Positions 1 through 64,000 of a stretch of DNA of 64,000 bases are shown here, in pieces. This DNA comes from an uncultured Pseudomonadota bacterium (GTDB lineage: Bacteria; Myxococcota_A; Bradymonadia; Bradymonadales; Bradymonadaceae). Under the pieces are notes generated by a model. It saw only the letters and a list, made by a program, of their open reading frames with translations, ran no database searches and was not told the DNA's origin. Every line of letters starts with the position of its first letter. Position 1 is the stretch's first letter. Location: assembly GCA_913057905.1 (NCBI GenBank), contig CAJXPB010000001.1, positions 1,178,001 through 1,242,000 of the forward strand, read 5' to 3'. The translations under genes and the position numbers were made by a program.

Positions 1-182
1 AATTCCAGCGCTGCCAGCCCGCGCACGAGGCGGTCGGCCCGGCGACGCTGCTGGTCGGCCGCGACACCCTGTTGGGCCATCATCCCGATCAGAGGGGGCA
101 GGTGCCCCGACAGAAACTCCTGGACCAGTCGTCTCATCCGGACCTCCAGTCCGTCCCCACCCTTGTTCGTCGACGCAGTCAT
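1..182 (-). CDS. Partial CDS, unidentified protein (5' end only)
   Basis: The first 60 codons of a gene that runs off the left edge of the window. Its ATG overlaps the stop of the upstream KamB-like gene in an ATGA arrangement, so the two are almost certainly translated from one mRNA. The visible part is rich in Arg, Leu and Gln, with segments such as RMRRLVQEFLSGHLP, and looks helical with no signal peptide. In known lysine 5,6-aminomutase clusters kamB is followed by kamC, a MutS-like ATPase. The visible N-terminus is too short for me to confirm that identity. Confidence 0.7.
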   Translation of the reverse strand, partial: MTASTNKGGDGLEVRMRRLVQEFLSGHLPPLIGMMAQQGVAADQQRRRADRLVRGLAALE

Positions 183-1279
183 GCTCGTTGGCTCCTCTCG
201 TCATTCAGTGATGCCCCCGACGTCCGTGGCGCACGGGGATCGAATACCACACAATCGCAATGTGCGCTCAGCGCTTCAACCAGTGCGGCTCGAGAGACTC
301 GTCCGCCGTGGATGCCCGTCGGATTGACCGAGACGCCGAGCAAAGATGTCCCATAGAAAACCGCCGGTTCCCACCGACGTGTCAAACGATGCCACGTCTG
401 CGGGTCCATGCGAAATACGGTCGGATCTCGCACCAAAAGCCTCGGCCGCTCGACGCCACATTCTGCGTGCAACGCCATCAACGAGTCGACGACCGATTCG
501 CTGACCAGACCCGGAATGGCCAGTGCAGCGAGACGACCGTCCGACCGGCACAGTCCCTCGAGTCCCCGCAGCGCACTCCCCTCGGAACGGGAGGTTTCGC
601 CATTCGACCAGCGTGCGAAGACGGCCTCGGCCGCAATCGCCCGCTCGATCAGCTCGCGGTCGTCGGCCTTCGAGGCCTGCGGCAATTGGATGCGCTCGAG
701 CCAGGGGCGGGTCTTTTCGACGATCGTCTCGACTCGACTGCCGAGAATGGCGCCCGTCGACAGGACCACACCCCCGGCGACCTCTCCAGTGGCGGCCGAC
801 ATTCTGTCGTACGCGCCGTCGACGAAGACCCGACGCACGCCACAATGCTCCAATCGGTCACACGCTGTCCGCACGTCACCGCGGTGGCGCATACCCGCCA
901 GCAACACGTCGCCGGCCTGGCGGACCCGGGCGATGACCGTTTCACCGAGCGGGGTCGAAAACCCCAGTGACTCGATGTACTCGAATCGGGCCTCCGAGGC
1001 CTCGAGAGCCCGGTGAGCACTGGCGACCAGCGTCCCGCCGGGCAACCACAGTGTGGGCTTGTCGATGCCCACCAACGCATCGACCGATTCGCCATCGATG
1101 CCGACCGAGACCAGGCCGATCGGCGGCGGGCCGGCCGGCTCGGAGCCGATGAGGGCATTGAGGGTGGTCGTCTTGCCCGAGTTCTTGGCGACGCCGATGA
1201 CCGCCACCCGGTCCGTCTTTGAAAGATCGAGCTTCACGTACTCGTCGTCTGTTTCCGGGATGAGTTGTTCGACCCACAT
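179..1279 (-). CDS. KamB-like reactivase subunit for a B12-dependent aminomutase
   Basis: A predicted 366-residue cytoplasmic P-loop protein. Residues 29-38 form the Walker A motif GVAKNSGKTT. They are followed by VSVGIDGE (57-64), STPLGE (108-113), VDGAYDR (153-159) and LSTGA (173-177), spaced as I remember for KamB. KamB acts with KamC to reactivate adenosylcobalamin-dependent lysine 5,6-aminomutase. The start is placed at the codon for MWVEQLIP because the frame upstream of it runs into the terminator of the M42 peptidase gene. It is coupled by ATGA to the partial gene downstream. No aminomutase gene is visible, so substrate specificity is open. The family call rests on motif recall, not on a search. 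Confidence 0.6.
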   Translation of the reverse strand: MWVEQLIPETDDEYVKLDLSKTDRVAVIGVAKNSGKTTTLNALIGSEPAGPPPIGLVSVGIDGESVDALVGIDKPTLWLPGGTLVASAHRALEASEARFEYIESLGFSTPLGETVIARVRQAGDVLLAGMRHRGDVRTACDRLEHCGVRRVFVDGAYDRMSAATGEVAGGVVLSTGAILGSRVETIVEKTRPWLERIQLPQASKADDRELIERAIAAEAVFARWSNGETSRSEGSALRGLEGLCRSDGRLAALAIPGLVSESVVDSLMALHAECGVERPRLLVRDPTVFRMDPQTWHRLTRRWEPAVFYGTSLLGVSVNPTGIHGGRVSRAALVEALSAHCDCVVFDPRAPRTSGASLNDERSQRA

Positions 1280-1318
1280 CGGAGGGTAAGACCGCCGGCG
1301 ACGATTGTCGAACCCGGA

Positions 1319-1350
1319 CAAAAAAACCCCGGGTCGCATAGACCCGGGGT
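1319..1350 (-). terminator. Intrinsic terminator of the M42 peptidase gene
   Basis: A perfect 10-bp inverted repeat, ACCCCGGGTC and GACCCGGGGT, surrounds a 5-base loop. Read on the minus strand it is followed by a run of at least eight T. It begins 27 bases after the stop of the M42 peptidase gene and separates that gene from the KamB-like gene. Confidence 0.88.
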
Positions 1351-1376
1351 GTCGATCACGTGTCAGTGCGGCGAGC

Positions 1377-2627
1377 TTACTCCGAATCTTCTTCGTCGGA
1401 TTCGTGGCCGCCCTGATGCGAAAGCGAAGAGGCCTTGTCCAGCCGCGGATAGTCGACCGGCCACTTGTCGCGATCCGGGTCTTGGCTGTCCAGGGACTGA
1501 ATCGACTTGGCGATGACGTGCACCGCCGCCAGAACGTCTCCGGTGTATCCGAGCTCCGAGACGGTATGCATGTTCCGGATGGGATAGCCGATCGATGTCG
1601 CCGCCGCGTCGATCGATGCGAGGGCGCCGGCCATGCCGTCGGTGCCGGTGTCTCGGCCGACCATGTCTCGCTGCAGGGGAATGTCGAATTCTCGCGCCGT
1701 CGATTCGACGACCTGATTGAGCTGTTCGCTGACGATCGAACCGACCGACATCGTGAACCCTTCGCCCATCTCGAGCTCGACCGGGCGCTTGTCGCCCAGA
1801 TTCGGGGCCGCCACGTAATCGTGATTGACGTCGGTCCCGATGATGGCGTCCGGCTCCATCTCTCCGGCCATCACCCGACTTCCGAATCGGCCGATTTCCT
1901 CGTGCGTGGCGATGGCACACAGAACCCGCACGTTGTCCAGGCCGCCGGCTTCGGCGATCTCCCGACCGACTTCGGCGGTCACGAAACAGCCGAGACCGTT
2001 GTCGAGATACGCTCCCGAGAAGGTATCGGGTGCGAATCCCCGCTCGATCTTGCGATCCAGCAGGATCGAATCGCCGGGACGGATCCCGAGCTTCTCGATC
2101 TGCTCTTTTTTGTTCTCGCCGTGAATCCCCAGCTCCACGTAGAGTTGCTCGGGTTTGATGCCACTCTCACCGGAGCGCAGCGCACGGTCGGCGAAATGGA
2201 TCGCGCCGATCGCCTCGACGGTTCCACCGTTGAGCGTGCGGTAGTTGCCCGGGTTGTCGGGATCCTCGCTGAACATCTGGACTTTGTTGCCCAGCAGTGT
2301 CATCGGGAGGAACGAATCGCTGTTGATCCAGATCTTTCCGTCCTCGCCGATACTTCGGACCTGCATCCGAATCTTGTCGGCGTGGCCGATCACCATGACG
2401 GTGAATTTGTCGTCGGCCCCGGGGTCGGAGTCCAGGACAATTCCGGCATTGCCGGTGAATTGCCGAACGGCCCACCCGTCGGGCATGTAGGATTCGAAGT
2501 ACGGCTTCAGGACGCCGTAGGTCATCGCTCCCTCGAGCCCCACAGGGCTGGGGGCCGCAAGGATGTCTCGCATTCGCTTGAATTGATTCTCGGGCATCGA
2601 CTGTGCCCAGGGTTTCGCGTCGCTCAT
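1377..2627 (-). CDS. M42 family metallo-aminopeptidase
   Basis: A 416-residue predicted cytoplasmic di-metal aminopeptidase of the M42 (glutamyl aminopeptidase/cellulase M) family. The ordered metal and catalytic motifs are all visible: GHAD (His near residue 82), AYLDNG (bridging Asp near 208), THEEIG (general-base and ligand Glu near 242), GTDVN (Asp near 265) and RNMHT (last His near 353). The family usually has 340-360 residues, so the surplus lies in an N-terminal extension and an acidic tail ending HESDEEDSE. The start is the ATG of MSDAK; an in-frame GTG four codons earlier is possible. A strong terminator follows the stop, so it probably forms a single-gene unit. Substrate unknown. 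Confidence 0.85.
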   Translation of the reverse strand: MSDAKPWAQSMPENQFKRMRDILAAPSPVGLEGAMTYGVLKPYFESYMPDGWAVRQFTGNAGIVLDSDPGADDKFTVMVIGHADKIRMQVRSIGEDGKIWINSDSFLPMTLLGNKVQMFSEDPDNPGNYRTLNGGTVEAIGAIHFADRALRSGESGIKPEQLYVELGIHGENKKEQIEKLGIRPGDSILLDRKIERGFAPDTFSGAYLDNGLGCFVTAEVGREIAEAGGLDNVRVLCAIATHEEIGRFGSRVMAGEMEPDAIIGTDVNHDYVAAPNLGDKRPVELEMGEGFTMSVGSIVSEQLNQVVESTAREFDIPLQRDMVGRDTGTDGMAGALASIDAAATSIGYPIRNMHTVSELGYTGDVLAAVHVIAKSIQSLDSQDPDRDKWPVDYPRLDKASSLSHQGGHESDEEDSE

Positions 2628-2771
2628 AGAGTTCGCCACTCGGGTTTTAAGGAAGTTGTCGCATCTGAGGGTCTATCGGCGCGTCATGTAGAAGAGGTCT
2701 CACGACCGGGGTCGCGCGGTTCGCGCCGACTATAGCCATGTGCCCACGGCGGGTAAAGCAATTGCGAGGTA

Positions 2772-4502
2772 TCAGTCAATGCCAGCCAGTAGGGCCAGCC
2801 TCTCGCGATGGCTCCGGTCCTCCGGATCCGGCCGGGTGCCGATGTGTCGGCCGATGAAGTGATCCAGGGAGGCATCGTCGACGTCGGACGGAGCATCCGG
2901 ATACTGCGATCGCTCCCACAGACGTACCGACGCGTACATCAGCCGGGCCAACCGGTCCATCAGCGGGCGCATCTGCAGTGTCGCCGCCTCCTCGTCCATC
3001 GAGGCGACCTCCTGCAAGGCGACCTTCGACTGGCGCATCTCGCGACGCACGGTCTCGGCTCGCTGGCCCTCCGACTCCGCGCTGGCCTCGACCAGCTCGC
3101 CGAGGATCTCGAAGAATCCCTCGTGAATCCCATATTTGTCGATATCTCGCATCACCTGCATCTGCAGCGTATTGTGGGTCCCCTCCCAGTTTTCCGTCAC
3201 GATCGAGTCGCGCAGAAGCCGCGGCAATACCGAGAAGGTCTCGATGGCCCCGTTGCCGCCGAGCACTTCGATGCCACGGGTGGCGGCCCAGCGTGAGAGC
3301 TTCGCGGTTCGAACCTTGTTGAGGTTCAGTGCCATCCGGAAGAAATCCTCGCCGGCCTCCGTGGCCAGATCGGCGTCGATCCGGTCCTGCAGGGCCGCCA
3401 GGTACATCGAGCCGGAGACGGCGGCGTCGACCTCGGCTTTGACGTCGGCGATCGTCTCCTGGATGAGCGGGTACTGTACGATGGGACGCCCGAAGGCCTC
3501 GCGGAACCGGCTGTAGGTCTGGGCCGTCACGTACGCCCGCCGCGCCGATCCCAGACAGGCGAAGGCGTTGTAGAGGCGGCTCGTGTTGATGACGTGACGC
3601 ATCATGTTCTTGAACCCCTCCTCTTCGGGCCCCATGTGATAGGCCACGGCGCCTTCAAAGTCGCACTCGGCCGACGCCATCGCCCGGGTCCCGATCTTGT
3701 CCTTGAGACGACGAATCCGGAAGTTGTTGAGCTCGCCGTCCTCCAGCCGCCGGGGCACAAAGAAGAGCCCCAGCCCCGAGGTTCCCTCGACGTCTTCGGC
3801 GAATCTCGCCGTCATCAGGAAGACGTCGGCATCGACGTTCGAACAAAACCACTTCTCGCCCCACAGTCGCCAGCTTCCGTCGTCGGCGCGACGTGCCCGG
3901 GTGGCGTTTTGCCCGACATCGCTGCCCCCCTGGATTTCGGTCATAAACTGAGCGCCTTCGAGGTGCTCGTCATAGTCCGGGTTCAGAAATCCGTCGAGAT
4001 AGCGGTCGCGCAACCGATCGGGCGCGAGGTGCTGGAGCACTCGAATCACCCCGGCCGTGCAGGCGAGTGGGCAATTGTGCCCGGCTTCTCCGTTGTAGCT
4101 CGAGAGGTAAAACCGGCTGAGGGCTCCCACGGAGTTGGGCGCATCTCGATAAGCGGCCATGACGCCGGACCCGTAGATACGCCGTCCCACCTCATGATAG
4201 CTCGGATGGTGGGCGATCTGTTCGGTCCGTTGCCCGAAATCACTCCAGCGGTCGAGTTCCGGGTGATTTCCAGGGCGGTCGTTTTGTCGCGCCAGTTCAT
4301 CGATCGGCCCGGCGACTTCGGCGCCGAACTCCTCGAGGTCGTCGTCGAGATCGTCATGGATCTGAGGGTCGCGGTAGACCTCCAGCGTACGACGGAAATG
4401 CGCATCGTCCAAAAACGCATTGTCGGGCTGGGCCTCGCGCCACGCCGTCAGGGACTCACGGCTGTCTCGATGCGCAGGGTATTCGGTCTGCATCTCACTC
4501 AT
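2772..4502 (-). CDS. AidB-type acyl-CoA dehydrogenase
   Basis: A 576-residue flavoprotein. The segments MTEIQGGSDVGQNATRA (FAD/substrate loop), EAFGRPIVQYPLIQE and GGNGAIETFSVLPRLLRDS are typical of acyl-CoA dehydrogenases. ENWEGTHNTLQ corresponds to the catalytic-Glu region. The long N-terminal part and the GGSDV loop place it nearer AidB (about 540 residues) than short-chain enzymes. AidB-like proteins have weak dehydrogenase activity and are linked to protection from alkylation damage, but many homologues act in fatty-acid or amino-acid oxidation. The start is the ATG of MSEMQTEY. The 144 bases between it and the M42 gene upstream of the next unit hold no feature I can support. Confidence 0.85.
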   Translation of the reverse strand: MSEMQTEYPAHRDSRESLTAWREAQPDNAFLDDAHFRRTLEVYRDPQIHDDLDDDLEEFGAEVAGPIDELARQNDRPGNHPELDRWSDFGQRTEQIAHHPSYHEVGRRIYGSGVMAAYRDAPNSVGALSRFYLSSYNGEAGHNCPLACTAGVIRVLQHLAPDRLRDRYLDGFLNPDYDEHLEGAQFMTEIQGGSDVGQNATRARRADDGSWRLWGEKWFCSNVDADVFLMTARFAEDVEGTSGLGLFFVPRRLEDGELNNFRIRRLKDKIGTRAMASAECDFEGAVAYHMGPEEEGFKNMMRHVINTSRLYNAFACLGSARRAYVTAQTYSRFREAFGRPIVQYPLIQETIADVKAEVDAAVSGSMYLAALQDRIDADLATEAGEDFFRMALNLNKVRTAKLSRWAATRGIEVLGGNGAIETFSVLPRLLRDSIVTENWEGTHNTLQMQVMRDIDKYGIHEGFFEILGELVEASAESEGQRAETVRREMRQSKVALQEVASMDEEAATLQMRPLMDRLARLMYASVRLWERSQYPDAPSDVDDASLDHFIGRHIGTRPDPEDRSHRERLALLAGID

Positions 4503-4587
4503 CACTCGGCTCCGGCAAGGTCTAGGCGAACAATCAAATCAAAACGTAATCGGGCCGCCGACCGCGACAAGTCCGACGATCGTCGAC

Positions 4588-6648
4588 CTATCCGACGACA
4601 CACCAGGCAGACACGAACGGCGTGCCCTCCGGGAAGCCGGGGCGAATCGGAAAGTCCGACGGCGGATCAATGTGTTCGAACGACACGATCTCACGACCCA
4701 CCGACTCGGCCGTCCCCTCCAGACGGTCGACCAGATGCGTCGACGTCTCTTCCGGGTGACCCGTCGCCAGCAGGGTCCCCTCCGGCTGCACGCTCTCGAT
4801 CGACGCACGAAGCAGGTCCTCCGAATCGCGACCCAGGTCGACGGCGACGCCATCGTACGGGGTCGGTCCTTCGCCGCCGCCGAGCCACACATCGGGCTCT
4901 TCGGTGCTGATGCGTTCCGGCGGGATCTCGTTGAGCCTGCAGATCTCGTCGGTCCACTCCTCGGCATTGAAGTTCGGATGCGACAGGGTGGTATGGACCG
5001 TCGCGCCGGCCGCCGCCGCCATGACCGAAAGACCGGCTTCGGGAGCCGACAGCACCAGCCAGGTGCCGTCGGCGTCGCCGTCTCGGATCGCACGATACAC
5101 GCGGCGACGATGTGCGCGCCGTGCCGCATCCAGCGACGCCCCCTCGAGCGTCCATGGATCACAGCTCCAGCGAAGCCCGTTGTCCCAGCCGACCGATGTA
5201 CCGCCCTGCTCGAGGTAACCGGCTCCCGACTGCACGACCTCTGCCCGTGGGGATTGGCCCTCCCGGGCTCGCCCCGGCGATGCATCGATCTCCAGGATCA
5301 TGACCTCCGGATCGAAGTTCGCGATATTCTCGTACACGAGTTCGCGAAATCCGTAGGCCGCCGTTCCGGTCAACGTCGAGCGGAGGACCGTCCCCATCCG
5401 ATCCAGATAAAAGCCGGGCAGTCGGTCGGCTTCGGCATGAATCAACCGAAAGAAGTCGGTCTCGGCCATCCCGGAGGTCAGATTTGAGCGCGACGCAACA
5501 GCCTCGTCGACTCGAAAGTCGACCTCCTCCTCGAAGTCGACCACGCCCAGAGGATCACGGCTCCAGAGCCGGGCGGCGATCGGCCCGCTGTCCTCGACGA
5601 GCGCAACCGGACCGACGGTTCCGCCGGACCCCTTGAGCTGAACGGCGCTGCCTGCCTCGAACCGAGAGGGCCTCTCGACCCCGTCCGACAGGCGAAGCCA
5701 GGGGTCCCCCTCGCTTCCACCCATCGCACGAAGCGTCTCGGCGCTGACTTTCAACACCGGAAGATCGGCGACGTCAGCCGTCTCGCGTTCGGGGGCCTCG
5801 GGCACCACTCGCTCGGAGGGCCACCAATCCGACGACGGATTCCAGCTATGCTGGAGCGGCTGCTGCGAGCCATAGGTGGCGGCCAGACGCAGCCGCAGAC
5901 CGTCGGGCACCACAAATCCACCCCGAAACCGGTCCCCGACGGCGGTCATCCCCGCGGCATCGAGAGCATCCAGCAAGATATCGACCAGGTCGAATCGGTC
6001 GATCACCGTGTCTTCTTCCAGCGGGTCGCCCTGCCAGCTCGGCGTAAGTTGGAGCTCGGCGAGGTCCTCCTGCATCGTCGTCGCGGAGTAGGTGATCTGT
6101 ACGTCCCGCTCGGTCTCCGGCAGCGAGCCGTGCGCCCGGTCCGGTCTCGGCACCAGAACCGTCCATGTCGTCTTGAGGTCGCCGTCGAACCACGCACGCC
6201 GAAGCGTCGCGGCGCGCTCGGACGTGTCGGCGCACATCCATGGGCCCCCGGCGGTCGTCGGCATCGGCCAGACCGGCTCGAAGGTACTTCGGTCCTTGCC
6301 CAGTGCGTCCGCCATGTAACGAATGGGATGCATCGGATCATCGCCCTCGAGCCGGCCGGGCATCCCGGTCGGTTTGTCGACGATGACCCACCCGTCGCCG
6401 CGCGCAAATACATCGGGCTCGCCGACGTCGACCTCCGGAACGTCGAGTTCGACATCGAGTTCAATGACACTCCCCGGCTCGACCCGACGATCGCCCTTGC
6501 GCGTCAGCCGCTCGGCGACGCGCACCCTTCCCTCGTCGAAGGCACGGGCGATGGCGCCCTTTTTGGCCTCGGGCCACGCCCATTCGACGAGGTTTCGAAC
6601 GGTGAGAGGCTCACTCGACGAGGGCGCACGAAATCGCAATTCGGTCAT
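4588..6648 (-). CDS. S4 / RluA-like / RlmI-like fusion, probably catalytically degenerate
   Basis: A 686-residue protein with three recognisable modules. Residues about 14-52 resemble an S4 RNA-binding domain. Residues about 80-215 follow the RluA pseudouridine-synthase fold: WVIVDKPTGMPG matches the family's first motif, and RRAWFDGDLKTTWTVLV matches the strand after the active site. Residues about 317-686 resemble RlmI-type PUA plus SAM methyltransferase, with RLIHAEADRLPGFYLDRMG highly typical. The pseudouridine-synthase motif HRLDxxTSG is replaced near 126-134 by WPMPTTAGG, losing the catalytic Asp. The expected SAM motif reads VLSAPEAGLSVMAAAAG instead of the Gly-rich form. It lies 13 bases after the cysteine-rich lipoprotein gene. 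Function unknown; RNA binding is plausible. Confidence 0.7.
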   Translation of the reverse strand: MTELRFRAPSSSEPLTVRNLVEWAWPEAKKGAIARAFDEGRVRVAERLTRKGDRRVEPGSVIELDVELDVPEVDVGEPDVFARGDGWVIVDKPTGMPGRLEGDDPMHPIRYMADALGKDRSTFEPVWPMPTTAGGPWMCADTSERAATLRRAWFDGDLKTTWTVLVPRPDRAHGSLPETERDVQITYSATTMQEDLAELQLTPSWQGDPLEEDTVIDRFDLVDILLDALDAAGMTAVGDRFRGGFVVPDGLRLRLAATYGSQQPLQHSWNPSSDWWPSERVVPEAPERETADVADLPVLKVSAETLRAMGGSEGDPWLRLSDGVERPSRFEAGSAVQLKGSGGTVGPVALVEDSGPIAARLWSRDPLGVVDFEEEVDFRVDEAVASRSNLTSGMAETDFFRLIHAEADRLPGFYLDRMGTVLRSTLTGTAAYGFRELVYENIANFDPEVMILEIDASPGRAREGQSPRAEVVQSGAGYLEQGGTSVGWDNGLRWSCDPWTLEGASLDAARRAHRRRVYRAIRDGDADGTWLVLSAPEAGLSVMAAAAGATVHTTLSHPNFNAEEWTDEICRLNEIPPERISTEEPDVWLGGGEGPTPYDGVAVDLGRDSEDLLRASIESVQPEGTLLATGHPEETSTHLVDRLEGTAESVGREIVSFEHIDPPSDFPIRPGFPEGTPFVSAWCVVG

Positions 6649-6661
6649 CTGAAGGCGTTCC

Positions 6662-8329
6662 CTAACAGGGGTTGTCGCTGCATTGTTGGCCCGGCTTCGG
6701 CGTTCCGAAGGCGGGGCACGATCCAGGGGGCGTGTTAACGCAGTTGTTCAGGATACAACAGGCCTCCCAGTTCGAGGGCGCACAGCTCGCCTGCTGACAC
6801 GTCTGATTGGGCTGCGAGGTTCCGCCGATCGACTGACAATTTGCCGGCGTCACTTCGTTGCATTGGCCGGCAAAGCAGCAGGCCGTCGGCTGCGGTTGCT
6901 GACACTGGATCTGGTTGCACTGGACGCCTGCGTTGAAGCTTCCGTTCAACTGCTGACACTGCTGCTGACTGAGGACCGAACAGTTGCCCTGCACGCAGCA
7001 CGCTCCGTTTGTGGGCCCTCCGCAATTTGCCTGCATACAGGACTGACCCGGATTGAACGTTCCCCCGAGATTCGAACACTGTTGCGCATCGGTCTGCTGA
7101 CAGGAGCTCCCCTGACAGCACGCTCCCATCTGTGGACTGGAACACGTGACGTTGTTGCAGTTCGGAGCCATCTGAGGTTGTCCGCCCTGATTTGTGCAGG
7201 CACTCGGCGACAACGTGGTGCAGGAATCATCCGGCAGGCAGCAGGCCTGAGGGTTGTTGTTGCAGACGACTTCACTGCAGGCCGTATCCTGAAAGAACGA
7301 TCCGTTGCAGTTTGGCTGGGTTGTCTGGGAACAATTGCCATTTTCGCAACAGGCACCGGAAGGCGGGGGGATCGAACACGGGACCTGGCTGCAGGGCGTG
7401 TTGGCGGTAAACTGCCCGCCCACGTTTGTGCACTCCTGTTGGGTGCGCTGCGAACAGTTTCCTTCGACACAGCATGCTCCGGTCACCGGCGGCATCTGAC
7501 ACATCACCCCGTCGCAGGTGTCGCTCTCCTGCGGGTTGCCGCCCTGGAGATTGCAGGCGGTGACTTCCTGAACCTGACAGGTGCCGTCGGGCAGACAACA
7601 CGCCTTGTCGCCGCCCGGCGCACATTCGGCCGCTTCGCAGGATGATTCTGACTGGGGTTCGCCGCCCAGGGATTGACAGTTCGCGGGCGTCAACTCCTGG
7701 CACTGGCCCCCCAGACAACACGCTTGAGTTGGCGGTGGGTCCGTACAACTGATCTCATCGCACTGTTGTCCGGGCCGGGGCGTCCCGCCCAGCTCTTCGC
7801 AGGCCGTGGCTGTCGCCGTCGTACACTGGTCCTCCACGCAGCACGCCTCGGCCGGCGGAGGATCTTCACACGTAACACTCTGGCATGTGGTGGCATCCGG
7901 TTGAGGCGTACCCCCTTGGGCCTCGCAGGTCTCAGGAGGGATCTCCGTGCAATTGCCGTCGAGACAACAGGGTTGGGCCTGCTGTCCGCAGGTGACTTCC
8001 TCACAGGAGGACGCATCCGGACGCGCAGTCCCCTCGCACTGGGAAACTGGCACGGCCTCGACGCACTCGCCCGCATTCGTACAACAGGGCGCGAGGATCT
8101 CGCCGTCGGGCGTATCCGTGCCGTCGGCCGTGTCGGAATCCGTAACCTCCCCGCCATCGACAATCGGCGGGCCGCCCACACACACGCCGGAGACGCATTG
8201 TTCACCGTCGGCACAGTCCGAGTTGTTGGCACAGCGATTCTGCAGGTCTGAACGCCCGCAGCTCACCAACAACAGCAGCCCGCCGACGAGGGCGAGAATG
8301 CTTGGAATTGATCGGTCCGCTCGAATCAT
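6662..8329 (-). CDS. Secreted lipoprotein with twelve six-cysteine repeats
   Basis: A 555-residue predicted lipoprotein: an N-terminal hydrophobic stretch ends in the lipobox LVSC, followed by an Asp-rich linker. After about residue 75 the protein consists of twelve tandem units of about 32-42 residues. Each begins with a Cys pair (ACC, PCC) and continues roughly C-x7-8-C-x-x-x-GG-...-C-x4-C, giving six cysteines per unit. Examples of unit starts are GACCVEGNC and QACCLGGQC. The even, conserved cysteines imply disulfide-stabilised small domains outside the cytoplasm. An ATG preceded by GGTGA is chosen; a GTG three codons upstream is also in frame. It is followed 13 bases later by the RNA-modification-like fusion. 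Function unknown. Confidence 0.85.
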   Translation of the reverse strand: MIRADRSIPSILALVGGLLLLVSCGRSDLQNRCANNSDCADGEQCVSGVCVGGPPIVDGGEVTDSDTADGTDTPDGEILAPCCTNAGECVEAVPVSQCEGTARPDASSCEEVTCGQQAQPCCLDGNCTEIPPETCEAQGGTPQPDATTCQSVTCEDPPPAEACCVEDQCTTATATACEELGGTPRPGQQCDEISCTDPPPTQACCLGGQCQELTPANCQSLGGEPQSESSCEAAECAPGGDKACCLPDGTCQVQEVTACNLQGGNPQESDTCDGVMCQMPPVTGACCVEGNCSQRTQQECTNVGGQFTANTPCSQVPCSIPPPSGACCENGNCSQTTQPNCNGSFFQDTACSEVVCNNNPQACCLPDDSCTTLSPSACTNQGGQPQMAPNCNNVTCSSPQMGACCQGSSCQQTDAQQCSNLGGTFNPGQSCMQANCGGPTNGACCVQGNCSVLSQQQCQQLNGSFNAGVQCNQIQCQQPQPTACCFAGQCNEVTPANCQSIGGTSQPNQTCQQASCAPSNWEACCILNNCVNTPPGSCPAFGTPKPGQQCSDNPC

Positions 8330-8465
8330 GGACGTCACCCGGTAGGCCTAATCGTCTGAATGAGTGCCCCGAATGATGGAGGCACATCTCTTCTCTACGC
8401 GTACCACGGTAATCGGACGCGGCCAGCGGTTCAAATAAACCGTCTCGCCGGGAGAAACCCTGACA

Positions 8466-9140
8466 TCAGCGGCCGCCATGCACGATACCGACGGCGTCCA
8501 AGTCGAAACCCGCCTTGCTCTCGAGGTCTGTCGACTCGGTGAGGTCGGTGATCCGAACGTAGTTGATTCGGTCGAGTCCGAGGTCAGATAGATCGAAGCT
8601 GTTGCCTCCCGTCACCGCTGGATCGAGGGTCGTCGTGGACCCAGCGTCGTAGGCTTTGGTCGGCGTCCACCCGGCGCATCCCGGCCACCGGTACGGGCCG
8701 TCGTCGGGCTCGACCGGCTCGGTGCTGCACTCAAATCGGTGCCAGGTCTCGCCGTCTCGACTCACCGACACGCGACCCAGCTCTTCCCAGACCCCGTCGT
8801 CTTCGAACTCGGTGTAAAAGGCGTTCTCGAAGACGATGAAATCATCGGCCGGTCCATCTGTGATACTGCGGTCCCCGAACCCCAGGACGATAGACCCGCC
8901 GGCGCCAAGACTCAGTACGTTGCTCGTTGCGCCCCCCTCCTGGGTATTCTTGGGTGGTCCGAACACGACATCCGGCAGATCCTCCTGGCCGTGGCCCGCC
9001 CCCTCTCCCGGATCGAACGAGACGAGTTCACTGGCGTACGGAAGCGCCCCCCCCGGGCCGCCCTCCATCGCGTCGCCACACGCCCCCGGGAGCGCAGCGG
9101 CGGCCACGATCCAGAGGCAGATCGACAGTCGAACCCTCAC
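8466..9140 (-). CDS. Lipoprotein of the cell-surface family often found near B12 receptors
   Basis: A 224-residue lipoprotein starting with GTG; the GTG overlaps the upstream TGA (GTGA) and is preceded by GGAGGG, so it is translationally coupled to the preceding lipoprotein. The signal peptide ends in LPGAC. The mature part contains ELVSFDPGEGAGHGQEDLP, VVFGPP, LSLGAGGSIVLGF and DDFIVFENAFY, then RVSVSRDGETWHRF. I associate this order with uncharacterised 'cell surface protein' homologues that often sit beside TonB-dependent cobalamin receptors. Here the two-gene unit lies behind a cobalamin riboswitch, which fits a role in B12 capture at the surface. That role is inference; no ligand-binding residues are known to me. 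Confidence 0.8.
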   Translation of the reverse strand: MRVRLSICLWIVAAAALPGACGDAMEGGPGGALPYASELVSFDPGEGAGHGQEDLPDVVFGPPKNTQEGGATSNVLSLGAGGSIVLGFGDRSITDGPADDFIVFENAFYTEFEDDGVWEELGRVSVSRDGETWHRFECSTEPVEPDDGPYRWPGCAGWTPTKAYDAGSTTTLDPAVTGGNSFDLSDLGLDRINYVRITDLTESTDLESKAGFDLDAVGIVHGGR

Positions 9141-10003
9141 GATCCCTCCACCGGCATCAGGCGAGTCCACGGGCTATCCATCGACCCGCAGCCTCCCATC
9201 TCGGGGTTTGAGGGATCGGCGGTCTTCATGCTGTTGCGGGCCGCCTCCTCGGTGTCCAGGCCGAAGTCGACGGTGCAGTAGTAGGTAAGGCCGCTCTCCT
9301 CCGGTTCGATCCAGACGATCCGATTGTACTTCTCGGGTGAAAACTCGGCGTCCTCCGGGTTCTGAGTGATCGCCCAGTTGTCTTCATTGCTCCAGTCGAC
9401 AATCGACGCGCCGATACCCTGGGTGTTCCAGACCTTCGGGGTGATCTCGAAGACTGGAGTATTGTCGAACTGGTCGTCGTATCGGCCGGTGATCTCGATC
9501 GGTTTGCGCATCTTCGTCCAGGCAAACATCCCGCAGCCCCCCTCGGACGGATTGCTGGCGTCGGCGGTCTTGTCGGTATTGCGCGCAGCCTCGGCCGATT
9601 CAAGCCCGAAGTCGACCGTGCAGTAGTAGAACGGAGGCTCCGGGGCCTGGGTCCAGACGAGCTTCGAGTAGGTCTCGCCGGATTCGCCCATCGTCCTCGT
9701 GATGGCGTAGTCCTGTTCGTTGCTGAACTCGACGATCGTCTGCTGGCCCCAGGAGTCCGAGGTCAGCTCCCGGACGGTACCGAAGTTGGAAATCCAGGTG
9801 CCAGCGACTTCCAGCTCCGATGGCATTCCGCCGTCCTCCATGCCGCCGTCTCCGGCGTCGGTCGCATCGTGACCGATGTCCATCATGCCGGAGTCGACAC
9901 CGGTGTCGGGCACCGGCTGGTCGTCGGCGGGTCCGCACCCGACCGACACAGCGAGAGATACAAATGCGGCGATGGCCGCAATACACACATTCCGAATGTT
10001 CAT
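9137..10003 (-). CDS. Lipoprotein with two tandem ~100-residue repeats, riboswitch-controlled
   Basis: A 288-residue lipoprotein. The chosen ATG follows AAGGAAC at SD spacing and gives a clean signal peptide with lipobox SVGC, then an Asp/Gly/Met-rich linker. The remainder is an internal duplication. Copy one begins EVAGTWISNFG and copy two begins EITGRYDDQFD. Each contains a conserved Trp-rich strand, an ITR/ITQ turn, YYCTVDFGL, then EAARN-x3-TADxSNP and a GGCG turn, with two paired cysteines per copy. It is the first gene after the minus-strand cobalamin riboswitch and overlaps the next lipoprotein gene. A surface or periplasmic B12-related role is inferred from that position alone. Confidence 0.82.
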   Translation of the reverse strand: MNIRNVCIAAIAAFVSLAVSVGCGPADDQPVPDTGVDSGMMDIGHDATDAGDGGMEDGGMPSELEVAGTWISNFGTVRELTSDSWGQQTIVEFSNEQDYAITRTMGESGETYSKLVWTQAPEPPFYYCTVDFGLESAEAARNTDKTADASNPSEGGCGMFAWTKMRKPIEITGRYDDQFDNTPVFEITPKVWNTQGIGASIVDWSNEDNWAITQNPEDAEFSPEKYNRIVWIEPEESGLTYYCTVDFGLDTEEAARNSMKTADPSNPEMGGCGSMDSPWTRLMPVEGS

Positions 10004-10227
10004 CGATGTTCCTTGTTCCACGTTCCGAGATTGGCGAATGATCAATTCGTCATCCCGGACCATGAGGGGGAGAGCGCACAACAGTCCGACATCACGGGCG
10101 CGGCACCCGGACGGGGCCGGCGTGGCACCGAACATGTTTGCACACACGTCCGGCGTCGGTTGTCGTGTTCATCCGCTTCGCCTTCCCTCGAGGCCTAGGA
10201 CGCACCGATCCAGTGGCTCAACCAGTG

Positions 10228-10440
10228 GCTCGGTGTCTGTCGGCAGGTCTTCGGGCTCACGGACGAACGGGCAAAGGCCCGTATTCTCCCTACTTCTTCC
10301 AGCTTCCCGACCCGCCCGGATGTCTCTCCGAGATCAGGGTCAGTGCTCTTTGGAAGGTTCGTTTCCGTTGACCGCTGCGGGGCAGCTCCGGATTCGCACC
10401 GGATTCCCTCTTGCTCCGGGCGTCATTGAACGCCCGGACC
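10228..10440 (-). promoter_or_regulatory. Cobalamin riboswitch upstream of two lipoprotein genes
   Basis: On the minus strand this stretch contains the core of a cobalamin (AdoCbl-type) aptamer in the right order: AGGGAATCCGGTGCGAATCC, GCTGCCCCGCAGCGGT, then further stems, and finally the B12 box AGCCCGAAGACCTGCC at 10242-10257, which matches the family consensus at every constrained position. It sits 225 bases upstream of the first lipoprotein ATG. The 476 bases from 10004 to 10479 contain no gene. No T-tract terminator is visible between aptamer and ATG, so repression would more likely be at translation. Exact 5' and 3' limits are approximate. Confidence 0.9.
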
Positions 10441-10479
10441 GACAGCGCCGCTGACCGTAGTGACCGGAGCGTATGGGCG

Positions 10480-10815
10480 TCAACCGGCGATCCATTCCGG
10501 AACGATCCACAGGGCGACGGCCGCCAAGCCGAGGTACAGGATCCGCAACCACATCAACCAGGTTCGCACCCGGCCGAAGTGCTCCAACTCGTCGGCCGAC
10601 GCCTCGCTGCGTGCGTCGTCGTCGCGCGGCTGAGTCTGTCGAGGAAGCGCCACCACCGAGAGAACGAGCAGAACGATAATCGGGATGTCCCAGCTCGCCG
10701 ACAGTGTTCCGGTGACCCCACCGACCAACGAGAGGACCAGAAAGGCCACGAACATCAGCAGACTTGCGACGATGCGACCGTACAGCGTGGTGCGGTGCTT
10801 TTTGAGAGGTTCCAT
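10480..10815 (-). CDS. Small integral membrane protein, unidentified
   Basis: A predicted 111-residue membrane protein starting MEPLKKHRTTLYG. Hydrophobic segments at about 13-33, 37-53 and 81-105 suggest three membrane spans, with a charged loop (PRQTQPRDDDARSE) between the second and third. The longer frame would begin at 10914, exactly back-to-back with the start of the divergent gene, so the internal ATG is preferred although it has no clear SD. Its stop lies about 40 bases before the riboswitch, so read-through into the lipoprotein operon is possible. I recognise no family. Confidence 0.55.
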   Translation of the reverse strand: MEPLKKHRTTLYGRIVASLLMFVAFLVLSLVGGVTGTLSASWDIPIIVLLVLSVVALPRQTQPRDDDARSEASADELEHFGRVRTWLMWLRILYLGLAAVALWIVPEWIAG

Positions 10816-10912
10816 GTTGGTGTACCCAGATTCGGCGGCATAGACTTTGGCGACCCTGCTCTCTATGATGCCCCGCCGCGTGGATTTCAAGTCTTGTTTC
10901 TGTCGGATCGAC

Positions 10913-12430
10913 ATGGTGCATCAACCGGGACCGCCGCACTCAATCGACACGGAGAGTGTCGACGAAGACGCCACACTCGCCGAATCGGCCTCCGCTGAAG
11001 CCGAGAGCGGCCGATTCTGGAGCCGTGCCAAAGTCCCGCTGGCCATCTTCGTGCTCGCGGCCGCCATCTATGCCGGGTTCGCCGGCGAACGACTGCTCGG
11101 CCCCTCGCCGCACACCCACTTCGTCTACCTGGCGAACACCTTCAACTCGATGATCGCGGCACCCTTTGACCAGGAGGCCGCCGAACGGCGAGAAGGCCGG
11201 CTGCCCTTTGAGCTCGACCGGGAACCGCCCCACAGAAATGACTGGGCGAGCTACTGGGAACTAAGGCTTCGCGACGACCCGAAGACCTACCGCGGGATCT
11301 GGATGGATCGTCCGGGGCAGGGGCGATTTCGCACACTCGACGACAGGGTCTACCAGCTTGAACGCAGCCAGATCGTCGAGCGAACCAAGCGGTCTTTCGT
11401 GTCGTTTCCGCCCGCCCCGGCGGTCATGATGATGCCGCTGGCGGCCATCTGGGGCTACCAGGTCAACGACGTCCTGCTGACGGTCTTGTTGGCGGCTCTG
11501 AATGCCATGCTCGTCTACATCCTGCTGCGGCGTCTGTCCGAAGGAGGCCGCAGCGGTCGAAGTCGGCGTGACAACCTCTGGTTGACCGTTCTCTTTGCAT
11601 TCGGCACCGCCCACTTCTGGTCATCGGTCCTCGGAGAGGTCTGGTTTACGGCCCTGATCATGGGGGTCACCTGTACCCTCCTCTACATTCTGTGCGCCAT
11701 CGATACCCGCCGCCCATTCCTTGCCGGCCTCTTCCTGGCGATCGGTTTCGCCACCCGTACCCCCCTGCTCTTCTCGGCGATCTTTTTTCTGGGGTTCCTG
11801 CTGTTTCCGGGCGGTCAGCTCCGAGAGAGGCGCTGGGGTGAGGCGGCCCGAAAACTGGCGCTGTTTTGCATCCCCACCGTCACCGTCGGCCTCGCACTCT
11901 TGTGGCTTAATTACGTCCGTTTCGATTCGCTGACAGAATTCGGGCACACCTACCTGGCGACCGGACAACTCGACCGAATCCAGACCTACGGGCTCTTTAA
12001 CTACCACTTTCTGTCCAAGAACCTGTCCGCCCTGCTGACGCTGCTGCCGCGGCTCCAGCCCGAGCCGCCGTACGTGGTGGTCAGCAAACACGGGATGAGT
12101 ATCTTCGCGACCACGCCGGCCCTGTTTTACCTGTTTATGCCGGCCGACAGAGAGTCCTCCGCCGATCGGGTCTGGTGGCGACTCACCTGGGCGACTCTCG
12201 CCGTCTGCGCCATTCCCGCGCTGTTTTACCAGAATACGGGATACGCTCAGTTCGGGTATCGATTCATCCTGGATTACCTGCCCTACGCGATCATCCTGCT
12301 GGCAGTCGGACGACACCCGTTGACCTGGATGTTCAAGGCCTGCATCGTCTTCGCCTGTCTGGTAAACGGGTTTGGAGCCGTCACCTTCAAGAGAATGAGC
12401 CAGTTTTACGGCGAGGGATTCTTCCTGTGA
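10913..12430 (+). CDS. Polytopic membrane protein, GT39/PMT-like glycosyltransferase candidate
   Basis: A 505-residue protein with about ten to twelve hydrophobic spans. It has a long extracytoplasmic loop near the N-terminus after HFVYLANTFNSM, then a conserved-looking SFPPAPAVMMMPLAAI segment and a C-terminal GMSIFATTPALFYLF. This layout recalls the dolichyl-phosphate-mannose/ArnT-like superfamily, in which the first periplasmic loop carries the catalytic acid, but I cannot point to that residue with confidence. The ATG of MVHQPGPPH is chosen; it is divergent from the small membrane protein gene. It overlaps the next gene (GTGA), so the two form an operon. Confidence 0.65.
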   Translation: MVHQPGPPHSIDTESVDEDATLAESASAEAESGRFWSRAKVPLAIFVLAAAIYAGFAGERLLGPSPHTHFVYLANTFNSMIAAPFDQEAAERREGRLPFELDREPPHRNDWASYWELRLRDDPKTYRGIWMDRPGQGRFRTLDDRVYQLERSQIVERTKRSFVSFPPAPAVMMMPLAAIWGYQVNDVLLTVLLAALNAMLVYILLRRLSEGGRSGRSRRDNLWLTVLFAFGTAHFWSSVLGEVWFTALIMGVTCTLLYILCAIDTRRPFLAGLFLAIGFATRTPLLFSAIFFLGFLLFPGGQLRERRWGEAARKLALFCIPTVTVGLALLWLNYVRFDSLTEFGHTYLATGQLDRIQTYGLFNYHFLSKNLSALLTLLPRLQPEPPYVVVSKHGMSIFATTPALFYLFMPADRESSADRVWWRLTWATLAVCAIPALFYQNTGYAQFGYRFILDYLPYAIILLAVGRHPLTWMFKACIVFACLVNGFGAVTFKRMSQFYGEGFFL

Positions 12431-12693
12431 GTGAACAGCCCCATGACAATCTGGTGGCCGCGGCGATCGCGGCGGGGGCGGGGGTGATCGCACTGGGCAC
12501 GCTCGGTCTCGAGATATGGACCGATCGCTGGCTGGCCCGCGCGATCGGCTGGAACTACCACTTTATCAGCGCGCCCGTGGGGGTGGTTGCGCCGGTGATC
12601 GCCGCCCTGGTGGCCCGGCACGACCTGGTGAAGGCCGCGCCGGGTCTGGGCCTGGGAGCAGCGTACTGGTCGGTCTTTATTCTCTCCCTGTAG
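12427..12693 (+). CDS. Small membrane protein coupled to the preceding gene
   Basis: An 88-residue protein starting with a GTG that overlaps the TGA of the upstream polytopic gene and has GAGGGA at SD distance. It starts MSEQPHDNLVAAAIAAGAG. Hydrophobic stretches near 10-28, 42-62 and 70-86 predict two to three spans. Overlap and co-orientation suggest a subunit or accessory of the glycosyltransferase-like protein. No family recognised. Confidence 0.7.
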   Translation: MSEQPHDNLVAAAIAAGAGVIALGTLGLEIWTDRWLARAIGWNYHFISAPVGVVAPVIAALVARHDLVKAAPGLGLGAAYWSVFILSL

Positions 12694-12708
12694 GAGAGCG
12701 GCCGGACG

Positions 12709-13158
12709 TCACGACGCCATCTTTTCGAACTTCTCGAGGTGGGGGCGATAGTGCCGCTCGCGGATCGTCTCGACGGACCACTCCAGAAATTTCTCGAGCG
12801 AATCCATCGGGACGTCTTCGAGCATCTCTTCGATCTGGCCGTAGTGATTGATCGGCCCGTTCTTGACGTCGAAGCCGGGGAGGTTTGCGACAAATTCGTT
12901 CGCATCGTCGCGCTGCTCGTCGGAAATCCCCTTGCTCGGATGCGGTTTGATATGCAGCATAACCTCGCCGCGGGTATTTACATCGAGCACGGAATAACGC
13001 AGGGCGCCGTAACGTACGTTGAACCCGCCGGCCTTGCCGCCGCCGACATTGTAACGGCAGCCGAGATCACGGGCGATGCACAGGAGTTGTCGCATCTTTT
13101 CGCGGCGCATCGCACCGCCACGCTCTTCAGCCAGCTTCAATACATCGAGTGTGTCCAC
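12709..13158 (-). CDS. Conserved-looking hypothetical cytoplasmic protein
   Basis: A 149-residue soluble protein with a GTG start and an excellent SD (GGAGGT eight bases upstream), which makes the start secure. It has no signal peptide or membrane span. It is basic near the N-terminus (RREKMRQLLCIARDLG) and contains YNVGGGKAGGFNVRYGALRY, suggesting a small beta-rich domain, then HIKPHPSKGISDEQRD and a helical C-terminus. The gene is convergent with the small membrane protein and divergent from the YtkA-like lipoprotein. I recognise no family. Confidence 0.7.
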   Translation of the reverse strand: MDTLDVLKLAEERGGAMRREKMRQLLCIARDLGCRYNVGGGKAGGFNVRYGALRYSVLDVNTRGEVMLHIKPHPSKGISDEQRDDANEFVANLPGFDVKNGPINHYGQIEEMLEDVPMDSLEKFLEWSVETIRERHYRPHLEKFEKMAS

Positions 13159-13347
13159 ACAGACCTCCGGAAAGGAAAGCGAAAATCGAGTCGGCGCGCG
13201 AACCTATAGAAACGGTCACGGGGCGTCAACCGGGGGTTTTGGCAACGAGAGATCGGCAACCGTTTGGGACTTTACGGGAGGAAGCTCGCCGTGACACACG
13301 CACCGTGACACACCGGGGACAAGCGATTCTTGGATAGGAGACCTGAC

Positions 13348-13881
13348 ATGATTCGACATCGATACTTCTGGACGCTCGCCGCTCTGCTGGTCCTGGCTAC
13401 AGTCGGCTGTGAAGACAAGACGACGAGTTCGGACACACCCTCCGGGCACACCGGCCACGCACAGCAGGAGAAGGCCGCCGCCAATGCCGGTGCCGCCGAG
13501 ATTCCGGCCGACCAATCCTGGAGTGGGCCGACCCGAAATGAGGATTTCTACCTGACGGTCACACCCGTCCCCAACCCAATTCCCTTTCAGGAGTTGTTTT
13601 CTCTGGAGGTCGAGGTCCTCGACCCGGAGGATCGAGAGACCCCGATCGAAGGGGCCACGCTCGACGAGGTCTCCGCGACGATGCCCGCTCATGATCATGG
13701 AATGAAGACCGAGCCCGAAGTCGTTTCCACGGGCCCGGGTAGGTTCCGGGTCGACGGAATGCGATTTCACATGCAGGGATCCGGGGAAGATGGCCGTTGG
13801 GTCATCCACCTGCTTGTCAATGCCTCCGGGTCAATCGACCGCGCCGACATCGACGTCCAATGCTGTCGAACTACAGATTAA
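13348..13881 (+). CDS. YtkA/FixH-like lipoprotein
   Basis: A 177-residue lipoprotein. The ATG lies behind AGGAG, and the signal peptide ends with the lipobox ATVGC. A linker with GHTGHAQQ precedes an immunoglobulin-like domain with the YtkA/FixH signature: ATMPAHDHGM, then GPGRFRVDGMRFHMQGSG and a final strand. Its reading frame overlaps the next gene by 22 bases. YtkA-like domains are frequent partners of MauG/MbnH-type diheme proteins and of copper or cytochrome oxidase assembly genes, and the same pairing occurs here. The His/Met-rich AHDHGM could bind copper; this is inference. Confidence 0.8.
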   Translation: MIRHRYFWTLAALLVLATVGCEDKTTSSDTPSGHTGHAQQEKAAANAGAAEIPADQSWSGPTRNEDFYLTVTPVPNPIPFQELFSLEVEVLDPEDRETPIEGATLDEVSATMPAHDHGMKTEPEVVSTGPGRFRVDGMRFHMQGSGEDGRWVIHLLVNASGSIDRADIDVQCCRTTD

Positions 13882-15245
13882 TTCGAGATCTTGGGGGAAC
13901 GAAGTCGATCGCCATCGCTCTCTTTTGTGTCTTCGGTGTGGCGTACTCGGCGACCGGGTGTGACTCCCGGTCCGCCGCGGGCAAATCGAAGGCCCCGGAC
14001 ACCAACTTGGTCGACGGTCGGTTCTCCGCTGACCAGGTCGACACGATCCAGTCACTGTCGCCCCTGCCGGACCCACCCGTCGATCCGACGAACCGTGTCT
14101 CGAGTCGAGACGATGCCGCGCATCTGGGCCGTTTCCTCTTTTTTGACGAACGGTTGTCGTCGGATACATCGGTCAGTTGCGCCAGTTGCCACAACCCCCA
14201 CCACGGATTCAGCGTTCCCACGCGACTGGGCTCCGGGATCGGCGAGACCCCGCGCCACCCGCCGTCACTTCTGAACACCGCCTATCAGGAGTGGTTTAAC
14301 TGGGATGGCAGCGCCGACAGCCTCTGGGCACAGCATGCGGGTCCACTTGAGGCGCCGGCCGAGCACGGCTTTTCGCGGACCGCCGTGGCGAAGCTCGTGT
14401 CGCGCGACGACCGACTCCGACGCGCCTACCGGGCCGTCTTCGACCGCGAAGTACCCGATCTGAGCGATGATGACAGATTCCCCCCGGATGCTCGCCCGGC
14501 TCCCGACGAGCCGGAATCCGCGGCGCATCGAGCATGGATGTCGATGAGCGGCGAAGACCAAACCTCGGTCACGCGGATATTCACCGACGTGGCAAAGGCG
14601 ATCGGGGCGTACGAGCGTCGGCTGGTCACCGGGCCGGCTCCCTTCGACCGCTACGTCGCCTGGCTGGAGTCCCGCGAATCCGAAGGACGTCACGCGATCT
14701 CCGCCGATGCCAAACGAGGTCTCGAGCTGTTCATCGGCGAGGCCCGCTGTGTGACCTGTCACAACGGCCCGCTGCTGTCGGACACAAGCTTCCACAATCT
14801 GGGGCTTCCCGAGAGGCCCTGGCTCGGTGGCCCCGACCCGGGGCGCTGGCTGGGCACACCGCAGGTCAAGGATGACCCCCTGAACGCCACCGGCTCCTTT
14901 AGCGACGCGCCCGATGGACGGGCCGCCGAGTGGGTGACCTTTCTGAAGCGCACCCCCGAGGACCGAGGGCAATTCAAAACGCCGTCGCTGCGGAACGTCT
15001 CCAGAACGGCCCCCTACATGCATGGCGGTCACTTCAGCACCCTCGAAGCAGTCGTCGAATTCTACAATACCCTGCCGGGATCGGCTCGAATCGGACATCG
15101 AGAGGAGTCACTGAGGCCCGCCGGTCTCAACGGCGACGAGGTCCGGCAGTTGGTTGCGTTCCTGCGCTCCCTGGATGGAGACCTCCCCGACGAACGGCTC
15201 ATGGAAGCCCCGAATTCGCCGGTCCCTCCCGGGGCACGGGACTAG
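13860..15245 (+). CDS. MauG/MbnH-type diheme cytochrome c peroxidase, lipoprotein
   Basis: A 461-residue protein with two c-type heme motifs, CASCH and CVTCH, in the order and spacing of the bacterial diheme peroxidase family. Family segments LGRFLFFDERLSSDTSVS, FKTPSLRNVSRTAPYMHGG and AIGAYERRL are also present. The ATG of MLSNYRL is used; it gives a signal peptide with YSATGC as lipobox, so the enzyme should be membrane-anchored on the periplasmic or outer-membrane side. The family uses high-valent bis-Fe(IV) chemistry to reduce peroxide or oxidise protein side chains. The overlapping YtkA-like lipoprotein favours a MauG/MbnH-like oxidative role over simple peroxide detoxification, but this is not settled. 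Confidence 0.85.
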   Translation: MLSNYRLIRDLGGTKSIAIALFCVFGVAYSATGCDSRSAAGKSKAPDTNLVDGRFSADQVDTIQSLSPLPDPPVDPTNRVSSRDDAAHLGRFLFFDERLSSDTSVSCASCHNPHHGFSVPTRLGSGIGETPRHPPSLLNTAYQEWFNWDGSADSLWAQHAGPLEAPAEHGFSRTAVAKLVSRDDRLRRAYRAVFDREVPDLSDDDRFPPDARPAPDEPESAAHRAWMSMSGEDQTSVTRIFTDVAKAIGAYERRLVTGPAPFDRYVAWLESRESEGRHAISADAKRGLELFIGEARCVTCHNGPLLSDTSFHNLGLPERPWLGGPDPGRWLGTPQVKDDPLNATGSFSDAPDGRAAEWVTFLKRTPEDRGQFKTPSLRNVSRTAPYMHGGHFSTLEAVVEFYNTLPGSARIGHREESLRPAGLNGDEVRQLVAFLRSLDGDLPDERLMEAPNSPVPPGARD

Positions 15246-15316
15246 CGGTTGCGCACGGCCTCCAACTCGTGTGATCCTTGCGACCAGATCTGTGTGTCAC
15301 TGATGTTGTCGAGTCG

Positions 15317-17824
15317 ATGGGCCAATCGCTCTCCATCCCCTGCGGACCTTTTCGTTTAAAACGCCCCCTGGGTTCCGGGGGAATGGCCGAGGTATGGCTC
15401 GGCGTCCACGTCGAGACCGAATATCCCGTCGCCATCAAGCTCATCACCGAGGCCGAAGATGGGAATGACACCCGACGACGCAGCCTGAGACGGGAGGTTC
15501 AGGCCGAAGCGGCGCTCAGCCACCCGAACATCGTGACGGTCTTTGATTTCGGACACACCGACCAGCGGACCGCCGAAGGCACCCAGGGCCACATCCCCGC
15601 GCAGACCCCGTACATCGCCATGGAGCTGGCCGATGTCGGGAGCCTCGCCGACAGCTTCGAGATCAACACCTGGGCCCGGCTCCGCGATACGCTCTACGAG
15701 CTGCTCGACGCTCTCGCCTACGCGCATGCTCGCGATGTGGTCCATCGCGATCTAAAACCGGGAAATGTGCTCGTCCAACACACCTCCGCCGACGACTCCA
15801 ACTCGGCGGCGGTGACATTCAAGCTCACTGACTTCGGCATCGCCCACGCCCTGACCCCGGCCCGAGATACCAGCCGGATCTTTGCCGCCTCCGCGGGCAC
15901 CCCATACTACATGGCCCCGGAACAGTTCGAGGAACAATGGCGGGACTTCGGCCCCTGGACGGACCTCTACGCACTGGGGTGTGTCGCATTCGAATTGGTC
16001 GACGGACGCCCCCCGTTTTTGCGGGAGCGCCCCGTCGATATTGCCTACGCTCACATCGAAGAGGATCCGCCTCGACTGGCCCCGAGTTTCGAGGTTCCCG
16101 AGGGCCTGGAGGCCTGGATCCGGAGGCTCTTGCACAAATCCCCCGAGGGCCGGTTTCGCCGGGCGGCCGACGCCGCCGCCGTACTCGCTCAGCTCCCCGA
16201 GCCCGATGCGATCGGCTCACCGGCCGAAGAACGCCAACCGATCCCGAATACCGCCCAGCGACCCCCGTCCACGAGCCAGGAATCGACCCTTCCGAATGCG
16301 CCACCGCTCGGGGACAGATCGGTCATGAAAGATGTCGACACCTCGGAGGGGGACGACACTACCGACCTCGATGCGCTGGGCAATTGGCGCGAGAGGCACG
16401 GAGAATCGCAATCACAGAAACAATCGTCGGGTGAGGACTCCGGAATCGTCCGGACACACAGTGACCTTCCGGCGACCGGTCGGCTGACCTCGGTCGGAAC
16501 CCACCAGTCGCTGGGGACCGATACCTTCGCGGCCAACCGGTTCAAACCGCCGCCGCCGATTCCCGATACCTGGCAATTTCAGTTGCCGGATCCGCCCGAT
16601 TATCAGCTCGCCGGCGCGGGGCTGGGCCTCTACGCCCTCCGAGACCTCCCGTTCGTGGGCCGGGAGGACGCGCGGGACCACATCTGGGAGCGTCTACGCG
16701 AGGTCTTTCGTCAGAAGACCTCGCGCGTGGTCGTCCTGCGGGGAGAAACGGGCGTCGGGAAGAGTCGACTCGCCCGGTGGAGCTTGCGGCGTGCCCATGA
16801 GGTCGGAGCGGTGAATGCGATGCATGCTGCCCACGCGCCCCGGGAACGGACCTCGGACGGGCTCCGTCACATGCTCGAAACCTACTTCGGCGTCTGGCAC
16901 CTCGAACATCGACGGACCTTCGACCGAATTCGACGTCGGCTCCGCTACATCGCCCACGAACATCCCGGCCTTGAGGAGGCCAATACCGCGACGACGTCCC
17001 GTGATTTGACGCAGTTCATCCAGGGCGACGACCGAGACGGCGTCGCTGAGGTCTCTGACCGCTCGTCCCCGCTGGAACGTTCCGAGTGGGGTCCGCTCGT
17101 AGAATTGTGGCGTCGCGTCGGCCGCGTGCGGCCCGTCGCCGTGTGGCTCGACGACGTACAGTGGGCCCCGGAGACGCTCGAGTTTCTGGACCGCATCCTC
17201 GAAGAGACTCCTCACCTCCCTTTGCTCGTGGTTGCCACCGTCGATGACGAGGCTCTCAATCCCGACAGTCGGGCGGCGCGCCGACTCGACGACCTCGACG
17301 ACCACCGAGGTGTCTCGACACTCCAGCTGGAGCGGCTGGACGATTCCGTGCAGCGTCAACTCATCGATCGCATCCTGCCGCTGACGGATCGGCTCGTCGA
17401 AGAGCTCGTGAGTCAGACCGGAGGACATCCCCTGTTCGCCATCCAACTGGTCGGTGACTGGGTCGACCGGGGAGTCCTGACCGCCACGGCCGACGGCTTC
17501 GAACTTCTTGAGAAGGAACGCGGCAGCCCTCTGCCGTCGGACATCTATGCGCTCTGGGCCAAGCGCATCGACGCACTGCTGGCCCAGGTCATGCCCGACG
17601 ACCGCTCGGCCGCCCGAGAGGCATTGCACCTGGCCGCCGGCATGGGCCGGGACATCGACCCCGACCAGTGGCACCGGGCCTGCTCGGAGCGCGGAATCGA
17701 CCCCCCCGAAGAACTCGTCGACACGATGGTCGACCGAGGGCTCGCAGAACGAACCGATCACGGGTGGGCCTTTCGACACGAGCTGCTGCGAGAAAGCCTG
17801 CAGCGAGCCGGCGAACGCACATAA
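15317..17824 (+). CDS. Ser/Thr protein kinase fused to an AAA-type ATPase
   Basis: An 835-residue protein. Residues about 10-285 form a Hanks-type kinase: GSGGMAEVW glycine loop, Lys in VAIKLI near 42, HRDLKPGN near 142, DFG near 172 and MAPEQF near 199. After a Ser/Asp-rich linker (about 290-425), residues about 440-800 hold a P-loop ATPase of the type fused to kinases and LuxR regulators: FVGRED, Walker A GETGVGKS near 475 and Walker B VAVWLDDVQWAP near 607. No TPR or sensor domain follows. The start is the first ATG giving a normal spacing to the glycine loop; TTG at 15278 is an alternative. The substrate is unknown. Confidence 0.85.
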   Translation: MGQSLSIPCGPFRLKRPLGSGGMAEVWLGVHVETEYPVAIKLITEAEDGNDTRRRSLRREVQAEAALSHPNIVTVFDFGHTDQRTAEGTQGHIPAQTPYIAMELADVGSLADSFEINTWARLRDTLYELLDALAYAHARDVVHRDLKPGNVLVQHTSADDSNSAAVTFKLTDFGIAHALTPARDTSRIFAASAGTPYYMAPEQFEEQWRDFGPWTDLYALGCVAFELVDGRPPFLRERPVDIAYAHIEEDPPRLAPSFEVPEGLEAWIRRLLHKSPEGRFRRAADAAAVLAQLPEPDAIGSPAEERQPIPNTAQRPPSTSQESTLPNAPPLGDRSVMKDVDTSEGDDTTDLDALGNWRERHGESQSQKQSSGEDSGIVRTHSDLPATGRLTSVGTHQSLGTDTFAANRFKPPPPIPDTWQFQLPDPPDYQLAGAGLGLYALRDLPFVGREDARDHIWERLREVFRQKTSRVVVLRGETGVGKSRLARWSLRRAHEVGAVNAMHAAHAPRERTSDGLRHMLETYFGVWHLEHRRTFDRIRRRLRYIAHEHPGLEEANTATTSRDLTQFIQGDDRDGVAEVSDRSSPLERSEWGPLVELWRRVGRVRPVAVWLDDVQWAPETLEFLDRILEETPHLPLLVVATVDDEALNPDSRAARRLDDLDDHRGVSTLQLERLDDSVQRQLIDRILPLTDRLVEELVSQTGGHPLFAIQLVGDWVDRGVLTATADGFELLEKERGSPLPSDIYALWAKRIDALLAQVMPDDRSAAREALHLAAGMGRDIDPDQWHRACSERGIDPPEELVDTMVDRGLAERTDHGWAFRHELLRESLQRAGERT

Positions 17825-17857
17825 AAAACCCCGCTGCCAGACAGCCGGCAGCGGGGT
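17823..17857 (-). terminator. Intrinsic terminator of the ribonucleotide reductase gene
   Basis: An 11-bp perfect stem, ACCCCGCTGCC with GGCAGCGGGGT, encloses an 8-base loop and on the minus strand is followed by six T. It lies 22 bases after the nrdJ stop. It overlaps the end of the convergent kinase gene, and on the plus strand it has no T-tract. Confidence 0.88.
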
Positions 17858-17878
17858 GATCCAGGGCGTCATTCAGAC

Positions 17879-19834
17879 TCAGACGTCGACTTCACAGGCG
17901 GCGCCGGAGCAGAATTTGTCCTCCTGGTCGTGCTCGATGTTGGCCCCTTCGATCGGTTGTACCTGGGAGAGCATCTCTTCGTACTCTTCCTGGGAGATCT
18001 CCTCGTAGGGGGGCTGCTCGTAGCCGTGGTCGGTCATCGGAAGGAAGGAAATGCCCTTCAGCCGATCCTCGTAGGCCTCCAGAAGCCGCGGGATCTCTTC
18101 GCCCTCGGTTTCGGGATCGAACTCGGCGGTGCAACTGACCTGGTTGTCGGACCAGTGCCGCTGCATCTGCGCCGCCAGGTCGACCTTCTCGCGCAGCGAC
18201 ACCTCGTTTTTGCGCCGCTCCAGCGAGTCGACCTTGACCGGGAAGCTGATGACCATCGTGTCGTCGGCGTACTTGTCGGGCTCGACATCGTAGCCGGCCT
18301 CCTGACACGCCTCGACCATCGGGTGTTCGTCGGCCACACGGACGCGCCGGATGTAGTACGGCGAGTGGTCCCAGTGGACCCCCGGCGTCGCACCGGCCAG
18401 CAGGCTGACCGTGCCCGAGGGTTTGACCGACGTCGTCTTGATCGACCTCGGCACGCACAGCCAGTCGGAGTACTTCTTGTCGAGCTTCTGAATGTAGTCG
18501 TACCCCTGGTCGCACCAGTCGAAGAACTCCCGGTAGCCGTGGTTATTGATCGCCTGCACGATCCCGGTCATCGAGCATCCGATGCGCCGGTTGCGCAGCA
18601 TCACGGCGTTGGTCTTCGGGTCGTGGGTCTGCACCAGGGTCACCGTCTTGGCGTATTGATAGGCCACCCGAAGCGTCTCGCGGAAGTCGTCGTAGCTGTC
18701 GTGGTGGTTCGGGTACGTCTCGACGAGCGTACACAGCTCACGGTCCCAGAGCGTCTGCTCGACGCAGGGGTTCGAGCCCTCGGCGAATTCATCGTCCCAG
18801 TTCGGCTCGTCCTTCATGCGACCGTACTTGCGGGCGTTGTCGAGCCACAGGTAGCCGGGCTCTCCGTTCGTCGCCGTACGCTCGGCCACCCCGGAGTAAT
18901 CCATGCCGACTTCGGCCGTAATCGAGTTGTTCGACGCCCAGCGGTACTCCTGGACCTTCTCTTCGTCGAGCTTCAGGTCGAGGAACTGCTGGTCACCCTG
19001 GTCGCCGAAGGCGATCTGGGCGGTGCGGCGGACGCCGCCGGAGACGACGCAGCGCCCGGCGATGTTCATGGTGTCGACGATCAACTGGGCATCGACGAAA
19101 TCGCCCTGATAGGCGTCGTACATCTCCTGAAGGGAGTTGAGCATCTTCTCGAGCGGATCCGGACCGCTGGCGACACCGCCGAAGGACTCAATCGGCGCGC
19201 CCTTGGGACGGATCTCCGAGTAGTCCCACTCCTTGGGGAGCGTGTCGTCGCCGACGTAGGCGTTGAGCAGCCGCTCCAGCGCGTCGGCCCAGCCCTCACG
19301 GCTGTCAGGGATCACGTGGACTTCGTTGGTGCGTTCCGGCTCCTGAATGCGGACGGTGTCCTTGCCGCGGGTGTCGAAGCCGACACCGACGCCGAGCATC
19401 GACATCGAGAACATCCACTTGAACGGAGCCGCGAAGTCGCGATTGATCTCTTTGGTCGAGACGAAGCCGCAGTTGTTCATCGCGGCACCGCCACGCTCGT
19501 AGATGTAGTCGGTGCCCATCATCCAGAGGCCTCGACCCGGCGGCGTCCACTTGAAGTTGAACAGCCGGTCGTAGGCCTTCTGGGCGAAGCGCTGCGCCTT
19601 GTCGGTGTCCCAGGGAAGATTGCGCTTCAGACAGTGGACGCGCTGGATGGTGAACATCCCCTCGATCACGCGCTGGCACGTCTCCCACCAGTCTTCGCCG
19701 TCCCGACTGTAGGTTCGCTTGTAGGTCACCCACGACATCGCGCCGTAGCCCCAGTTGACCGGTTGGTCCCGGTAGTCCTCCAGAAAGTCCCGATCCAGAT
19801 CGAATGTGCCGTATTCGTCGACTTCAACAATCAT
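17879..19834 (-). CDS. nrdJ: Class II (adenosylcobalamin-dependent) ribonucleoside-triphosphate reductase, monomeric type
   Basis: A 651-residue enzyme that makes deoxyribonucleotides using AdoCbl to generate the thiyl radical. NPCVEQ carries the radical Cys and the catalytic Glu. NNCGFVST and RELCTLVET supply the active-site dithiol pair. VVSGGVRRTAQI and SVKPSGTVSLLAGATPG are family loops, and the C-terminus FCSGAACEVDV has the CX4C shuttle pair. Size and layout match the monomeric Lactobacillus-type RTPR, which lacks the long additional domains of NrdJ/NrdZ. The ATG of MIVEVDEYG is chosen; an upstream TTG is in frame. Tandem NrdR boxes lie about 190-236 bases upstream. This enzyme ties DNA synthesis to B12 supply, matching the uptake operons in the window. 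Confidence 0.93.
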   Translation of the reverse strand: MIVEVDEYGTFDLDRDFLEDYRDQPVNWGYGAMSWVTYKRTYSRDGEDWWETCQRVIEGMFTIQRVHCLKRNLPWDTDKAQRFAQKAYDRLFNFKWTPPGRGLWMMGTDYIYERGGAAMNNCGFVSTKEINRDFAAPFKWMFSMSMLGVGVGFDTRGKDTVRIQEPERTNEVHVIPDSREGWADALERLLNAYVGDDTLPKEWDYSEIRPKGAPIESFGGVASGPDPLEKMLNSLQEMYDAYQGDFVDAQLIVDTMNIAGRCVVSGGVRRTAQIAFGDQGDQQFLDLKLDEEKVQEYRWASNNSITAEVGMDYSGVAERTATNGEPGYLWLDNARKYGRMKDEPNWDDEFAEGSNPCVEQTLWDRELCTLVETYPNHHDSYDDFRETLRVAYQYAKTVTLVQTHDPKTNAVMLRNRRIGCSMTGIVQAINNHGYREFFDWCDQGYDYIQKLDKKYSDWLCVPRSIKTTSVKPSGTVSLLAGATPGVHWDHSPYYIRRVRVADEHPMVEACQEAGYDVEPDKYADDTMVISFPVKVDSLERRKNEVSLREKVDLAAQMQRHWSDNQVSCTAEFDPETEGEEIPRLLEAYEDRLKGISFLPMTDHGYEQPPYEEISQEEYEEMLSQVQPIEGANIEHDQEDKFCSGAACEVDV

Positions 19835-20023
19835 TGTGTCCGCCAAGGAGAGAAGTAAGTGTGAGCTGCCGCGTTCCCCAACGACCCCGAGCGAGCGTCG
19901 ACCATCGACTCACGAGCCCGCGATCTTCTCGCCGAAGATCGCAGCCCCGAAAGCCGCCACGAACCACCCCCGCGGAGGGTCCGTATATGCCACTAACCGG
20001 CTCGGTGTGCGTCGTCCTTCTGC

Positions 20024-20070
20024 ACACTACATATCGTGTGCGCTGCACCAACCGACCCTACATATTGTGG
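20024..20070 (-). promoter_or_regulatory. Tandem NrdR boxes upstream of nrdJ
   Basis: Box one is ACACTACATATCGTGT (20024-20039) and agrees with the NrdR palindrome ACACWATATATWGTGT at almost every position. Box two is ACCCTACATATTGTGG (20055-20070). The centres are exactly 31 bp apart, three helical turns, which is the classical spacing for cooperative NrdR binding. They sit in the 348-base gene-free stretch (19835-20182) between nrdJ and the lipoprotein gene, so they should control nrdJ. I see nothing else supportable in that stretch. No nrdR gene is visible here. Confidence 0.85.
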
Positions 20071-20182
20071 CTGAAACGCTCAAGTAAAAATTTGGCAGGG
20101 GCCCGGAATTGGGTTGCCGAAAACGGGAGGATTCGGCCGATTCTCCAGCGGGTTGCCGCGAGTTGAAACGGCTTGAGCCGGC

Positions 20183-21076
20183 TCAGAATTCGAAGGCCTC
20201 GACCGCCTCGAGTTCGATGGCCTCAAAACGGCCGCTGCCCAGATTTCGCAGGGCCCAGAGCTGAAGTGACCCCGAATCAATGCCCCTGATCTCTCCGGCC
20301 AGGCTCGGCTGATCGCTCATGGTTACTGGCGGGATCAGCCAATAGGTCCGGCCGGTATCGTAGGTCATCAACACGCCGTCGGCCCGGGCGAATTCGGTGT
20401 ACCCGCCTCGGGTGATCGCTCCGTAGCCGATCTTGCCCGAGCTCTCAATGCGAAGCCCGATTCGAAACTGATCCATGGCATCGTTTTCGAACCGATCGAT
20501 GCTCTGCCATTCGCCGGCGATCTCTGCGATCTCGACCGCGGCGCCCGCTCGCTCGTATCTCAGCTTGTAGGGCTGCCCGGAGGGTCCCTCTCCGGAGAAG
20601 AGTTCAAATCCCCGGTGGACGCCCTCCTCGAAATCGCCTTCCAGCAGGTACTGGTTCGGCGAATTGGACATTCCATCACGCATCAGGTCGAAGAGCCGGA
20701 CGTCCTCCTCGTCGAAGACCTCCCAGTTGCCGACCATGTCGCCGCGATTGATCTCCACGCGTCCCGACGCGCGAAACTCGACGCGCTGGACGGTCCCAGT
20801 GATTGCCGGCGAGTCGGTCAGCCTGGGGATGCTGTACCAGACGCCGACGACCTCGTCTCGCTGCAAGATACCATCGTCAAAGGTCTCGTCGGCGTCGGTC
20901 GCGTCTCGGACATCGACCGCGTCGGCGGTATCCCGACTACCGTCATCGACCCCCAGGTCCTCGACATCCATACCGCCGTCGAAGTCCCAGTTTGGCCCTC
21001 GCCCCGTGCTCTCCTCGCACGAGGCGAGCCACACGGCACTCATCAACCCCAACAATACCGCCAGCCGAATCTTCAT
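20183..21076 (-). CDS. Asp-rich lipoprotein, unidentified
   Basis: A 297-residue lipoprotein. The signal peptide ends in WLASC and is followed by an Asp-rich linker (DGGMDVEDLGVDDGSRDTAD) of the kind seen in several other lipoproteins here. The folded part begins near residue 75 with VVGVWYSIPR and a second AGEWQSIDRF near 190. This hints at two lipocalin-like or beta-barrel repeats, each starting with a Gly/Ala-x-Trp motif. It is divergent from the methyltransferase gene, with 213 bases between them that presumably hold both promoters. Its stop lies in the palindrome TGAGCCGGCTCA. Function unknown. Confidence 0.8.
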   Translation of the reverse strand: MKIRLAVLLGLMSAVWLASCEESTGRGPNWDFDGGMDVEDLGVDDGSRDTADAVDVRDATDADETFDDGILQRDEVVGVWYSIPRLTDSPAITGTVQRVEFRASGRVEINRGDMVGNWEVFDEEDVRLFDLMRDGMSNSPNQYLLEGDFEEGVHRGFELFSGEGPSGQPYKLRYERAGAAVEIAEIAGEWQSIDRFENDAMDQFRIGLRIESSGKIGYGAITRGGYTEFARADGVLMTYDTGRTYWLIPPVTMSDQPSLAGEIRGIDSGSLQLWALRNLGSGRFEAIELEAVEAFEF

Positions 21077-21289
21077 GATGACTACCTACATCGTTTTCAC
21101 AGGAGGAACGTCGCGCGTGAACAGGAAAAAGGTAGGACCCGTGAAAGACGTTTCAACGCGCTGCAACGCATCCGCCGACCAAGGTGGCTCACCCCCCGTC
21201 CAGGTCAGGGCCCATATTTTGCATGCATGAAGGCCACACGGGCCCATATCGACGGGCCGAACATCATACTCGACAAGAGGGATAGAACG

Positions 21290-22303
21290 ATGGATATGAA
21301 CCAAAAGATCGAATCGCTCAAAGAGGCCATGGAATCCATGGATACACTTTTATTGGCATTCATGGGCATCTCGAATGGTCTGTTGCAGACCTTGAAAGCC
21401 AACGACGACTCGACGGTCGACTCGCTGGCAGATTCGACGGGTACTCAGCCCGACTACATCGACCGATGGGCCGATGCCGCCTACGCCAACGAATTGATCG
21501 ACATCGACGGCGACACCCTCTCGCTGACGTCGCTCGGCGAAGCGTTCTTGCCCGACTCCGATGACTCGCTCACTCCGATGGCCATCCAATCGCTGCTGTC
21601 GCCGCTCATGGCCAACGAAGTCGATGCATTTTTGACCAGTGGAGACCAGCCGGGCGAGGAGCTGTTGGAGAGATTCGACCGGGTCACACCTTGGTTTGGG
21701 ACCATGCTCGAGCAGAAGTTCGCCCCGCTCTTCCGCAACGAAGTGCTTCCACGCCTCGACTGTTTTGCCGCCGATGGCTCGAAACCGCGTCGAGTGCTGG
21801 ATCTGGGAGCCGGAAACGGCTGGTATCTTCGAGAACTCGTCGGACGGTTCGAACACATCCAGGCCGTCGGGGTCGACAGTATGGCCCCGGCCATCGAGAC
21901 AGCGCGCCAGAAGACCCGAGAAGCTGGCCTCCAGCAGCGGCTGGAGTTTCAGGTCGCAGACATCATCGACTTCGAGGCCGACACCACATTCGACGTCGTC
22001 GTGATGAACCGCACGCTCCACCACGTCTGGTCGCAGCGCGCCGACCTGGCGTCGACGCTCGACCGTACCATGGGACCCGACGGCCAACTCGTAATCTGGG
22101 AGCCTGCCTGGCCCCAACAGCGTGAGGCCCTGCGCACACCGCGTCGGCGCGGACTCGGCATGCGAAATTTGATGGAACACGCCATGGGAAACAGTTTACT
22201 GTCACCGGCGAGGGTGGCGAACTGGATGGAAGAGTCCGGTCTGACGGTCGAGGTTCGGCACATCGACCCCGTCGAGACCATCTTTGTCGGCCGACGCTTT
22301 TGA
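21290..22303 (+). CDS. Class I SAM-dependent methyltransferase with N-terminal winged-helix-like domain
   Basis: A 337-residue protein. The ATG of MDMNQKIESL follows GAGGGAT at SD distance. Residues about 1-90 look like the helical dimerisation/winged-helix domain of small-molecule O-methyltransferases (DDSTVDSLADSTGTQPDY, then DTLSLTSLGEAFL). The catalytic domain starts with RRVLDLGAGNGWYLREL (motif I), followed by VGVDSMAPAIE, FDVVVMNRTLHHV and DGQLVIWEPAW. The architecture suggests methylation of a small molecule rather than nucleic acid. It stands alone, divergent from the Asp-rich lipoprotein and 97 bases before the giant TPR gene. Substrate unknown. Confidence 0.85.
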   Translation: MDMNQKIESLKEAMESMDTLLLAFMGISNGLLQTLKANDDSTVDSLADSTGTQPDYIDRWADAAYANELIDIDGDTLSLTSLGEAFLPDSDDSLTPMAIQSLLSPLMANEVDAFLTSGDQPGEELLERFDRVTPWFGTMLEQKFAPLFRNEVLPRLDCFAADGSKPRRVLDLGAGNGWYLRELVGRFEHIQAVGVDSMAPAIETARQKTREAGLQQRLEFQVADIIDFEADTTFDVVVMNRTLHHVWSQRADLASTLDRTMGPDGQLVIWEPAWPQQREALRTPRRRGLGMRNLMEHAMGNSLLSPARVANWMEESGLTVEVRHIDPVETIFVGRRF

Positions 22304-22400
22304 CCGAGCGGACCACCCACCGACCCGCAATCGCTTGTGGTATCTGACACCTGGCGATAGAGTGCCCATGGATAAAGCTTCTTAGGAATCAGGAGGTACG

Positions 22401-25400
22401 ATGGTCGGCAACGGCGACGGCAAGGGCGGCGACGATGCCTCGTTCTTTGTCAAGCGTTCGAGCAACAAGGTCTTCGGTCCATTCGACAAGAAGACCATCC
22501 GTCTGATGCTGCGAGCCGACAAGATCTCGCCGGACGCCGAGGTGTCGGTCGACAAGGAGGAGTGGACGCCCCTGTCGTCTGTCGACGCCTTTGCCGACAT
22601 GATCTCGGAGGCCCACGAGGGCCAAGACGAACCGACAGCCCCGGCCGAGACCCGCGATCCCGACGCGCACACCGATGTCGGCAGCGGCGGCGGGTTCAAC
22701 ATGCCGAGCAACGAGCCGGATCACGATCCCAACGACGATACGATCCCGGTCGATTCCCCGGATTTCGACGATCCCTTCGCCACACCCGACGACGAGGACG
22801 AGCCCGGACTCCCGCGGTCGGCCCAGTCCGACGACGGGTCGCCCAGTTCGGATGACCTTGAATTGCCGACTCCCAAGGAGGACGACGCTCCGACGGATCT
22901 TCCGGGGCTGCCCGAGTCCGACGACGATGAACCGGCGTCCTCTCTGGACGATGATGGCCCGGAGCTGCCCAGATCGAAGTCGACCGTCGAGGGCGACGCC
23001 GACGTCGACCTCCCGGCCGCCAAAGACGATCCCCTGGCTCCCGACCGGACGGAGGCCTCCGATTCGGAGGACTCCTCACAGAACGATCCCCTCGCGCCGG
23101 TGGCCGCCGACGATCAACAGGGAGACGACGAGTCCGCGCCGCCGTTGTTCGAAGACCTGGAGGACGACGAGGACGACGGCTGGCAGTTGCCGACCTCCAA
23201 GCCGACGACCGAACAAGAGGACCCGAATAAGACGAAGCTCGATCGACCCGACCCAGAACTGCCCACTTCGAAGGGAGAGAGTAACCTCCCGGCATCGGGC
23301 CAATCGGAACTTCCCAAATCGAGTGACTCCGACGACGGTGCCGACCCCGACGCCCAGACCGGTGATGTCGACCTGCCTGCCTCCAGTGAGCCGGAGCTTC
23401 CGGGCTCGGCTCCGCCGGACCTTCCGACCTCGGGAGAACCGGAGCTTCCAAAAAACCAGGAGGACGGCGACGACGTCGACTTCTCGAAGGTCGACGAGCT
23501 CGACGAACCCCAGCGAGAGGGGACGCCAGGCGAAGGATTCAGCGACCCGGATCTCGACCTCACCCCCTCGGCCGCCGAATACGAAGAGACCACCGGTCGC
23601 AGCCTCGCCGAAGAGACCGGAAAGGCCGAACCCTCCTCTGAGACGCAGGAGAGTGGGCTCTTCGCCGAGGACGATGGGGACCTCTTTGACGATGACGACG
23701 ACGACCTCTTTGGCCCTTCCGACGACGAAGTCTTCGGGGACGACGAACCGCTTTTTGACGAGGGGCCCGACGACGACGGAACCTCCGACGAGCCATCCCG
23801 GGACGCCGCTCCGGATCCGGCCGCCGACGCCGCCGGCCGCCGAGAACAAGACGCCGACGGGGACTTCGGCGAAGAGAATTTCAGCGGGGACGAAGTCGAG
23901 TATCAGGGAGGCTCGGGCCTTCTGGAACTCGACACCCCCGAGAACCGAAGCCGCGAGGCCGACCATGGGATCGAGCCCGCTGCGAGCGGCCCGCCGGAGC
24001 AGCCCGAGACGGCGCCCGAACCGGCCGCGGACGTCGATGAGGACGGCGGCGGCAGCCTCGCGATTCCCCTCGTTGCGTTGGTCGGCCTGGTCGCCGCCAT
24101 CGCCGCCGGAGGCTGGTATGTCTACGACGCGTTTTTGAGTGACCCCGACGTTCCGAAGACAGCCACGGAGTCCGAGGAAACCACCCCGACGGATCCCTCT
24201 CCGACCTCCGTCGATCCGAGCATCGCCACGGCCGATGTATGGGGCGACATCCATCCGGTCATCGACCGGGCGCGCACCGGATCTCTCAAAGGAACGGACC
24301 GCGCCGAGCTTCTCCTTCTGGAATCCCTCTTCCTGAGCCGGTACGAGGCGCCAGAGATCGAAGAACACGCCGAGTCGCTGGCCGAAGACATCGCGGCCGA
24401 CTCCGGGGTCTGGGCTCGCCTCGCTGTCGGGGCATGGAAGGCACGCGCAGGCGAGGCCGACGCCGCCGAATCCCACCTCAATAGTGCGAAGGTCCGATCC
24501 GCCGAGTCCCCTGAATTGGCGGCCTACTACCGGGATTTGACCCTCGGCATCGCTCACATCCAGGCGCTGAAAGACTCCGGGCCCGCGACGGCCGATGGCG
24601 ACAATGCAGGCGCCCTGCCGGCCAGTGATGCCGGAGCCGGAGAGGCCGAAGCATCCGGCTCCACGGGGACACAGCCGGTCAAGCAGACGGCTGCGAGCGA
24701 CGCCGAGGCCCGTCACCTTGACGCCGCCGACGCCGCTCTCGACAAGGCCCTGTCAGCAGCCGATGACCGAGCGGCCCCTCTCTTTTGGAAAGCCCTGGGC
24801 CGCGAGCTGGCCCGCCGGGACGACGACGCACTGTCTCTGTACAGAGACGCTGTCGACCGCCAGCCCAATCACGTCGCCTCCCGACTTGGGGCCGCACGAT
24901 TGCTGTACGACCGCGGCGACCTGAAGGGAGTGACGCGACACGCCGAAAAAATCCTGAGCGAACTCGGCGCCCCGGCCGCTCCCTCGGAGACCGCCGAGGC
25001 CTACCACCTCATCGGCCAAGTCCACGTGGCGCGCTCCGAATACCCGGCCGCTATCGAGTCTTTCACAAAGTCGATCAACCAGGGCGACTATCGGGCCGAG
25101 ACACTGCAGAATCTCGCCTCGGCCTACGAGTCCGCTGGCCAGTATCAGGAGGCGCTCAACTTCTTCAAATCCAACGAACTTGGCGAGGAGAATCCGGCGG
25201 TGATTCTCGGACTGGTCCGCTCCCACATCGGACTGGAGAACTGGCAAAAGGCCGTCAACGCACTGGAACGCGGCGAGAAGCTGTTTCCCAATGACGCCCG
25301 ATTCCCCTTCTATTTGGGGCAACTCAACATGGAGCGCGGCGCCTTCAGTGACGCCCGCCGCGCGATGCGCCGGGCCGTCCAGATCGATCCGAGCCTACTG

Positions 25401-26597
25401 GAAGCCTTCGGCATTCTGGCGCAACTGGCGTGGCGACTCGAAGAAGACGTCAACGAAGCCGAGGAATACGTATCCCGGGTGGTCGAACGACCCGACAACC
25501 TGGACGCCAGCGCGGCTCGAGAGGTCGCCACGTATTATCAGATGCGCGGTCAGCGAGAGCTCGCAGCCGAGTGGTATCGGGCTGCGCTGGACCGAAATCC
25601 CAACGCGTGGCGAGCCAAACTGTCGCTGGCCGATCTCCAACTGAAATCGCGTGAGACCGACGCAGCGCTCGAGCTACTCGAGAGCGCCCGCGAGGCGGGG
25701 GTCGACAACAAACAACTGTCGCTGTACCTGGCCGACGCGTATCGACAGGCCGGCCAGTACGACCGCGCCCTCAAAGAGATCAACAATGTGATCGGTCAGA
25801 AGTCCGAGAACGCCCGACATCTCTTCACCCGGGGCATGATTCACTTCGACCGCGGCAACTACGAGACGGCTCGCCGAGACTTCAACAAAGCCTACGAGTT
25901 GGCGCCTCGGTTCCACCGTGCATACTTCTACGTGGGACGGTGCGCCTTTGAGCGCGGCGACTCCAAGAACGCCATGAAGATCTTTCGGCATGTCCTCGAC
26001 TACAAACCGAAGAATGGGGAGTTTCGCTACTGGATGGGTCGGGCCTTCGAGGCTCAGAATCGCCGTGAAGAGGCCCTGTCAGAATACGAAAAAGCGATCG
26101 AATTCGACGAGACATACGTCAGCGAACATCCCGAGGTCCTGGTCGAGAGTGGGCGCTTGAAGGTCAAACTGAACCAGCCCGGCTCCGGCATCGACCAGAT
26201 CCAACGGGCGCTGGATATGGCACCCGACTTTCGCCCTGCCCTGCTGGCGTTGGGCGAGGCCTATTTCGCCACCGAACAGTACGAGAAGTCGATCGACGCC
26301 CTCGGCGCCGCGCTCGAGGAGAGGCCCGAGTCCGCCGGGGCCCAACGGACCCTGGGGATGGCCTACATCTACACCGAACGGCGCAGGCAGGGTGCACAAC
26401 ATCTACAGCAGGCGATCAAGTTCGGCTACGATGACCCCGACATCTACAAAACTCTCGGGTACGTCTACAAAGAACTTGGAGAAAATCGGCTCGCATCCGA
26501 CGCCTTCAAGTCGTTTCTGAAAGAATCCGGCACACAAGACCTCCCCGAGAGCACACGTCGAGAGATGCTCCGCCAGATCAAGCAACTCGGCGGATAA
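22401..26597 (+). CDS. Giant GYF-like / acidic linker / transmembrane / TPR protein
   Basis: A 1398-residue protein with a perfect SD (AGGAGGT) before its ATG. Residues about 13-60 form a GYF_2-like domain (FFVKRSSNKVFGPFDKKTI ... EWTPLSS). Residues about 70-545 are an acidic, disordered linker carrying at least a dozen (E/D)LPxS-type motifs between about 135 and 355. A single span at about 548-575 (SLAIPLVALVGLVAAIAAGG) is followed by an ~820-residue C-terminal region dominated by tetratricopeptide repeats (for example AEAYHLIGQVHVARSEYPAA and HLFTRGMIHFDRGNYETARR). The N-terminus should be cytoplasmic and the TPR superhelix extracytoplasmic. Two similarly oriented chaperone-like genes follow. 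It probably scaffolds a protein assembly across the membrane; partners unknown. Confidence 0.88.
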   Translation: MVGNGDGKGGDDASFFVKRSSNKVFGPFDKKTIRLMLRADKISPDAEVSVDKEEWTPLSSVDAFADMISEAHEGQDEPTAPAETRDPDAHTDVGSGGGFNMPSNEPDHDPNDDTIPVDSPDFDDPFATPDDEDEPGLPRSAQSDDGSPSSDDLELPTPKEDDAPTDLPGLPESDDDEPASSLDDDGPELPRSKSTVEGDADVDLPAAKDDPLAPDRTEASDSEDSSQNDPLAPVAADDQQGDDESAPPLFEDLEDDEDDGWQLPTSKPTTEQEDPNKTKLDRPDPELPTSKGESNLPASGQSELPKSSDSDDGADPDAQTGDVDLPASSEPELPGSAPPDLPTSGEPELPKNQEDGDDVDFSKVDELDEPQREGTPGEGFSDPDLDLTPSAAEYEETTGRSLAEETGKAEPSSETQESGLFAEDDGDLFDDDDDDLFGPSDDEVFGDDEPLFDEGPDDDGTSDEPSRDAAPDPAADAAGRREQDADGDFGEENFSGDEVEYQGGSGLLELDTPENRSREADHGIEPAASGPPEQPETAPEPAADVDEDGGGSLAIPLVALVGLVAAIAAGGWYVYDAFLSDPDVPKTATESEETTPTDPSPTSVDPSIATADVWGDIHPVIDRARTGSLKGTDRAELLLLESLFLSRYEAPEIEEHAESLAEDIAADSGVWARLAVGAWKARAGEADAAESHLNSAKVRSAESPELAAYYRDLTLGIAHIQALKDSGPATADGDNAGALPASDAGAGEAEASGSTGTQPVKQTAASDAEARHLDAADAALDKALSAADDRAAPLFWKALGRELARRDDDALSLYRDAVDRQPNHVASRLGAARLLYDRGDLKGVTRHAEKILSELGAPAAPSETAEAYHLIGQVHVARSEYPAAIESFTKSINQGDYRAETLQNLASAYESAGQYQEALNFFKSNELGEENPAVILGLVRSHIGLENWQKAVNALERGEKLFPNDARFPFYLGQLNMERGAFSDARRAMRRAVQIDPSLLEAFGILAQLAWRLEEDVNEAEEYVSRVVERPDNLDASAAREVATYYQMRGQRELAAEWYRAALDRNPNAWRAKLSLADLQLKSRETDAALELLESAREAGVDNKQLSLYLADAYRQAGQYDRALKEINNVIGQKSENARHLFTRGMIHFDRGNYETARRDFNKAYELAPRFHRAYFYVGRCAFERGDSKNAMKIFRHVLDYKPKNGEFRYWMGRAFEAQNRREEALSEYEKAIEFDETYVSEHPEVLVESGRLKVKLNQPGSGIDQIQRALDMAPDFRPALLALGEAYFATEQYEKSIDALGAALEERPESAGAQRTLGMAYIYTERRRQGAQHLQQAIKFGYDDPDIYKTLGYVYKELGENRLASDAFKSFLKESGTQDLPESTRREMLRQIKQLGG

Positions 26598-26628
26598 TCG
26601 CGGACGTGTGCACGCTCGCCGCACCACT

Positions 26629-28908
26629 ATGACTCGACTTCTGTCCATCACAACGCGCACGGCGCTGACCGATGCACTGGGTCAGTTATCCTCCGGGAGC
26701 GATACCCTCGAGGCCGCCCGCGTGGTGCGCGTCGACGACTGGCCCTCCGGCCGAGATGCGCTGATCGAGGGGAATTTCGATCTGGCGGTCGTCGACTACG
26801 AGGCGGTCCGGATCGAGGGGCACGACGCATTTATTCAGCTCGACAACATGCTCGGAAAGGCGGGCGCCAAGGGTGTGGTTGCCATCACGAAACCCTCCGC
26901 GCGAGTCGACGAATTCGTCGACAATCTGCCGAACCTGCTCGAATCGATCACCCTGGGCGACACCGCCGAAGAGAGCCGTTCGTCGCTCGTCGAGGTGCTC
27001 GATGCCCACGTCGACCGAGACACCGAACCGGATGCGAGCGCCACGTCGGCACCGACGGTCGTCGACACGACGCTCCCGGAGCTGAGCTCCGGCGAGTTTC
27101 GAGAGGCTTCGTTTTTGCGGGTCCTGCACGCGATTTCCGTCGAAGAAGCAACAGGCGTGCTGACGGTATCGACCGGTGAAATGTCACGGCGCATCCCCTT
27201 GCGTGACGGCGCATTCGTCCGGACCGAAGAGTCGGGGTTTGCTCGCCTCAAATCGATCCCGCCCATCGTCGCCTGGGACGGGGGCACCTGGAGTTTCGAG
27301 GAAGGCGACTCTCCGACGGGGGACGCGGTCCCGATCTGGCGCCACCTGCTGCCAGTTCTCTATCAGCACCTCTCCCAGCAGGAGGCGATGCAGCGGCTGA
27401 TGCCGAATCTCTCCCGGTATGCCGTGGCGACTCAGGAGGGTGAAGAACTCGCCGAGTCGAGCGGTGACGAAGCCCTCGCTGCGTTCTTGAATCAGGCGGA
27501 CGGCGAACGGACCCTGGAGAGCATCCTCTCGAGCCTCGGAGGTTCCAATCCCCGCGGATTTCAATCGGCGTATGTCGGCGTGGAGATCGATGCCGTCCTG
27601 ACGACAGACGAGCCGACCTCCCCGCCTGTGGTTGCGAGCTATCGGCACGTCGAGACCGAGTCCTCGTCGGACCCCCGGGAGCAGCAGGAACGCTCTGAGC
27701 CCGACGAGCCGACCGACCCGGAGCCGATGGAATCGCCGACCATCGGCCGAGCCAACAGTACGTTCGACCGTTCCGTCCCCGAGACCGAGCAGGAGTTGCG
27801 GGAGACCGTCGACGCCTTCCAGCGCGCGACGCCGTACGAGATTTTCGACCTCTGGGAAGGGTGTGGACGCGAGGCCGTCCGTCGACGGTTCTACAAGATG
27901 GTCAAACAACACCATCCCGACTCCTACGGCGGGAACATTTCCTCCGAGGCCAAGTCTCTGGCCCAAAAGGTCTTCATCGAGATCAAGAAGGCGAAGACGC
28001 TGCTCGATGACGTGGAGGATGAACAGACCGTTCCTCCGCCCGGCGAGCGCGACGAGTCGGCGGACGAGGGCCGCCAAGACTCCTCGGAGCAGCCCCGCAG
28101 CGGCCGGCACCGCGTGGACGAGTCGGCGCCGGACTCCACCAAGCAGGCCGGGCAAGGCCCCATCGACGGTGAGGACGCCTATCGGGAGCGACGCGAGCGG
28201 ATCGAACGACTCCGCCAACGCACCCGGACGGCGACGCCGGCCCCCTCGAGCCGAGGGAACTCGACCATCGATGACCTGAAGAATCGCAGTTCGATGGGGG
28301 GCGCCGCCTCCAGTAGCGGTGCCTCGGGACTCGGTAACATCGAGAGCTCGACCGCTGAATCGTCCGACGCGTCGGAACACGAATCGGGCGAAAACCCGCT
28401 CGATCCACCCACCTCGGATGACGAGGCCAAGAAGTATTTCAATCGCGGCTACCGTGCATTCAAACAGAACAACGAACGCAAGGCGCTACACTTCTTTGAG
28501 CGCGCCCACGACTTCGACGCAGACAGTGGGCGATACAAGACGTTTTTTGCATATCTGCTGTTTCTGAACGAACCCGATCGCCGCGACGAAGCTCGGCAGA
28601 TGCTCGAGTCGGCCATCCGGCTCGAAGACCGTCAGACGCTGCCGGACGCACATCTCTTTTTAGGGCGCATTCTGCGTGTTAAAGGTCTACCGAAGCGAGC
28701 AAAGAAGCACTTCGAACGCGCACTCGATCTGAATCCCGCCTCGGTTGAAGCCAAGCGTGAGCTCCGGCTCTTCGAGATGCGGGGGGACGGCTCCTCGAAG
28801 AGTCAGATGGGGAATACGTCCTCAGGCGAGGCCGATGGTGACGACACGTCGTTTCGAGATGATCCAACGGGATACCTCAAAAACCTCCTCAACAAGGACC
28901 TTTTCTGA
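26629..28908 (+). CDS. Receiver-like / DUF4388 (PATAN) / J-domain / TPR protein
   Basis: A predicted 759-residue cytoplasmic co-chaperone. Residues 1-105 resemble a degenerate response-regulator receiver (single Asp in DLAVVDYE). Residues about 150-245 match DUF4388/PATAN (FREASFLRVLHAISVEEATG, VLTVSTGEMSRR). Residues about 398-460 are a J-domain with intact HPD in KQHHPDSYGG, preceded by ATPYEIFDLWEG. After a charged linker, residues about 598-710 contain TPR-like repeats (FNRGYRAFKQNNERKALHFF, FLGRILRVKGLPKRAKKHF). The HPD motif means it should stimulate an Hsp70, and a lidless dnaK follows 55 bases later. The ATG is chosen over an in-frame GTG at 26608; neither has a strong SD. Confidence 0.87.
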   Translation: MTRLLSITTRTALTDALGQLSSGSDTLEAARVVRVDDWPSGRDALIEGNFDLAVVDYEAVRIEGHDAFIQLDNMLGKAGAKGVVAITKPSARVDEFVDNLPNLLESITLGDTAEESRSSLVEVLDAHVDRDTEPDASATSAPTVVDTTLPELSSGEFREASFLRVLHAISVEEATGVLTVSTGEMSRRIPLRDGAFVRTEESGFARLKSIPPIVAWDGGTWSFEEGDSPTGDAVPIWRHLLPVLYQHLSQQEAMQRLMPNLSRYAVATQEGEELAESSGDEALAAFLNQADGERTLESILSSLGGSNPRGFQSAYVGVEIDAVLTTDEPTSPPVVASYRHVETESSSDPREQQERSEPDEPTDPEPMESPTIGRANSTFDRSVPETEQELRETVDAFQRATPYEIFDLWEGCGREAVRRRFYKMVKQHHPDSYGGNISSEAKSLAQKVFIEIKKAKTLLDDVEDEQTVPPPGERDESADEGRQDSSEQPRSGRHRVDESAPDSTKQAGQGPIDGEDAYRERRERIERLRQRTRTATPAPSSRGNSTIDDLKNRSSMGGAASSSGASGLGNIESSTAESSDASEHESGENPLDPPTSDDEAKKYFNRGYRAFKQNNERKALHFFERAHDFDADSGRYKTFFAYLLFLNEPDRRDEARQMLESAIRLEDRQTLPDAHLFLGRILRVKGLPKRAKKHFERALDLNPASVEAKRELRLFEMRGDGSSKSQMGNTSSGEADGDDTSFRDDPTGYLKNLLNKDLF

Positions 28909-28963
28909 TAGAACAGGGTCCCGACCGACCAACTTGTTTCCTAGCTGGGCACGGTAGAGTATT

Positions 28964-30538
28964 ATGAGCAAGATCATTGGCATCGACCTTGGCACGACGA
29001 ACTCCTGTGTGGCGGTGATGGATGGGGACGATCCGCTCGTGCTTCCCAATGACGAAGGGTCTCGTACAACCCCTTCGATCGTCGGGTTCACCGAGGATGA
29101 CGAACCGTTCGTCGGCCAGCAGGCCAAACGACAGGCGGTCGTGAACCCGGAGCAGACCATCTCGGACGTCAAACGTCTGATGGGACAAAAATACGACTCC
29201 GAGCACGTGCGCCGGCACGACGAGATCTATCCGTACGAAATCGAGGAGAACACGAACGGAGACGCCTGGGTCAAGGTCAATGGTCAGGAATACAGCCCTC
29301 AGGAGATCTCGGGGATGATCCTGACCAAAATGCGCACCGTCGCCGAAGACTACTACGGCGAAGAGATCACCGAGGCGGTCATCACGGCGCCGGCCTACTT
29401 CAACGATGCGCAACGTAACGCGACGAAGGCCGCCGGAAAGATCGCCGGATTGGAAGTCCGTCGCATCATCAATGAGCCGACCGCCGCCGCCCTGGCCTAC
29501 GGATTCTCACGCGACGAAGAAGCGACGCTTGCGGTCTTCGACCTGGGCGGCGGCACCTTCGACGTCTCGATCCTCGGCATCCAAGAAGGCGTCTTCGAGG
29601 TCATCTCCACGGCCGGGGACAACGCTCTGGGAGGCGGCGACTTCGACCGCTGTATCCTGGAGCATCTGATGGATGTCTTCGAAGAGGAGACGGGGATCGA
29701 CGTCTCCGGGGACAACATGGCCCTGCAGAGACTCAAAGAGGCGGCCGAGGAGGCCAAATGCGAACTCTCGACGATGCAGGAGACCAACATCAACCTCCCC
29801 TTCCTCGCCGTCGACGACGACGGCCCGCAACATCTCTCGGTCACCCTCTCGCGCTCACAGCTCAACGAGCTCGTCTTCGACCTTGTCGAACGGCTGGAGG
29901 GGCCCTGCAAGACAGCGCTCGACAACGCCGGGATGACTGCCGAGGACCTCGATGATGTCCTGCTCGTCGGGGGAATGACCCGCATGCCGCTGGTCCAGGA
30001 GAAGGTCGAAGAGATCTTCGAGATGAAGCCGCGTAAGGACCTGAATCCCGACGAAGTGGTCGCGATGGGAGCGGCCATCCAGTCGGCGATCCTGGAGGGT
30101 GAACTCCGTGAGGTCATCCTGCTCGACGTCACGCCGATGGCACTCGGCATCCGAGTCGAAGGGGACAGATTCAGTCCCATCATCCCAAAAAACACCTCCA
30201 TTCCGACTCAGGAGCGCAAGGTCTTTACGACCACCGAAGACGATCAGTCGATCGTCACCATCGCGGTCCTTCAGGGCACCAGCGAGAAGGCGGCCGAGAA
30301 TGAACTCCTGGGCATGTTCAACCTGACCGGCATTCCCTCCGCGCCGGCCGGGCAACCGCGCATCGAAGTCGCCTTCGACATCGACACCGATGGCATCGTC
30401 CATGTGTCGGCGCGCGACAAGAAGACCGATCGGGAACAGTCCGTCAAAGTCGAGGGTTACTCGGGCCTGTCGGACGAGGAACTCCAGAGAGCCACCAAAC
30501 GAAATGCCGATCGGATGGATGCCGTCGGCGCCGAGTAG
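28964..30538 (+). CDS. dnaK: DnaK (Hsp70) paralogue lacking the C-terminal lid
   Basis: A 524-residue Hsp70. The nucleotide-binding domain is complete: GIDLGTTNSCVAV, VITAPAYFNDAQRNATK, IINEPTAAALAYGF, FDLGGGTFDVSIL and VLLVGGMTRMPLVQ. The linker VILLDVTPMALGI and the beta-sandwich substrate-binding domain follow. The protein stops at GLSDEELQRATKRNADRMDA, just inside helix A of the lid, whereas standard DnaK has about 610-640 residues. No lid coding sequence continues in another frame after the stop, so this is a natural truncation rather than a frameshift. It sits directly after a J-domain gene, its likely partner. A full-length housekeeping dnaK presumably lies elsewhere. Confidence 0.92.
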   Translation: MSKIIGIDLGTTNSCVAVMDGDDPLVLPNDEGSRTTPSIVGFTEDDEPFVGQQAKRQAVVNPEQTISDVKRLMGQKYDSEHVRRHDEIYPYEIEENTNGDAWVKVNGQEYSPQEISGMILTKMRTVAEDYYGEEITEAVITAPAYFNDAQRNATKAAGKIAGLEVRRIINEPTAAALAYGFSRDEEATLAVFDLGGGTFDVSILGIQEGVFEVISTAGDNALGGGDFDRCILEHLMDVFEEETGIDVSGDNMALQRLKEAAEEAKCELSTMQETNINLPFLAVDDDGPQHLSVTLSRSQLNELVFDLVERLEGPCKTALDNAGMTAEDLDDVLLVGGMTRMPLVQEKVEEIFEMKPRKDLNPDEVVAMGAAIQSAILEGELREVILLDVTPMALGIRVEGDRFSPIIPKNTSIPTQERKVFTTTEDDQSIVTIAVLQGTSEKAAENELLGMFNLTGIPSAPAGQPRIEVAFDIDTDGIVHVSARDKKTDREQSVKVEGYSGLSDEELQRATKRNADRMDAVGAE

Positions 30539-30559
30539 GCAGGATGGACCCTCGAGGCT

Positions 30560-30745
30560 TCTTGCCAACTCTGTGCTCGAATGACACAAGCGATCCTGCA
30601 GTCGGGGAACCCGGTGAGACTCCGGGACGGACGCGCCACTGTATGCAGAACAGACGTAAGCCGGCGACCTTTTCGCCGCGCCACGGCGGTCGACGACCGC
30701 TGGAAGGCACGCTGCAAGTCAGGATATCCGACCGCAGGACAGACG
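30560..30745 (+). promoter_or_regulatory. Cobalamin riboswitch controlling the btuB operon
   Basis: The plus strand carries GGGGAACCCGGTGAGACTCC, GGGACGGACGCGCCACTGTA and, about 70 bases later, the B12 box AAGTCAGGATATCCGACC (30716-30733), the ordered hallmark of a cobalamin aptamer. It ends about 45-55 bases before the GTG start of btuB. No terminator-type T-run separates them, so sequestration of the translation start is the likely output. It fills the 250-base gap between dnaK and btuB. The outer limits are approximate. Confidence 0.93.
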
Positions 30746-30788
30746 AAATTCCGATGGCTCTTCGCGCTCTGAGAGCAACACTATTTCT

Positions 30789-32903
30789 GTGCCACCCCTC
30801 CATTCTGATCCGGGGAAGGCACCGGCCTCGGGTCGACTGACCCGCCTCCTTGGCTTCGCCGGGCCGGCGTGCCTCGTCGTTGCCGTCGGGCTCGGGCTCT
30901 CCTCTCCGCAGCCGACCTTCGCTGCATCGGATACGACGTCGGACGGCGAAAAGACCGAAGATGAAGAGGCCGACCTCCCGACCGTCGAAACTATCGTCCC
31001 TCCACAGCAACAGACCCAAGACCCGCGACATCCGTCCGGCTGGGTGAGCCGTCTGGAGCTCGACGACCTCTTTGGAGACGGCGAGAGTCTCGGTGAGTCG
31101 GTCCGTTCCGTCCCGGGTGTGAACGTCCAGGAGTCGGGCGGCCTCGGACAACCCTCCCGTGCCAGCGTCCGAGGGGGCAATCCGCGCCAGATGCCCGTGT
31201 TGCTCAACGGGGTCGACATCGGAGCCCCCTCCGGTCGCGGATTTGACATCGGCACACTCTCCACAGTCGGATTCGACCATCTCGACATCTACCGCGGGAG
31301 TGCCGCGTCGATCCATGGGTCGGGCGCGTTGACCGGGGCCATGAACCTGGAGATCGCCCCCCCCGACGATCCCGGCACATCGGTCTATGCTCAGAGCCTG
31401 GCCGGCAGCTACGACGTGTGGGGCCTCGGCGCCGGAGCGAGCGTCGTCCACGAGGGCGGAGGATTCGAGTTCGATGCGTCGTGGCGAACCGGCGACGGCA
31501 ACTACCCGTTCGTCGACGACCAGGGAAGCTCGCGGATCCGTGTCAACAACGACCATCGGCAGATCGCTCTGGTCGGGACCGGGGAAGCGGGCCTGTCGGG
31601 ACAGTCCCCAGAGGAACACGGCATCGATGCCACGATGATGTATGCCTCGAGTCGACGGGGCACCCCCGGCCCCAGCGAGTTTCAGGCGGCTTTCTCGGAG
31701 GCCCGTACAGAGACGGAACACCTCGCCTTCGTCGGCGGCTGGCAACAGCGAAGTATCGCATCCGGCCCCCGTGGACTGCTCGACCTCGAGGCGGACCTCG
31801 GACTGACCCGACGCTCCCTCGAATACTCCAACCCACAGCCGTTCATCGGGGAAGAGCCGATCCGAAACACCACGGATCACTGGGCGGCTGACGCCTCGAT
31901 CACGGCCAAGGGCTTCATCGAGTCCGGCCACATCGTCCACGCGTCGGTCGGCGCTCGAGTGGGGCGATACGTGGCAGACTACCGGGGGGGAACCGACTCC
32001 ACGCTCGAGGCCACGCGGTTTACGGCGTCTGTCGGCCTCTCGGAGGAGTGGCTGCTCTTCGACGACAAACTTAGCCTCATCGCAGGCCTTCGGGCCGAAT
32101 TCGTCGATGGGCGCCAGCGCGTCTATGTCCCGTGGATTCCCTCGGGCGGCCTCATCTGGCGGGCGCTCGACTGGCTCAGACTCAAGACCAACATCGCCAG
32201 GACGCATCGCGTGCCGGATTTCGATGAACTCTACCTCCGAACCGAAACCATCCGGGGGAATCCATCGTTGAATCCGGAGCGCGCCCTGCAGGTCGACGGG
32301 GGAGTCGAGGTGGGAACCGATCAGTGGCCGGTCACCGGTTCGGTCACCGGGTTTCACAGCGACATCCGGCAATCGATCCTCTTTTTGCCCGAGACCGCCT
32401 ATCTGTACCGGGCCACCAACCTCTCCGGGGCGCGAAGCACCGGGGTTGAATCGACACTGCGCGCAGAACCGACTCGATGGCTGCGAGCCCGAGGAAACTA
32501 CACCTTTACCGACGCGCATCTGGACGCCACTCCGGACGTTCAACTTCCGCACCGACCGCGCCATCAAGGCTCGGGGCGTCTGTCGGTGCACCTGGCGAAG
32601 CTCCCCGCCCTGTCGGACTGGAACAATCTGCGTGCGCTGACACTGACCGCCTCCGGCTGGGGTCGCAGTCAGGTGCAACTCGACAACTTCGGCAACTTGA
32701 GCAACCGACCCTACTGGCAAGTCGACCTGGGGGTTGAGGTACAACCACTCCCCTGGTTGAGCGCCTCCCTGAGGTTCCAGAACATCACCGACAACCGCTG
32801 GGGCGCCGATTCCCTGCAGCGTCCCCTGCCGGGCCGTTCCCTCTACGGCTCCATTCGGATTTTCCACGATTCCGCCGCCTCAAAAGAAAAGACGACGCAA
32901 TGA
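30789..32903 (+). CDS. btuB: TonB-dependent vitamin B12 receptor BtuB
   Basis: A 704-residue outer-membrane transporter starting with GTG; no nearby ATG gives a signal peptide. A hydrophobic leader (LVVAVGLGLSS) precedes an acidic stretch with VETIVPPQ, a possible TonB box region. The plug follows (VRSVPGVNVQESGGLG, ASVRGGNPRQMPVLLNGVDI, LTGAMNLEI), then a 22-strand-type barrel with IARTHRVPDFDELYLR, GNPSLNPERALQVDGGVE and a terminal aromatic strand GRSLYGSIRIF. The cobalamin riboswitch directly upstream and the adenosyltransferase downstream define the substrate as a cobamide. The stop overlaps the next gene by ATGA. Uptake across the inner membrane (BtuFCD) is not encoded in this window. 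Confidence 0.92.
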   Translation: MPPLHSDPGKAPASGRLTRLLGFAGPACLVVAVGLGLSSPQPTFAASDTTSDGEKTEDEEADLPTVETIVPPQQQTQDPRHPSGWVSRLELDDLFGDGESLGESVRSVPGVNVQESGGLGQPSRASVRGGNPRQMPVLLNGVDIGAPSGRGFDIGTLSTVGFDHLDIYRGSAASIHGSGALTGAMNLEIAPPDDPGTSVYAQSLAGSYDVWGLGAGASVVHEGGGFEFDASWRTGDGNYPFVDDQGSSRIRVNNDHRQIALVGTGEAGLSGQSPEEHGIDATMMYASSRRGTPGPSEFQAAFSEARTETEHLAFVGGWQQRSIASGPRGLLDLEADLGLTRRSLEYSNPQPFIGEEPIRNTTDHWAADASITAKGFIESGHIVHASVGARVGRYVADYRGGTDSTLEATRFTASVGLSEEWLLFDDKLSLIAGLRAEFVDGRQRVYVPWIPSGGLIWRALDWLRLKTNIARTHRVPDFDELYLRTETIRGNPSLNPERALQVDGGVEVGTDQWPVTGSVTGFHSDIRQSILFLPETAYLYRATNLSGARSTGVESTLRAEPTRWLRARGNYTFTDAHLDATPDVQLPHRPRHQGSGRLSVHLAKLPALSDWNNLRALTLTASGWGRSQVQLDNFGNLSNRPYWQVDLGVEVQPLPWLSASLRFQNITDNRWGADSLQRPLPGRSLYGSIRIFHDSAASKEKTTQ

Positions 32904-34114
32904 ATAGGACCTGTCGACAATGCACGCCGGGATGGACACGGATGCTCCTGCTGGCCTGCGTCGGAGCCCTCTGGCTCGCAGCCTGTGGGGAGCCCATGGC
33001 GTCGGCTCGGACATTCGACGGAAGTCCCCCAATCTGTCAGGAAGGCTCGGACTTTCCCTCCGGACGGGTCGACCCCGATTTCCAGACCATCGGCCCCACG
33101 AGCAACGCCGTTCGGCGCAGCGACGACGCACTCTGGATCGTCGAGAGCGGCTCGAACACCGTGTCGCGATTCGACCTTCAAAAACAGAAGCTCCAGCGCG
33201 GCTTCATCGATGTCGGCGAGGGTCGAAACCCCTACGACATCGCCGTCGACTCATCGGCTCACAGGGCCTACATCACAAACTGGCTGTCGAGTACGGTCTC
33301 GGTCGCCGACACCGAGACGGGTCGGGTCATCGATGAACTCTCGTTCGAGACCTTCGACTTTCCGCAAGGCATCGAGGTCACCGAAGACTTCCTCTACGTC
33401 ACGAACGTCCACTTTCGCGGAGGGGACGATGCATCGGCGTTTGAACCCGGGACGGTCACGATCATCGACCGGGCCGACCATACGGTCCTCCGAACCGTTG
33501 AGACCGAGTTCAAAAACCCACAGTTCGTGCGGGCTATCGAGTCTCCCGACGGGCCGCGATTGGCCATCGTCAGTTCGGGGGTTATCACGCGTTCGGCCGA
33601 CCTCGCCTCCGATGGCGGACTCGAACTCTGGAAGCCGTATCGATCCGGCGAATCCGTCGACCGAACGACACATCCCCTGCCAGTCGAGAGCGATGCATCC
33701 GGGCAACCTCGAATCGGCGCCCCCGGCCGACCGCTGCCAGCACCCGACGGTTCGCACCTTTACTTCACAAGTGCGACGGCTCCGGTGGTCTTCAAGTTCG
33801 ACCTGCAATCCGATACGTGGAACCGTGGCACGCAGAATCCCATCGAACTCTACGAGAGCCGGGCCGATACGCTCCACCATGGTGCCTTCGGGCCCGAAGG
33901 CCTGCTTTGGGTGACGGCCTTCAATCGCGACAGCCTCTACGTTATCGATCCGGCCTGTGATGGCGTACTCGCCGATTCGATTCCGCTGGACGCAACCGAC
34001 GCTCTCCTCGAAGGTCCGCACGGCATTCAAGTGGCCCGCACTGGCGAAACCCGTTATGCGTACTACATTATGAGCAGGGCGAATGCGCTGGGCCGATTGC
34101 AACTTGATCCATAA
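32900..34114 (+). CDS. Beta-propeller lipoprotein, BtuG-like candidate B12-binding surface protein
   Basis: A 404-residue lipoprotein with lipobox LAAC. It consists of YncE-type propeller repeats: WIVESGSNTVSRFDLQ, NPYDIAVDSSAHRAYITNW, NTVS/STVSVADTETGRV, then HLYFTSATAPVVFKFDL and LWVTAFNRDSLYVIDP near the C-terminus. It overlaps btuB by ATGA and is therefore made with it. In Bacteroidetes BtuG is a lipid-anchored seven-bladed propeller of similar size that binds B12 tightly on top of BtuB. Gene order, anchor, fold and regulation match, so I infer an analogous role here. Sequence similarity to BtuG itself has not been tested. Confidence 0.82.
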   Translation: MNRTCRQCTPGWTRMLLLACVGALWLAACGEPMASARTFDGSPPICQEGSDFPSGRVDPDFQTIGPTSNAVRRSDDALWIVESGSNTVSRFDLQKQKLQRGFIDVGEGRNPYDIAVDSSAHRAYITNWLSSTVSVADTETGRVIDELSFETFDFPQGIEVTEDFLYVTNVHFRGGDDASAFEPGTVTIIDRADHTVLRTVETEFKNPQFVRAIESPDGPRLAIVSSGVITRSADLASDGGLELWKPYRSGESVDRTTHPLPVESDASGQPRIGAPGRPLPAPDGSHLYFTSATAPVVFKFDLQSDTWNRGTQNPIELYESRADTLHHGAFGPEGLLWVTAFNRDSLYVIDPACDGVLADSIPLDATDALLEGPHGIQVARTGETRYAYYIMSRANALGRLQLDP

Positions 34115-34137
34115 CCTCTTTCCAACCCCGAGACTCC

Positions 34138-34788
34138 ATGTCAGACAAGGAATTCAAAGACCCGGAACTCGCTATCAATCGCGTATACACGCGCCGTGGC
34201 GACGAAGGTTCGACTCAGTTGACCGGTGGTCAGACCGTCAAGAAGTCGGAGCCGCGCATCGCCGCGTACGGCACCGTCGACGAACTCAACAGCCTCATCG
34301 GCTCTGCCCGCCAGGTCATCATCGACGACTACGCCCACGATGTCGGCTTCCAGAACCTCGCCAACACCCTGCTGCACGTGCAGCACGAGCTCTTCAACCT
34401 GGGAAGTGTATTGGCGACTCTGCCCGAGGACGTCGGCGAGCAGATGCCGCGCATCACTCCTGAAGATATCGAGGAGCTCGAAGCGAGCATCGACGAATAC
34501 AACGAGGAACTGCCAGAGCTGCGCTCCTTCGTGCTTCCGGGAGGCAGTCGCCTGAACGTCGAACTTCACAAGGCCCGTACGGTCTGTCGGCGCGCCGAAC
34601 GATGCGTGGTGGCACTCGCCGAGAGCGGCGGCGAAGTCAATCCCGACGCAAAGACCTACCTCAACCGTCTCAGTGATGCTCTGTTTGTTTGGAGTCGCTG
34701 GGTCGTCGTCGTCCACGACCACAACGAAGAGGTCCTCTGGGACCCGAACGTCTCCTCGGACGATCCCGACGGCTCGAACGCCGGCTGA
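34138..34788 (+). CDS. pduO: ATP:cob(I)alamin adenosyltransferase, PduO type
   Basis: A 216-residue cytoplasmic enzyme that transfers the adenosyl group of ATP to cob(I)alamin, making AdoCbl. The N-terminal TRRGDEGSTQLTGGQTV is the ATP-binding signature, followed by RIAAYGTVDELNSLIGSAR. The C-terminal catalytic block contains FVLPGGSRLNVELHKARTVC, RRAERCVVAL and LNRLSDALFVWSRWVV. The length fits the PduO/MMAB family (about 180-230). It lies 23 bases after the propeller lipoprotein gene in the riboswitch-controlled operon and would supply the cofactor for the ribonucleotide reductase and aminomutase suggested elsewhere in the window. Confidence 0.94.
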   Translation: MSDKEFKDPELAINRVYTRRGDEGSTQLTGGQTVKKSEPRIAAYGTVDELNSLIGSARQVIIDDYAHDVGFQNLANTLLHVQHELFNLGSVLATLPEDVGEQMPRITPEDIEELEASIDEYNEELPELRSFVLPGGSRLNVELHKARTVCRRAERCVVALAESGGEVNPDAKTYLNRLSDALFVWSRWVVVVHDHNEEVLWDPNVSSDDPDGSNAG

Positions 34789-34894
34789 AATCGCCGATTC
34801 GGCTCAAAGTCAGTGGCCACACACTCGGTCGACCTTGATAGATTTTTGATGAGTAATGGATAGTGTTTCGCTACTGGGACCGCAGGTACAGACC

Positions 34895-35779
34895 ATGAAG
34901 AAACGATACCAGAGCCCGTTGGTTCTGTTGGTGACCGTATTGTTCGCCCTGGCCGCTACGACGGGATGCGTCGGCAAAAAGAAGTACGAAGCGGCCGTCC
35001 AGGACCGCGAGAATCTGAAAGTTGAACTGGCCAAGACCAAAAAGTCGGCCTCCGAGACCGAAGCCGAGCTGCAGGCACGGATCGACGCCCTCGAGGATCG
35101 GATCACGCAGCTCAAGGACCGAATCGACCAACTCGAGACGACAAAGGCCGACCTGGAGACGAAGATCGAGGAGTTGAACGGGACGCTGAAGATGTATGAG
35201 TCCGAGCACGGGACCCTGGAGGAGCGGCTGAAGGCGACAAAAGGGGAGCTCGCCGAGCTGCGAGAGGAGCAGCGCAAACAACAGGCGCGCCTCGAGCGCT
35301 ACCGCGACCTGGCTCGACGACTCGCCGAGACCTTCCAGTCCGGTCAACTGTCGGTGAAGGTCCGCGACGGCAAGATGGTCATCGAGATGAGTGATGACGT
35401 CCTCTTTGACTCCGGCCGCGCCCGCATCAACGACAACGGGCGAGACGTCCTCAAGCAGCTCGCTGGCGTGCTGCAAGACCTCAAAGACCGAGAGTTCCTC
35501 GTCGCCGGCCATACGGACGACGTGCCGATCGGCTCGTCCCAGTTTCAAGACAACTGGGAACTGTCGACTGCCCGGTCGACCAACGTCGTTCGCTATCTGG
35601 CCGAAGAGGGCGTTCCCCCCGAGACACTGGCGGCCGCCGGATACAGCAAGTACGACCCGATCGCTTCGAACAAATCCGACCAAGGGCGCGCCAAAAACCG
35701 CCGCATCGAGATCATCCTGATGCCCAAGCTCGAGGAACTCCCGGAGCTTCCCTCCGACATCGTCGAAGGCTCACAATGA
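34895..35779 (+). CDS. OmpA/Pal-type peptidoglycan-binding lipoprotein with coiled coil
   Basis: A 294-residue lipoprotein. The ATG of MKKRYQSP gives a signal peptide with lipobox AATTGC. Residues about 35-140 are a long charged coiled coil (EDRITQLKDRIDQLETT). The C-terminal OmpA domain, about 160-280, contains DDVLFDSGRARIND, FLVAGHTDDVPIGSS, ELSTARSTNVVRYLAEEG and SDQGRAKNRRIEI, including the Asp and Arg used to bind diaminopimelate. It should tether the outer membrane to peptidoglycan, with the coiled coil spanning the periplasm. It overlaps the next lipoprotein gene by ATGA. Confidence 0.9.
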   Translation: MKKRYQSPLVLLVTVLFALAATTGCVGKKKYEAAVQDRENLKVELAKTKKSASETEAELQARIDALEDRITQLKDRIDQLETTKADLETKIEELNGTLKMYESEHGTLEERLKATKGELAELREEQRKQQARLERYRDLARRLAETFQSGQLSVKVRDGKMVIEMSDDVLFDSGRARINDNGRDVLKQLAGVLQDLKDREFLVAGHTDDVPIGSSQFQDNWELSTARSTNVVRYLAEEGVPPETLAAAGYSKYDPIASNKSDQGRAKNRRIEIILMPKLEELPELPSDIVEGSQ

Positions 35780-36534
35780 GGTCGACGATCCGGGCCCTGG
35801 CAGCCCTCCTAGTGGCGGGAACTGTCGCGGGTTGCGCCACCGGTCGAACCGGGCCGAAACTCCCTTCGTTCAAAGACCCGGTGGCCAGCGTTGAGTCGTT
35901 TACCCGTAAGACCGATCGGGCTCACCGGGTTATCCAGCGGGATCTCGGGCGTCTCGAGGAGCTGCAGAAATCCCTGCGCCAGCCGCCCGAGGGGCTCCTC
36001 GCGGAGCCCTTTCCTCTGGACCTCTTCCGACACGTCCTGATGGCGTGTCTAAACGCCCGGACATCTACCGAGGTCAGCCGCGGGGAAGATGCAGAGCAGT
36101 TGCAGTGCCAACCTCGATTCGCCGACGAGCTAAAAACCGCCGTCGACGACCGGGTACCGGACCGGCGCGAAGCCACCATGGCGATCCTCGAGAAGGCCGA
36201 TGCGTTCCAACGACTTCGGGGTCGGCTCCGGCGGCGGCTCACCAAGATTCCTCGACTCGTCCGAACCAACCGCGACACCCTCGCCTCGCGACGGGCGGAA
36301 CTCGCCAATCGGAAGGAGAGTCTGCAGAACCAGAAGACCGAATACTCGACGTCTCGTTGGCGGGAGGTCACGCGTCGAATCGCCGCCTACCGAAACGCGT
36401 TGAACAAACTCGAACACGCGACGAATCGGCTCGACACCTCCGACGAGGTCTGGCCGGAGCGCCTCGAGAAGATCAATCACGACCTGTACCTCTCGATCGC
36501 CCGTCGGTGGACCCGTCCCGAATCCGACGCCTGA
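35776..36534 (+). CDS. Helical lipoprotein, partner of the OmpA-type lipoprotein
   Basis: A 252-residue lipoprotein whose ATG overlaps the upstream TGA. The signal peptide ends in VAGC. The mature part is highly charged and mostly alpha-helical, with SVESFTRKTDRAHRVIQRDLG, a possible disulfide pair (CLNARTSTE ... QCQPRF) and a long Arg-rich helix at about 140-215. I recognise no domain. Translational coupling to the OmpA-type protein suggests a shared cell-envelope function. Confidence 0.8.
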   Translation: MRSTIRALAALLVAGTVAGCATGRTGPKLPSFKDPVASVESFTRKTDRAHRVIQRDLGRLEELQKSLRQPPEGLLAEPFPLDLFRHVLMACLNARTSTEVSRGEDAEQLQCQPRFADELKTAVDDRVPDRREATMAILEKADAFQRLRGRLRRRLTKIPRLVRTNRDTLASRRAELANRKESLQNQKTEYSTSRWREVTRRIAAYRNALNKLEHATNRLDTSDEVWPERLEKINHDLYLSIARRWTRPESDA

Positions 36535-36661
36535 TCGCCCTCGACGGGGACCTGTATCCGTTTGCTATTGTGTTGTTCCGCGGTTCAGGCCTTGATATAC
36601 GATCGTTGTACGTGCCAGAGACCCTCCGAATGGTCTCTTGTCTCGAACCTGCGGAGCCGGG

Positions 36662-37330
36662 ATGCCTGACAATGTGACAGCCATGATGGCTGGGATGGCG
36701 ATGGGTTTCGTCGGATCGATACCCCTGACCGGCCCTATCGCACTTCTCGTGTTTCACCGCGCGCTTCAGGCGCGCTTTGCACGAGGGTTCGCCGTCGGAA
36801 TCGGCGGCGCGGTCGGCGAGTCGATCTACTGCGCCCTGGCGGTCGCGGGGGTCGGGGCTCTGGTCGAGCAACTTCCACTGGCGTCGGCAGGACTGAAATT
36901 TCTTTCGGCGATGGTTTTGGTCGGATTCGGGGTTTATTTTCTGGCCGTACCCCCATCGTCGGTCCAGGACGACGAGTTGCCGGACCCGGCCTCCGAGACC
37001 TGGTATAAGGACCTCGCACAGGGATTCACTATCTCGGCATTCAACCCGGTCCTGCTGCTCAACTGGACGGCGGCAATCGTGATCGTCCGCCCTCTCGTGG
37101 GGATCGACTTCACCTCCCGAGGATCCGCCCTCTTTGTGGTCGGTGCCACCATCGGGGTAGCCATCTGGTTTTCACTGATGGTTCTGATTCTCAGGTATTT
37201 TCGCAGACAGATCCCGGAGCGGACGATCGCCTGGATTCAACGGGGGATGGGCGCCATCGTCCTTGCGGCTGCCGCCCTCCCTATCCACGACATCCTCGGT
37301 AGTCTCGACGACATCTTCGCGGCATTCTGA
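36662..37330 (+). CDS. LysE/RhtB family amino-acid exporter
   Basis: A 222-residue integral membrane protein with about six hydrophobic spans in the LysE pattern. The first span contains GFVGSIPLTGPIALLVFHRAL, matching the family's PGP-type N-terminal motif. The second region FARGFAVGIGGAVGESIYCALA and the mid-protein FTISAFNPVLLLNW correspond to the conserved gate segments. The ATG of MPDNVTAM is chosen. The transported compound is unknown. It is convergent with the adenine methyltransferase gene. Confidence 0.78.
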   Translation: MPDNVTAMMAGMAMGFVGSIPLTGPIALLVFHRALQARFARGFAVGIGGAVGESIYCALAVAGVGALVEQLPLASAGLKFLSAMVLVGFGVYFLAVPPSSVQDDELPDPASETWYKDLAQGFTISAFNPVLLLNWTAAIVIVRPLVGIDFTSRGSALFVVGATIGVAIWFSLMVLILRYFRRQIPERTIAWIQRGMGAIVLAAAALPIHDILGSLDDIFAAF

Positions 37331-37353
37331 ATGACCGAATCCGTGCTGCCGGC

Positions 37354-39432
37354 TTATGCGTATCGGTGGCCGCGGGGGGCTCGTCCTGACTGGGGCGCCC
37401 AGTCGTAGAGGTCACAGACAGCCGAATCCAGCTCGGCTTCTATCCTCTGCAGGCCGGCCAGGGACTCGCCCCTCGCCGGCTGATCGACGGACACCACCTC
37501 CCCCACGGGGCTCGACTCGACTGCGGCTGCCAGCATCCTGTATCCGCGCACGAGCTCCACGGCCGCGTTTGCCATTTGAAGCTCGGTCTCGCCGTCCCAC
37601 TCCGGAATCGGAAGCTCACGAAGGTCACCGACCTGGTAGTGCAGGCTCGGATTCATCGCGTTGAGCAGACGACGCACCGGCGAACTGTTGAGAAGGGCCA
37701 AAAGAGCAAACAGCCGGCTTCGCGGCTGCATCCCTGCCTCCAGCCACTCCGGCCGCGGAAAGATCGCCGGGCCCGCCATGTCGAACAGACAACCCGGCGG
37801 CATCCAGCGAGCGTTAAAATCGGCACCGCCAAAGTCGGTGTAGCAGAGGCCTTCGCGAAAGCGATACTCGGAGGCCAGTAAATTCGACGTGCCGTTGGTT
37901 CGGTAAAAATCCGTGGCCTCGTCGGACCAATCGACGACACTGTCCCAGTTTCCCCACCACGGGGCATACCGACCTCCCTTGCTGTAGAAGTACCACCGGA
38001 CATCGGCTGGATCTCGGACGTCGCGGTCGGTGTCCAGCGATGGCTCGGCCTCCATCGGAGCCGTGTGGAGTTCCGATTCGTCGACCTCCGTCCAGGGTCT
38101 GACATAGCGCCCGTTGTCACCGGTCTTGTTCTGACTTCCAGGAATGTCGGCGACGTCTCTGAGGCGACGCTTCCCGAACATCTCTCGGAGCGGTGCCGGG
38201 CAGCCGTGTGCCATCGGCCGGCCCGGAATGTCCGAGAAGACCTCGACCTTCAGGCGTCGTCGCGTCGCTGGTTTTGGGGGGTCGGTCCCGTCCGTATGCG
38301 AATCCTGGAGTTGGAGGTAGCCCAGACGCTTGGCCTCGGCCCCCGCGAGGTCGCGGAGATCGACAAAATCGGTCGCCGGACTCTGGGATCGGGATGCATC
38401 GGCGACGTTCGTCGTCTGGACAAAAGCGACGACATTCGCCTTCTCGCCCGAAAGCGTTCGAAAGACCCCGGTACCGAGGTGGACGAAGTCGAGTAGAGCC
38501 CCTCGTTCGAGTAGGTCGGCGCGGGCCGCTTCGAAGCGTTTCAGATACCAAATCGTCTGCTGGGCGAGAATAGCGACGACGTCGTCCGAGAGGTCGTGGC
38601 ACCGGTCGATGAAGGCGGCGTAGAGGTCCCGATGATACGGGCGGGCCTCGTCACGAAGCCGCCGCTTCAAGTCCTCGGGCATCGACCGGGCCCCCATGTA
38701 CGGCGGGTTGGTGATCACGATGTCGGAGCGGCCGGACGGCTTCAGTTCGGGAGGAGCCTCAGTGAGGCCGTCTGCGCACTGAATCTGGCTGTCTATGAGG
38801 GCTTCTGCCCGGGAGTCGCGTCGGCCGAACATCTCCGCGAGTCTCAACTTCAGGCTCGTACGTGCTACCCGGACGGCTCGGGGATCGATATCACAGCCGC
38901 CGACCGAGCCGGCCACATCCCCGGGGTCGCGCCCCGGATAGTGACGATGCTGCACATCGACTGCGGCCAATAACATCTGCCCACCGCCGACCGCCGGATC
39001 GAACCAGGTCGCCGGCTCGTCGGTCGCCCGTGCCCGAATGCTCCGTTCGACCAGAATGTCAGCGACCCACCGAGGTGTGTACAACTGGGTCGTCGTCGCC
39101 TGAGCGGGATGTTTCGCCTCGTGATGATGGTGAGCTGCCTGGCTCTCCCGGCGTTTCGGGGCACCGACGTGCTGATGTAGCCACCCGAGCGCATGCGGCT
39201 CCCCGGCCGCCCTCTCCAGCGCCGGCGCGTCCATCCTTTCTCCATCGCCAAATAGAAGCCCCTCGACGGCCACCCCCGCCGCCCTCGCCTGACGCCGCAC
39301 GATCTCGTTGGCCGCCCGCACAAACCATCCCTCCCGCCCCTGCTCGGGCATCGCCTCCGCCACCCAGCGGGCAAACTCCGCTTCGCCGTATTCCAAATCC
39401 CCGATCGAAGATCCCAATGATTTCAAAGACAT
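37354..39432 (-). CDS. Solitary PglX/type IIG-like adenine-specific DNA methyltransferase
   Basis: A 692-residue N6-adenine methyltransferase. TTTQLYTPRWVADILVE and WFDPAVGGGQMLLAAVD (motif I, residues 145-151) form the SAM site; TNPPYMGARS contains the catalytic NPPY (242-245). The C-terminal half resembles target-recognition regions of BREX PglX and type IIG enzymes, ending with LLNSSPVRRLLNAMNP, SLHYQVGDLRELPIPEW and a short helix. No nuclease PD-(D/E)xK motif is visible, and none of the usual BREX partners (pglZ, brxC, brxL) are adjacent. The ATG of MSLKSLGSSI is chosen; the longer upstream frame overlaps the divergent gene and its promoter. It may be an orphan methylase or part of an unrecognised defence unit. 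Confidence 0.85.
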   Translation of the reverse strand: MSLKSLGSSIGDLEYGEAEFARWVAEAMPEQGREGWFVRAANEIVRRQARAAGVAVEGLLFGDGERMDAPALERAAGEPHALGWLHQHVGAPKRRESQAAHHHHEAKHPAQATTTQLYTPRWVADILVERSIRARATDEPATWFDPAVGGGQMLLAAVDVQHRHYPGRDPGDVAGSVGGCDIDPRAVRVARTSLKLRLAEMFGRRDSRAEALIDSQIQCADGLTEAPPELKPSGRSDIVITNPPYMGARSMPEDLKRRLRDEARPYHRDLYAAFIDRCHDLSDDVVAILAQQTIWYLKRFEAARADLLERGALLDFVHLGTGVFRTLSGEKANVVAFVQTTNVADASRSQSPATDFVDLRDLAGAEAKRLGYLQLQDSHTDGTDPPKPATRRRLKVEVFSDIPGRPMAHGCPAPLREMFGKRRLRDVADIPGSQNKTGDNGRYVRPWTEVDESELHTAPMEAEPSLDTDRDVRDPADVRWYFYSKGGRYAPWWGNWDSVVDWSDEATDFYRTNGTSNLLASEYRFREGLCYTDFGGADFNARWMPPGCLFDMAGPAIFPRPEWLEAGMQPRSRLFALLALLNSSPVRRLLNAMNPSLHYQVGDLRELPIPEWDGETELQMANAAVELVRGYRMLAAAVESSPVGEVVSVDQPARGESLAGLQRIEAELDSAVCDLYDWAPQSGRAPRGHRYA

Positions 39433-39549
39433 GCGGGTACCCTGGGTGGCCGCAGATGACGATAGTGTGCAGTCTTCGCGGGTCGGCTGAAATACGAACG
39501 GCTCTCTGGCGTCTTTATAGTAAGGAAGTGTCTTCGAGTGGAGCAATAC

Positions 39550-40761
39550 ATGACGTATCGAGCCGCGGAACTGACCTGCGAGACCGGCCTCTCTATCAGC
39601 GACATCCCCGCCGACCAGTGGGAGCGCATCGCACCGTCGGATGCCCCATTTGTGCAGTGGGACTTTCTGGATATCCTCGAGAAGACCGGATGTGTCGGGC
39701 CCGGGACTGGATGGTTTCCAAGTCTGCTGGCGCTCTGGCGAACCGACGAGGGCCCGGGCGAAACCGAGCGGCAACTGGTCGGAGCTCTGCCGCTGTACAT
39801 CAAACACAACTCCGCCGGTGAATTCGTCTTCGACTGGGGCTGGGCCGACGCTGCCCAGAGGGCCGGCATCTCGTACTACCCCAAGGCGGTCGTCGCGATT
39901 CCCTTCACGCCGGTTCCGGGTCCGCGCATCCTCGTCGACGCATCGAGCGAAGACTCGGCGGCCCTGCGAGAACGTCTGATTCGAGAAGCCTTCGACTGGG
40001 CCGCTTCCGAAGAATTGTCATCGCTTCACTTCAACTTTGTCGAGGACGAGGACCGTCAGACCCTGCGAGACCTCGACTGTGCCATACGCCTCGGGTTTCA
40101 ATACCACTGGCACAACGGCGGCCCCTTCGGCCATGAGGAATCGTACCGAAATTTCGATGACTTCCTGGGCCGATTGCGCTCCAAGAAGCGCTCAAACATC
40201 AAACGCGAACAACGGAAATTGGCCGAAAAGGACGTATCCCTGCACAACAGGAGCGGAGATGAAATCGACGATGCGGTGATGCGTCGGATGTTCTCGTACT
40301 ACAAGGATACGGTCGAGAAGTTTTTCTACGGACGCCAGTACCTGAACCTGGAGTTTTTCGAGGCGGTAGGCCAGCGGATGCCCGAGGTCTTGCACGTCGT
40401 CGAAGCGGAGTACGACGGAGACTGCTACGGGGGCGCTCTGAATTTCTTCGGTCGAGATCGGCTCTTCGGCCGTTACTGGGGACAGACCCGCGACATCAAT
40501 TACACCCACTTCAACGTCTGCTTTTACGAAGGGATTCGATGGGCCATCGACCACGGGTTGTCGGTCTTCGAGGGCGGATCCGGCGGAGACCACAAGTACG
40601 ATCGAGGATTCATGCCCACGGAGACCTACAGCGCCCACTGGGCCCGCCACCCCGGCCTTCACGAAGGCATCGAAGACTTCATCGACCGGGAGGAGGCGGC
40701 GATTCGCCGCGAGATCGATCGAATCACCGAGAGCACACCGTTCAAACAGCTCGAAGACTGA
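39550..40761 (+). CDS. FemAB-like / peptidogalycan GNAT-type N-acyltransferase
   Basis: A 403-residue cytoplasmic protein of the double-GNAT FemAB-like family (PF04339 type). QWDFLDILEKTG and LPLYIKHNSAGEFVFDWGWA are family segments near the N-terminus. GFQYHWHNGGPF and FLGRLRSKKRSNIKREQR are the characteristic centre, and GRYWGQTRDINYTHFNVCFY, EGGSGGDHKYDRGFMPTETY the C-terminal acyltransferase core. The ATG of MTYRAAEL has GGAG six bases upstream. Members are thought to transfer amino acids or acyl groups onto cell-wall or other precursors; the substrate is unknown. It is divergent from the methyltransferase gene. Confidence 0.85.
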   Translation: MTYRAAELTCETGLSISDIPADQWERIAPSDAPFVQWDFLDILEKTGCVGPGTGWFPSLLALWRTDEGPGETERQLVGALPLYIKHNSAGEFVFDWGWADAAQRAGISYYPKAVVAIPFTPVPGPRILVDASSEDSAALRERLIREAFDWAASEELSSLHFNFVEDEDRQTLRDLDCAIRLGFQYHWHNGGPFGHEESYRNFDDFLGRLRSKKRSNIKREQRKLAEKDVSLHNRSGDEIDDAVMRRMFSYYKDTVEKFFYGRQYLNLEFFEAVGQRMPEVLHVVEAEYDGDCYGGALNFFGRDRLFGRYWGQTRDINYTHFNVCFYEGIRWAIDHGLSVFEGGSGGDHKYDRGFMPTETYSAHWARHPGLHEGIEDFIDREEAAIRREIDRITESTPFKQLED

Positions 40762-40878
40762 CCGCCGGTCCCACCCGACCCCGATCCGCCTTCCCGGCTT
40801 GTTCTCGCCCCCGCCGTTCCAAACTTCCCGATGGTGGCTTCACTCGTTGATTCGCCCCCCTATCCCTCAAGAGCAACC

Positions 40879-41121
40879 ATGGAATTTTACTGTAACGGCC
40901 AGCCCGTCGGGTCTCCCGAGCACATCGAATGGACCGAAGAGACGAATGGAGGGACGGTCACCTTCATGGCCCCCTTCGACTTCGACTGGCCGGACCACAC
41001 CGACGACTACCTGGAGTTGAAAAACGAAGACGGCTCCAAGCACGTGATGCTCTCGACGATCAAGCAGGTCGACGAGGGATCGACTGGATCCTACGTGGTC
41101 GCCACATACAAGCCACTGTAG
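40879..41121 (+). CDS. Small acidic protein, unidentified
   Basis: An 80-residue acidic protein beginning MEFYCNGQPVG. It has no signal peptide and is rich in Asp, Glu and Thr (EWTEETNGGTVTFMAP, WPDHTDDYLEL), with alternating hydrophobic residues suggesting a small all-beta fold. Codon use looks like that of its neighbours. It lies 117 bases after the FemAB-like gene and 43 bases before the LolA-like gene. I recognise no family. Confidence 0.6.
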   Translation: MEFYCNGQPVGSPEHIEWTEETNGGTVTFMAPFDFDWPDHTDDYLELKNEDGSKHVMLSTIKQVDEGSTGSYVVATYKPL

Positions 41122-41164
41122 ACGAACCCTCCGCTCCCCGTGCCTTTTTGCCCCTCGATCGCGT

Positions 41165-41989
41165 ATGCTCTACCCAACCCGCTCGAAGCTCGCCGCCTGG
41201 CTGAGCCTTGCAGCCCTCCTCTTGTCCCCGGCCGTGGCGACCACCCAGCCTGATGGGTCACAACCAGACGAGCAGAGGCCGAACGCCTCGGAGATCGCCG
41301 ACAGGGTAGTCGCCGCGGCCGGCGGCTCAAACCTCGGCGATGTCGCCCAACTGGACTTCGAGTTCGTCGTCTCACGGGGCGGCGAGGAGGCGTTTTCGGC
41401 AACCCACCGCTGGGACCGGCGGCGTCAACTCGATCGGGTCCGCTGGACCGACGACAAGGGCCGCCGGCTCGAAGCCGTCGTCGATATCGACCATCGAAGT
41501 GGCGACGCCGAGGTGAAGCCCACCGAAGCCGAGTGGGCACAGATCGACGGCGCGAACGCCGGAGATCAGACGGTTGCGATCCTGAAAAAGGCATACCAAC
41601 GGTGGGTCAACGATGCCTACTGGCTGATGATGCCCCTGAAATTGAAGGATCCGGGTGCACATCTCGAACGGGTCGACGACCGAACCTGGCGCGACTCGAA
41701 CTGGACGGTCCTCCGACTCACCTTCGGAGAGGTCGGATTGACCCCTGGCGACACCTACTGGGTCTACATCGATCCGCAGACCAACCGTGTGGGGCGATGG
41801 ACCATGAAACTCCAGGGGCAGACCGGCGAACCGACTCCGGTCACATGGACCGATTATCGGTCGGTGGGTCCACTGACGCTCGCCCACGACCATCGCATCG
41901 AAGGGACCAAACGCCACATCCGCTTCCGAAATACCAACGCCCACGACACCGTCCAGACGTCGGACTTCCAGGCCCCGCAAGCTCGATAG
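41165..41989 (+). CDS. Periplasmic LolA/outer-membrane-lipoprotein-sorting-like protein
   Basis: A 274-residue secreted protein. The N-terminal signal LAAWLSLAALLLSPAVA ends in a type I site (AVATTQ), so it should be soluble in the periplasm. The rest alternates beta strands: ADRVVAAAGGSNLGDVAQLD, EFVVSR, HRWDRRRQLDRVRW, then VYIDPQTNRVGRWTMKLQGQ and GPLTLAHDHRIEGTKRHIRF. The pattern resembles LolA/LolB-fold proteins (DUF6503-like), which carry hydrophobic ligands. The call is by fold impression only. It is convergent with the thioesterase gene. Confidence 0.6.
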   Translation: MLYPTRSKLAAWLSLAALLLSPAVATTQPDGSQPDEQRPNASEIADRVVAAAGGSNLGDVAQLDFEFVVSRGGEEAFSATHRWDRRRQLDRVRWTDDKGRRLEAVVDIDHRSGDAEVKPTEAEWAQIDGANAGDQTVAILKKAYQRWVNDAYWLMMPLKLKDPGAHLERVDDRTWRDSNWTVLRLTFGEVGLTPGDTYWVYIDPQTNRVGRWTMKLQGQTGEPTPVTWTDYRSVGPLTLAHDHRIEGTKRHIRFRNTNAHDTVQTSDFQAPQAR

Positions 41990-41996
41990 TCCGGCG

Positions 41997-42386
41997 TCAG
42001 CTCCAGTCGATGACTCCGGGGAGCTCGACGAGATCGCCCGACTCCCCGACGCATACAATGTCGATATCCCCCTCCACCAACGCTGAATCTTGACCGACGT
42101 GGTGAACCGTCTGCTCGAACAGTGCGCGGTAATCGCTCTGGCGCTCAGCACGGGTCCGAACCTCGAGATCGTCGGCGAGGCCGGCGCTCTTCTTGAAGGT
42201 GAGATTGGCCTCGTAGACGACAAATCCGATCCCGCGGTCCTCCCAGAGTGACGCGAGAACCTCCGGCCCGATGAAGTGTTCTCGGGCGCGCTCGAAGAAT
42301 TTCAGGTAATTCGCGTGATAGACCGCTCCGGAGAGGTCGGTGTCTTCGTAGTAGACCTTCACTCGGTGGGTATGGAGATCACTCAT
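41997..42386 (-). CDS. YbgC/FadM-type hotdog acyl-CoA thioesterase
   Basis: A 129-residue thioesterase. The catalytic signature YYEDTDLSGAVYHANYLKFF (Asp in the DTD, His in YHANY) and RAREHFIG are diagnostic of the YbgC/4-hydroxybenzoyl-CoA thioesterase hotdog family, and ANLTFKKSAGLADDLEVRT is the second family block. The ATG of MSDLHTHRV gives the usual family length; a longer frame upstream adds non-homologous sequence. YbgC often lies with Tol-Pal genes, but not here. The acyl-CoA substrate is unknown. Confidence 0.9.
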   Translation of the reverse strand: MSDLHTHRVKVYYEDTDLSGAVYHANYLKFFERAREHFIGPEVLASLWEDRGIGFVVYEANLTFKKSAGLADDLEVRTRAERQSDYRALFEQTVHHVGQDSALVEGDIDIVCVGESGDLVELPGVIDWS

Positions 42387-42590
42387 CGGTAGACGCTGGT
42401 TGGAATCGCTGGTCACAGCAGAACCCGCACCCGGGTCCGTGCATCTCACAGAGGGCCTCCTATCAGCCGTCCGGCCGCGTGAGAAGTCTCCGGCCGCTTG
42501 CCGGGCAACGCAGCCGGTTGACTTGGAGGGCCCGCCTTATATATTCCCGTCGTTGTTCAAGGCGTTTTGAACGCCCACCCACGGAGTCCC

Positions 42591-43580
42591 ATGACCGCTT
42601 CAGCGCGACAAGTGTTTGCCGGCAAAGAGGCCGAGTCCTTCTTGACCGCCGTCGAAGACCGTCTCGAGACACTTCTCGAACAACGGTACGCCGACGCCGA
42701 CTCCGCGTTTCTGGAGCGGGCGGCCGGTCACGTGACCTTCGCCGATGCAGCAAAGCGCGCACGTCCACGGCTCGTCTTTCATTTCGGGCGGGCCGTCGAC
42801 GCCGATCTGGAATCGATGGTCAATATCGCAGCAGCGGCCGAACTCGTCCACACGGCGAGCCTGTTGCACGACGATGTCGTCGACACCGCCGACGAACGGC
42901 GCGGGCGCACGACGGTCAATACCGAATGGGACAATGTCACGGCGATCCTGAGCGGCGATCTGCTGCTGTGTTTCGCGCTCCAGCAGCTCGACGAGGTCGA
43001 CCCCCGACTCGTCCCGAGCGCCGTCAAAGTCGTCGAAGAAATGAGCCGCGGGATCATGCTCGAGGTGCGCTCGCGCAAAAACCTCGAGACCACCCCCGCC
43101 GAGTGGAGTTCGATCGCCGCCGGCAAGACCGCCGCCCTCTTCGGCTGGTGCGGCGGCTCTCCGGCGCGCATCATGGACGATGACGATGCGGCCGACCGGT
43201 TTCGCCGGTGCGGTCGTCACCTGGGCATCGCATTTCAACTCGCCGACGACCTGCGGGATCTCCTCGATTCCGAGAGTGGGAAGGACCGATTCGCCGACAT
43301 CCGAAACGGGCATCCGTCGCACCTGCTGATCTGGGCGAGTCGTACAGACGACGCTGTCTACGAGCAACTCGACGCACTCTGGACAGGTCGTGCGGAGCTG
43401 ACCGACGAAGCCGTCGAAGAGGCCGCCGACGCCGTTCTGGCGACCGGCGCTCCGGAACGCACCCGCGCCGCACTGCGACAGCAAGTCGACCGGGCCCTCG
43501 AGGCCCTCGGTGGTTATGCCGATCGTCCAGGAGTACGAAAAGTGGCCGGATGGGCCGACCAACTCGCCCGGGAGTTTTGA
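42591..43580 (+). CDS. Trans-isoprenyl diphosphate synthase
   Basis: A 329-residue prenyltransferase that condenses isopentenyl diphosphate units. The first Asp-rich motif is in LLHDDVVDTADERRGR and the second in FQLADDLRDLLDSE, both intact, and KRARPRLVFHFG is the substrate-binding Arg region. The length and the His/Ser residues before the first motif suggest a medium- or long-chain product such as octaprenyl diphosphate for quinones, but chain length cannot be read safely. The ATG follows GGAG. The gene is divergent from the thioesterase gene (204 bases apart) and 63 bases before the GbsR-type regulator. Confidence 0.92.
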   Translation: MTASARQVFAGKEAESFLTAVEDRLETLLEQRYADADSAFLERAAGHVTFADAAKRARPRLVFHFGRAVDADLESMVNIAAAAELVHTASLLHDDVVDTADERRGRTTVNTEWDNVTAILSGDLLLCFALQQLDEVDPRLVPSAVKVVEEMSRGIMLEVRSRKNLETTPAEWSSIAAGKTAALFGWCGGSPARIMDDDDAADRFRRCGRHLGIAFQLADDLRDLLDSESGKDRFADIRNGHPSHLLIWASRTDDAVYEQLDALWTGRAELTDEAVEEAADAVLATGAPERTRAALRQQVDRALEALGGYADRPGVRKVAGWADQLAREF

Positions 43581-43643
43581 CGCACATCCCGCTGGAGGAC
43601 GTCACCCATTCGGGTGGCATCGAGCCCAACCAGGAGGTGACGC

Positions 43644-44183
43644 ATGAAGGGTTACAGCCACCGCTCCGACGTTGAATTTGGGGAGTCCGACCCCCTCTCG
43701 CCATGGGAGCAACGCGTGACCAATGCCGTCGGGCAGGTCATCGAGTTCTGGGGGTTCAAACGCAACCACGGACGCACCTGGGCGCTGATGTATCTGCGCG
43801 GCACACCGATGTCGTCGGCCGAGCTGCGCGAGGAGCTGGGCCTCTCCAAGGGCGCGGTCTCTATGATCACTCGAGACCTGGAACAGTGGAGCGTGGCCCA
43901 TCGAGTACGTGTCGGCTCGTCGAAGGCCTGGCATTTCGTCGCCGAAGTCGAATTCCTGGATATGATACGGCAGGTGCTACGCGACCGTGAGATGACAATG
44001 GTCGAGCGGGTTCGCACGGATCTGAAGGATGCGATGCGCATGGCCCGCGAGTCCGATGCCAGTGACGCCGTCATCGAACGAATCGAGCGGATGTATCGGC
44101 TGGCGGACCTGGTCAAAAACGCCCTGGATCTCTTCCTGAACACCTCGCGTCTCGACGTCACCGATGTCGAAGATGTGCTATAG
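43644..44183 (+). CDS. GbsR/MarR-family transcriptional regulator
   Basis: A 179-residue DNA-binding protein with an almost ideal SD (AGGAGGTGA) before its ATG. The winged helix is in AVGQVIEFWGFKRNHGRTWA, MSSAELREELGLSKGAVS and MITRDLEQWSVAHRVRVG, the last being the recognition helix and wing typical of GbsR-type MarR proteins. The C-terminal helices (LVKNALDLFLNTS) should dimerise. GbsR regulates osmoprotectant metabolism in Bacillus, but related proteins control other pathways. It follows the prenyl synthase gene and is closed by a terminator, so its target may be local or distant. Confidence 0.88.
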   Translation: MKGYSHRSDVEFGESDPLSPWEQRVTNAVGQVIEFWGFKRNHGRTWALMYLRGTPMSSAELREELGLSKGAVSMITRDLEQWSVAHRVRVGSSKAWHFVAEVEFLDMIRQVLRDREMTMVERVRTDLKDAMRMARESDASDAVIERIERMYRLADLVKNALDLFLNTSRLDVTDVEDVL

Positions 44184-44211
44184 TCATAGCCTGTTCCATC
44201 GCTCTCCCCTA

Positions 44212-44232
44212 CCCGCGACCGCGGGACTTTTT
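44212..44232 (+). terminator. Intrinsic terminator after the GbsR-type gene
   Basis: CCCGC and GCGGG form a 5-bp stem around GACC, followed by AC and five T. It starts 29 bases after the stop. The rest of the 180-base gap before the peroxidase gene holds no further feature I can support. Confidence 0.75.
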
Positions 44233-44363
44233 GCGTTGATGCACGCCTGATTGTTTGTAAAGACCCGGGTGCCGCTTACGGTTTTTTCTGCGCCCACTTG
44301 GGCCCGACAAATCAATCAGCAAAACCGCTTTTTCTGCGTCACTCGACATCGAGACACAAAGCT

Positions 44364-45485
44364 ATGGCAGTACCTCGACCTTATTTGAAAAAGCTCGGTC
44401 TCATCGCCGGACTTCTCGCCGTGGTTGCGACCGGCTGTAAGAAAGATAGCCAAGAGACCAAAGAAACAGCCAAACAACCGCAAAAGGACGAAAAGAAGGC
44501 CGACGACACACCGATCGCCGAGATGTCCAAAAAGCAGCTCATCTCGACGGCCCGCAATAAGACGGGCGCCTTCGGCACGCTGCCCGACACATTCCCCTCC
44601 GAGGACAATCCGATCACCGAGGAGAAGGTCAAACTCGGGCGCATGCTCTACTACGACAAGCGGTTCTCGAAGGACAACAGCATCTCGTGCAATTCGTGCC
44701 ACATGCTCGACGAGTACGGCGTCGACCGACGCCCGACTTCGCCGGGCCACGACGACACCCGCGGCCCGCGTAATTCGCCGACGGTCTACAACGCCGCCGG
44801 TCACATCTCCCAGTTCTGGGACGGCCGGGCCGCCGACGTCGAGGAGCAGGCCAAAGGCCCCGTTCTCAACCCGATCGAGATGGGCATGCCCAGCAAGGAA
44901 AAGGTCAACAAACAACTCACCCAGATCGACGGATACCCGAAACTCTTCAAGAAGGCATTCCCCAAGCAGGACAATCCGGCCAATTTCGACAACATGGCCA
45001 AGGCGATCGGGGCGTTCGAGCGTAAGCTGACGACGCCGGGCTCCGACTGGGACAAGTTCTTGAAGGGCGACGACTCCGCCATGAGCAAAGAGCAGCTCAA
45101 GGGCTTTCTGACGTTTCGGCAGACCGGCTGCGACACCTGTCACACCGGTGAGCTCGTCGGCGGTTCGATGTATCAGAAGCTGGGGCTGGTCAAACCGTGG
45201 CCCGACAAAGAGGACCTTGGCCGCTACGAAGTCACCGAGAAAGAATCGGACAAAATGAAGTTCAAAGTCCCGAGTCTGCGCAACGTGACCGAAACCGCTC
45301 CGTACTACCACGACGGCTCGATCGAGTCGCTGGAGAAGGCCGTCCGAAAGATGGCCGTCCATCAACTCGGCAAGGAGCTCAGCGACCAACAGGTCGAGTA
45401 CATCATTGCGTACCTGGAGTCGCTGACCGGCGAGATTCCGAGCGACTACATCGAAAAACCGACGCTCCCGGGAAATCAGGGCTGA
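44364..45485 (+). CDS. CcpA-type diheme cytochrome c peroxidase, lipoprotein
   Basis: A 373-residue diheme protein with CNSCH and CDTCH heme motifs. The segments VKLGRMLYYDKRFSKDNSIS, DTRGPRNSPTVYNAAGHISQ, FWDGRAADVEEQAKGPVLN, IEMGMPSKEKV and FKVPSLRNVTETAPYYHDG are those of classical bacterial cytochrome c peroxidase, which reduces hydrogen peroxide in the periplasm. The signal peptide ends in VVATGC, so it is lipid-anchored, and a Lys-rich linker follows. The ATG of MAVPRPYL is chosen. It is closer to standard CcpA than the MauG-like protein near 14 kb. It appears to be transcribed alone. Confidence 0.93.
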   Translation: MAVPRPYLKKLGLIAGLLAVVATGCKKDSQETKETAKQPQKDEKKADDTPIAEMSKKQLISTARNKTGAFGTLPDTFPSEDNPITEEKVKLGRMLYYDKRFSKDNSISCNSCHMLDEYGVDRRPTSPGHDDTRGPRNSPTVYNAAGHISQFWDGRAADVEEQAKGPVLNPIEMGMPSKEKVNKQLTQIDGYPKLFKKAFPKQDNPANFDNMAKAIGAFERKLTTPGSDWDKFLKGDDSAMSKEQLKGFLTFRQTGCDTCHTGELVGGSMYQKLGLVKPWPDKEDLGRYEVTEKESDKMKFKVPSLRNVTETAPYYHDGSIESLEKAVRKMAVHQLGKELSDQQVEYIIAYLESLTGEIPSDYIEKPTLPGNQG

Positions 45486-45499
45486 CGCTTGCTTTTGTC

Positions 45500-45524
45500 C
45501 CCGGGGGAGCGGTGCTTCCCCGGG
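45500..45524. terminator. GC-rich hairpin between convergent genes
   Basis: An 11-bp stem (CCCGGGGGAGC with GCTTCCCCGGG, one G-U pair) and a 3-base loop lie 15 bases after the peroxidase stop. No T-run follows on either strand, so it may slow polymerase or act with Rho rather than be a canonical terminator. A second weaker repeat, GTCGGCG/CGCCGAC, follows at about 45552-45575. Confidence 0.4.
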
Positions 45525-45573
45525 ATCGGCTCCCGGGATAGACCACGATGGTCGGCGGGCATCCGCGCGCCGA

Positions 45574-46029
45574 CTACTCGTCCTGATCCGTCAGAGATCT
45601 TCCGGCCGCCTGCTCGGGATGTCCGACGCGTTCGACGAACGCCCCCTCGGACCACCAGGGCACCAGTTTCAAGATCTCCAGGGCCAGCTCTTCGGCTGAG
45701 AGGTCTTCTGCCGAGGCGGAATGGTCACCGGTCAGGCGCCACCGCCCCTCGCGGCGTTCCAGCCGAATCGGCGTCTCCGCCTCCTGACGCGAGAAGACCA
45801 GCTCGCCCTCCTGGGCAGACTCGACATCGACGAGTGGGGTCGGTTCGGCCTGGTCGTCCCCAAGGGCGAACTCGTCGAACAAGTCGCGTAGATCCGCAGC
45901 CGTCTCCTCGGGCGCGCCTCCACGCCGCAATACCCCTTCCATTGCGTCGACGAGGTCGGTTCGCATCTTCTGTAGCTGGCTCAGAAAGGTGTCGGGACTC
46001 ATGTTCCCGATGTCGGGTACGTCGGCCAT
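45574..46029 (-). CDS. Small acidic cytoplasmic protein, unidentified
   Basis: A 151-residue soluble acidic protein beginning MADVPDIGNMSPDTFLSQLQ. Its ATG has GGAGG at SD distance. The N-terminus looks helical with KMRTDLVDAMEGVLRR; the middle has a short beta region (LVFSRQEAETPIRLERREGR) and the end is helical with paired Trp (KLVPWWSEGAF). It lies 38 bases after the two-domain FabG gene in the same direction, so both are probably co-transcribed. No family recognised; a link to acyl-chain metabolism would rest on position only. Confidence 0.72.
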   Translation of the reverse strand: MADVPDIGNMSPDTFLSQLQKMRTDLVDAMEGVLRRGGAPEETAADLRDLFDEFALGDDQAEPTPLVDVESAQEGELVFSRQEAETPIRLERREGRWRLTGDHSASAEDLSAEELALEILKLVPWWSEGAFVERVGHPEQAAGRSLTDQDE

Positions 46030-46067
46030 CTTCGGTCCTCCATTCTTGATTCAGAGCTGAGAAGGGT

Positions 46068-47495
46068 TCATTCGCCCAGCCACGCACCGCCGCAGACTCG
46101 CAGCACGTCCCCGGAGATACCCTGGGCGAAGGGAGTCGCGAGATATGCCACCGCTTCGGCGACATCGTCGGGACGGCCCGCCTGGCGAAACACATTCATG
46201 CGTCGTGCGACCTCTCGGATGGCGGCGGGCATCTGGCGGGTCATCTCGGTCTCGATAAAGCCCGGAGCCACGGCGTTGACTGTAATACCCCGGTGCCCGA
46301 CGCGCTCGGCCATGCGACCGACCCAGCCGATCAGACCCGCCTTTCCGGTCGAGTAGTTCGTCTGGCCGCGATTTCCCGCGATGCCAGTGACCGACGAAAT
46401 ACAGATGATCCGCCCGCCGTTGTTGAGGGCTTCGCCCCGTTCGAGCGCTTCGGTCAACGCGAGTGGTGCCTCGAGGTTGACGTTCAGGCTGTCTCGCCAG
46501 GAAGAACGACGCATATTTGCCAGCGTGCGGTCACGGGTAATCCCGGCGTTGTGTACCAGAATATCGATTCCTCCCTCGCGCTCGGCCCGGTCGACCACCG
46601 CATCGGGGGCTCTGCCCTCGGTGATATCCAGTGCCATGGCTTCGCCGCCAACCCGACGCGCCACGGCCTCCAGGTGTTCGCTGGCCGGAAGATCGACGCA
46701 CAGAACACGGGCTCCTTCGCGGGACAGAGTGTCGGCAATCGACGCGCCTATTCCGCGAGCAGCCCCTGTCACCATGGCTGTTTGTCCCTCGAGCGTCTGG
46801 CGCCGCTCTTTGAGTGTGCCCGCGTCGCTGGCACGTGCGCTCACCCGGAGAGACTGCCCGGAGACGTACGAGGATCGAGGCGTCAGCAGAAACGACAACG
46901 GCCCGTCGAGCCGCTCCGCCGAGCCCTCGTCCACACGGACCAGGTGCACGCTCGATCCGTAGGCGCCAAGCTCCTTGGCCAGGCTCTTCACAAAGCCACC
47001 GAGTCCGCGCTGCACCGCAGCCACTTCCGGGGAGCCGGCGCCCTCGGGAGGGCGCCCCAGAATGATGACGCGCCCATTGTCGGTCAGGTCCTCCAGTTTC
47101 GGCTGAAACAGGTCATAGAGCCGGTCGAGATCCCCGGTAGCCGCAAATTCCGTGGCGTCCAGAACCAGTGCATCGAAATTCCCGGCCGGCGTCCCGTCCG
47201 TGGCGTACCGCGAAAGGGCGGTACCACGGGTTTCCGCCAGACTCTCCAAGGTCTCGGACGCGGCGGAACGCTGATCCAGCGAGACCTCCGCGCCGTTGTC
47301 CAGACACGTGCGCACCACCGGTTCGAGCGCCTCGCTCTCGGGGGTCGACCAGATGGCGACCGAGCGACGCGTCAGCTCTCGCTCGCGCCACGGCGACCGA
47401 CGTCGTTCCAGATTCGGCGGCACCGGAATGCCCGCCGACTCCGCCAGGGCTCCCAGCCACGGTCGCTTGCCGAGGTCCAACAGATAATCATCCAT
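46068..47495 (-). CDS. fabG: Two-domain (high-molecular-weight) 3-oxoacyl-ACP/CoA reductase FabG
   Basis: A 475-residue short-chain dehydrogenase. The C-terminal SDR domain (about 235-475) is complete: TGAARGIG (about 242-250) for NAD(P), NAGITRDRTLANM, SSVTGIAGNRGQTNYSTGKAG with catalytic Ser, Tyr and Lys (about 365-384), and NAVAPGFIETEMT. The N-terminal half is a degenerate Rossmann-like domain (FDALVLDAT, VIILGRPPEG), as in mycobacterial FabG4-type enzymes of about 450 residues, which reduce long-chain 3-oxoacyl-CoA. Its ATG follows AGGAG. The 277-base gap to the divergent stress-protein gene holds promoters and a short tandem repeat. Confidence 0.9.
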   Translation of the reverse strand: MDDYLLDLGKRPWLGALAESAGIPVPPNLERRRSPWRERELTRRSVAIWSTPESEALEPVVRTCLDNGAEVSLDQRSAASETLESLAETRGTALSRYATDGTPAGNFDALVLDATEFAATGDLDRLYDLFQPKLEDLTDNGRVIILGRPPEGAGSPEVAAVQRGLGGFVKSLAKELGAYGSSVHLVRVDEGSAERLDGPLSFLLTPRSSYVSGQSLRVSARASDAGTLKERRQTLEGQTAMVTGAARGIGASIADTLSREGARVLCVDLPASEHLEAVARRVGGEAMALDITEGRAPDAVVDRAEREGGIDILVHNAGITRDRTLANMRRSSWRDSLNVNLEAPLALTEALERGEALNNGGRIICISSVTGIAGNRGQTNYSTGKAGLIGWVGRMAERVGHRGITVNAVAPGFIETEMTRQMPAAIREVARRMNVFRQAGRPDDVAEAVAYLATPFAQGISGDVLRVCGGAWLGE

Positions 47496-47711
47496 CCTTT
47501 GGTATCTCCTACAGAGGGTCGTCTCAGGTCACCTCCATCATATCGGTAGACCCGCGTTGTCCGAATCGGAAAACCGGAAATAACCGGGGACGACCGTGCT
47601 ACGCCGCGAAAGAATGCACTTGCGGTCCCGCCGTACGCAATAATTTCGCATCGGCGTTGCAAGCGACCACCGATGACCCGACACTCGTTTCTGGAACGAT
47701 TCCTGCATTCT

Positions 47712-47741
47712 CTATCTGTGCCACTGCTATCTATGCCACTG
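47712..47741. repeat. Tandem 15-bp repeat upstream of the stress-protein gene
   Basis: CTATCTGTGCCACTG is followed immediately by CTATCTATGCCACTG, differing at one base, with a decayed third copy (CCATCGACACTGC) after it. It lies 32 bases before the ATG of the universal stress protein, where an operator or leader element could sit. Confidence 0.7.
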
Positions 47742-47772
47742 CCATCGACACTGCTCAATGGAGGTCAGGACC

Positions 47773-48612
47773 ATGCAAGACCAGAGACCATACAAGATCG
47801 CCCATGCCACGGATCTCGACCCCGAGGGCGGGATCGCCTTCGAGCACGCCGTCGGCATGGCCTGCCGGACCGCCGGTAAACTCTATACCTTGCACGCCGC
47901 CACCGAAGGATCGGCAAAATCGCCCCGGGAGTTGCCAAACTCCGAGGACCTTCTGAACCGCTGGGGCTCGGTCAAGCGTCCCCTCGATTGCTCGGAGCAC
48001 TCCTCGGTCAATTTCGAGCGAATCATCCATACCTGCTGCGATGACCCCGTCGACACCCTGCTCGATGCGCTCGACACCATCGAACCCGATCTCCTGGTCG
48101 TCGGAAAGCATCGGACGCCGGGTGTCTGGGGGTTCATTCACGACTCGGTCGCCGAGTCACTCGCCCTGAACGCCAGAATTCCGACGTTGTTCGTGCCAAT
48201 TGGCGGAGACGGGTTCATCTCGTCGGCTCGCGGCGAGTGTAGTCTGGACCGGATCCTCGTGCCTGCCGAATCGGAACGAACCCTTCTGCAGGCTCTGGAT
48301 GCAGCCCACCGCATGGTCGAAGCCCTCGACATCGATCCCCCGACATGGTCGATTCTGCACGTCGGTGAAGGTGGGGACGTCGGCAACTTCGTCCTGCCCG
48401 AGTTCGACCCGCCGATCGAAGCCGAGGTCACCCATCGGCCCGACCAAGACCTCGCGGAAGCGATCCTTGAAGAACAGGAGCGGCTCGAGGCAGATCTGCT
48501 GGTGATGGGAACGCGCGGACACGATTCGATCGCGGACGTATTCCGGGGCAGCCAGACGGAGCGAGTCGGCCGCCGGACCCGCCGTCCCCTCTTGTCCGTT
48601 CCGATCACATGA
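47773..48612 (+). CDS. Tandem universal stress protein (UspA family)
   Basis: A 279-residue cytoplasmic protein of two Usp domains. Domain one (YKIAHATDLDPEGGIAFEHA ... LLVVGKHRTPGVWGFIHDSV) and domain two (LDRILVPAESERTLLQALDA ... DLLVMGTRGHDSIADVFRGS) each follow the family order; the second has the ATP-loop-like MGTRGHDS. The ATG of MQDQRPYK has GGAGG eight bases upstream. Such proteins bind ATP or dimerise in stress responses. It stands alone before ctaA. Confidence 0.87.
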   Translation: MQDQRPYKIAHATDLDPEGGIAFEHAVGMACRTAGKLYTLHAATEGSAKSPRELPNSEDLLNRWGSVKRPLDCSEHSSVNFERIIHTCCDDPVDTLLDALDTIEPDLLVVGKHRTPGVWGFIHDSVAESLALNARIPTLFVPIGGDGFISSARGECSLDRILVPAESERTLLQALDAAHRMVEALDIDPPTWSILHVGEGGDVGNFVLPEFDPPIEAEVTHRPDQDLAEAILEEQERLEADLLVMGTRGHDSIADVFRGSQTERVGRRTRRPLLSVPIT

Positions 48613-48717
48613 GTGCCCGTCCGGGGCGGTGGAGGGCGTAGTGCAACCTGCGGTTGACCGACCGCATCTCATGCTGCAGAACGTGCGATGCATCGACCGA
48701 CCCTCGCGGATCACACC

Positions 48718-49692
48718 ATGCCCTCCACATCTCGCCACAACCGATTTGCATCCGCCGCCTGGGTGTTTTTGGGCTACCTGATGCTCGTCTTGCTGCTTGG
48801 AGCCTGGGTCCGTATCAGTTTTTCCGGAGCAGGCTGTGGCGACCACTGGCCGACCTGTCACGGACAACTCGTCCCGGACACCTCGAACCAGAAGACGTGG
48901 GTTGAATTTTCTCACCGCGTCACAAGCGGGCTCGCGGGACTTCTCGGCCTGGGACTCTTTGTGTGGGCGTGGCGCCGCTTCGAGCGGGCCCACCGGGCGG
49001 TCAAGGCCGCCGGGGCGACGTTGTTTTTTCTGATCACCGAGTCGTTGATCGGTGCCGTGCTGGTCAAGGGCGGATTCGTCGAGCACGACGACTCCGTCGG
49101 TCGCGCCATCGTCATCGCGCTCCATTTGGTCAACACCCTGGGCCTGACAGGATCGGCGGTGCTGATGGCCTGGTGGGCCTCCGGTGGGCGAGCTCCCGAG
49201 TTGACCGGTCGTCGCAGACTCGAGTGGCTGCTCGGACTGGCCCTCGGGGGGCTGATTGTCACGAGCATGGCCGGAGCGGTGACCGCTCTGGGCGACACGC
49301 TGTTTCCGACCGACCCGACCCTGGGAGGCGGCCTGTTGGACAAGATTCGCTCCGACGTATCCGCGTCGAATCACTTTCTGGTTCGCCTGCGGATCATCCA
49401 TCCGATTCTATCTGTCGTCGTCGGGATCTACGTGATGACGATCTCCGCGATGCTCGCCGCCGAGGAATCTGACGGCGTCACCGGTCGACTCGCCTGGGCC
49501 ACCTTTGGAATCGTCGTCGTCCAGCTCGTCATCGGACTCCTCAATATCTGGCTCGGAGCCCCCGGCTGGATGCAACTCGTCCATCTTGCGCTCGCCCAGC
49601 TCCTCTGGCTGACCGTGCTGCTTCTGACCGTTGAAGCACTCGGGACCTCGACTGCTCCCGAATCCTCCTCAACACATCCCGGCTCCCGATGA
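48718..49692 (+). CDS. ctaA: Heme A synthase, CtaA/Cox15 family
   Basis: A 324-residue membrane enzyme that oxidises heme O to heme A for cytochrome aa3-type oxidases. Eight hydrophobic spans are visible. AGCGDHWPTCHGQ holds the conserved cysteine pair of the first periplasmic loop. Heme-ligand His candidates lie in VEFSHRVTSG, IALHLVNTLG, LRIIHPILSV and MQLVHLALAQ. The ATG of MPSTSRHN is chosen; an in-frame ATG ten codons earlier is possible. It overlaps the glycosylase gene by ATGA, an unusual pairing. The presence of heme A implies aerobic respiration. Confidence 0.9.
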   Translation: MPSTSRHNRFASAAWVFLGYLMLVLLLGAWVRISFSGAGCGDHWPTCHGQLVPDTSNQKTWVEFSHRVTSGLAGLLGLGLFVWAWRRFERAHRAVKAAGATLFFLITESLIGAVLVKGGFVEHDDSVGRAIVIALHLVNTLGLTGSAVLMAWWASGGRAPELTGRRRLEWLLGLALGGLIVTSMAGAVTALGDTLFPTDPTLGGGLLDKIRSDVSASNHFLVRLRIIHPILSVVVGIYVMTISAMLAAEESDGVTGRLAWATFGIVVVQLVIGLLNIWLGAPGWMQLVHLALAQLLWLTVLLLTVEALGTSTAPESSSTHPGSR

Positions 49693-50627
49693 CACTCGAG
49701 ATCCGATCGACCGCTCCCCACGATTTCTACATGAGCCTCGACGTCGACGAGTACTTCGAGGCCGAATACGAGCCGATGGATATCTTCCGGACCGGGTATG
49801 CGCGCCCCCTGACGCTGTCGGACCGGAATGTCCTGGCGGTCATCGACTGGAACGAGGACCCGGAAGAGCCCGTGTTTCGCGTCGATTTTCCGGGTACGTC
49901 CTTGTCGGCCGATGAGGAGGACCAAGCCCGAGAGGCCGTCGCGCGCATGCTGGGGACTGAGCTCGATCTCGAGGGGTTCTACGAGCGAGTCGACGGTGAC
50001 GATATTCTCGGCCCGCTGATCGAGGAGCACTACGGATTTCGGCGACTCTCGCTGGCGAATTTCTATCAGGACGCCATCCGTTCGATCATCCACACACGGA
50101 TCTCCCACGGTCCCACGCGCAAACGGATGGTCCAGGATGTGCGCGAGGCCTATGGAGAGGCCTTCGAATTTCGCGGCACCACCTACTACTCGTACCCGAG
50201 GCCCGACGTCCTCCAGAACATCGATCCGGTCGACTTTCGAGACTACGGTGTCTCGAAGCGGAAGGGCGAATACATCACGGGGATGGCAAAGGATATTGTC
50301 GACGGCCGGCTCGACCTCCGGCAGATGGAATCCGTCGATCCCGATGAGTTCTACCGCCGGGCCCAGGAGATTCGGGGAATCGGGCCATCGACCGCTCAGT
50401 CGTTGATGCTCCGACGCAATCGGTCCGATGCCGTCTTTCCGTCCCACAAGTCCAAGGGGAAAGAGAAGGGGATCCGGCGTTGGATACTGATGAGTTACGG
50501 GCTCGACCCGCACGAAACCAGCGAGGAGGATTGGCAGGCACTTCGAGATCGCTGGCGAGGCTACGAAGCTCTCGTCTCCCAGTACTTCTACTACGACTGG
50601 ATCCTCTCGGAGAAATCCGAGCAGTAG
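49689..50627 (+). CDS. HhH-GPD DNA glycosylase, AlkA-like, with altered catalytic site
   Basis: A 312-residue protein with an AlkA-like layout. An N-terminal beta domain (DIFRTGYARPLTLSDRN) precedes a helical core with FYQDAIRSIIHTRISHGPTR and the helix-hairpin-helix EIRGIGPSTAQSLMLRR. In most family members the HhH is followed by V-F-P-x-x-D with the catalytic Asp; here the sequence is DAVFPSHKSKGKEKG, so Lys stands where Asp is expected. The C-terminal WRGYEALVSQYFYYDWIL fits the family. Activity is therefore uncertain: the protein could be inactive, use a different residue, or use Lys for Schiff-base chemistry. It is translated with ctaA through an ATGA overlap. Confidence 0.78.
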   Translation: MTLEIRSTAPHDFYMSLDVDEYFEAEYEPMDIFRTGYARPLTLSDRNVLAVIDWNEDPEEPVFRVDFPGTSLSADEEDQAREAVARMLGTELDLEGFYERVDGDDILGPLIEEHYGFRRLSLANFYQDAIRSIIHTRISHGPTRKRMVQDVREAYGEAFEFRGTTYYSYPRPDVLQNIDPVDFRDYGVSKRKGEYITGMAKDIVDGRLDLRQMESVDPDEFYRRAQEIRGIGPSTAQSLMLRRNRSDAVFPSHKSKGKEKGIRRWILMSYGLDPHETSEEDWQALRDRWRGYEALVSQYFYYDWILSEKSEQ

Positions 50628-50643
50628 ACCCGCGGAGCAGACG

Positions 50644-51333
50644 ATGTACTATCGCTGGAAAGATGGACGCGTCATTGTAAAGACGACGATCTGGGGTGCG
50701 ATGGAGGACGATGCGCGCCAGACACTGCAGCATCTGGCGGCCCACGTCCGCGCTCAAACGACGGCCCTCGAGACCTCCCAGCCGGAGGCCGACCAGTCGG
50801 TCGGCATCGTGCGCAACGGGCCGGTGCGCCAGATCGCCGAACCGGACCGGGAGTTTTCGCTCTTCTTTTGCCATCTGCCCGGCGACAGAAGCGAGTTCCG
50901 GGGTCAACCGGTCGACTACAAATGCGTGGCCCCTCATGCCCCGGTTCAAGGGAACCGAGCCTTCGATACGGCGGTCGAAAGCACCGATGGAGTCCTGCTG
51001 GTGATCGACGGAAGCCCCGACGGGCTCGAGCAGGCTCGCCACGCCCTGGACGGCCTCGTCGAACGGCTCTCAGAGCGCTACACCGACGATCCGGTCGAGC
51101 TGTTTGGCCCGGACGGACCGGTCTCCCTGGTCGTACTTGATGTCGGCCCGCGCGAGAACACGAACGAACATGACGGCGTATACTCCTCGCTGGGCCTGCC
51201 CTCGTCGGTGCAGGTCATCGAGCAGAACCACGCCGAACCGCTCGAGTCGGCGGCGCATGCATTCTACGCGCTGACCGACGCCATCGCGCCACATCTCGAA
51301 GAGGCGGCCAAATCGGGTCGCCTTCCCGTCTGA
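50644..51333 (+). CDS. MglA/Ras-like protein lacking the P-loop (pseudo-GTPase candidate)
   Basis: A 229-residue cytoplasmic protein. The middle matches the switch II to strand 4 region of MglA-type small GTPases: FSLFFCHLPGDRSEF, then AFDTAVESTDGVLLVIDGSP, followed by helix and VSLVVLDVGPREN. The N-terminal segment MYYRWKDGRVIVKTTIWGAM aligns with the start of MglA but the GxxxxGKT P-loop is missing; only KTT remains. The nucleotide-base motif NKxD is also absent. It should not bind GTP normally, and may act as a scaffold or decoy in polarity control. Its ATG has GGAG upstream, and it is 16 bases after the glycosylase gene. Confidence 0.6.
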   Translation: MYYRWKDGRVIVKTTIWGAMEDDARQTLQHLAAHVRAQTTALETSQPEADQSVGIVRNGPVRQIAEPDREFSLFFCHLPGDRSEFRGQPVDYKCVAPHAPVQGNRAFDTAVESTDGVLLVIDGSPDGLEQARHALDGLVERLSERYTDDPVELFGPDGPVSLVVLDVGPRENTNEHDGVYSSLGLPSSVQVIEQNHAEPLESAAHAFYALTDAIAPHLEEAAKSGRLPV

Positions 51334-51338
51334 TGTCG

Positions 51339-52337
51339 TCAGTCGGTCTGATAGCCGAAGCCGACAAAGAGCCCGTGTACGACACTCTCGGTCGGCCCGC
51401 CAAACTGGCGCAGCACGCGGAGGTCGTAGCCGAGTTGTCCAAAAAAACGATCGGAGAAGCGGTAGCCGAAGGACGAACGAAAGTGGATATTGAGCTGCTG
51501 GCCGATCACACCGAACAAGGGACGAACCAGGCCCCGAAACTCGTCGGTCTGCCAACCGGCAAAGAGGCGTGCGCCACCTCCGACCAGTGTGGTGACCCCA
51601 TTGCCGGCCGACACCATGATCGAGGGCTGGACGGCCAGGATACCGTCACCCCGATTGAGACGTAGATGCGGACCGAAGTCGGCTTCCAGAAGCCACTCTC
51701 CGTCGCCGCCTAACATCGACGTCTGAAATCCGACCCCGTAGTGTCCGAATCCGAAGCGGCCCTCCAGGGTGCCGAGCCCGCCTCCTTCGACACCCCCACC
51801 GCCGCCCTCGAATGTCGCAAAAAAGCGCTCGACCCTCTCCGAATAGTCGAAATCGAGGGCGGGAGGCTGATAGGTATGGGAAGCAAGCGAGGCGGTCGGC
51901 GCGCCTCCGCAGATACTCTCTGCGTAGTTCCGGCACTGGCGCCGGCATTCTGCGCTGTCGGGGTCACAGGCTCGCACGCAGCCGTGGAACTCCTCGTAGT
52001 TGCACGGTCCCATCGGCCCCGGCTTCCGGGTGCGGACGACCGACTCGCCCTGGTCGGCCTCCTCGTCGTTCCCGCCGCTGGCGAGTGTCGTCAAAATCGC
52101 ACCGATGAGCCGCTCGATATCTTCTTCGTCTTCGGCGTCCCACCCCTTCGACCGGTCATCGGTTCTGGATCCCTTTCCCGACTGGCCGCCCCGGTGTTTT
52201 TTACCCTTGTAGGATTGAAACGGCTCTGCCTGCGTCGGCACGGCTATCGCTGTGACACCGCCGATTGCCCAGACCACCAGCATGAGCCGGAGATATCTCT
52301 GCAACGCCATACGCACTGAACGGGATCGGATGTTCAT
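51339..52337 (-). CDS. Secreted protein with Cys-rich segment and outer-membrane-barrel-like C-terminus
   Basis: A 332-residue exported protein. The leader LRLMLVVWAIGGVTAIAVPT ends in TQAEP (type I site). An acidic linker follows, then a four- to six-cysteine region (CNYEEFHGCVRACDPDSAEC) and, from about 170, a glycine-rich part with alternating aromatic strands (FGFGHYGVGFQ, GLVRPLFGVIGQQLNIHF, RFFGQLGYDLRVLRQF) ending in GYQTD, which suggests a small outer-membrane beta barrel or lipid-binding barrel. Its ATG directly abuts the stop of the upstream UPF0158 gene (TGAATG), so both are one unit. It is convergent with the MglA-like gene. Confidence 0.7.
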   Translation of the reverse strand: MNIRSRSVRMALQRYLRLMLVVWAIGGVTAIAVPTQAEPFQSYKGKKHRGGQSGKGSRTDDRSKGWDAEDEEDIERLIGAILTTLASGGNDEEADQGESVVRTRKPGPMGPCNYEEFHGCVRACDPDSAECRRQCRNYAESICGGAPTASLASHTYQPPALDFDYSERVERFFATFEGGGGGVEGGGLGTLEGRFGFGHYGVGFQTSMLGGDGEWLLEADFGPHLRLNRGDGILAVQPSIMVSAGNGVTTLVGGGARLFAGWQTDEFRGLVRPLFGVIGQQLNIHFRSSFGYRFSDRFFGQLGYDLRVLRQFGGPTESVVHGLFVGFGYQTD

Positions 52338-52856
52338 TCATTTTTCGGATCGAGAGCGTGAACTCCCGATCGTCATACCAAATCCCTGGTTGCGCAACCA
52401 CGAGCGAATGCGCCCTTCGGTGCGTCTGTTCCGAAACGCCCGCCATCGTCGAGCCTGGTCGGGATGATGCTCTAGCCAGCGACGAAACCTGCGGATCGTC
52501 TGGCGATTCGGTGGCGCACCCTTGAAGCGGTCCGCGCAGGAGGGGGCGTCGGCCATCCGCCAGAACGCCTGGATATCCTGCCACCGATCGCCGACGGCTT
52601 CGGCGGGCACCTCCAGAAACCGGCCGTCTCCGTTGCACCAGATATCGATACGCTGCTCGCGCGAGGCATTCACCCATGTCGGCTCGTCGCCATCGACATC
52701 CCCGTCGACGGGCGCGGTATGGTCAGAACACCAGATGACTCGGCCGGTTTCCTTGTCGAGGAAACACTCGAACGCGACGTCCACTTCCTGAAACGCCGTC
52801 CGCAGGTCGATAAAAGCCTCGCGCGTCATTTCAACATCCGATTTCTGTCGCACCAT
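52338..52856 (-). CDS. UPF0158 family protein
   Basis: A 172-residue cytoplasmic protein. FIDLRTAFQEVDVAFECFLD followed by KETGRVIWCS, then a central polar region, and PNRQTIRRFRRWLEHHP with RIRSWLRNQGFG, reproduce the UPF0158 pattern of a strand-rich N-terminus and a helical Arg-rich end. A GGGAGAG SD precedes the ATG of MVRQKSDVEM. A much longer open frame continues upstream, but it is antisense to the SLC13 gene and is not coding. The function of the family is unknown. It is linked to the barrel-like gene by an abutting stop and start. Confidence 0.75.
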   Translation of the reverse strand: MVRQKSDVEMTREAFIDLRTAFQEVDVAFECFLDKETGRVIWCSDHTAPVDGDVDGDEPTWVNASREQRIDIWCNGDGRFLEVPAEAVGDRWQDIQAFWRMADAPSCADRFKGAPPNRQTIRRFRRWLEHHPDQARRWRAFRNRRTEGRIRSWLRNQGFGMTIGSSRSRSEK

Positions 52857-53048
52857 TGTTGCTCTCCCACTGGTATCGCCGAGATTCCCCCTCCGTCGGA
52901 ATCGTTTCCCATGGATCGAACGCGTAGTCGGGCCGCAATCATCCCGAGTCGTCGAGATCTCCTTCCCATTTGCCGGTCCACCCACTATGACGACCGGACC
53001 GAATACTCTGCTCGGACCGATGCAACGTGCTGATATCGGCGCTGACTT

Positions 53049-54839
53049 ATGACAGTCGTTCTCATCATCCTGGCCGTCGCAGTCATCCTCTTTGTCACCG
53101 AATGGCTCCCCGTCGATATTACGGCACTGTCGGTGCTTGTCGCCCTCGCCGCTCTGGAACCGTGGACACAGATCACCCCGCTCGAGGCGGTCAGTGGGTT
53201 TTCCAATCCGGCCACGATCACGGTGCTGGCGATGCTGATCCTCAGTGAGGGGATCCGCCGCACCGGTCTGGTCCAGATACTGGGTCAGTGGCTCGGACAG
53301 TTCGCCGGCGAGAGCCGTAATAAACAGCTCGGCGTCACCATCGCGGTGCCCGGGGTCTTTTCGGGGTTCATCAACAACACCCCGGTCGTCGCTCTGTTGG
53401 TGCCGGTCGTCTCGGAGATGGCACACAAGGGACGCACCTCCCCGTCGAAACTCCTGATCCCACTCTCGTACGCATCGATGCTCGGCGGCACACTGACCCT
53501 CATCGGCACCTCCACCAACCTGCTCGCGAGCGACGTCTCCGAGCGGCTGATCGGCCACGGTTTCTCGATGTTCGAATTCACCGGGCTCGGCCTGATCGTT
53601 CTGGGCGTCGGCTCGGCGTATCTGTTCTTCATCGGACATCACTTGCTTCCAGAACGCGTCCAACCGCGCGAGGACTTCATCGACGAGTACGGGATGAAGG
53701 AATACCTCGCCCGGCTCACAGTCCCCGAACACTCGGATCTGATCGGTCAGACCGTCGACGAAATCCTGGAGACCAGCGACCTCGACCTGGATCTGCTGCA
53801 CTTGGAGCGCGGCGACGAAGAGTTCCACCAGCCGCTGGCAACCAAGCAGTTCACGGCCGGTGACGACCTGCTGGTCCGCTCGGATCGGGAGACCCTGGAC
53901 CGACTGATGCAGACCACCGGACTGGAGATGAAGCCCTCGGAGCCACCGGCCGAACAGGACTTCGGCCCTCAAGAGGGGGGCCGAGCCAGCGAGCTGGTCG
54001 AGATCGTCATCCGCTCCGGCTCGCGCATGGTGGGTCGCCCGCTCTCCCAGCTCCATCTGCTCGAGGATTTCAACGGGAAAATTCTGGCTCTGAGGCGCAA
54101 TGCCGAGATCTTGCACACCGAACTGGAATCGATCCCCCTGCAGGCCGGCGACACCCTGCTGGTACAGGCTGACCCGGAGGCCATCGACGACATCGAACGC
54201 GGACCGAACCTCCTGGTCTTGAAGACCGAGCCGCGTGAGGACTTTCGATTCCAGCAAATTCCGGTCGCCATCGGGATCATGGCGGCCGTGGTCGCCCTCG
54301 CCACCGTGACCCCGGCTCCCATCATGCTGACGGCACTGGGTGGAGTGGTCGCGATGGTGTTGACCGGTACACTTCGTCCCGCAGAGCTGTACGAGTCGGT
54401 CCCCTGGAATGTCATTATTTTGCTGGCCGGGATCATCCCCCTGGGTATCGCTCTGGAGAAGACCGGGGGCGCGGCGATGCTCGGAGACTTCGTTGCCCGC
54501 ACAGGTGAGTATTTGCCGGCAATTCTCGTACTGTGGCTCTTTTATATCGGGACCGGCCTGATCACAGAGGTCGTCAGTAACAATGCGAGCGTAGTCCTGA
54601 TGATCCCCGTGGCCATTCAGTCCGCCGAGCAGCTCGGCGCCAATCCGTTTGCCTTCGTCCTGGCGGTTACATTCGCAGCGAGCACGGCATTCTTGGGACC
54701 GGTTGGCTATCAGACGAACCTCTTTGTCTACGGCCCCGGCGGCTACCGCGTCTCGGACTACGCCCGCATCGGGGCGCCCCTTCAGTTGCTTCTGTCGGCG
54801 GTCACCGTGGCTGGCATCTGGTACTTCTGGGGCATCTGA
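53049..54839 (+). CDS. SLC13/DASS-type permease with two TrkA-C (RCK_C) domains
   Basis: A 596-residue inner-membrane transporter. The first half has spans with NPATITVLAMLILSEGIRRT, FINNTPVVALLVPVV and the substrate/Na+ signature GTLTLIGTSTNLL. Residues about 215-300 and 315-395 are two cytoplasmic RCK_C/TrkA-C domains (DLIGQTVDEILETSDL, VGRPLSQLHLLEDF). The second half repeats the transporter fold with NNASVVLMIPVA and GPVGYQTNLFVYGPGGYR. This arrangement is typical of prokaryotic citrate/sulfate/anion permeases of the SLC13 family. Substrate not readable. It starts 192 bases after the divergent UPF0158 gene. Confidence 0.9.
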   Translation: MTVVLIILAVAVILFVTEWLPVDITALSVLVALAALEPWTQITPLEAVSGFSNPATITVLAMLILSEGIRRTGLVQILGQWLGQFAGESRNKQLGVTIAVPGVFSGFINNTPVVALLVPVVSEMAHKGRTSPSKLLIPLSYASMLGGTLTLIGTSTNLLASDVSERLIGHGFSMFEFTGLGLIVLGVGSAYLFFIGHHLLPERVQPREDFIDEYGMKEYLARLTVPEHSDLIGQTVDEILETSDLDLDLLHLERGDEEFHQPLATKQFTAGDDLLVRSDRETLDRLMQTTGLEMKPSEPPAEQDFGPQEGGRASELVEIVIRSGSRMVGRPLSQLHLLEDFNGKILALRRNAEILHTELESIPLQAGDTLLVQADPEAIDDIERGPNLLVLKTEPREDFRFQQIPVAIGIMAAVVALATVTPAPIMLTALGGVVAMVLTGTLRPAELYESVPWNVIILLAGIIPLGIALEKTGGAAMLGDFVARTGEYLPAILVLWLFYIGTGLITEVVSNNASVVLMIPVAIQSAEQLGANPFAFVLAVTFAASTAFLGPVGYQTNLFVYGPGGYRVSDYARIGAPLQLLLSAVTVAGIWYFWGI

Positions 54840-54928
54840 TCCGTCGGCGCCGAGACCGATAGCCTTGTCCGATGCCACCCCAGCCCTCAATTTAGGTGTA
54901 GTCCACGTCGTCAGGCTGCCCCACGAAG

Positions 54929-55648
54929 ATGACCGATAAGCCACACCGTCTCATCACTATGCGGGCTCCCGCCGTGCTCGTCGTCGCTGTCCTCGGACTC
55001 GGGGCGACCGTCGGCTGCGGTGGCCCGGGGAACCGTTTCGTCCCGGATGCTCCGGCCGAACAGCTCGATCCACTGCGGCTTCGTACGGATCTCAAGGAGA
55101 TGGCCGAGGCGAATCTACGATTGCGCCGACGACTTGCGCGGGCGACGGACCCGCACACCCGGTCCGACCTCGCCGATCGACTCGAACAGCTCGAGTATCG
55201 ACAATCCCAGAGGCTCGAACGCATCTTCGAGCTGCTCGACGGACGCTGGCCCAGCGTCGACCTGGTGGGCGCCGAAGCCTCTCGCGCGGCGCTGATCGTC
55301 GCCCAACACATCGATTCGTATCGCGGGGTCCAACGCCGCGCACTCCGGCTTCTGAAGAAGGCCGTCCGCAACGAAAAAGCTCCCAGGAGTTGGGTGGCCT
55401 TTCTCACCGACCGCGTTCGGCTGTCCGGCGGCCATCCGCAACTGTACGGAACGCAGGTCAACATCGATGGGGGTGAGGTGGTCCCGCGCCCAATCGTCGA
55501 CCCGGAAACCCTCGATGAGCGGCGCATGGAGATGGGTCTCGATCCGATGGACCAGTATCTGAATCGCGTCCGAGACCAGTACGGGCTGGCCGACCCGGGT
55601 GCCGGCACTTCCGACGACCCGTCTCCCCGGAGTGTCGAGGGGCGCTGA
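54929..55648 (+). CDS. DUF6624-like lipoprotein
   Basis: A 239-residue lipoprotein whose signal peptide ends in GATVGC. A helical Arg/Leu-rich region (LRLRTDLKEMAEANLRLRRR) is followed by FELLDGRWPSVDLVGAEASR and then GHPQLYGTQVNIDGGEVVPR, PIVDPETLDERRMEMGL and PMDQYLN. These match what I recall of DUF6624 proteins. Their function is unknown. The gene stands alone between the SLC13 permease and the acidic coiled-coil protein. Confidence 0.72.
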   Translation: MTDKPHRLITMRAPAVLVVAVLGLGATVGCGGPGNRFVPDAPAEQLDPLRLRTDLKEMAEANLRLRRRLARATDPHTRSDLADRLEQLEYRQSQRLERIFELLDGRWPSVDLVGAEASRAALIVAQHIDSYRGVQRRALRLLKKAVRNEKAPRSWVAFLTDRVRLSGGHPQLYGTQVNIDGGEVVPRPIVDPETLDERRMEMGLDPMDQYLNRVRDQYGLADPGAGTSDDPSPRSVEGR

Positions 55649-55758
55649 CCTTGACGCTTTGGAGCTTACAGTGTTAGTTGCTGACGATCATTCAGCATGT
55701 ACGTTTTGTCTAACGCGCGCTCGTAACCGACCGCTCCCCCACCGATCGACTACACACC

Positions 55759-57012
55759 ATGGAAACGTTCGCCTTCGTCCTCGCAGCCGCCCTTGGGCTC
55801 GCCGCCGTCGTCATTTTTGTCTACGGCCGAGTCACCCGACAGGCTCTCCAATCAGAACGCGATGACCTCAAGAAGTCGCTCGACCGAACCGAATCGAAAC
55901 TGGAATCGACCCGGGACCGCCTCAAAGCCGCCGACGATATCGAGGAAGTCCAGTCGAAGGTCGGTGACCTGAAACAGGAACTCGACAAGGTCAAACAGCA
56001 GAATTACGACCTCAAGAACGAAAACGAACGACTCAAAGAGGAGATCGACACCGAGCAGGGCCCCGATCAGGAACAGCTCTTCGACCTGCGGAACGAGCTG
56101 TCGGAGACCAAGAGTCAGCTCGAGGAGTGGAAGGAGCGCGCCCGCTCTACGGAAGACACTGCATCGACATCCACGGTCGAAGCCGACACCGACCAGGCCG
56201 CGGCCGAGTCGAGCGACGGCAACGACGACGAGGTCGAAGCGCTGAAATCGCGGCTCGACAAAATTCGCTCCGACCGCAACGCCAAGGCGAAGAAGCTCGA
56301 GGAGCTACAGTCCAAGTATGACGACGAGACCAGCGACCTGCAGAGCCGGCTGGACAAGGCGCTGAACGAATCGGATCAACACCGACGCCGGGCCGAAAAT
56401 AACGACAAGGCGTACAAGATCACACAACGCCAACTCGACTCGGCAAACGAACGGATCTCGTACCTGGAATCCCAACTCGACGAGATTCGCTCATCGGAGG
56501 AATCCGGCCAGGGAGCCAAACTCGACGAAATCGCTTCTGAAGTCGAAGAAGCCGAGCAGCAGGCCGAAGTCGCCGAAATCGACGATCCGACTCCAGCCGA
56601 AGATGAGTCGGAGGACGCCGATCAACAAGAAGAAGAGCAGCCTGCCGAAGCCGCCGACGCCGAAGACGCCGAAGACGCCGAAGACGACGTCGACGAGCCC
56701 GATGAAGAAGAAGAGCAGGCTGCCGAAGACGACGTCGACGAGCCCGATGAGGAAGAACAGGCTGCCGAAGACGACGTCGACGAGCCCGATGAGGAAGAAC
56801 AGGCTGCCGAAGACGACGTCGACGAGCCCGAAGAAGAAGAACAGACTGCCGAGGACGACGACGCCGAAGATGCCGAAGACGACGTCGACGAGCCCGATGA
56901 AGAAGAGGAAGAGCAGGCTGCCGAGGCCGCTGACTCCGGGGAAGACGTCGAAGAAACCCCGGGTGCGGTTGTCGAAGAAGAGGAAGTCGAGAAGACGACT
57001 CAGACGTCATGA
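55759..57012 (+). CDS. Membrane-anchored acidic coiled-coil protein with tandem repeats
   Basis: A 417-residue protein. Residues about 3-24 form a single N-terminal span (FAFVLAAALGLAAVVIFVYG), residues about 30-250 a long heptad coiled coil (DLKKSLDRTESKLESTRDRL), and the last third is extremely acidic. That tail contains five near-identical copies of AEDDVDEPDEEEQA spread from about residue 307 to 387. Two adjacent copies are identical at the DNA level. Short Lys at the very end (EVEKTTQTS). The topology suggests a cytoplasmic or periplasmic rod anchored to the membrane; function unknown. It is convergent with csrA. Confidence 0.85.
   Translation: METFAFVLAAALGLAAVVIFVYGRVTRQALQSERDDLKKSLDRTESKLESTRDRLKAADDIEEVQSKVGDLKQELDKVKQQNYDLKNENERLKEEIDTEQGPDQEQLFDLRNELSETKSQLEEWKERARSTEDTASTSTVEADTDQAAAESSDGNDDEVEALKSRLDKIRSDRNAKAKKLEELQSKYDDETSDLQSRLDKALNESDQHRRRAENNDKAYKITQRQLDSANERISYLESQLDEIRSSEESGQGAKLDEIASEVEEAEQQAEVAEIDDPTPAEDESEDADQQEEEQPAEAADAEDAEDAEDDVDEPDEEEEQAAEDDVDEPDEEEQAAEDDVDEPDEEEQAAEDDVDEPEEEEQTAEDDDAEDAEDDVDEPDEEEEEQAAEAADSGEDVEETPGAVVEEEEVEKTTQTS
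56677..56919 (+). repeat. Tandem 42-bp repeat inside the acidic coiled-coil gene
   Basis: Units begin at 56677, 56722, 56764, 56806 and 56872. The copies at 56722 and 56764 are identical over 42 bases; others vary by an extra Glu codon or a short insertion. The length is always a multiple of three, so the frame is kept. The repeat encodes AEDDVDEPDEEEQA-type units and could expand or shrink by slippage. Confidence 0.9.
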
Positions 57013-57021
57013 CCGACCGGC

Positions 57022-57045
57022 GGCCGGCCCGGCGCCGGGTCGGCC
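57022..57045. terminator. Palindromic hairpin between convergent genes
   Basis: GGCCGGCCCGGCGCCGGGTCGGCC is a near-perfect 24-base palindrome that fits exactly between the stop codons of the acidic repeat gene and csrA. It can fold identically on both strands with one G-U pair. There is no T-run, so a bidirectional terminator role is only likely. Confidence 0.45.
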
Positions 57046-57228
57046 TCAATCCTCGTCGCCGTCCTCCTCTTGCTGGATTTCTTCGTAGATCTCTTCGCGA
57101 TGAATGGGGATCTCGCGAGGGGCATCGATTCCGAGGCGAACCTGGTTTCCTCGGATCTCCTTGACGACGATCTCGACGTCGTCTCCGATCCGAATCGACT
57201 CCCCGACTTTCCGCGTGAGGACTAGCAT
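57046..57228 (-). CDS. csrA: Carbon storage regulator CsrA (RsmA)
   Basis: A 60-residue RNA-binding global regulator. [40 protein letters not shown] and [12 protein letters not shown] match CsrA throughout, including the Arg (GNQVRLGI region) and the [11 protein letters not shown] segment that contact GGA in mRNA leaders. The tail is acidic (QQEEDGDED). The leader has three GGA triplets within about 20 bases before the ATG (GGAGAGGAG and ACGGA), as expected for autoregulation. It lies downstream of the topoisomerase gene on the same strand, 148 bases apart. In many bacteria csrA is linked to motility genes, but none are visible here. Confidence 0.95.
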
Positions 57229-57376
57229 TCCGTTTGTCTCCTCTCCTGCGCAGCCCGACCCTCACCGCTCACTTCTGACGGAGCGACACGGGTCGCGACC
57301 ATCCGTGGTCAACAACGCCCTCATCTTTAAAGGCATACTTTAGGGGACGCAACAAATCCATCGCCCGGAAGCGACC

Positions 57377-59395
<2,019 letters not shown>

Positions 59396-59539
59396 TTACA
59401 AAGCATATCACCCCGAATTTCGCAACACTGAGCCGACGGAACACCGAGACGACCTTGCAATCAATGACGAGTTTCACTATCGGATGTAGCTTTCTGCCTG
59501 CCGAATCGCACTCCCCCTTTTCCCCGAGAGACAAGACGG

Positions 59540-60460
59540 ATGGGTAAACGCAACAGTCACCGGCGGAGCCATGGCAACAACAAGGACAAGTTAGTCCAGT
59601 TCATGGACCGCCTCAGCGATCGCACCGCCATTCAACCCGAGGAACGCCTCCGGTTGGAGACCGGTGCTGACGCCATAACCGGCCGAATCATCGACCTGGT
59701 CACCCCCATCGGAAAGGGGCAGCGCGTATTGTTGCCCAGTCCTCCGAAGGCGGGCAAGACGACGATCCTCCAGGAGATCAGTCGAGCGCTCGACGAGCTG
59801 TCGCCAGAGGTGCATCAGATGGCGCTGCTTATCGACGAGCGGGTCGAAGAGGTCACGGACTTCGAGCGGAACGTCCCGGCCCACGTCCACGCCTCCTCGA
59901 TCGATCAGCCGCCTGAAAAACACGTCACGACCGCCGAGGGGACCTTCAAGCAGGCGCTCAACATGGTCTTTCAAGGCAAGGACGTGTTGATCCTGCTCGA
60001 CTCCCTGACCCGCCTGGCCCGGACGTACAACAAGACGGTCGACAGCCGGGGTCGGACCCTGTCGGGTGGACTGTCTGCCAATGCACTGGACCGCCCCCGC
60101 ATGCTGTTTGGAGCGGCCCGCAACATCGAGGGCGACGGGAGCCTGACCGTCATCGCCTCGGCGCTGGTCGACACCGGTAGCCGGATGGACGAGGTCATCT
60201 TCCAGGAGTTCAAAGGGACCGGCAATTGCGAGCTCGTCCTGGACCGAAGTATCGCGGACCGGCGGATCTGGCCGGCGGTCGATATCCAAGCCTCCGGCAC
60301 TCGCCAGGAGCGCAAGCTGATGAACGACATCGAGCTCAAGGCGGTCGATCACCTGCGACGCAAGCTCGCGGAACTGGATAAGCGGGAAGCCATCAAGTAC
60401 CTTCGGAAGATGGTGGAACAGACGGAATCGAACGAAGCGTTGTTGCGCCGGATCATGTAA
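59540..60460 (+). CDS. Rho-family ATPase lacking the N-terminal RNA-binding region
   Basis: A 306-residue paralogue of transcription terminator Rho. ERLRLETGADAITGRIIDL starts the motor domain, followed by Walker A PPKAGKTT (68-75), VTDFERNVPAHVHASSID, VLILLDSLTRLARTYN, TLSGGLSANALDRPRMLFGA (Q-loop region) and the R-loop region GTGNCELVLDRSIADRR, PAVDIQASGTRQERKL. Normal Rho has about 420 residues; the first 110-130, carrying the helical N-domain and the OB-fold primary RNA site, are absent. They are replaced by about 30 basic residues (GKRNSHRRSHGNNKDK). No frameshifted remnant is visible upstream. A specialised helicase or a partner of full-length Rho is possible. Confidence 0.88.
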   Translation: MGKRNSHRRSHGNNKDKLVQFMDRLSDRTAIQPEERLRLETGADAITGRIIDLVTPIGKGQRVLLPSPPKAGKTTILQEISRALDELSPEVHQMALLIDERVEEVTDFERNVPAHVHASSIDQPPEKHVTTAEGTFKQALNMVFQGKDVLILLDSLTRLARTYNKTVDSRGRTLSGGLSANALDRPRMLFGAARNIEGDGSLTVIASALVDTGSRMDEVIFQEFKGTGNCELVLDRSIADRRIWPAVDIQASGTRQERKLMNDIELKAVDHLRRKLAELDKREAIKYLRKMVEQTESNEALLRRIM

Positions 60461-60502
60461 CGCGCTGCGCAGCCCTCAATCGAACATTCTCGGGAGCCCC
60501 CG

Positions 60503-60922
60503 ATGAGCATTGTCGACCAATGCGAACGTGAAATCGTGCGCTTCCACAAGGTCTTCGCCGATTGGCTGCGCGGGGACATCCCCGATACCGACGAGGCCTT
60601 CGAAGCGTTCCGCGGCTCCCTCTCCCGGGACTTCGTGATGGTCGTCCCGCAGGGCCGGCTGTTGCGGTATCCGGAGCTGATTCGAGCGGTCCGCGACGTC
60701 CACGGCCAGCGCGCGGACACGGAGAATTACCGCATCTGGATCGAGGACGTCGAAGTCCAGGTCGACCATGAAGATGCCATCATGGCGACCTACGAAGAGT
60801 GGGAGGTCGCCGGAAGTGAGCGGCAGGGCCGACTCAGTTCGGCGTTGCTCGTCTTCGATGATACGATGCCAGAGGGTTTGCAGTGGCGTCACCTCCACGA
60901 GACGTGGCTTCCCCAGCCATGA
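60503..60922 (+). CDS. SnoaL/NTF2-like (DUF4440) small protein
   Basis: A 139-residue soluble protein. CEREIVRFHKVFADWLRGD, FEAFRGSLSRDFVMVVPQGR, IWIEDVEVQVDHEDAIMATY and LQWRHLHETWLP follow the cone-shaped NTF2/SnoaL pattern. The ATG of MSIVDQCE follows GGGAG. Such folds serve as small-molecule pockets or enzymes, and no catalytic residue can be assigned. It lies between the Rho-like gene and the large unidentified protein gene, 42 and 22 bases away, so one transcript is likely. Confidence 0.75.
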   Translation: MSIVDQCEREIVRFHKVFADWLRGDIPDTDEAFEAFRGSLSRDFVMVVPQGRLLRYPELIRAVRDVHGQRADTENYRIWIEDVEVQVDHEDAIMATYEEWEVAGSERQGRLSSALLVFDDTMPEGLQWRHLHETWLPQP

Positions 60923-60944
60923 TCCCCGAAGAGAGGAGCTCGCC

Positions 60945-62141
60945 GTGAGCAAGGCCGTCGACAATGCCTCCCCTGCCGTCCACGTCCGGGCTCCAGCCTT
61001 CGACGAACGAGCTCTTCCCAGCTTTATCATCCCTCACCGGATGGGGTATCGGTGGAAGCACTTCAACCACCGCATCTCGGTCTGGAAGTTCGGCCTCGCC
61101 AGGGCCGACGATCCCGGTCATCCCTGGGCCGACCATCTCAATGCCCATTCGGTCGGCGGACCGTACACCGTCGGCAGCGTCTCCGGTGAACACCCCAGAG
61201 TGACATTCGGATACCAGCGCATAGAACTCGACTCGACGCGCCGGATCGGTGCAGCCCGCCGCCAGATACTGGTGACACTGGGCCCCGATGGCCGCTACAG
61301 GGGACGCCACACCTTCGACCGTCGGGCCATCAACTTGCGTGGTTACTCCCAGGTGATTCCGATGATCACCGGGTTCGGGTTTGATACGAACATCGCGCAG
61401 TCGAAGCTGTATACGCCCAAGTACAATCCCGGTCACGGCTATCAGACCCGCGGCATCGGCGCCCGGGTCGACGTCGTCGACATCGACGACGACAAGGTGA
61501 CCCTGGAGTTCGAGCTGCGCTTCGGGTTTGGCACGTCGATGGACCGGCCGAACCACAACGAAGCCCTCCGCGATGCGAGAGTCCAGGCGGAACTCGATGT
61601 GGCCGTCGTCGGGGTCAACGACGTTCCCGTACACACCGGAGGCGTCAATTACGACCTCGAATACGAGGAGCCGTTGATCGCGGTCGAACAGGAGATCCCT
61701 TCGCCGCCCGATGACGAGACACGGATCCGGCTGGAGGGAGACCCCGGCGCATCGTTCGGTTTTATGGGCATGCAGTCCTTTAATTTCGAACTCGCCCCGC
61801 GCCATTCCTGTGACTGGAACGCGGGGTGGCCCCTCGGCGACGATCTACGCGCTGAAGCCGGCCGACATCCCGTCTACGGGTCGCCCGGCTACTACATTCG
61901 TGAATTGGCCCTTCACCTGGAACTGGAATCTTTCGATACGGAGACCGGCCAGGCTGACTTTCAATTCGAGGGGTACGCGTCGAACTCAACCCGTTCGATC
62001 GCGTTCCACGCGATGCGCAATCGATTCAGCGGCCGCATGGCCTGGGTGCAGGCCGACGGATCCGCCGGCCGACACCGATTGACCCGCAGCTTTCCGACGG
62101 GCTCGTCTCGATTCTCACTGCTCGATTTCGAAGCCGAATAG
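60945..62141 (+). CDS. Large soluble beta-rich protein, unidentified
   Basis: A 398-residue protein with a GTG start and a strong SD (GAGAGGAG, spacing five to eight). It has no signal peptide. Strands alternate throughout with conserved-looking aromatic motifs: MGYRWKHFNHRISVWKFGLA, RVTFGYQRIELDSTRRIGAA, FGFDTNIAQSKLYTPKYNPG, HGYQTRGIGARVDVVDIDDD and MGMQSFNFELAPRHSCDWNA. This suggests a multi-sheet or jelly-roll fold, perhaps two related halves. I recognise no family. The gene ends 24 bases before the convergent malic enzyme gene. Confidence 0.75.
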   Translation: MSKAVDNASPAVHVRAPAFDERALPSFIIPHRMGYRWKHFNHRISVWKFGLARADDPGHPWADHLNAHSVGGPYTVGSVSGEHPRVTFGYQRIELDSTRRIGAARRQILVTLGPDGRYRGRHTFDRRAINLRGYSQVIPMITGFGFDTNIAQSKLYTPKYNPGHGYQTRGIGARVDVVDIDDDKVTLEFELRFGFGTSMDRPNHNEALRDARVQAELDVAVVGVNDVPVHTGGVNYDLEYEEPLIAVEQEIPSPPDDETRIRLEGDPGASFGFMGMQSFNFELAPRHSCDWNAGWPLGDDLRAEAGRHPVYGSPGYYIRELALHLELESFDTETGQADFQFEGYASNSTRSIAFHAMRNRFSGRMAWVQADGSAGRHRLTRSFPTGSSRFSLLDFEAE

Positions 62142-62165
62142 CCCGACGACTCCCCCCGCCGCGAA

Positions 62166-64000
62166 TCACTCGGTGTGTTCGTTGTCGATCTGGGCACGCA
62201 GCGACGTGATGACCGCCAGGTTGACGATCGAGTTGACGCTACAGCCGAGTTCCAGGACGTTGACCGGCTGATTCATGCCCAGAAGGATCGGGCCGATGAC
62301 CTCGTCGCCGGCCAGGCGATTCATCATCTTGTAGGCGATGTTGCCGGCGTCGAGGTTCGGGAAGATAAAGACATTGGCGTTTTCGTCGAGTTCGGCGAAC
62401 GGGAAATTGTCATCCCGAAGCTCTTCATCGAGTGCCACGTCGATGTGCATCTCCCCGTCGATATCGAGGTCGGGCCGACGGCGTTTGACGATCTTGGTCG
62501 CCTCGGCCATCTCCCGGGCGTACTTGTGGTCGCTGGTGCCGAAGTTCGAGTAGCTGAGCATCGCCACCGTCGGGTCGATATCGAAGGATTCGGCCAAATC
62601 CGACGTATTGATGGCGATCTCGGCCAGCGTATCGGAGCCGGGGCTGATGTTGACCGTCGTATCGGCGAAGAACTTGACCCCTTCGTCTGTCATGACGATG
62701 TAGGCGCCCGAGGCGCTGGAGACTCCCTCTTCGAGCCCGACAATCTGGAACGCGGGACGCACGGTTTCGCTGTACGGTTTGGTGACCCCGGAGAGAAATC
62801 CGTCGACACGGCCCGTACGCAGCATCATCAGCCCGTAGTTTTCGCGATGTTTCATCGCCGAGCGGGCCCCGGCTCGGGTCACGCCTCGGCGCTGGCGCAG
62901 CGAGAAGTATTCGTCGGCCATCTCCTCGTATCTGTCGTCGGAGAAGTGGTCCAGGAGCTCGACGCCATCGAGGGTGATGTCGAGTTTGTCGGCCAGTTCG
63001 TGAATCTCATCGGGGTCGCCCAGTAGCACTGGTTCGGCGATATCCTCGTCGACGAGGATCTGAGCGGCCCGCAGCACCTTTTCCTCGACGCCTTCGGGAA
63101 AGACGAGTCGTTGCTGGGAACGTTTGGCCTTGTTGATGACCCGACGAATCAGCCCCTTTGATTCGGACTGCAACCGCTCGAGCTCCTCGCGATATGACTG
63201 CACACTCTCGATGGGCTGGCGAGCCACGCCCGACTCGGTCGCCGCTTTGGCGACCGCGGGTGCAACCCGCAAGAGTACCCTCGGGTCGAAGGGCTTCGGA
63301 ATGATGTATTCGGGCCCGAAGACAAAGTAGTCCTCTCCGTAGGCCTTGGAGACGACCTCGGGGACCTCTTCGCGGGCGAGCTCGGCGAGCGCGTGGGTCG
63401 CCGCGACCTTCATTTCCTCGTTGATGGCACGGGCTGCCACATCGATGGCACCTCGGAAAATGAAGGGAAAGCCCAAGACGTTGTTGACCTGATTGGGGTA
63501 GTCGCTGCGGCCGGTGGCCATGATCAGGTCGTCGCGCACCTCCATGGCATCCGGGTACGAGATCTCCGGGTCGGGATTGGCCATCGCAAAGATGATCGGC
63601 CGCTCGGCCATCGAGGCGACCATCTCCTGGTCGACGATGCCGCCGACGGCGACGCCGACGAAGACATCCGCCCCGTCCATGGCATCGGCCAGGGTCCGAT
63701 CGTCGGTCTCTCGGGCGAACATGGCCTTGTACGGATCCAAGTCGTCGTCCGCATCTCGACCCGCGTAGATGACGCCCTCTTTGTCGCACATCGTGATGTT
63801 GTCGCGTTCGACCCCCAGCGAGACGTAGAGTTCGGCCGTGGCGATGCCGGCTGCGCCTGCTCCGGCGAAGACGACGTCGAGATCCTCGAGATCCTTGTCC
63901 TGGAGTTCCGCGGCGTTGAGCAACGCGGCACCGGTGATGATCGCCGTGCCGTGCTGGTCGTCGTGAAAGACCGGAATATCCATCACCTCGCGGAGGCGTT
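62166..64000 (-). CDS. maeB: NADP-malic enzyme / phosphotransacetylase-like fusion (partial, 5' end outside)
   Basis: At least 610 codons; the true start is beyond the right edge. MDIPVFHDDQHGTAIITGAA, VVFAGAGAAGIATAELYVSLG (NADP-binding) and FAMANPDPEISYPDA are malic-enzyme motifs. From about residue 285 of the visible part the sequence changes to a phosphotransacetylase-like domain: RLVFPEGVEEKVLRAA, LMMLRTGRVDGFLSGV, FFADTTVNISPGSDTLAEI and MLSYSNFGTSDHKYAREMAE. This two-domain organisation is that of MaeB (about 760 residues), which decarboxylates malate to pyruvate; in MaeB the PTA-like part is thought to be regulatory, responding to acetyl-CoA. It feeds pyruvate and NADPH metabolism. 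Confidence 0.93.
   Translation of the reverse strand, partial: RLREVMDIPVFHDDQHGTAIITGAALLNAAELQDKDLEDLDVVFAGAGAAGIATAELYVSLGVERDNITMCDKEGVIYAGRDADDDLDPYKAMFARETDDRTLADAMDGADVFVGVAVGGIVDQEMVASMAERPIIFAMANPDPEISYPDAMEVRDDLIMATGRSDYPNQVNNVLGFPFIFRGAIDVAARAINEEMKVAATHALAELAREEVPEVVSKAYGEDYFVFGPEYIIPKPFDPRVLLRVAPAVAKAATESGVARQPIESVQSYREELERLQSESKGLIRRVINKAKRSQQRLVFPEGVEEKVLRAAQILVDEDIAEPVLLGDPDEIHELADKLDITLDGVELLDHFSDDRYEEMADEYFSLRQRRGVTRAGARSAMKHRENYGLMMLRTGRVDGFLSGVTKPYSETVRPAFQIVGLEEGVSSASGAYIVMTDEGVKFFADTTVNISPGSDTLAEIAINTSDLAESFDIDPTVAMLSYSNFGTSDHKYAREMAEATKIVKRRRPDLDIDGEMHIDVALDEELRDDNFPFAELDENANVFIFPNLDAGNIAYKMMNRLAGDEVIGPILLGMNQPVNVLELGCSVNSIVNLAVITSLRAQIDNEHTE

Follow-up and report, generated by a model that had tools for sequence, protein, structure and literature searches.

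A cobalamin riboswitch-linked lipoprotein pair with a remote BtuH relative as its second member

The window analyzed here, a stretch of 64,000 nucleotides, contains a complete cobalamin riboswitch followed by two overlapping genes for putative lipoproteins, P0001 and P0002. P0002 is a remote relative of the B12-binding protein BtuH of Bacteroides thetaiotaomicron, as judged from sequence profiles and predicted fold, and the genomic link of both protein families to B12 genes is conserved. The pair is read, with considerable confidence, as a system for surface capture of cobamides which would feed BtuB, and thus as a novel form of the Btu lipoprotein system known from Bacteroides.

The riboswitch aptamer is situated at 10225..10458 on the minus strand. 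The cmscan match to RF00174 is full-length (model positions 1-189) and reaches 106.2 bits (E=1.4e-25) compared with a gathering score of 31.5, in agreement with the complete minus-strand aptamer proposed earlier in a sequence-only reading of this DNA. That reading had also described a perfect B12 box. The box is present as the stretch AGCCCGAAGACCTGCC, but it differs by one base from the strict consensus, and the word 'perfect' is slightly too strong. A leader of about 220 bases (10004..10224, minus strand) connects the aptamer with the start of P0001 and carries an AAGGA ribosome site at 10010-10014. Terminator scans and folding of this leader revealed no intrinsic terminator and no unusual fold, and no anti-ribosome-site hairpin or convincing expression platform stood out in the same scans and folds; the sole terminator-like site was found by the terminator scan within the coding sequence of P0001. 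Repression of the pair by cobalamin through this riboswitch is presumed by analogy.

P0001 (9137..10003, minus strand) is translated from an ATG as a protein of 288 residues and P0002 (8466..9140, minus strand) from a GTG as a protein of 224 residues. The stop codon of the first and the start codon of the second overlap in GTGA at 9137..9140 of the minus strand, and lipobox-like signals were observed at both N-termini (..SVGC23 in P0001, ..PGAC21 in P0002), just as the sequence-only reading had described two coupled lipoprotein genes behind the aptamer. Both proteins resemble families named after adjacent Leptospira genes. P0002 matched NF033170 (LIC_13355 family lipoprotein; E=4.5e-9) with 35.9 bits, below the curated cut-off of 120, and P0001 matched NF047669 (LIC13354 family exoprotein; E=7.6e-6) with 26.3 bits, below the curated cut-off of 130. 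Each is, judged by these scores, part of a related, wider family and not a member of the NCBIfam family itself. The relation extends to their homologues, as NF033170 is matched by all 54 members of the P0002 family (best E=3.3e-20) and NF047669 by 25 of 28 domains of the P0001 family (best E=2.9e-13). NF033170 found no match in the control genomes, Bacteroides among them, and the P0002 family has no Pfam model.

The predicted structure of P0002 contains a BtuH-like beta-sandwich domain (8472..9041, minus strand; AlphaFold pLDDT 91.4). In a Foldseek search of the model against PDB, chain B of 8BLW was the sole match below 0.001 (E=2.6e-6, probability 1.00). The superposition is loose, with a TM of 0.54 by query length, an rmsd of 13.7 and 17% identity. 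CBM32 domains rank behind 8BLW among the matches, and discoidin-like folds are also neighbours of this domain. A search of PDB (177,635) with a broadened profile of the P0002 family (A7) gave 8BLW_B (3.9e-6) and 7BIZ_A (0.0045) as the top two matches, while a narrow profile (A5) retrieved only 7BIZ at 0.55 and the single sequence of P0002 retrieved no match. The match of the broadened profile in 8BLW spans residues 387-497. 8BLW is BtuG1 of B. thetaiotaomicron, which is prolonged at its C-terminus by a fused BtuH part of some 250 residues (PMC10404256), and the matched part is therefore placed in the H domain. The analogy with BtuH-type surface binders drawn earlier can thus be sharpened for P0002, where profile and fold comparison together show remote homology to BtuH. 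Identification of P0002 as a DUF4465/BtuJ protein was also considered and rejected, as none of the 54 family members matched DUF4465 and this family was absent from the 50 best fold matches.

Residues which contact B12 in BtuH2 are Gln333, Asn399, Phe401, His476, Tyr510, Trp511 and Trp577, among which Asn399 reaches the B12 phosphate and Phe401 the lower ligand (PMC8941943). The numbering of 7BIZ was fixed by the condition that positions 333, 399 and 401 carry Q, N and F, which a single offset satisfies. According to the alignments and this residue-number check, Asn399 and Phe401 align with N106 and F108 in the N106-A-F108 motif of P0002 (8817..8825, minus strand). The asparagine is kept in 54 of 54 close and 48 of 48 broader family members, and the phenylalanine in 54 of 54 and 44 of 48, respectively. 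Gln333 has no clear counterpart in P0002, and His476, Tyr510, Trp511 and Trp577 are situated beyond the aligned part. The conservation of N106 and F108 in these alignments could have structural reasons instead of B12 contact.

The sequence-only reading had suggested a survey of whether homologues follow cobalamin riboswitches in other genomes. Within the same family, P0001 and P0002 are adjacent in 14 relatives, and a cobalamin riboswitch precedes the pair in all 13 genomes in which the contig continues for a sufficient distance on the upstream side. The cultured relative Lujinxingia vulgaris TMQ2 (L064) has this operon as well. A scan of the collection with the P0002 family provided 80 loci, selected by protein similarity alone with riboswitches disregarded; they belong mainly to Myxococcota and Deltaproteobacteria, along with Planctomycetota, a Bdellovibrionales bacterium and CSSED10-310. 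A covariance model trained in part on sequences of these same loci detected riboswitches in 59 of the 80. As a guard against circularity, Rfam's own model was applied, by which 28 of 30 positive loci passed the cut-off and none of 10 negative loci turned positive. An upstream cobalamin riboswitch on the same strand was found in 58/80 loci, while about 0.4 riboswitches would be expected by chance in the 842 kb searched (from 2 per 4.25 Mb). This result favours the idea of B12 capture, and homologues consistently separated from riboswitches or B12 genes, which would have spoken against it, were not what the survey returned, as many loci also contain BtuB or propeller genes. The remaining 22 loci showed no upstream riboswitch in the stretch read, some of them due to a contig end. 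For nineteen loci, no B12 sign was registered in the stretch read; no fewer than four of them (L063, L085, L094 and L129) break off at the gene start or close to it, and one more (L104) possesses a riboswitch according to Rfam. Sampling of 144 genomes of the phylum yielded 94 P0002 homologues, of which at least 46 are preceded by a cobalamin riboswitch at a distance of up to 6 kb. More distant P0001- and P0002-like domains exist with no riboswitch nearby.

On the same strand, BtuB-like genes accompany 21 of the 80 loci and propeller genes 15. The gene orders observed include riboswitch-P0001-P0002, riboswitch-P0002-BtuB and riboswitch-BtuB-propeller-P0002, and in one locus (L125) riboswitch-BtuB-propeller-P0002-P0001. 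P0001 and P0002 domains share a single reading frame in four loci (L173:818-2587, L175:1265-2977, L177:412-2472 and L202:4225-5475), all with a cobalamin riboswitch close by. Another locus possesses two divergent cobalamin riboswitches (L109:5375-5758); a P0001-like gene follows one of them, and P0002-BtuB follows the other. As the same content recurs in varied gene orders, we argue that the link is selected and not merely inherited. A propeller and a P0002-type domain are joined in one protein, similar to BtuGH, at L207:1140-2963 and L208:2404-4857; no cobalamin riboswitch was detected in these two genomes. Some P0002-like proteins behind cobalamin riboswitches (L031:1309-2190 and several of L181-L196) are apparently PEP-CTERM tagged instead of lipidated. 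In L036, L037, L041, L045 and their relatives, tRNA genes and a small SRP RNA are positioned just upstream of the pair, a conserved neighbourhood which is absent from the window in the stretch read.

The genome of the window has two RF00174 matches in total, and both are in the window. The second riboswitch (30582..30750, plus strand; cmscan 43.8 bits) is followed on the plus strand by a TonB-dependent receptor (30789..32903; PF00593, PF07715), which is a probable BtuB partner in trans and is paralleled by the BtuB-like genes in P0002 operons of other genomes. Next to it are a YVTN beta-propeller lipoprotein (32900..34114; TIGR02276), the counterpart of BtuG by position, and a PduO-type cobalamin adenosyltransferase (34138..34788; PF01923 E=3e-58, TIGR00636). 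An assignment of the propeller to BtuG itself was not confirmed; a surface-layer propeller, and not BtuG, is its closest relative in PDB. The genome encodes the B12-dependent methionine synthase MetH and several B12-binding domains, and no CobQ/CbiP (cobyric acid synthase) was found above cut-off in the assembly, which is 93% complete. Since MetH is present and CobQ/CbiP was not found, the genome probably imports cobamides.

By analogy with the Bacteroides system, P0001 and P0002 are expected to be exposed on the cell surface, to bind cobamides and to hand them over. When cobamides are scarce, the riboswitch would permit expression of the two outer-membrane lipoproteins. P0002, as a BtuH-type beta-sandwich, would bind extracellular cobamides through the nucleotide loop and the corrin ring and deliver them to the BtuB-type TonB receptor of the other riboswitch locus, possibly through the propeller lipoprotein beside that receptor. 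P0001 would act as a partner module in which a new, probably disulfide-bearing beta domain is present in one to three copies; it would likely contribute to binding or serve for docking.

A membership of the pair in the cobalamin regulon with no cobamide binding of its own is the alternative which survives best, and we regard it as unlikely. The two proteins would then serve as structural lids or docking proteins for a complex of BtuB and propeller, or their target would be a cobamide carrier or cell debris and not the free vitamin. Operons shared with BtuB and propeller genes suit this explanation. F5/8-type C-like sandwiches commonly bind glycans, and the CBM32 domains behind 8BLW in the Foldseek ranking are in line with such a role. 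There is also a precedent in BtuL and BtuK2 of B. thetaiotaomicron, lipoproteins of riboswitch operons which did not bind B12 (PMC12751083). Against this explanation, the closest solved relative of P0002 by two methods is a B12-binding BtuH domain, and the asparagine aligned with the phosphate contact is invariant.

A second alternative concerns the division of labour, in which P0001 would be the main cobamide binder and P0002 a mere scaffold. P0001 is composed of two tandem domains at about residues 64-165 (9509..9814, minus strand) and 169-282 (9158..9499, minus strand; AlphaFold model pLDDT 92.6), as delimited by repeat comparison. The two repeats share 43% identity over 114 residues (pairwise E=5e-26), so the tandem duplication of about 100 residues seen in the sequence-only reading is real for this protein but is not general among its relatives; most close relatives possess one copy while others possess two or three. 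The suggestion of that reading that the duplication is consistent with two binding sites is conjectural, given that P0001 has no solved relative. A tryptophan and two cysteines are invariant in the family. Such variation between one and three copies, the invariant Trp and Cys residues and the separate riboswitch over the P0001-like gene in L109 would all suit a binder. P0001, however, has no solved relative and no known binding residues. Its model gave no credible match among solved folds, a single-sequence search of PDB found no match, and the matches of its profile in PDB were discarded as antibody noise. Many riboswitch loci also possess P0002 with no P0001. P0001-like loci in the 80-locus set have a riboswitch in 18 of 20 cases, the remaining two being cut at the contig start, whereas no riboswitch was seen, in the stretch read, at distant P0001-like proteins which come from other families of the class and have no P0002 in the vicinity. 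We hold P0001 as main binder to be slightly less probable still than a pair which does not bind.

The earlier description of the pair as lipoproteins with no known function was only partly right, as both have relatives in NCBIfam families and one Leptospira relative has published binding activities. LIC13354 and LIC13355 correspond to LA_4202 and LA_4203 (PMC5348505), which a comparative study places in the cob II cluster, where they adjoin cobT, cobS and cobC; the study adds that two genes of the cluster may or may not act in B12 biosynthesis (PMC4758666). They are co-induced 3.8- and 3.7-fold in host-adapted cells (PMC3953431), and a published study describes binding of LIC_13355 to laminin, plasminogen and endothelial cells (PMC11891782). 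The Leptospira genes are similar to the window pair in being related, adjacent, in the same order and beside cobTSC; they differ in that the window proteins fall under the NCBIfam cut-offs, that no riboswitch is reported for the Leptospira pair in published work on these genes, and that LIC_13355 was studied as an adhesin. That the window proteins are surface adhesins or glycan binders with an incidental riboswitch link, as the activities of LIC_13355 and the discoidin-like fold neighbours of P0002 might hint, is very improbable in view of a riboswitch linkage far above chance in dozens of genomes, which represent several classes and phyla and differ in their gene order, and of the position of the Leptospira pair beside cobTSC. 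A bolder extension is offered only tentatively and may well go too far. It holds that P0001 and a BtuH-type protein form an obligate pair across Myxococcota and Spirochaetota, with P0001 as a new class of extracellular cobamide-binding domain in one to three tandem copies and LIC_13355 with its neighbour as a B12 capture pair.

Compared with BtuH of B. thetaiotaomicron (BtuH2/BT1956, 7BIZ; H domain of BtuG1/BtuGH, 8BLW), P0002 is alike in being a lipoprotein of cobalamin riboswitch loci with a predicted B12-binding sandwich domain, aligned Asn and Phe contacts and companion BtuB and propeller genes, and BtuGH has its parallel in the fusions of L207 and L208. It differs by very low identity, by the occurrence of its family in other phyla, by several contact residues which are not alignable and, in the window protein, by the lack of PKD domains; a P0001 partner is not described in Bacteroides loci. 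BtuG propellers share the functional setting, with the YVTN propeller lipoprotein following the BtuB-type gene of the second riboswitch locus, although neither P0001 nor P0002 is a propeller. BtuJ/DUF4465 proteins (9FCT, 9I2L, 9HMU), from which the search results separate P0002, are likewise lipoproteins with an extracytoplasmic beta-sandwich which are encoded in B12 loci, and they are known from beyond Bacteroidetes too.

The published description of BtuH presents a protein of gut Bacteroidetes and a B12-binding domain for which no structural homologues were known (PMC8941943). In the open-licence PMC literature searched, BtuH with cobalamin refers in all cases to Bacteroides or to the separate DUF4465 family. 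Because DUF4465 proteins already capture B12 outside Bacteroidetes (PMC13398666), such capture is a known kind of system; within the same literature, neither the occurrence of the BtuH lineage in these phyla nor the P0001 partner seems to have been described before. The BtuH family appears here as a riboswitch-controlled module which is widespread in Myxococcota and other Deltaproteobacteria and extends beyond them, in company with a structurally uncharacterised second partner, and two large families of hypothetical lipoproteins gain a testable function. The relationship points to a part in B12 acquisition for a surface protein of Leptospira which has been investigated as an adhesin and, together with DUF4465, supports the view that dedicated extracellular B12 capture is common well beyond the gut.

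Two further lipoproteins were observed on the minus strand of the window. A cysteine-rich repeat lipoprotein of 558 residues (6662-8338), with no Pfam or NCBIfam match, adjoins the pair, and another lipoprotein at 20183-21076 shows a weak lipocalin-like (GH43_C) match.
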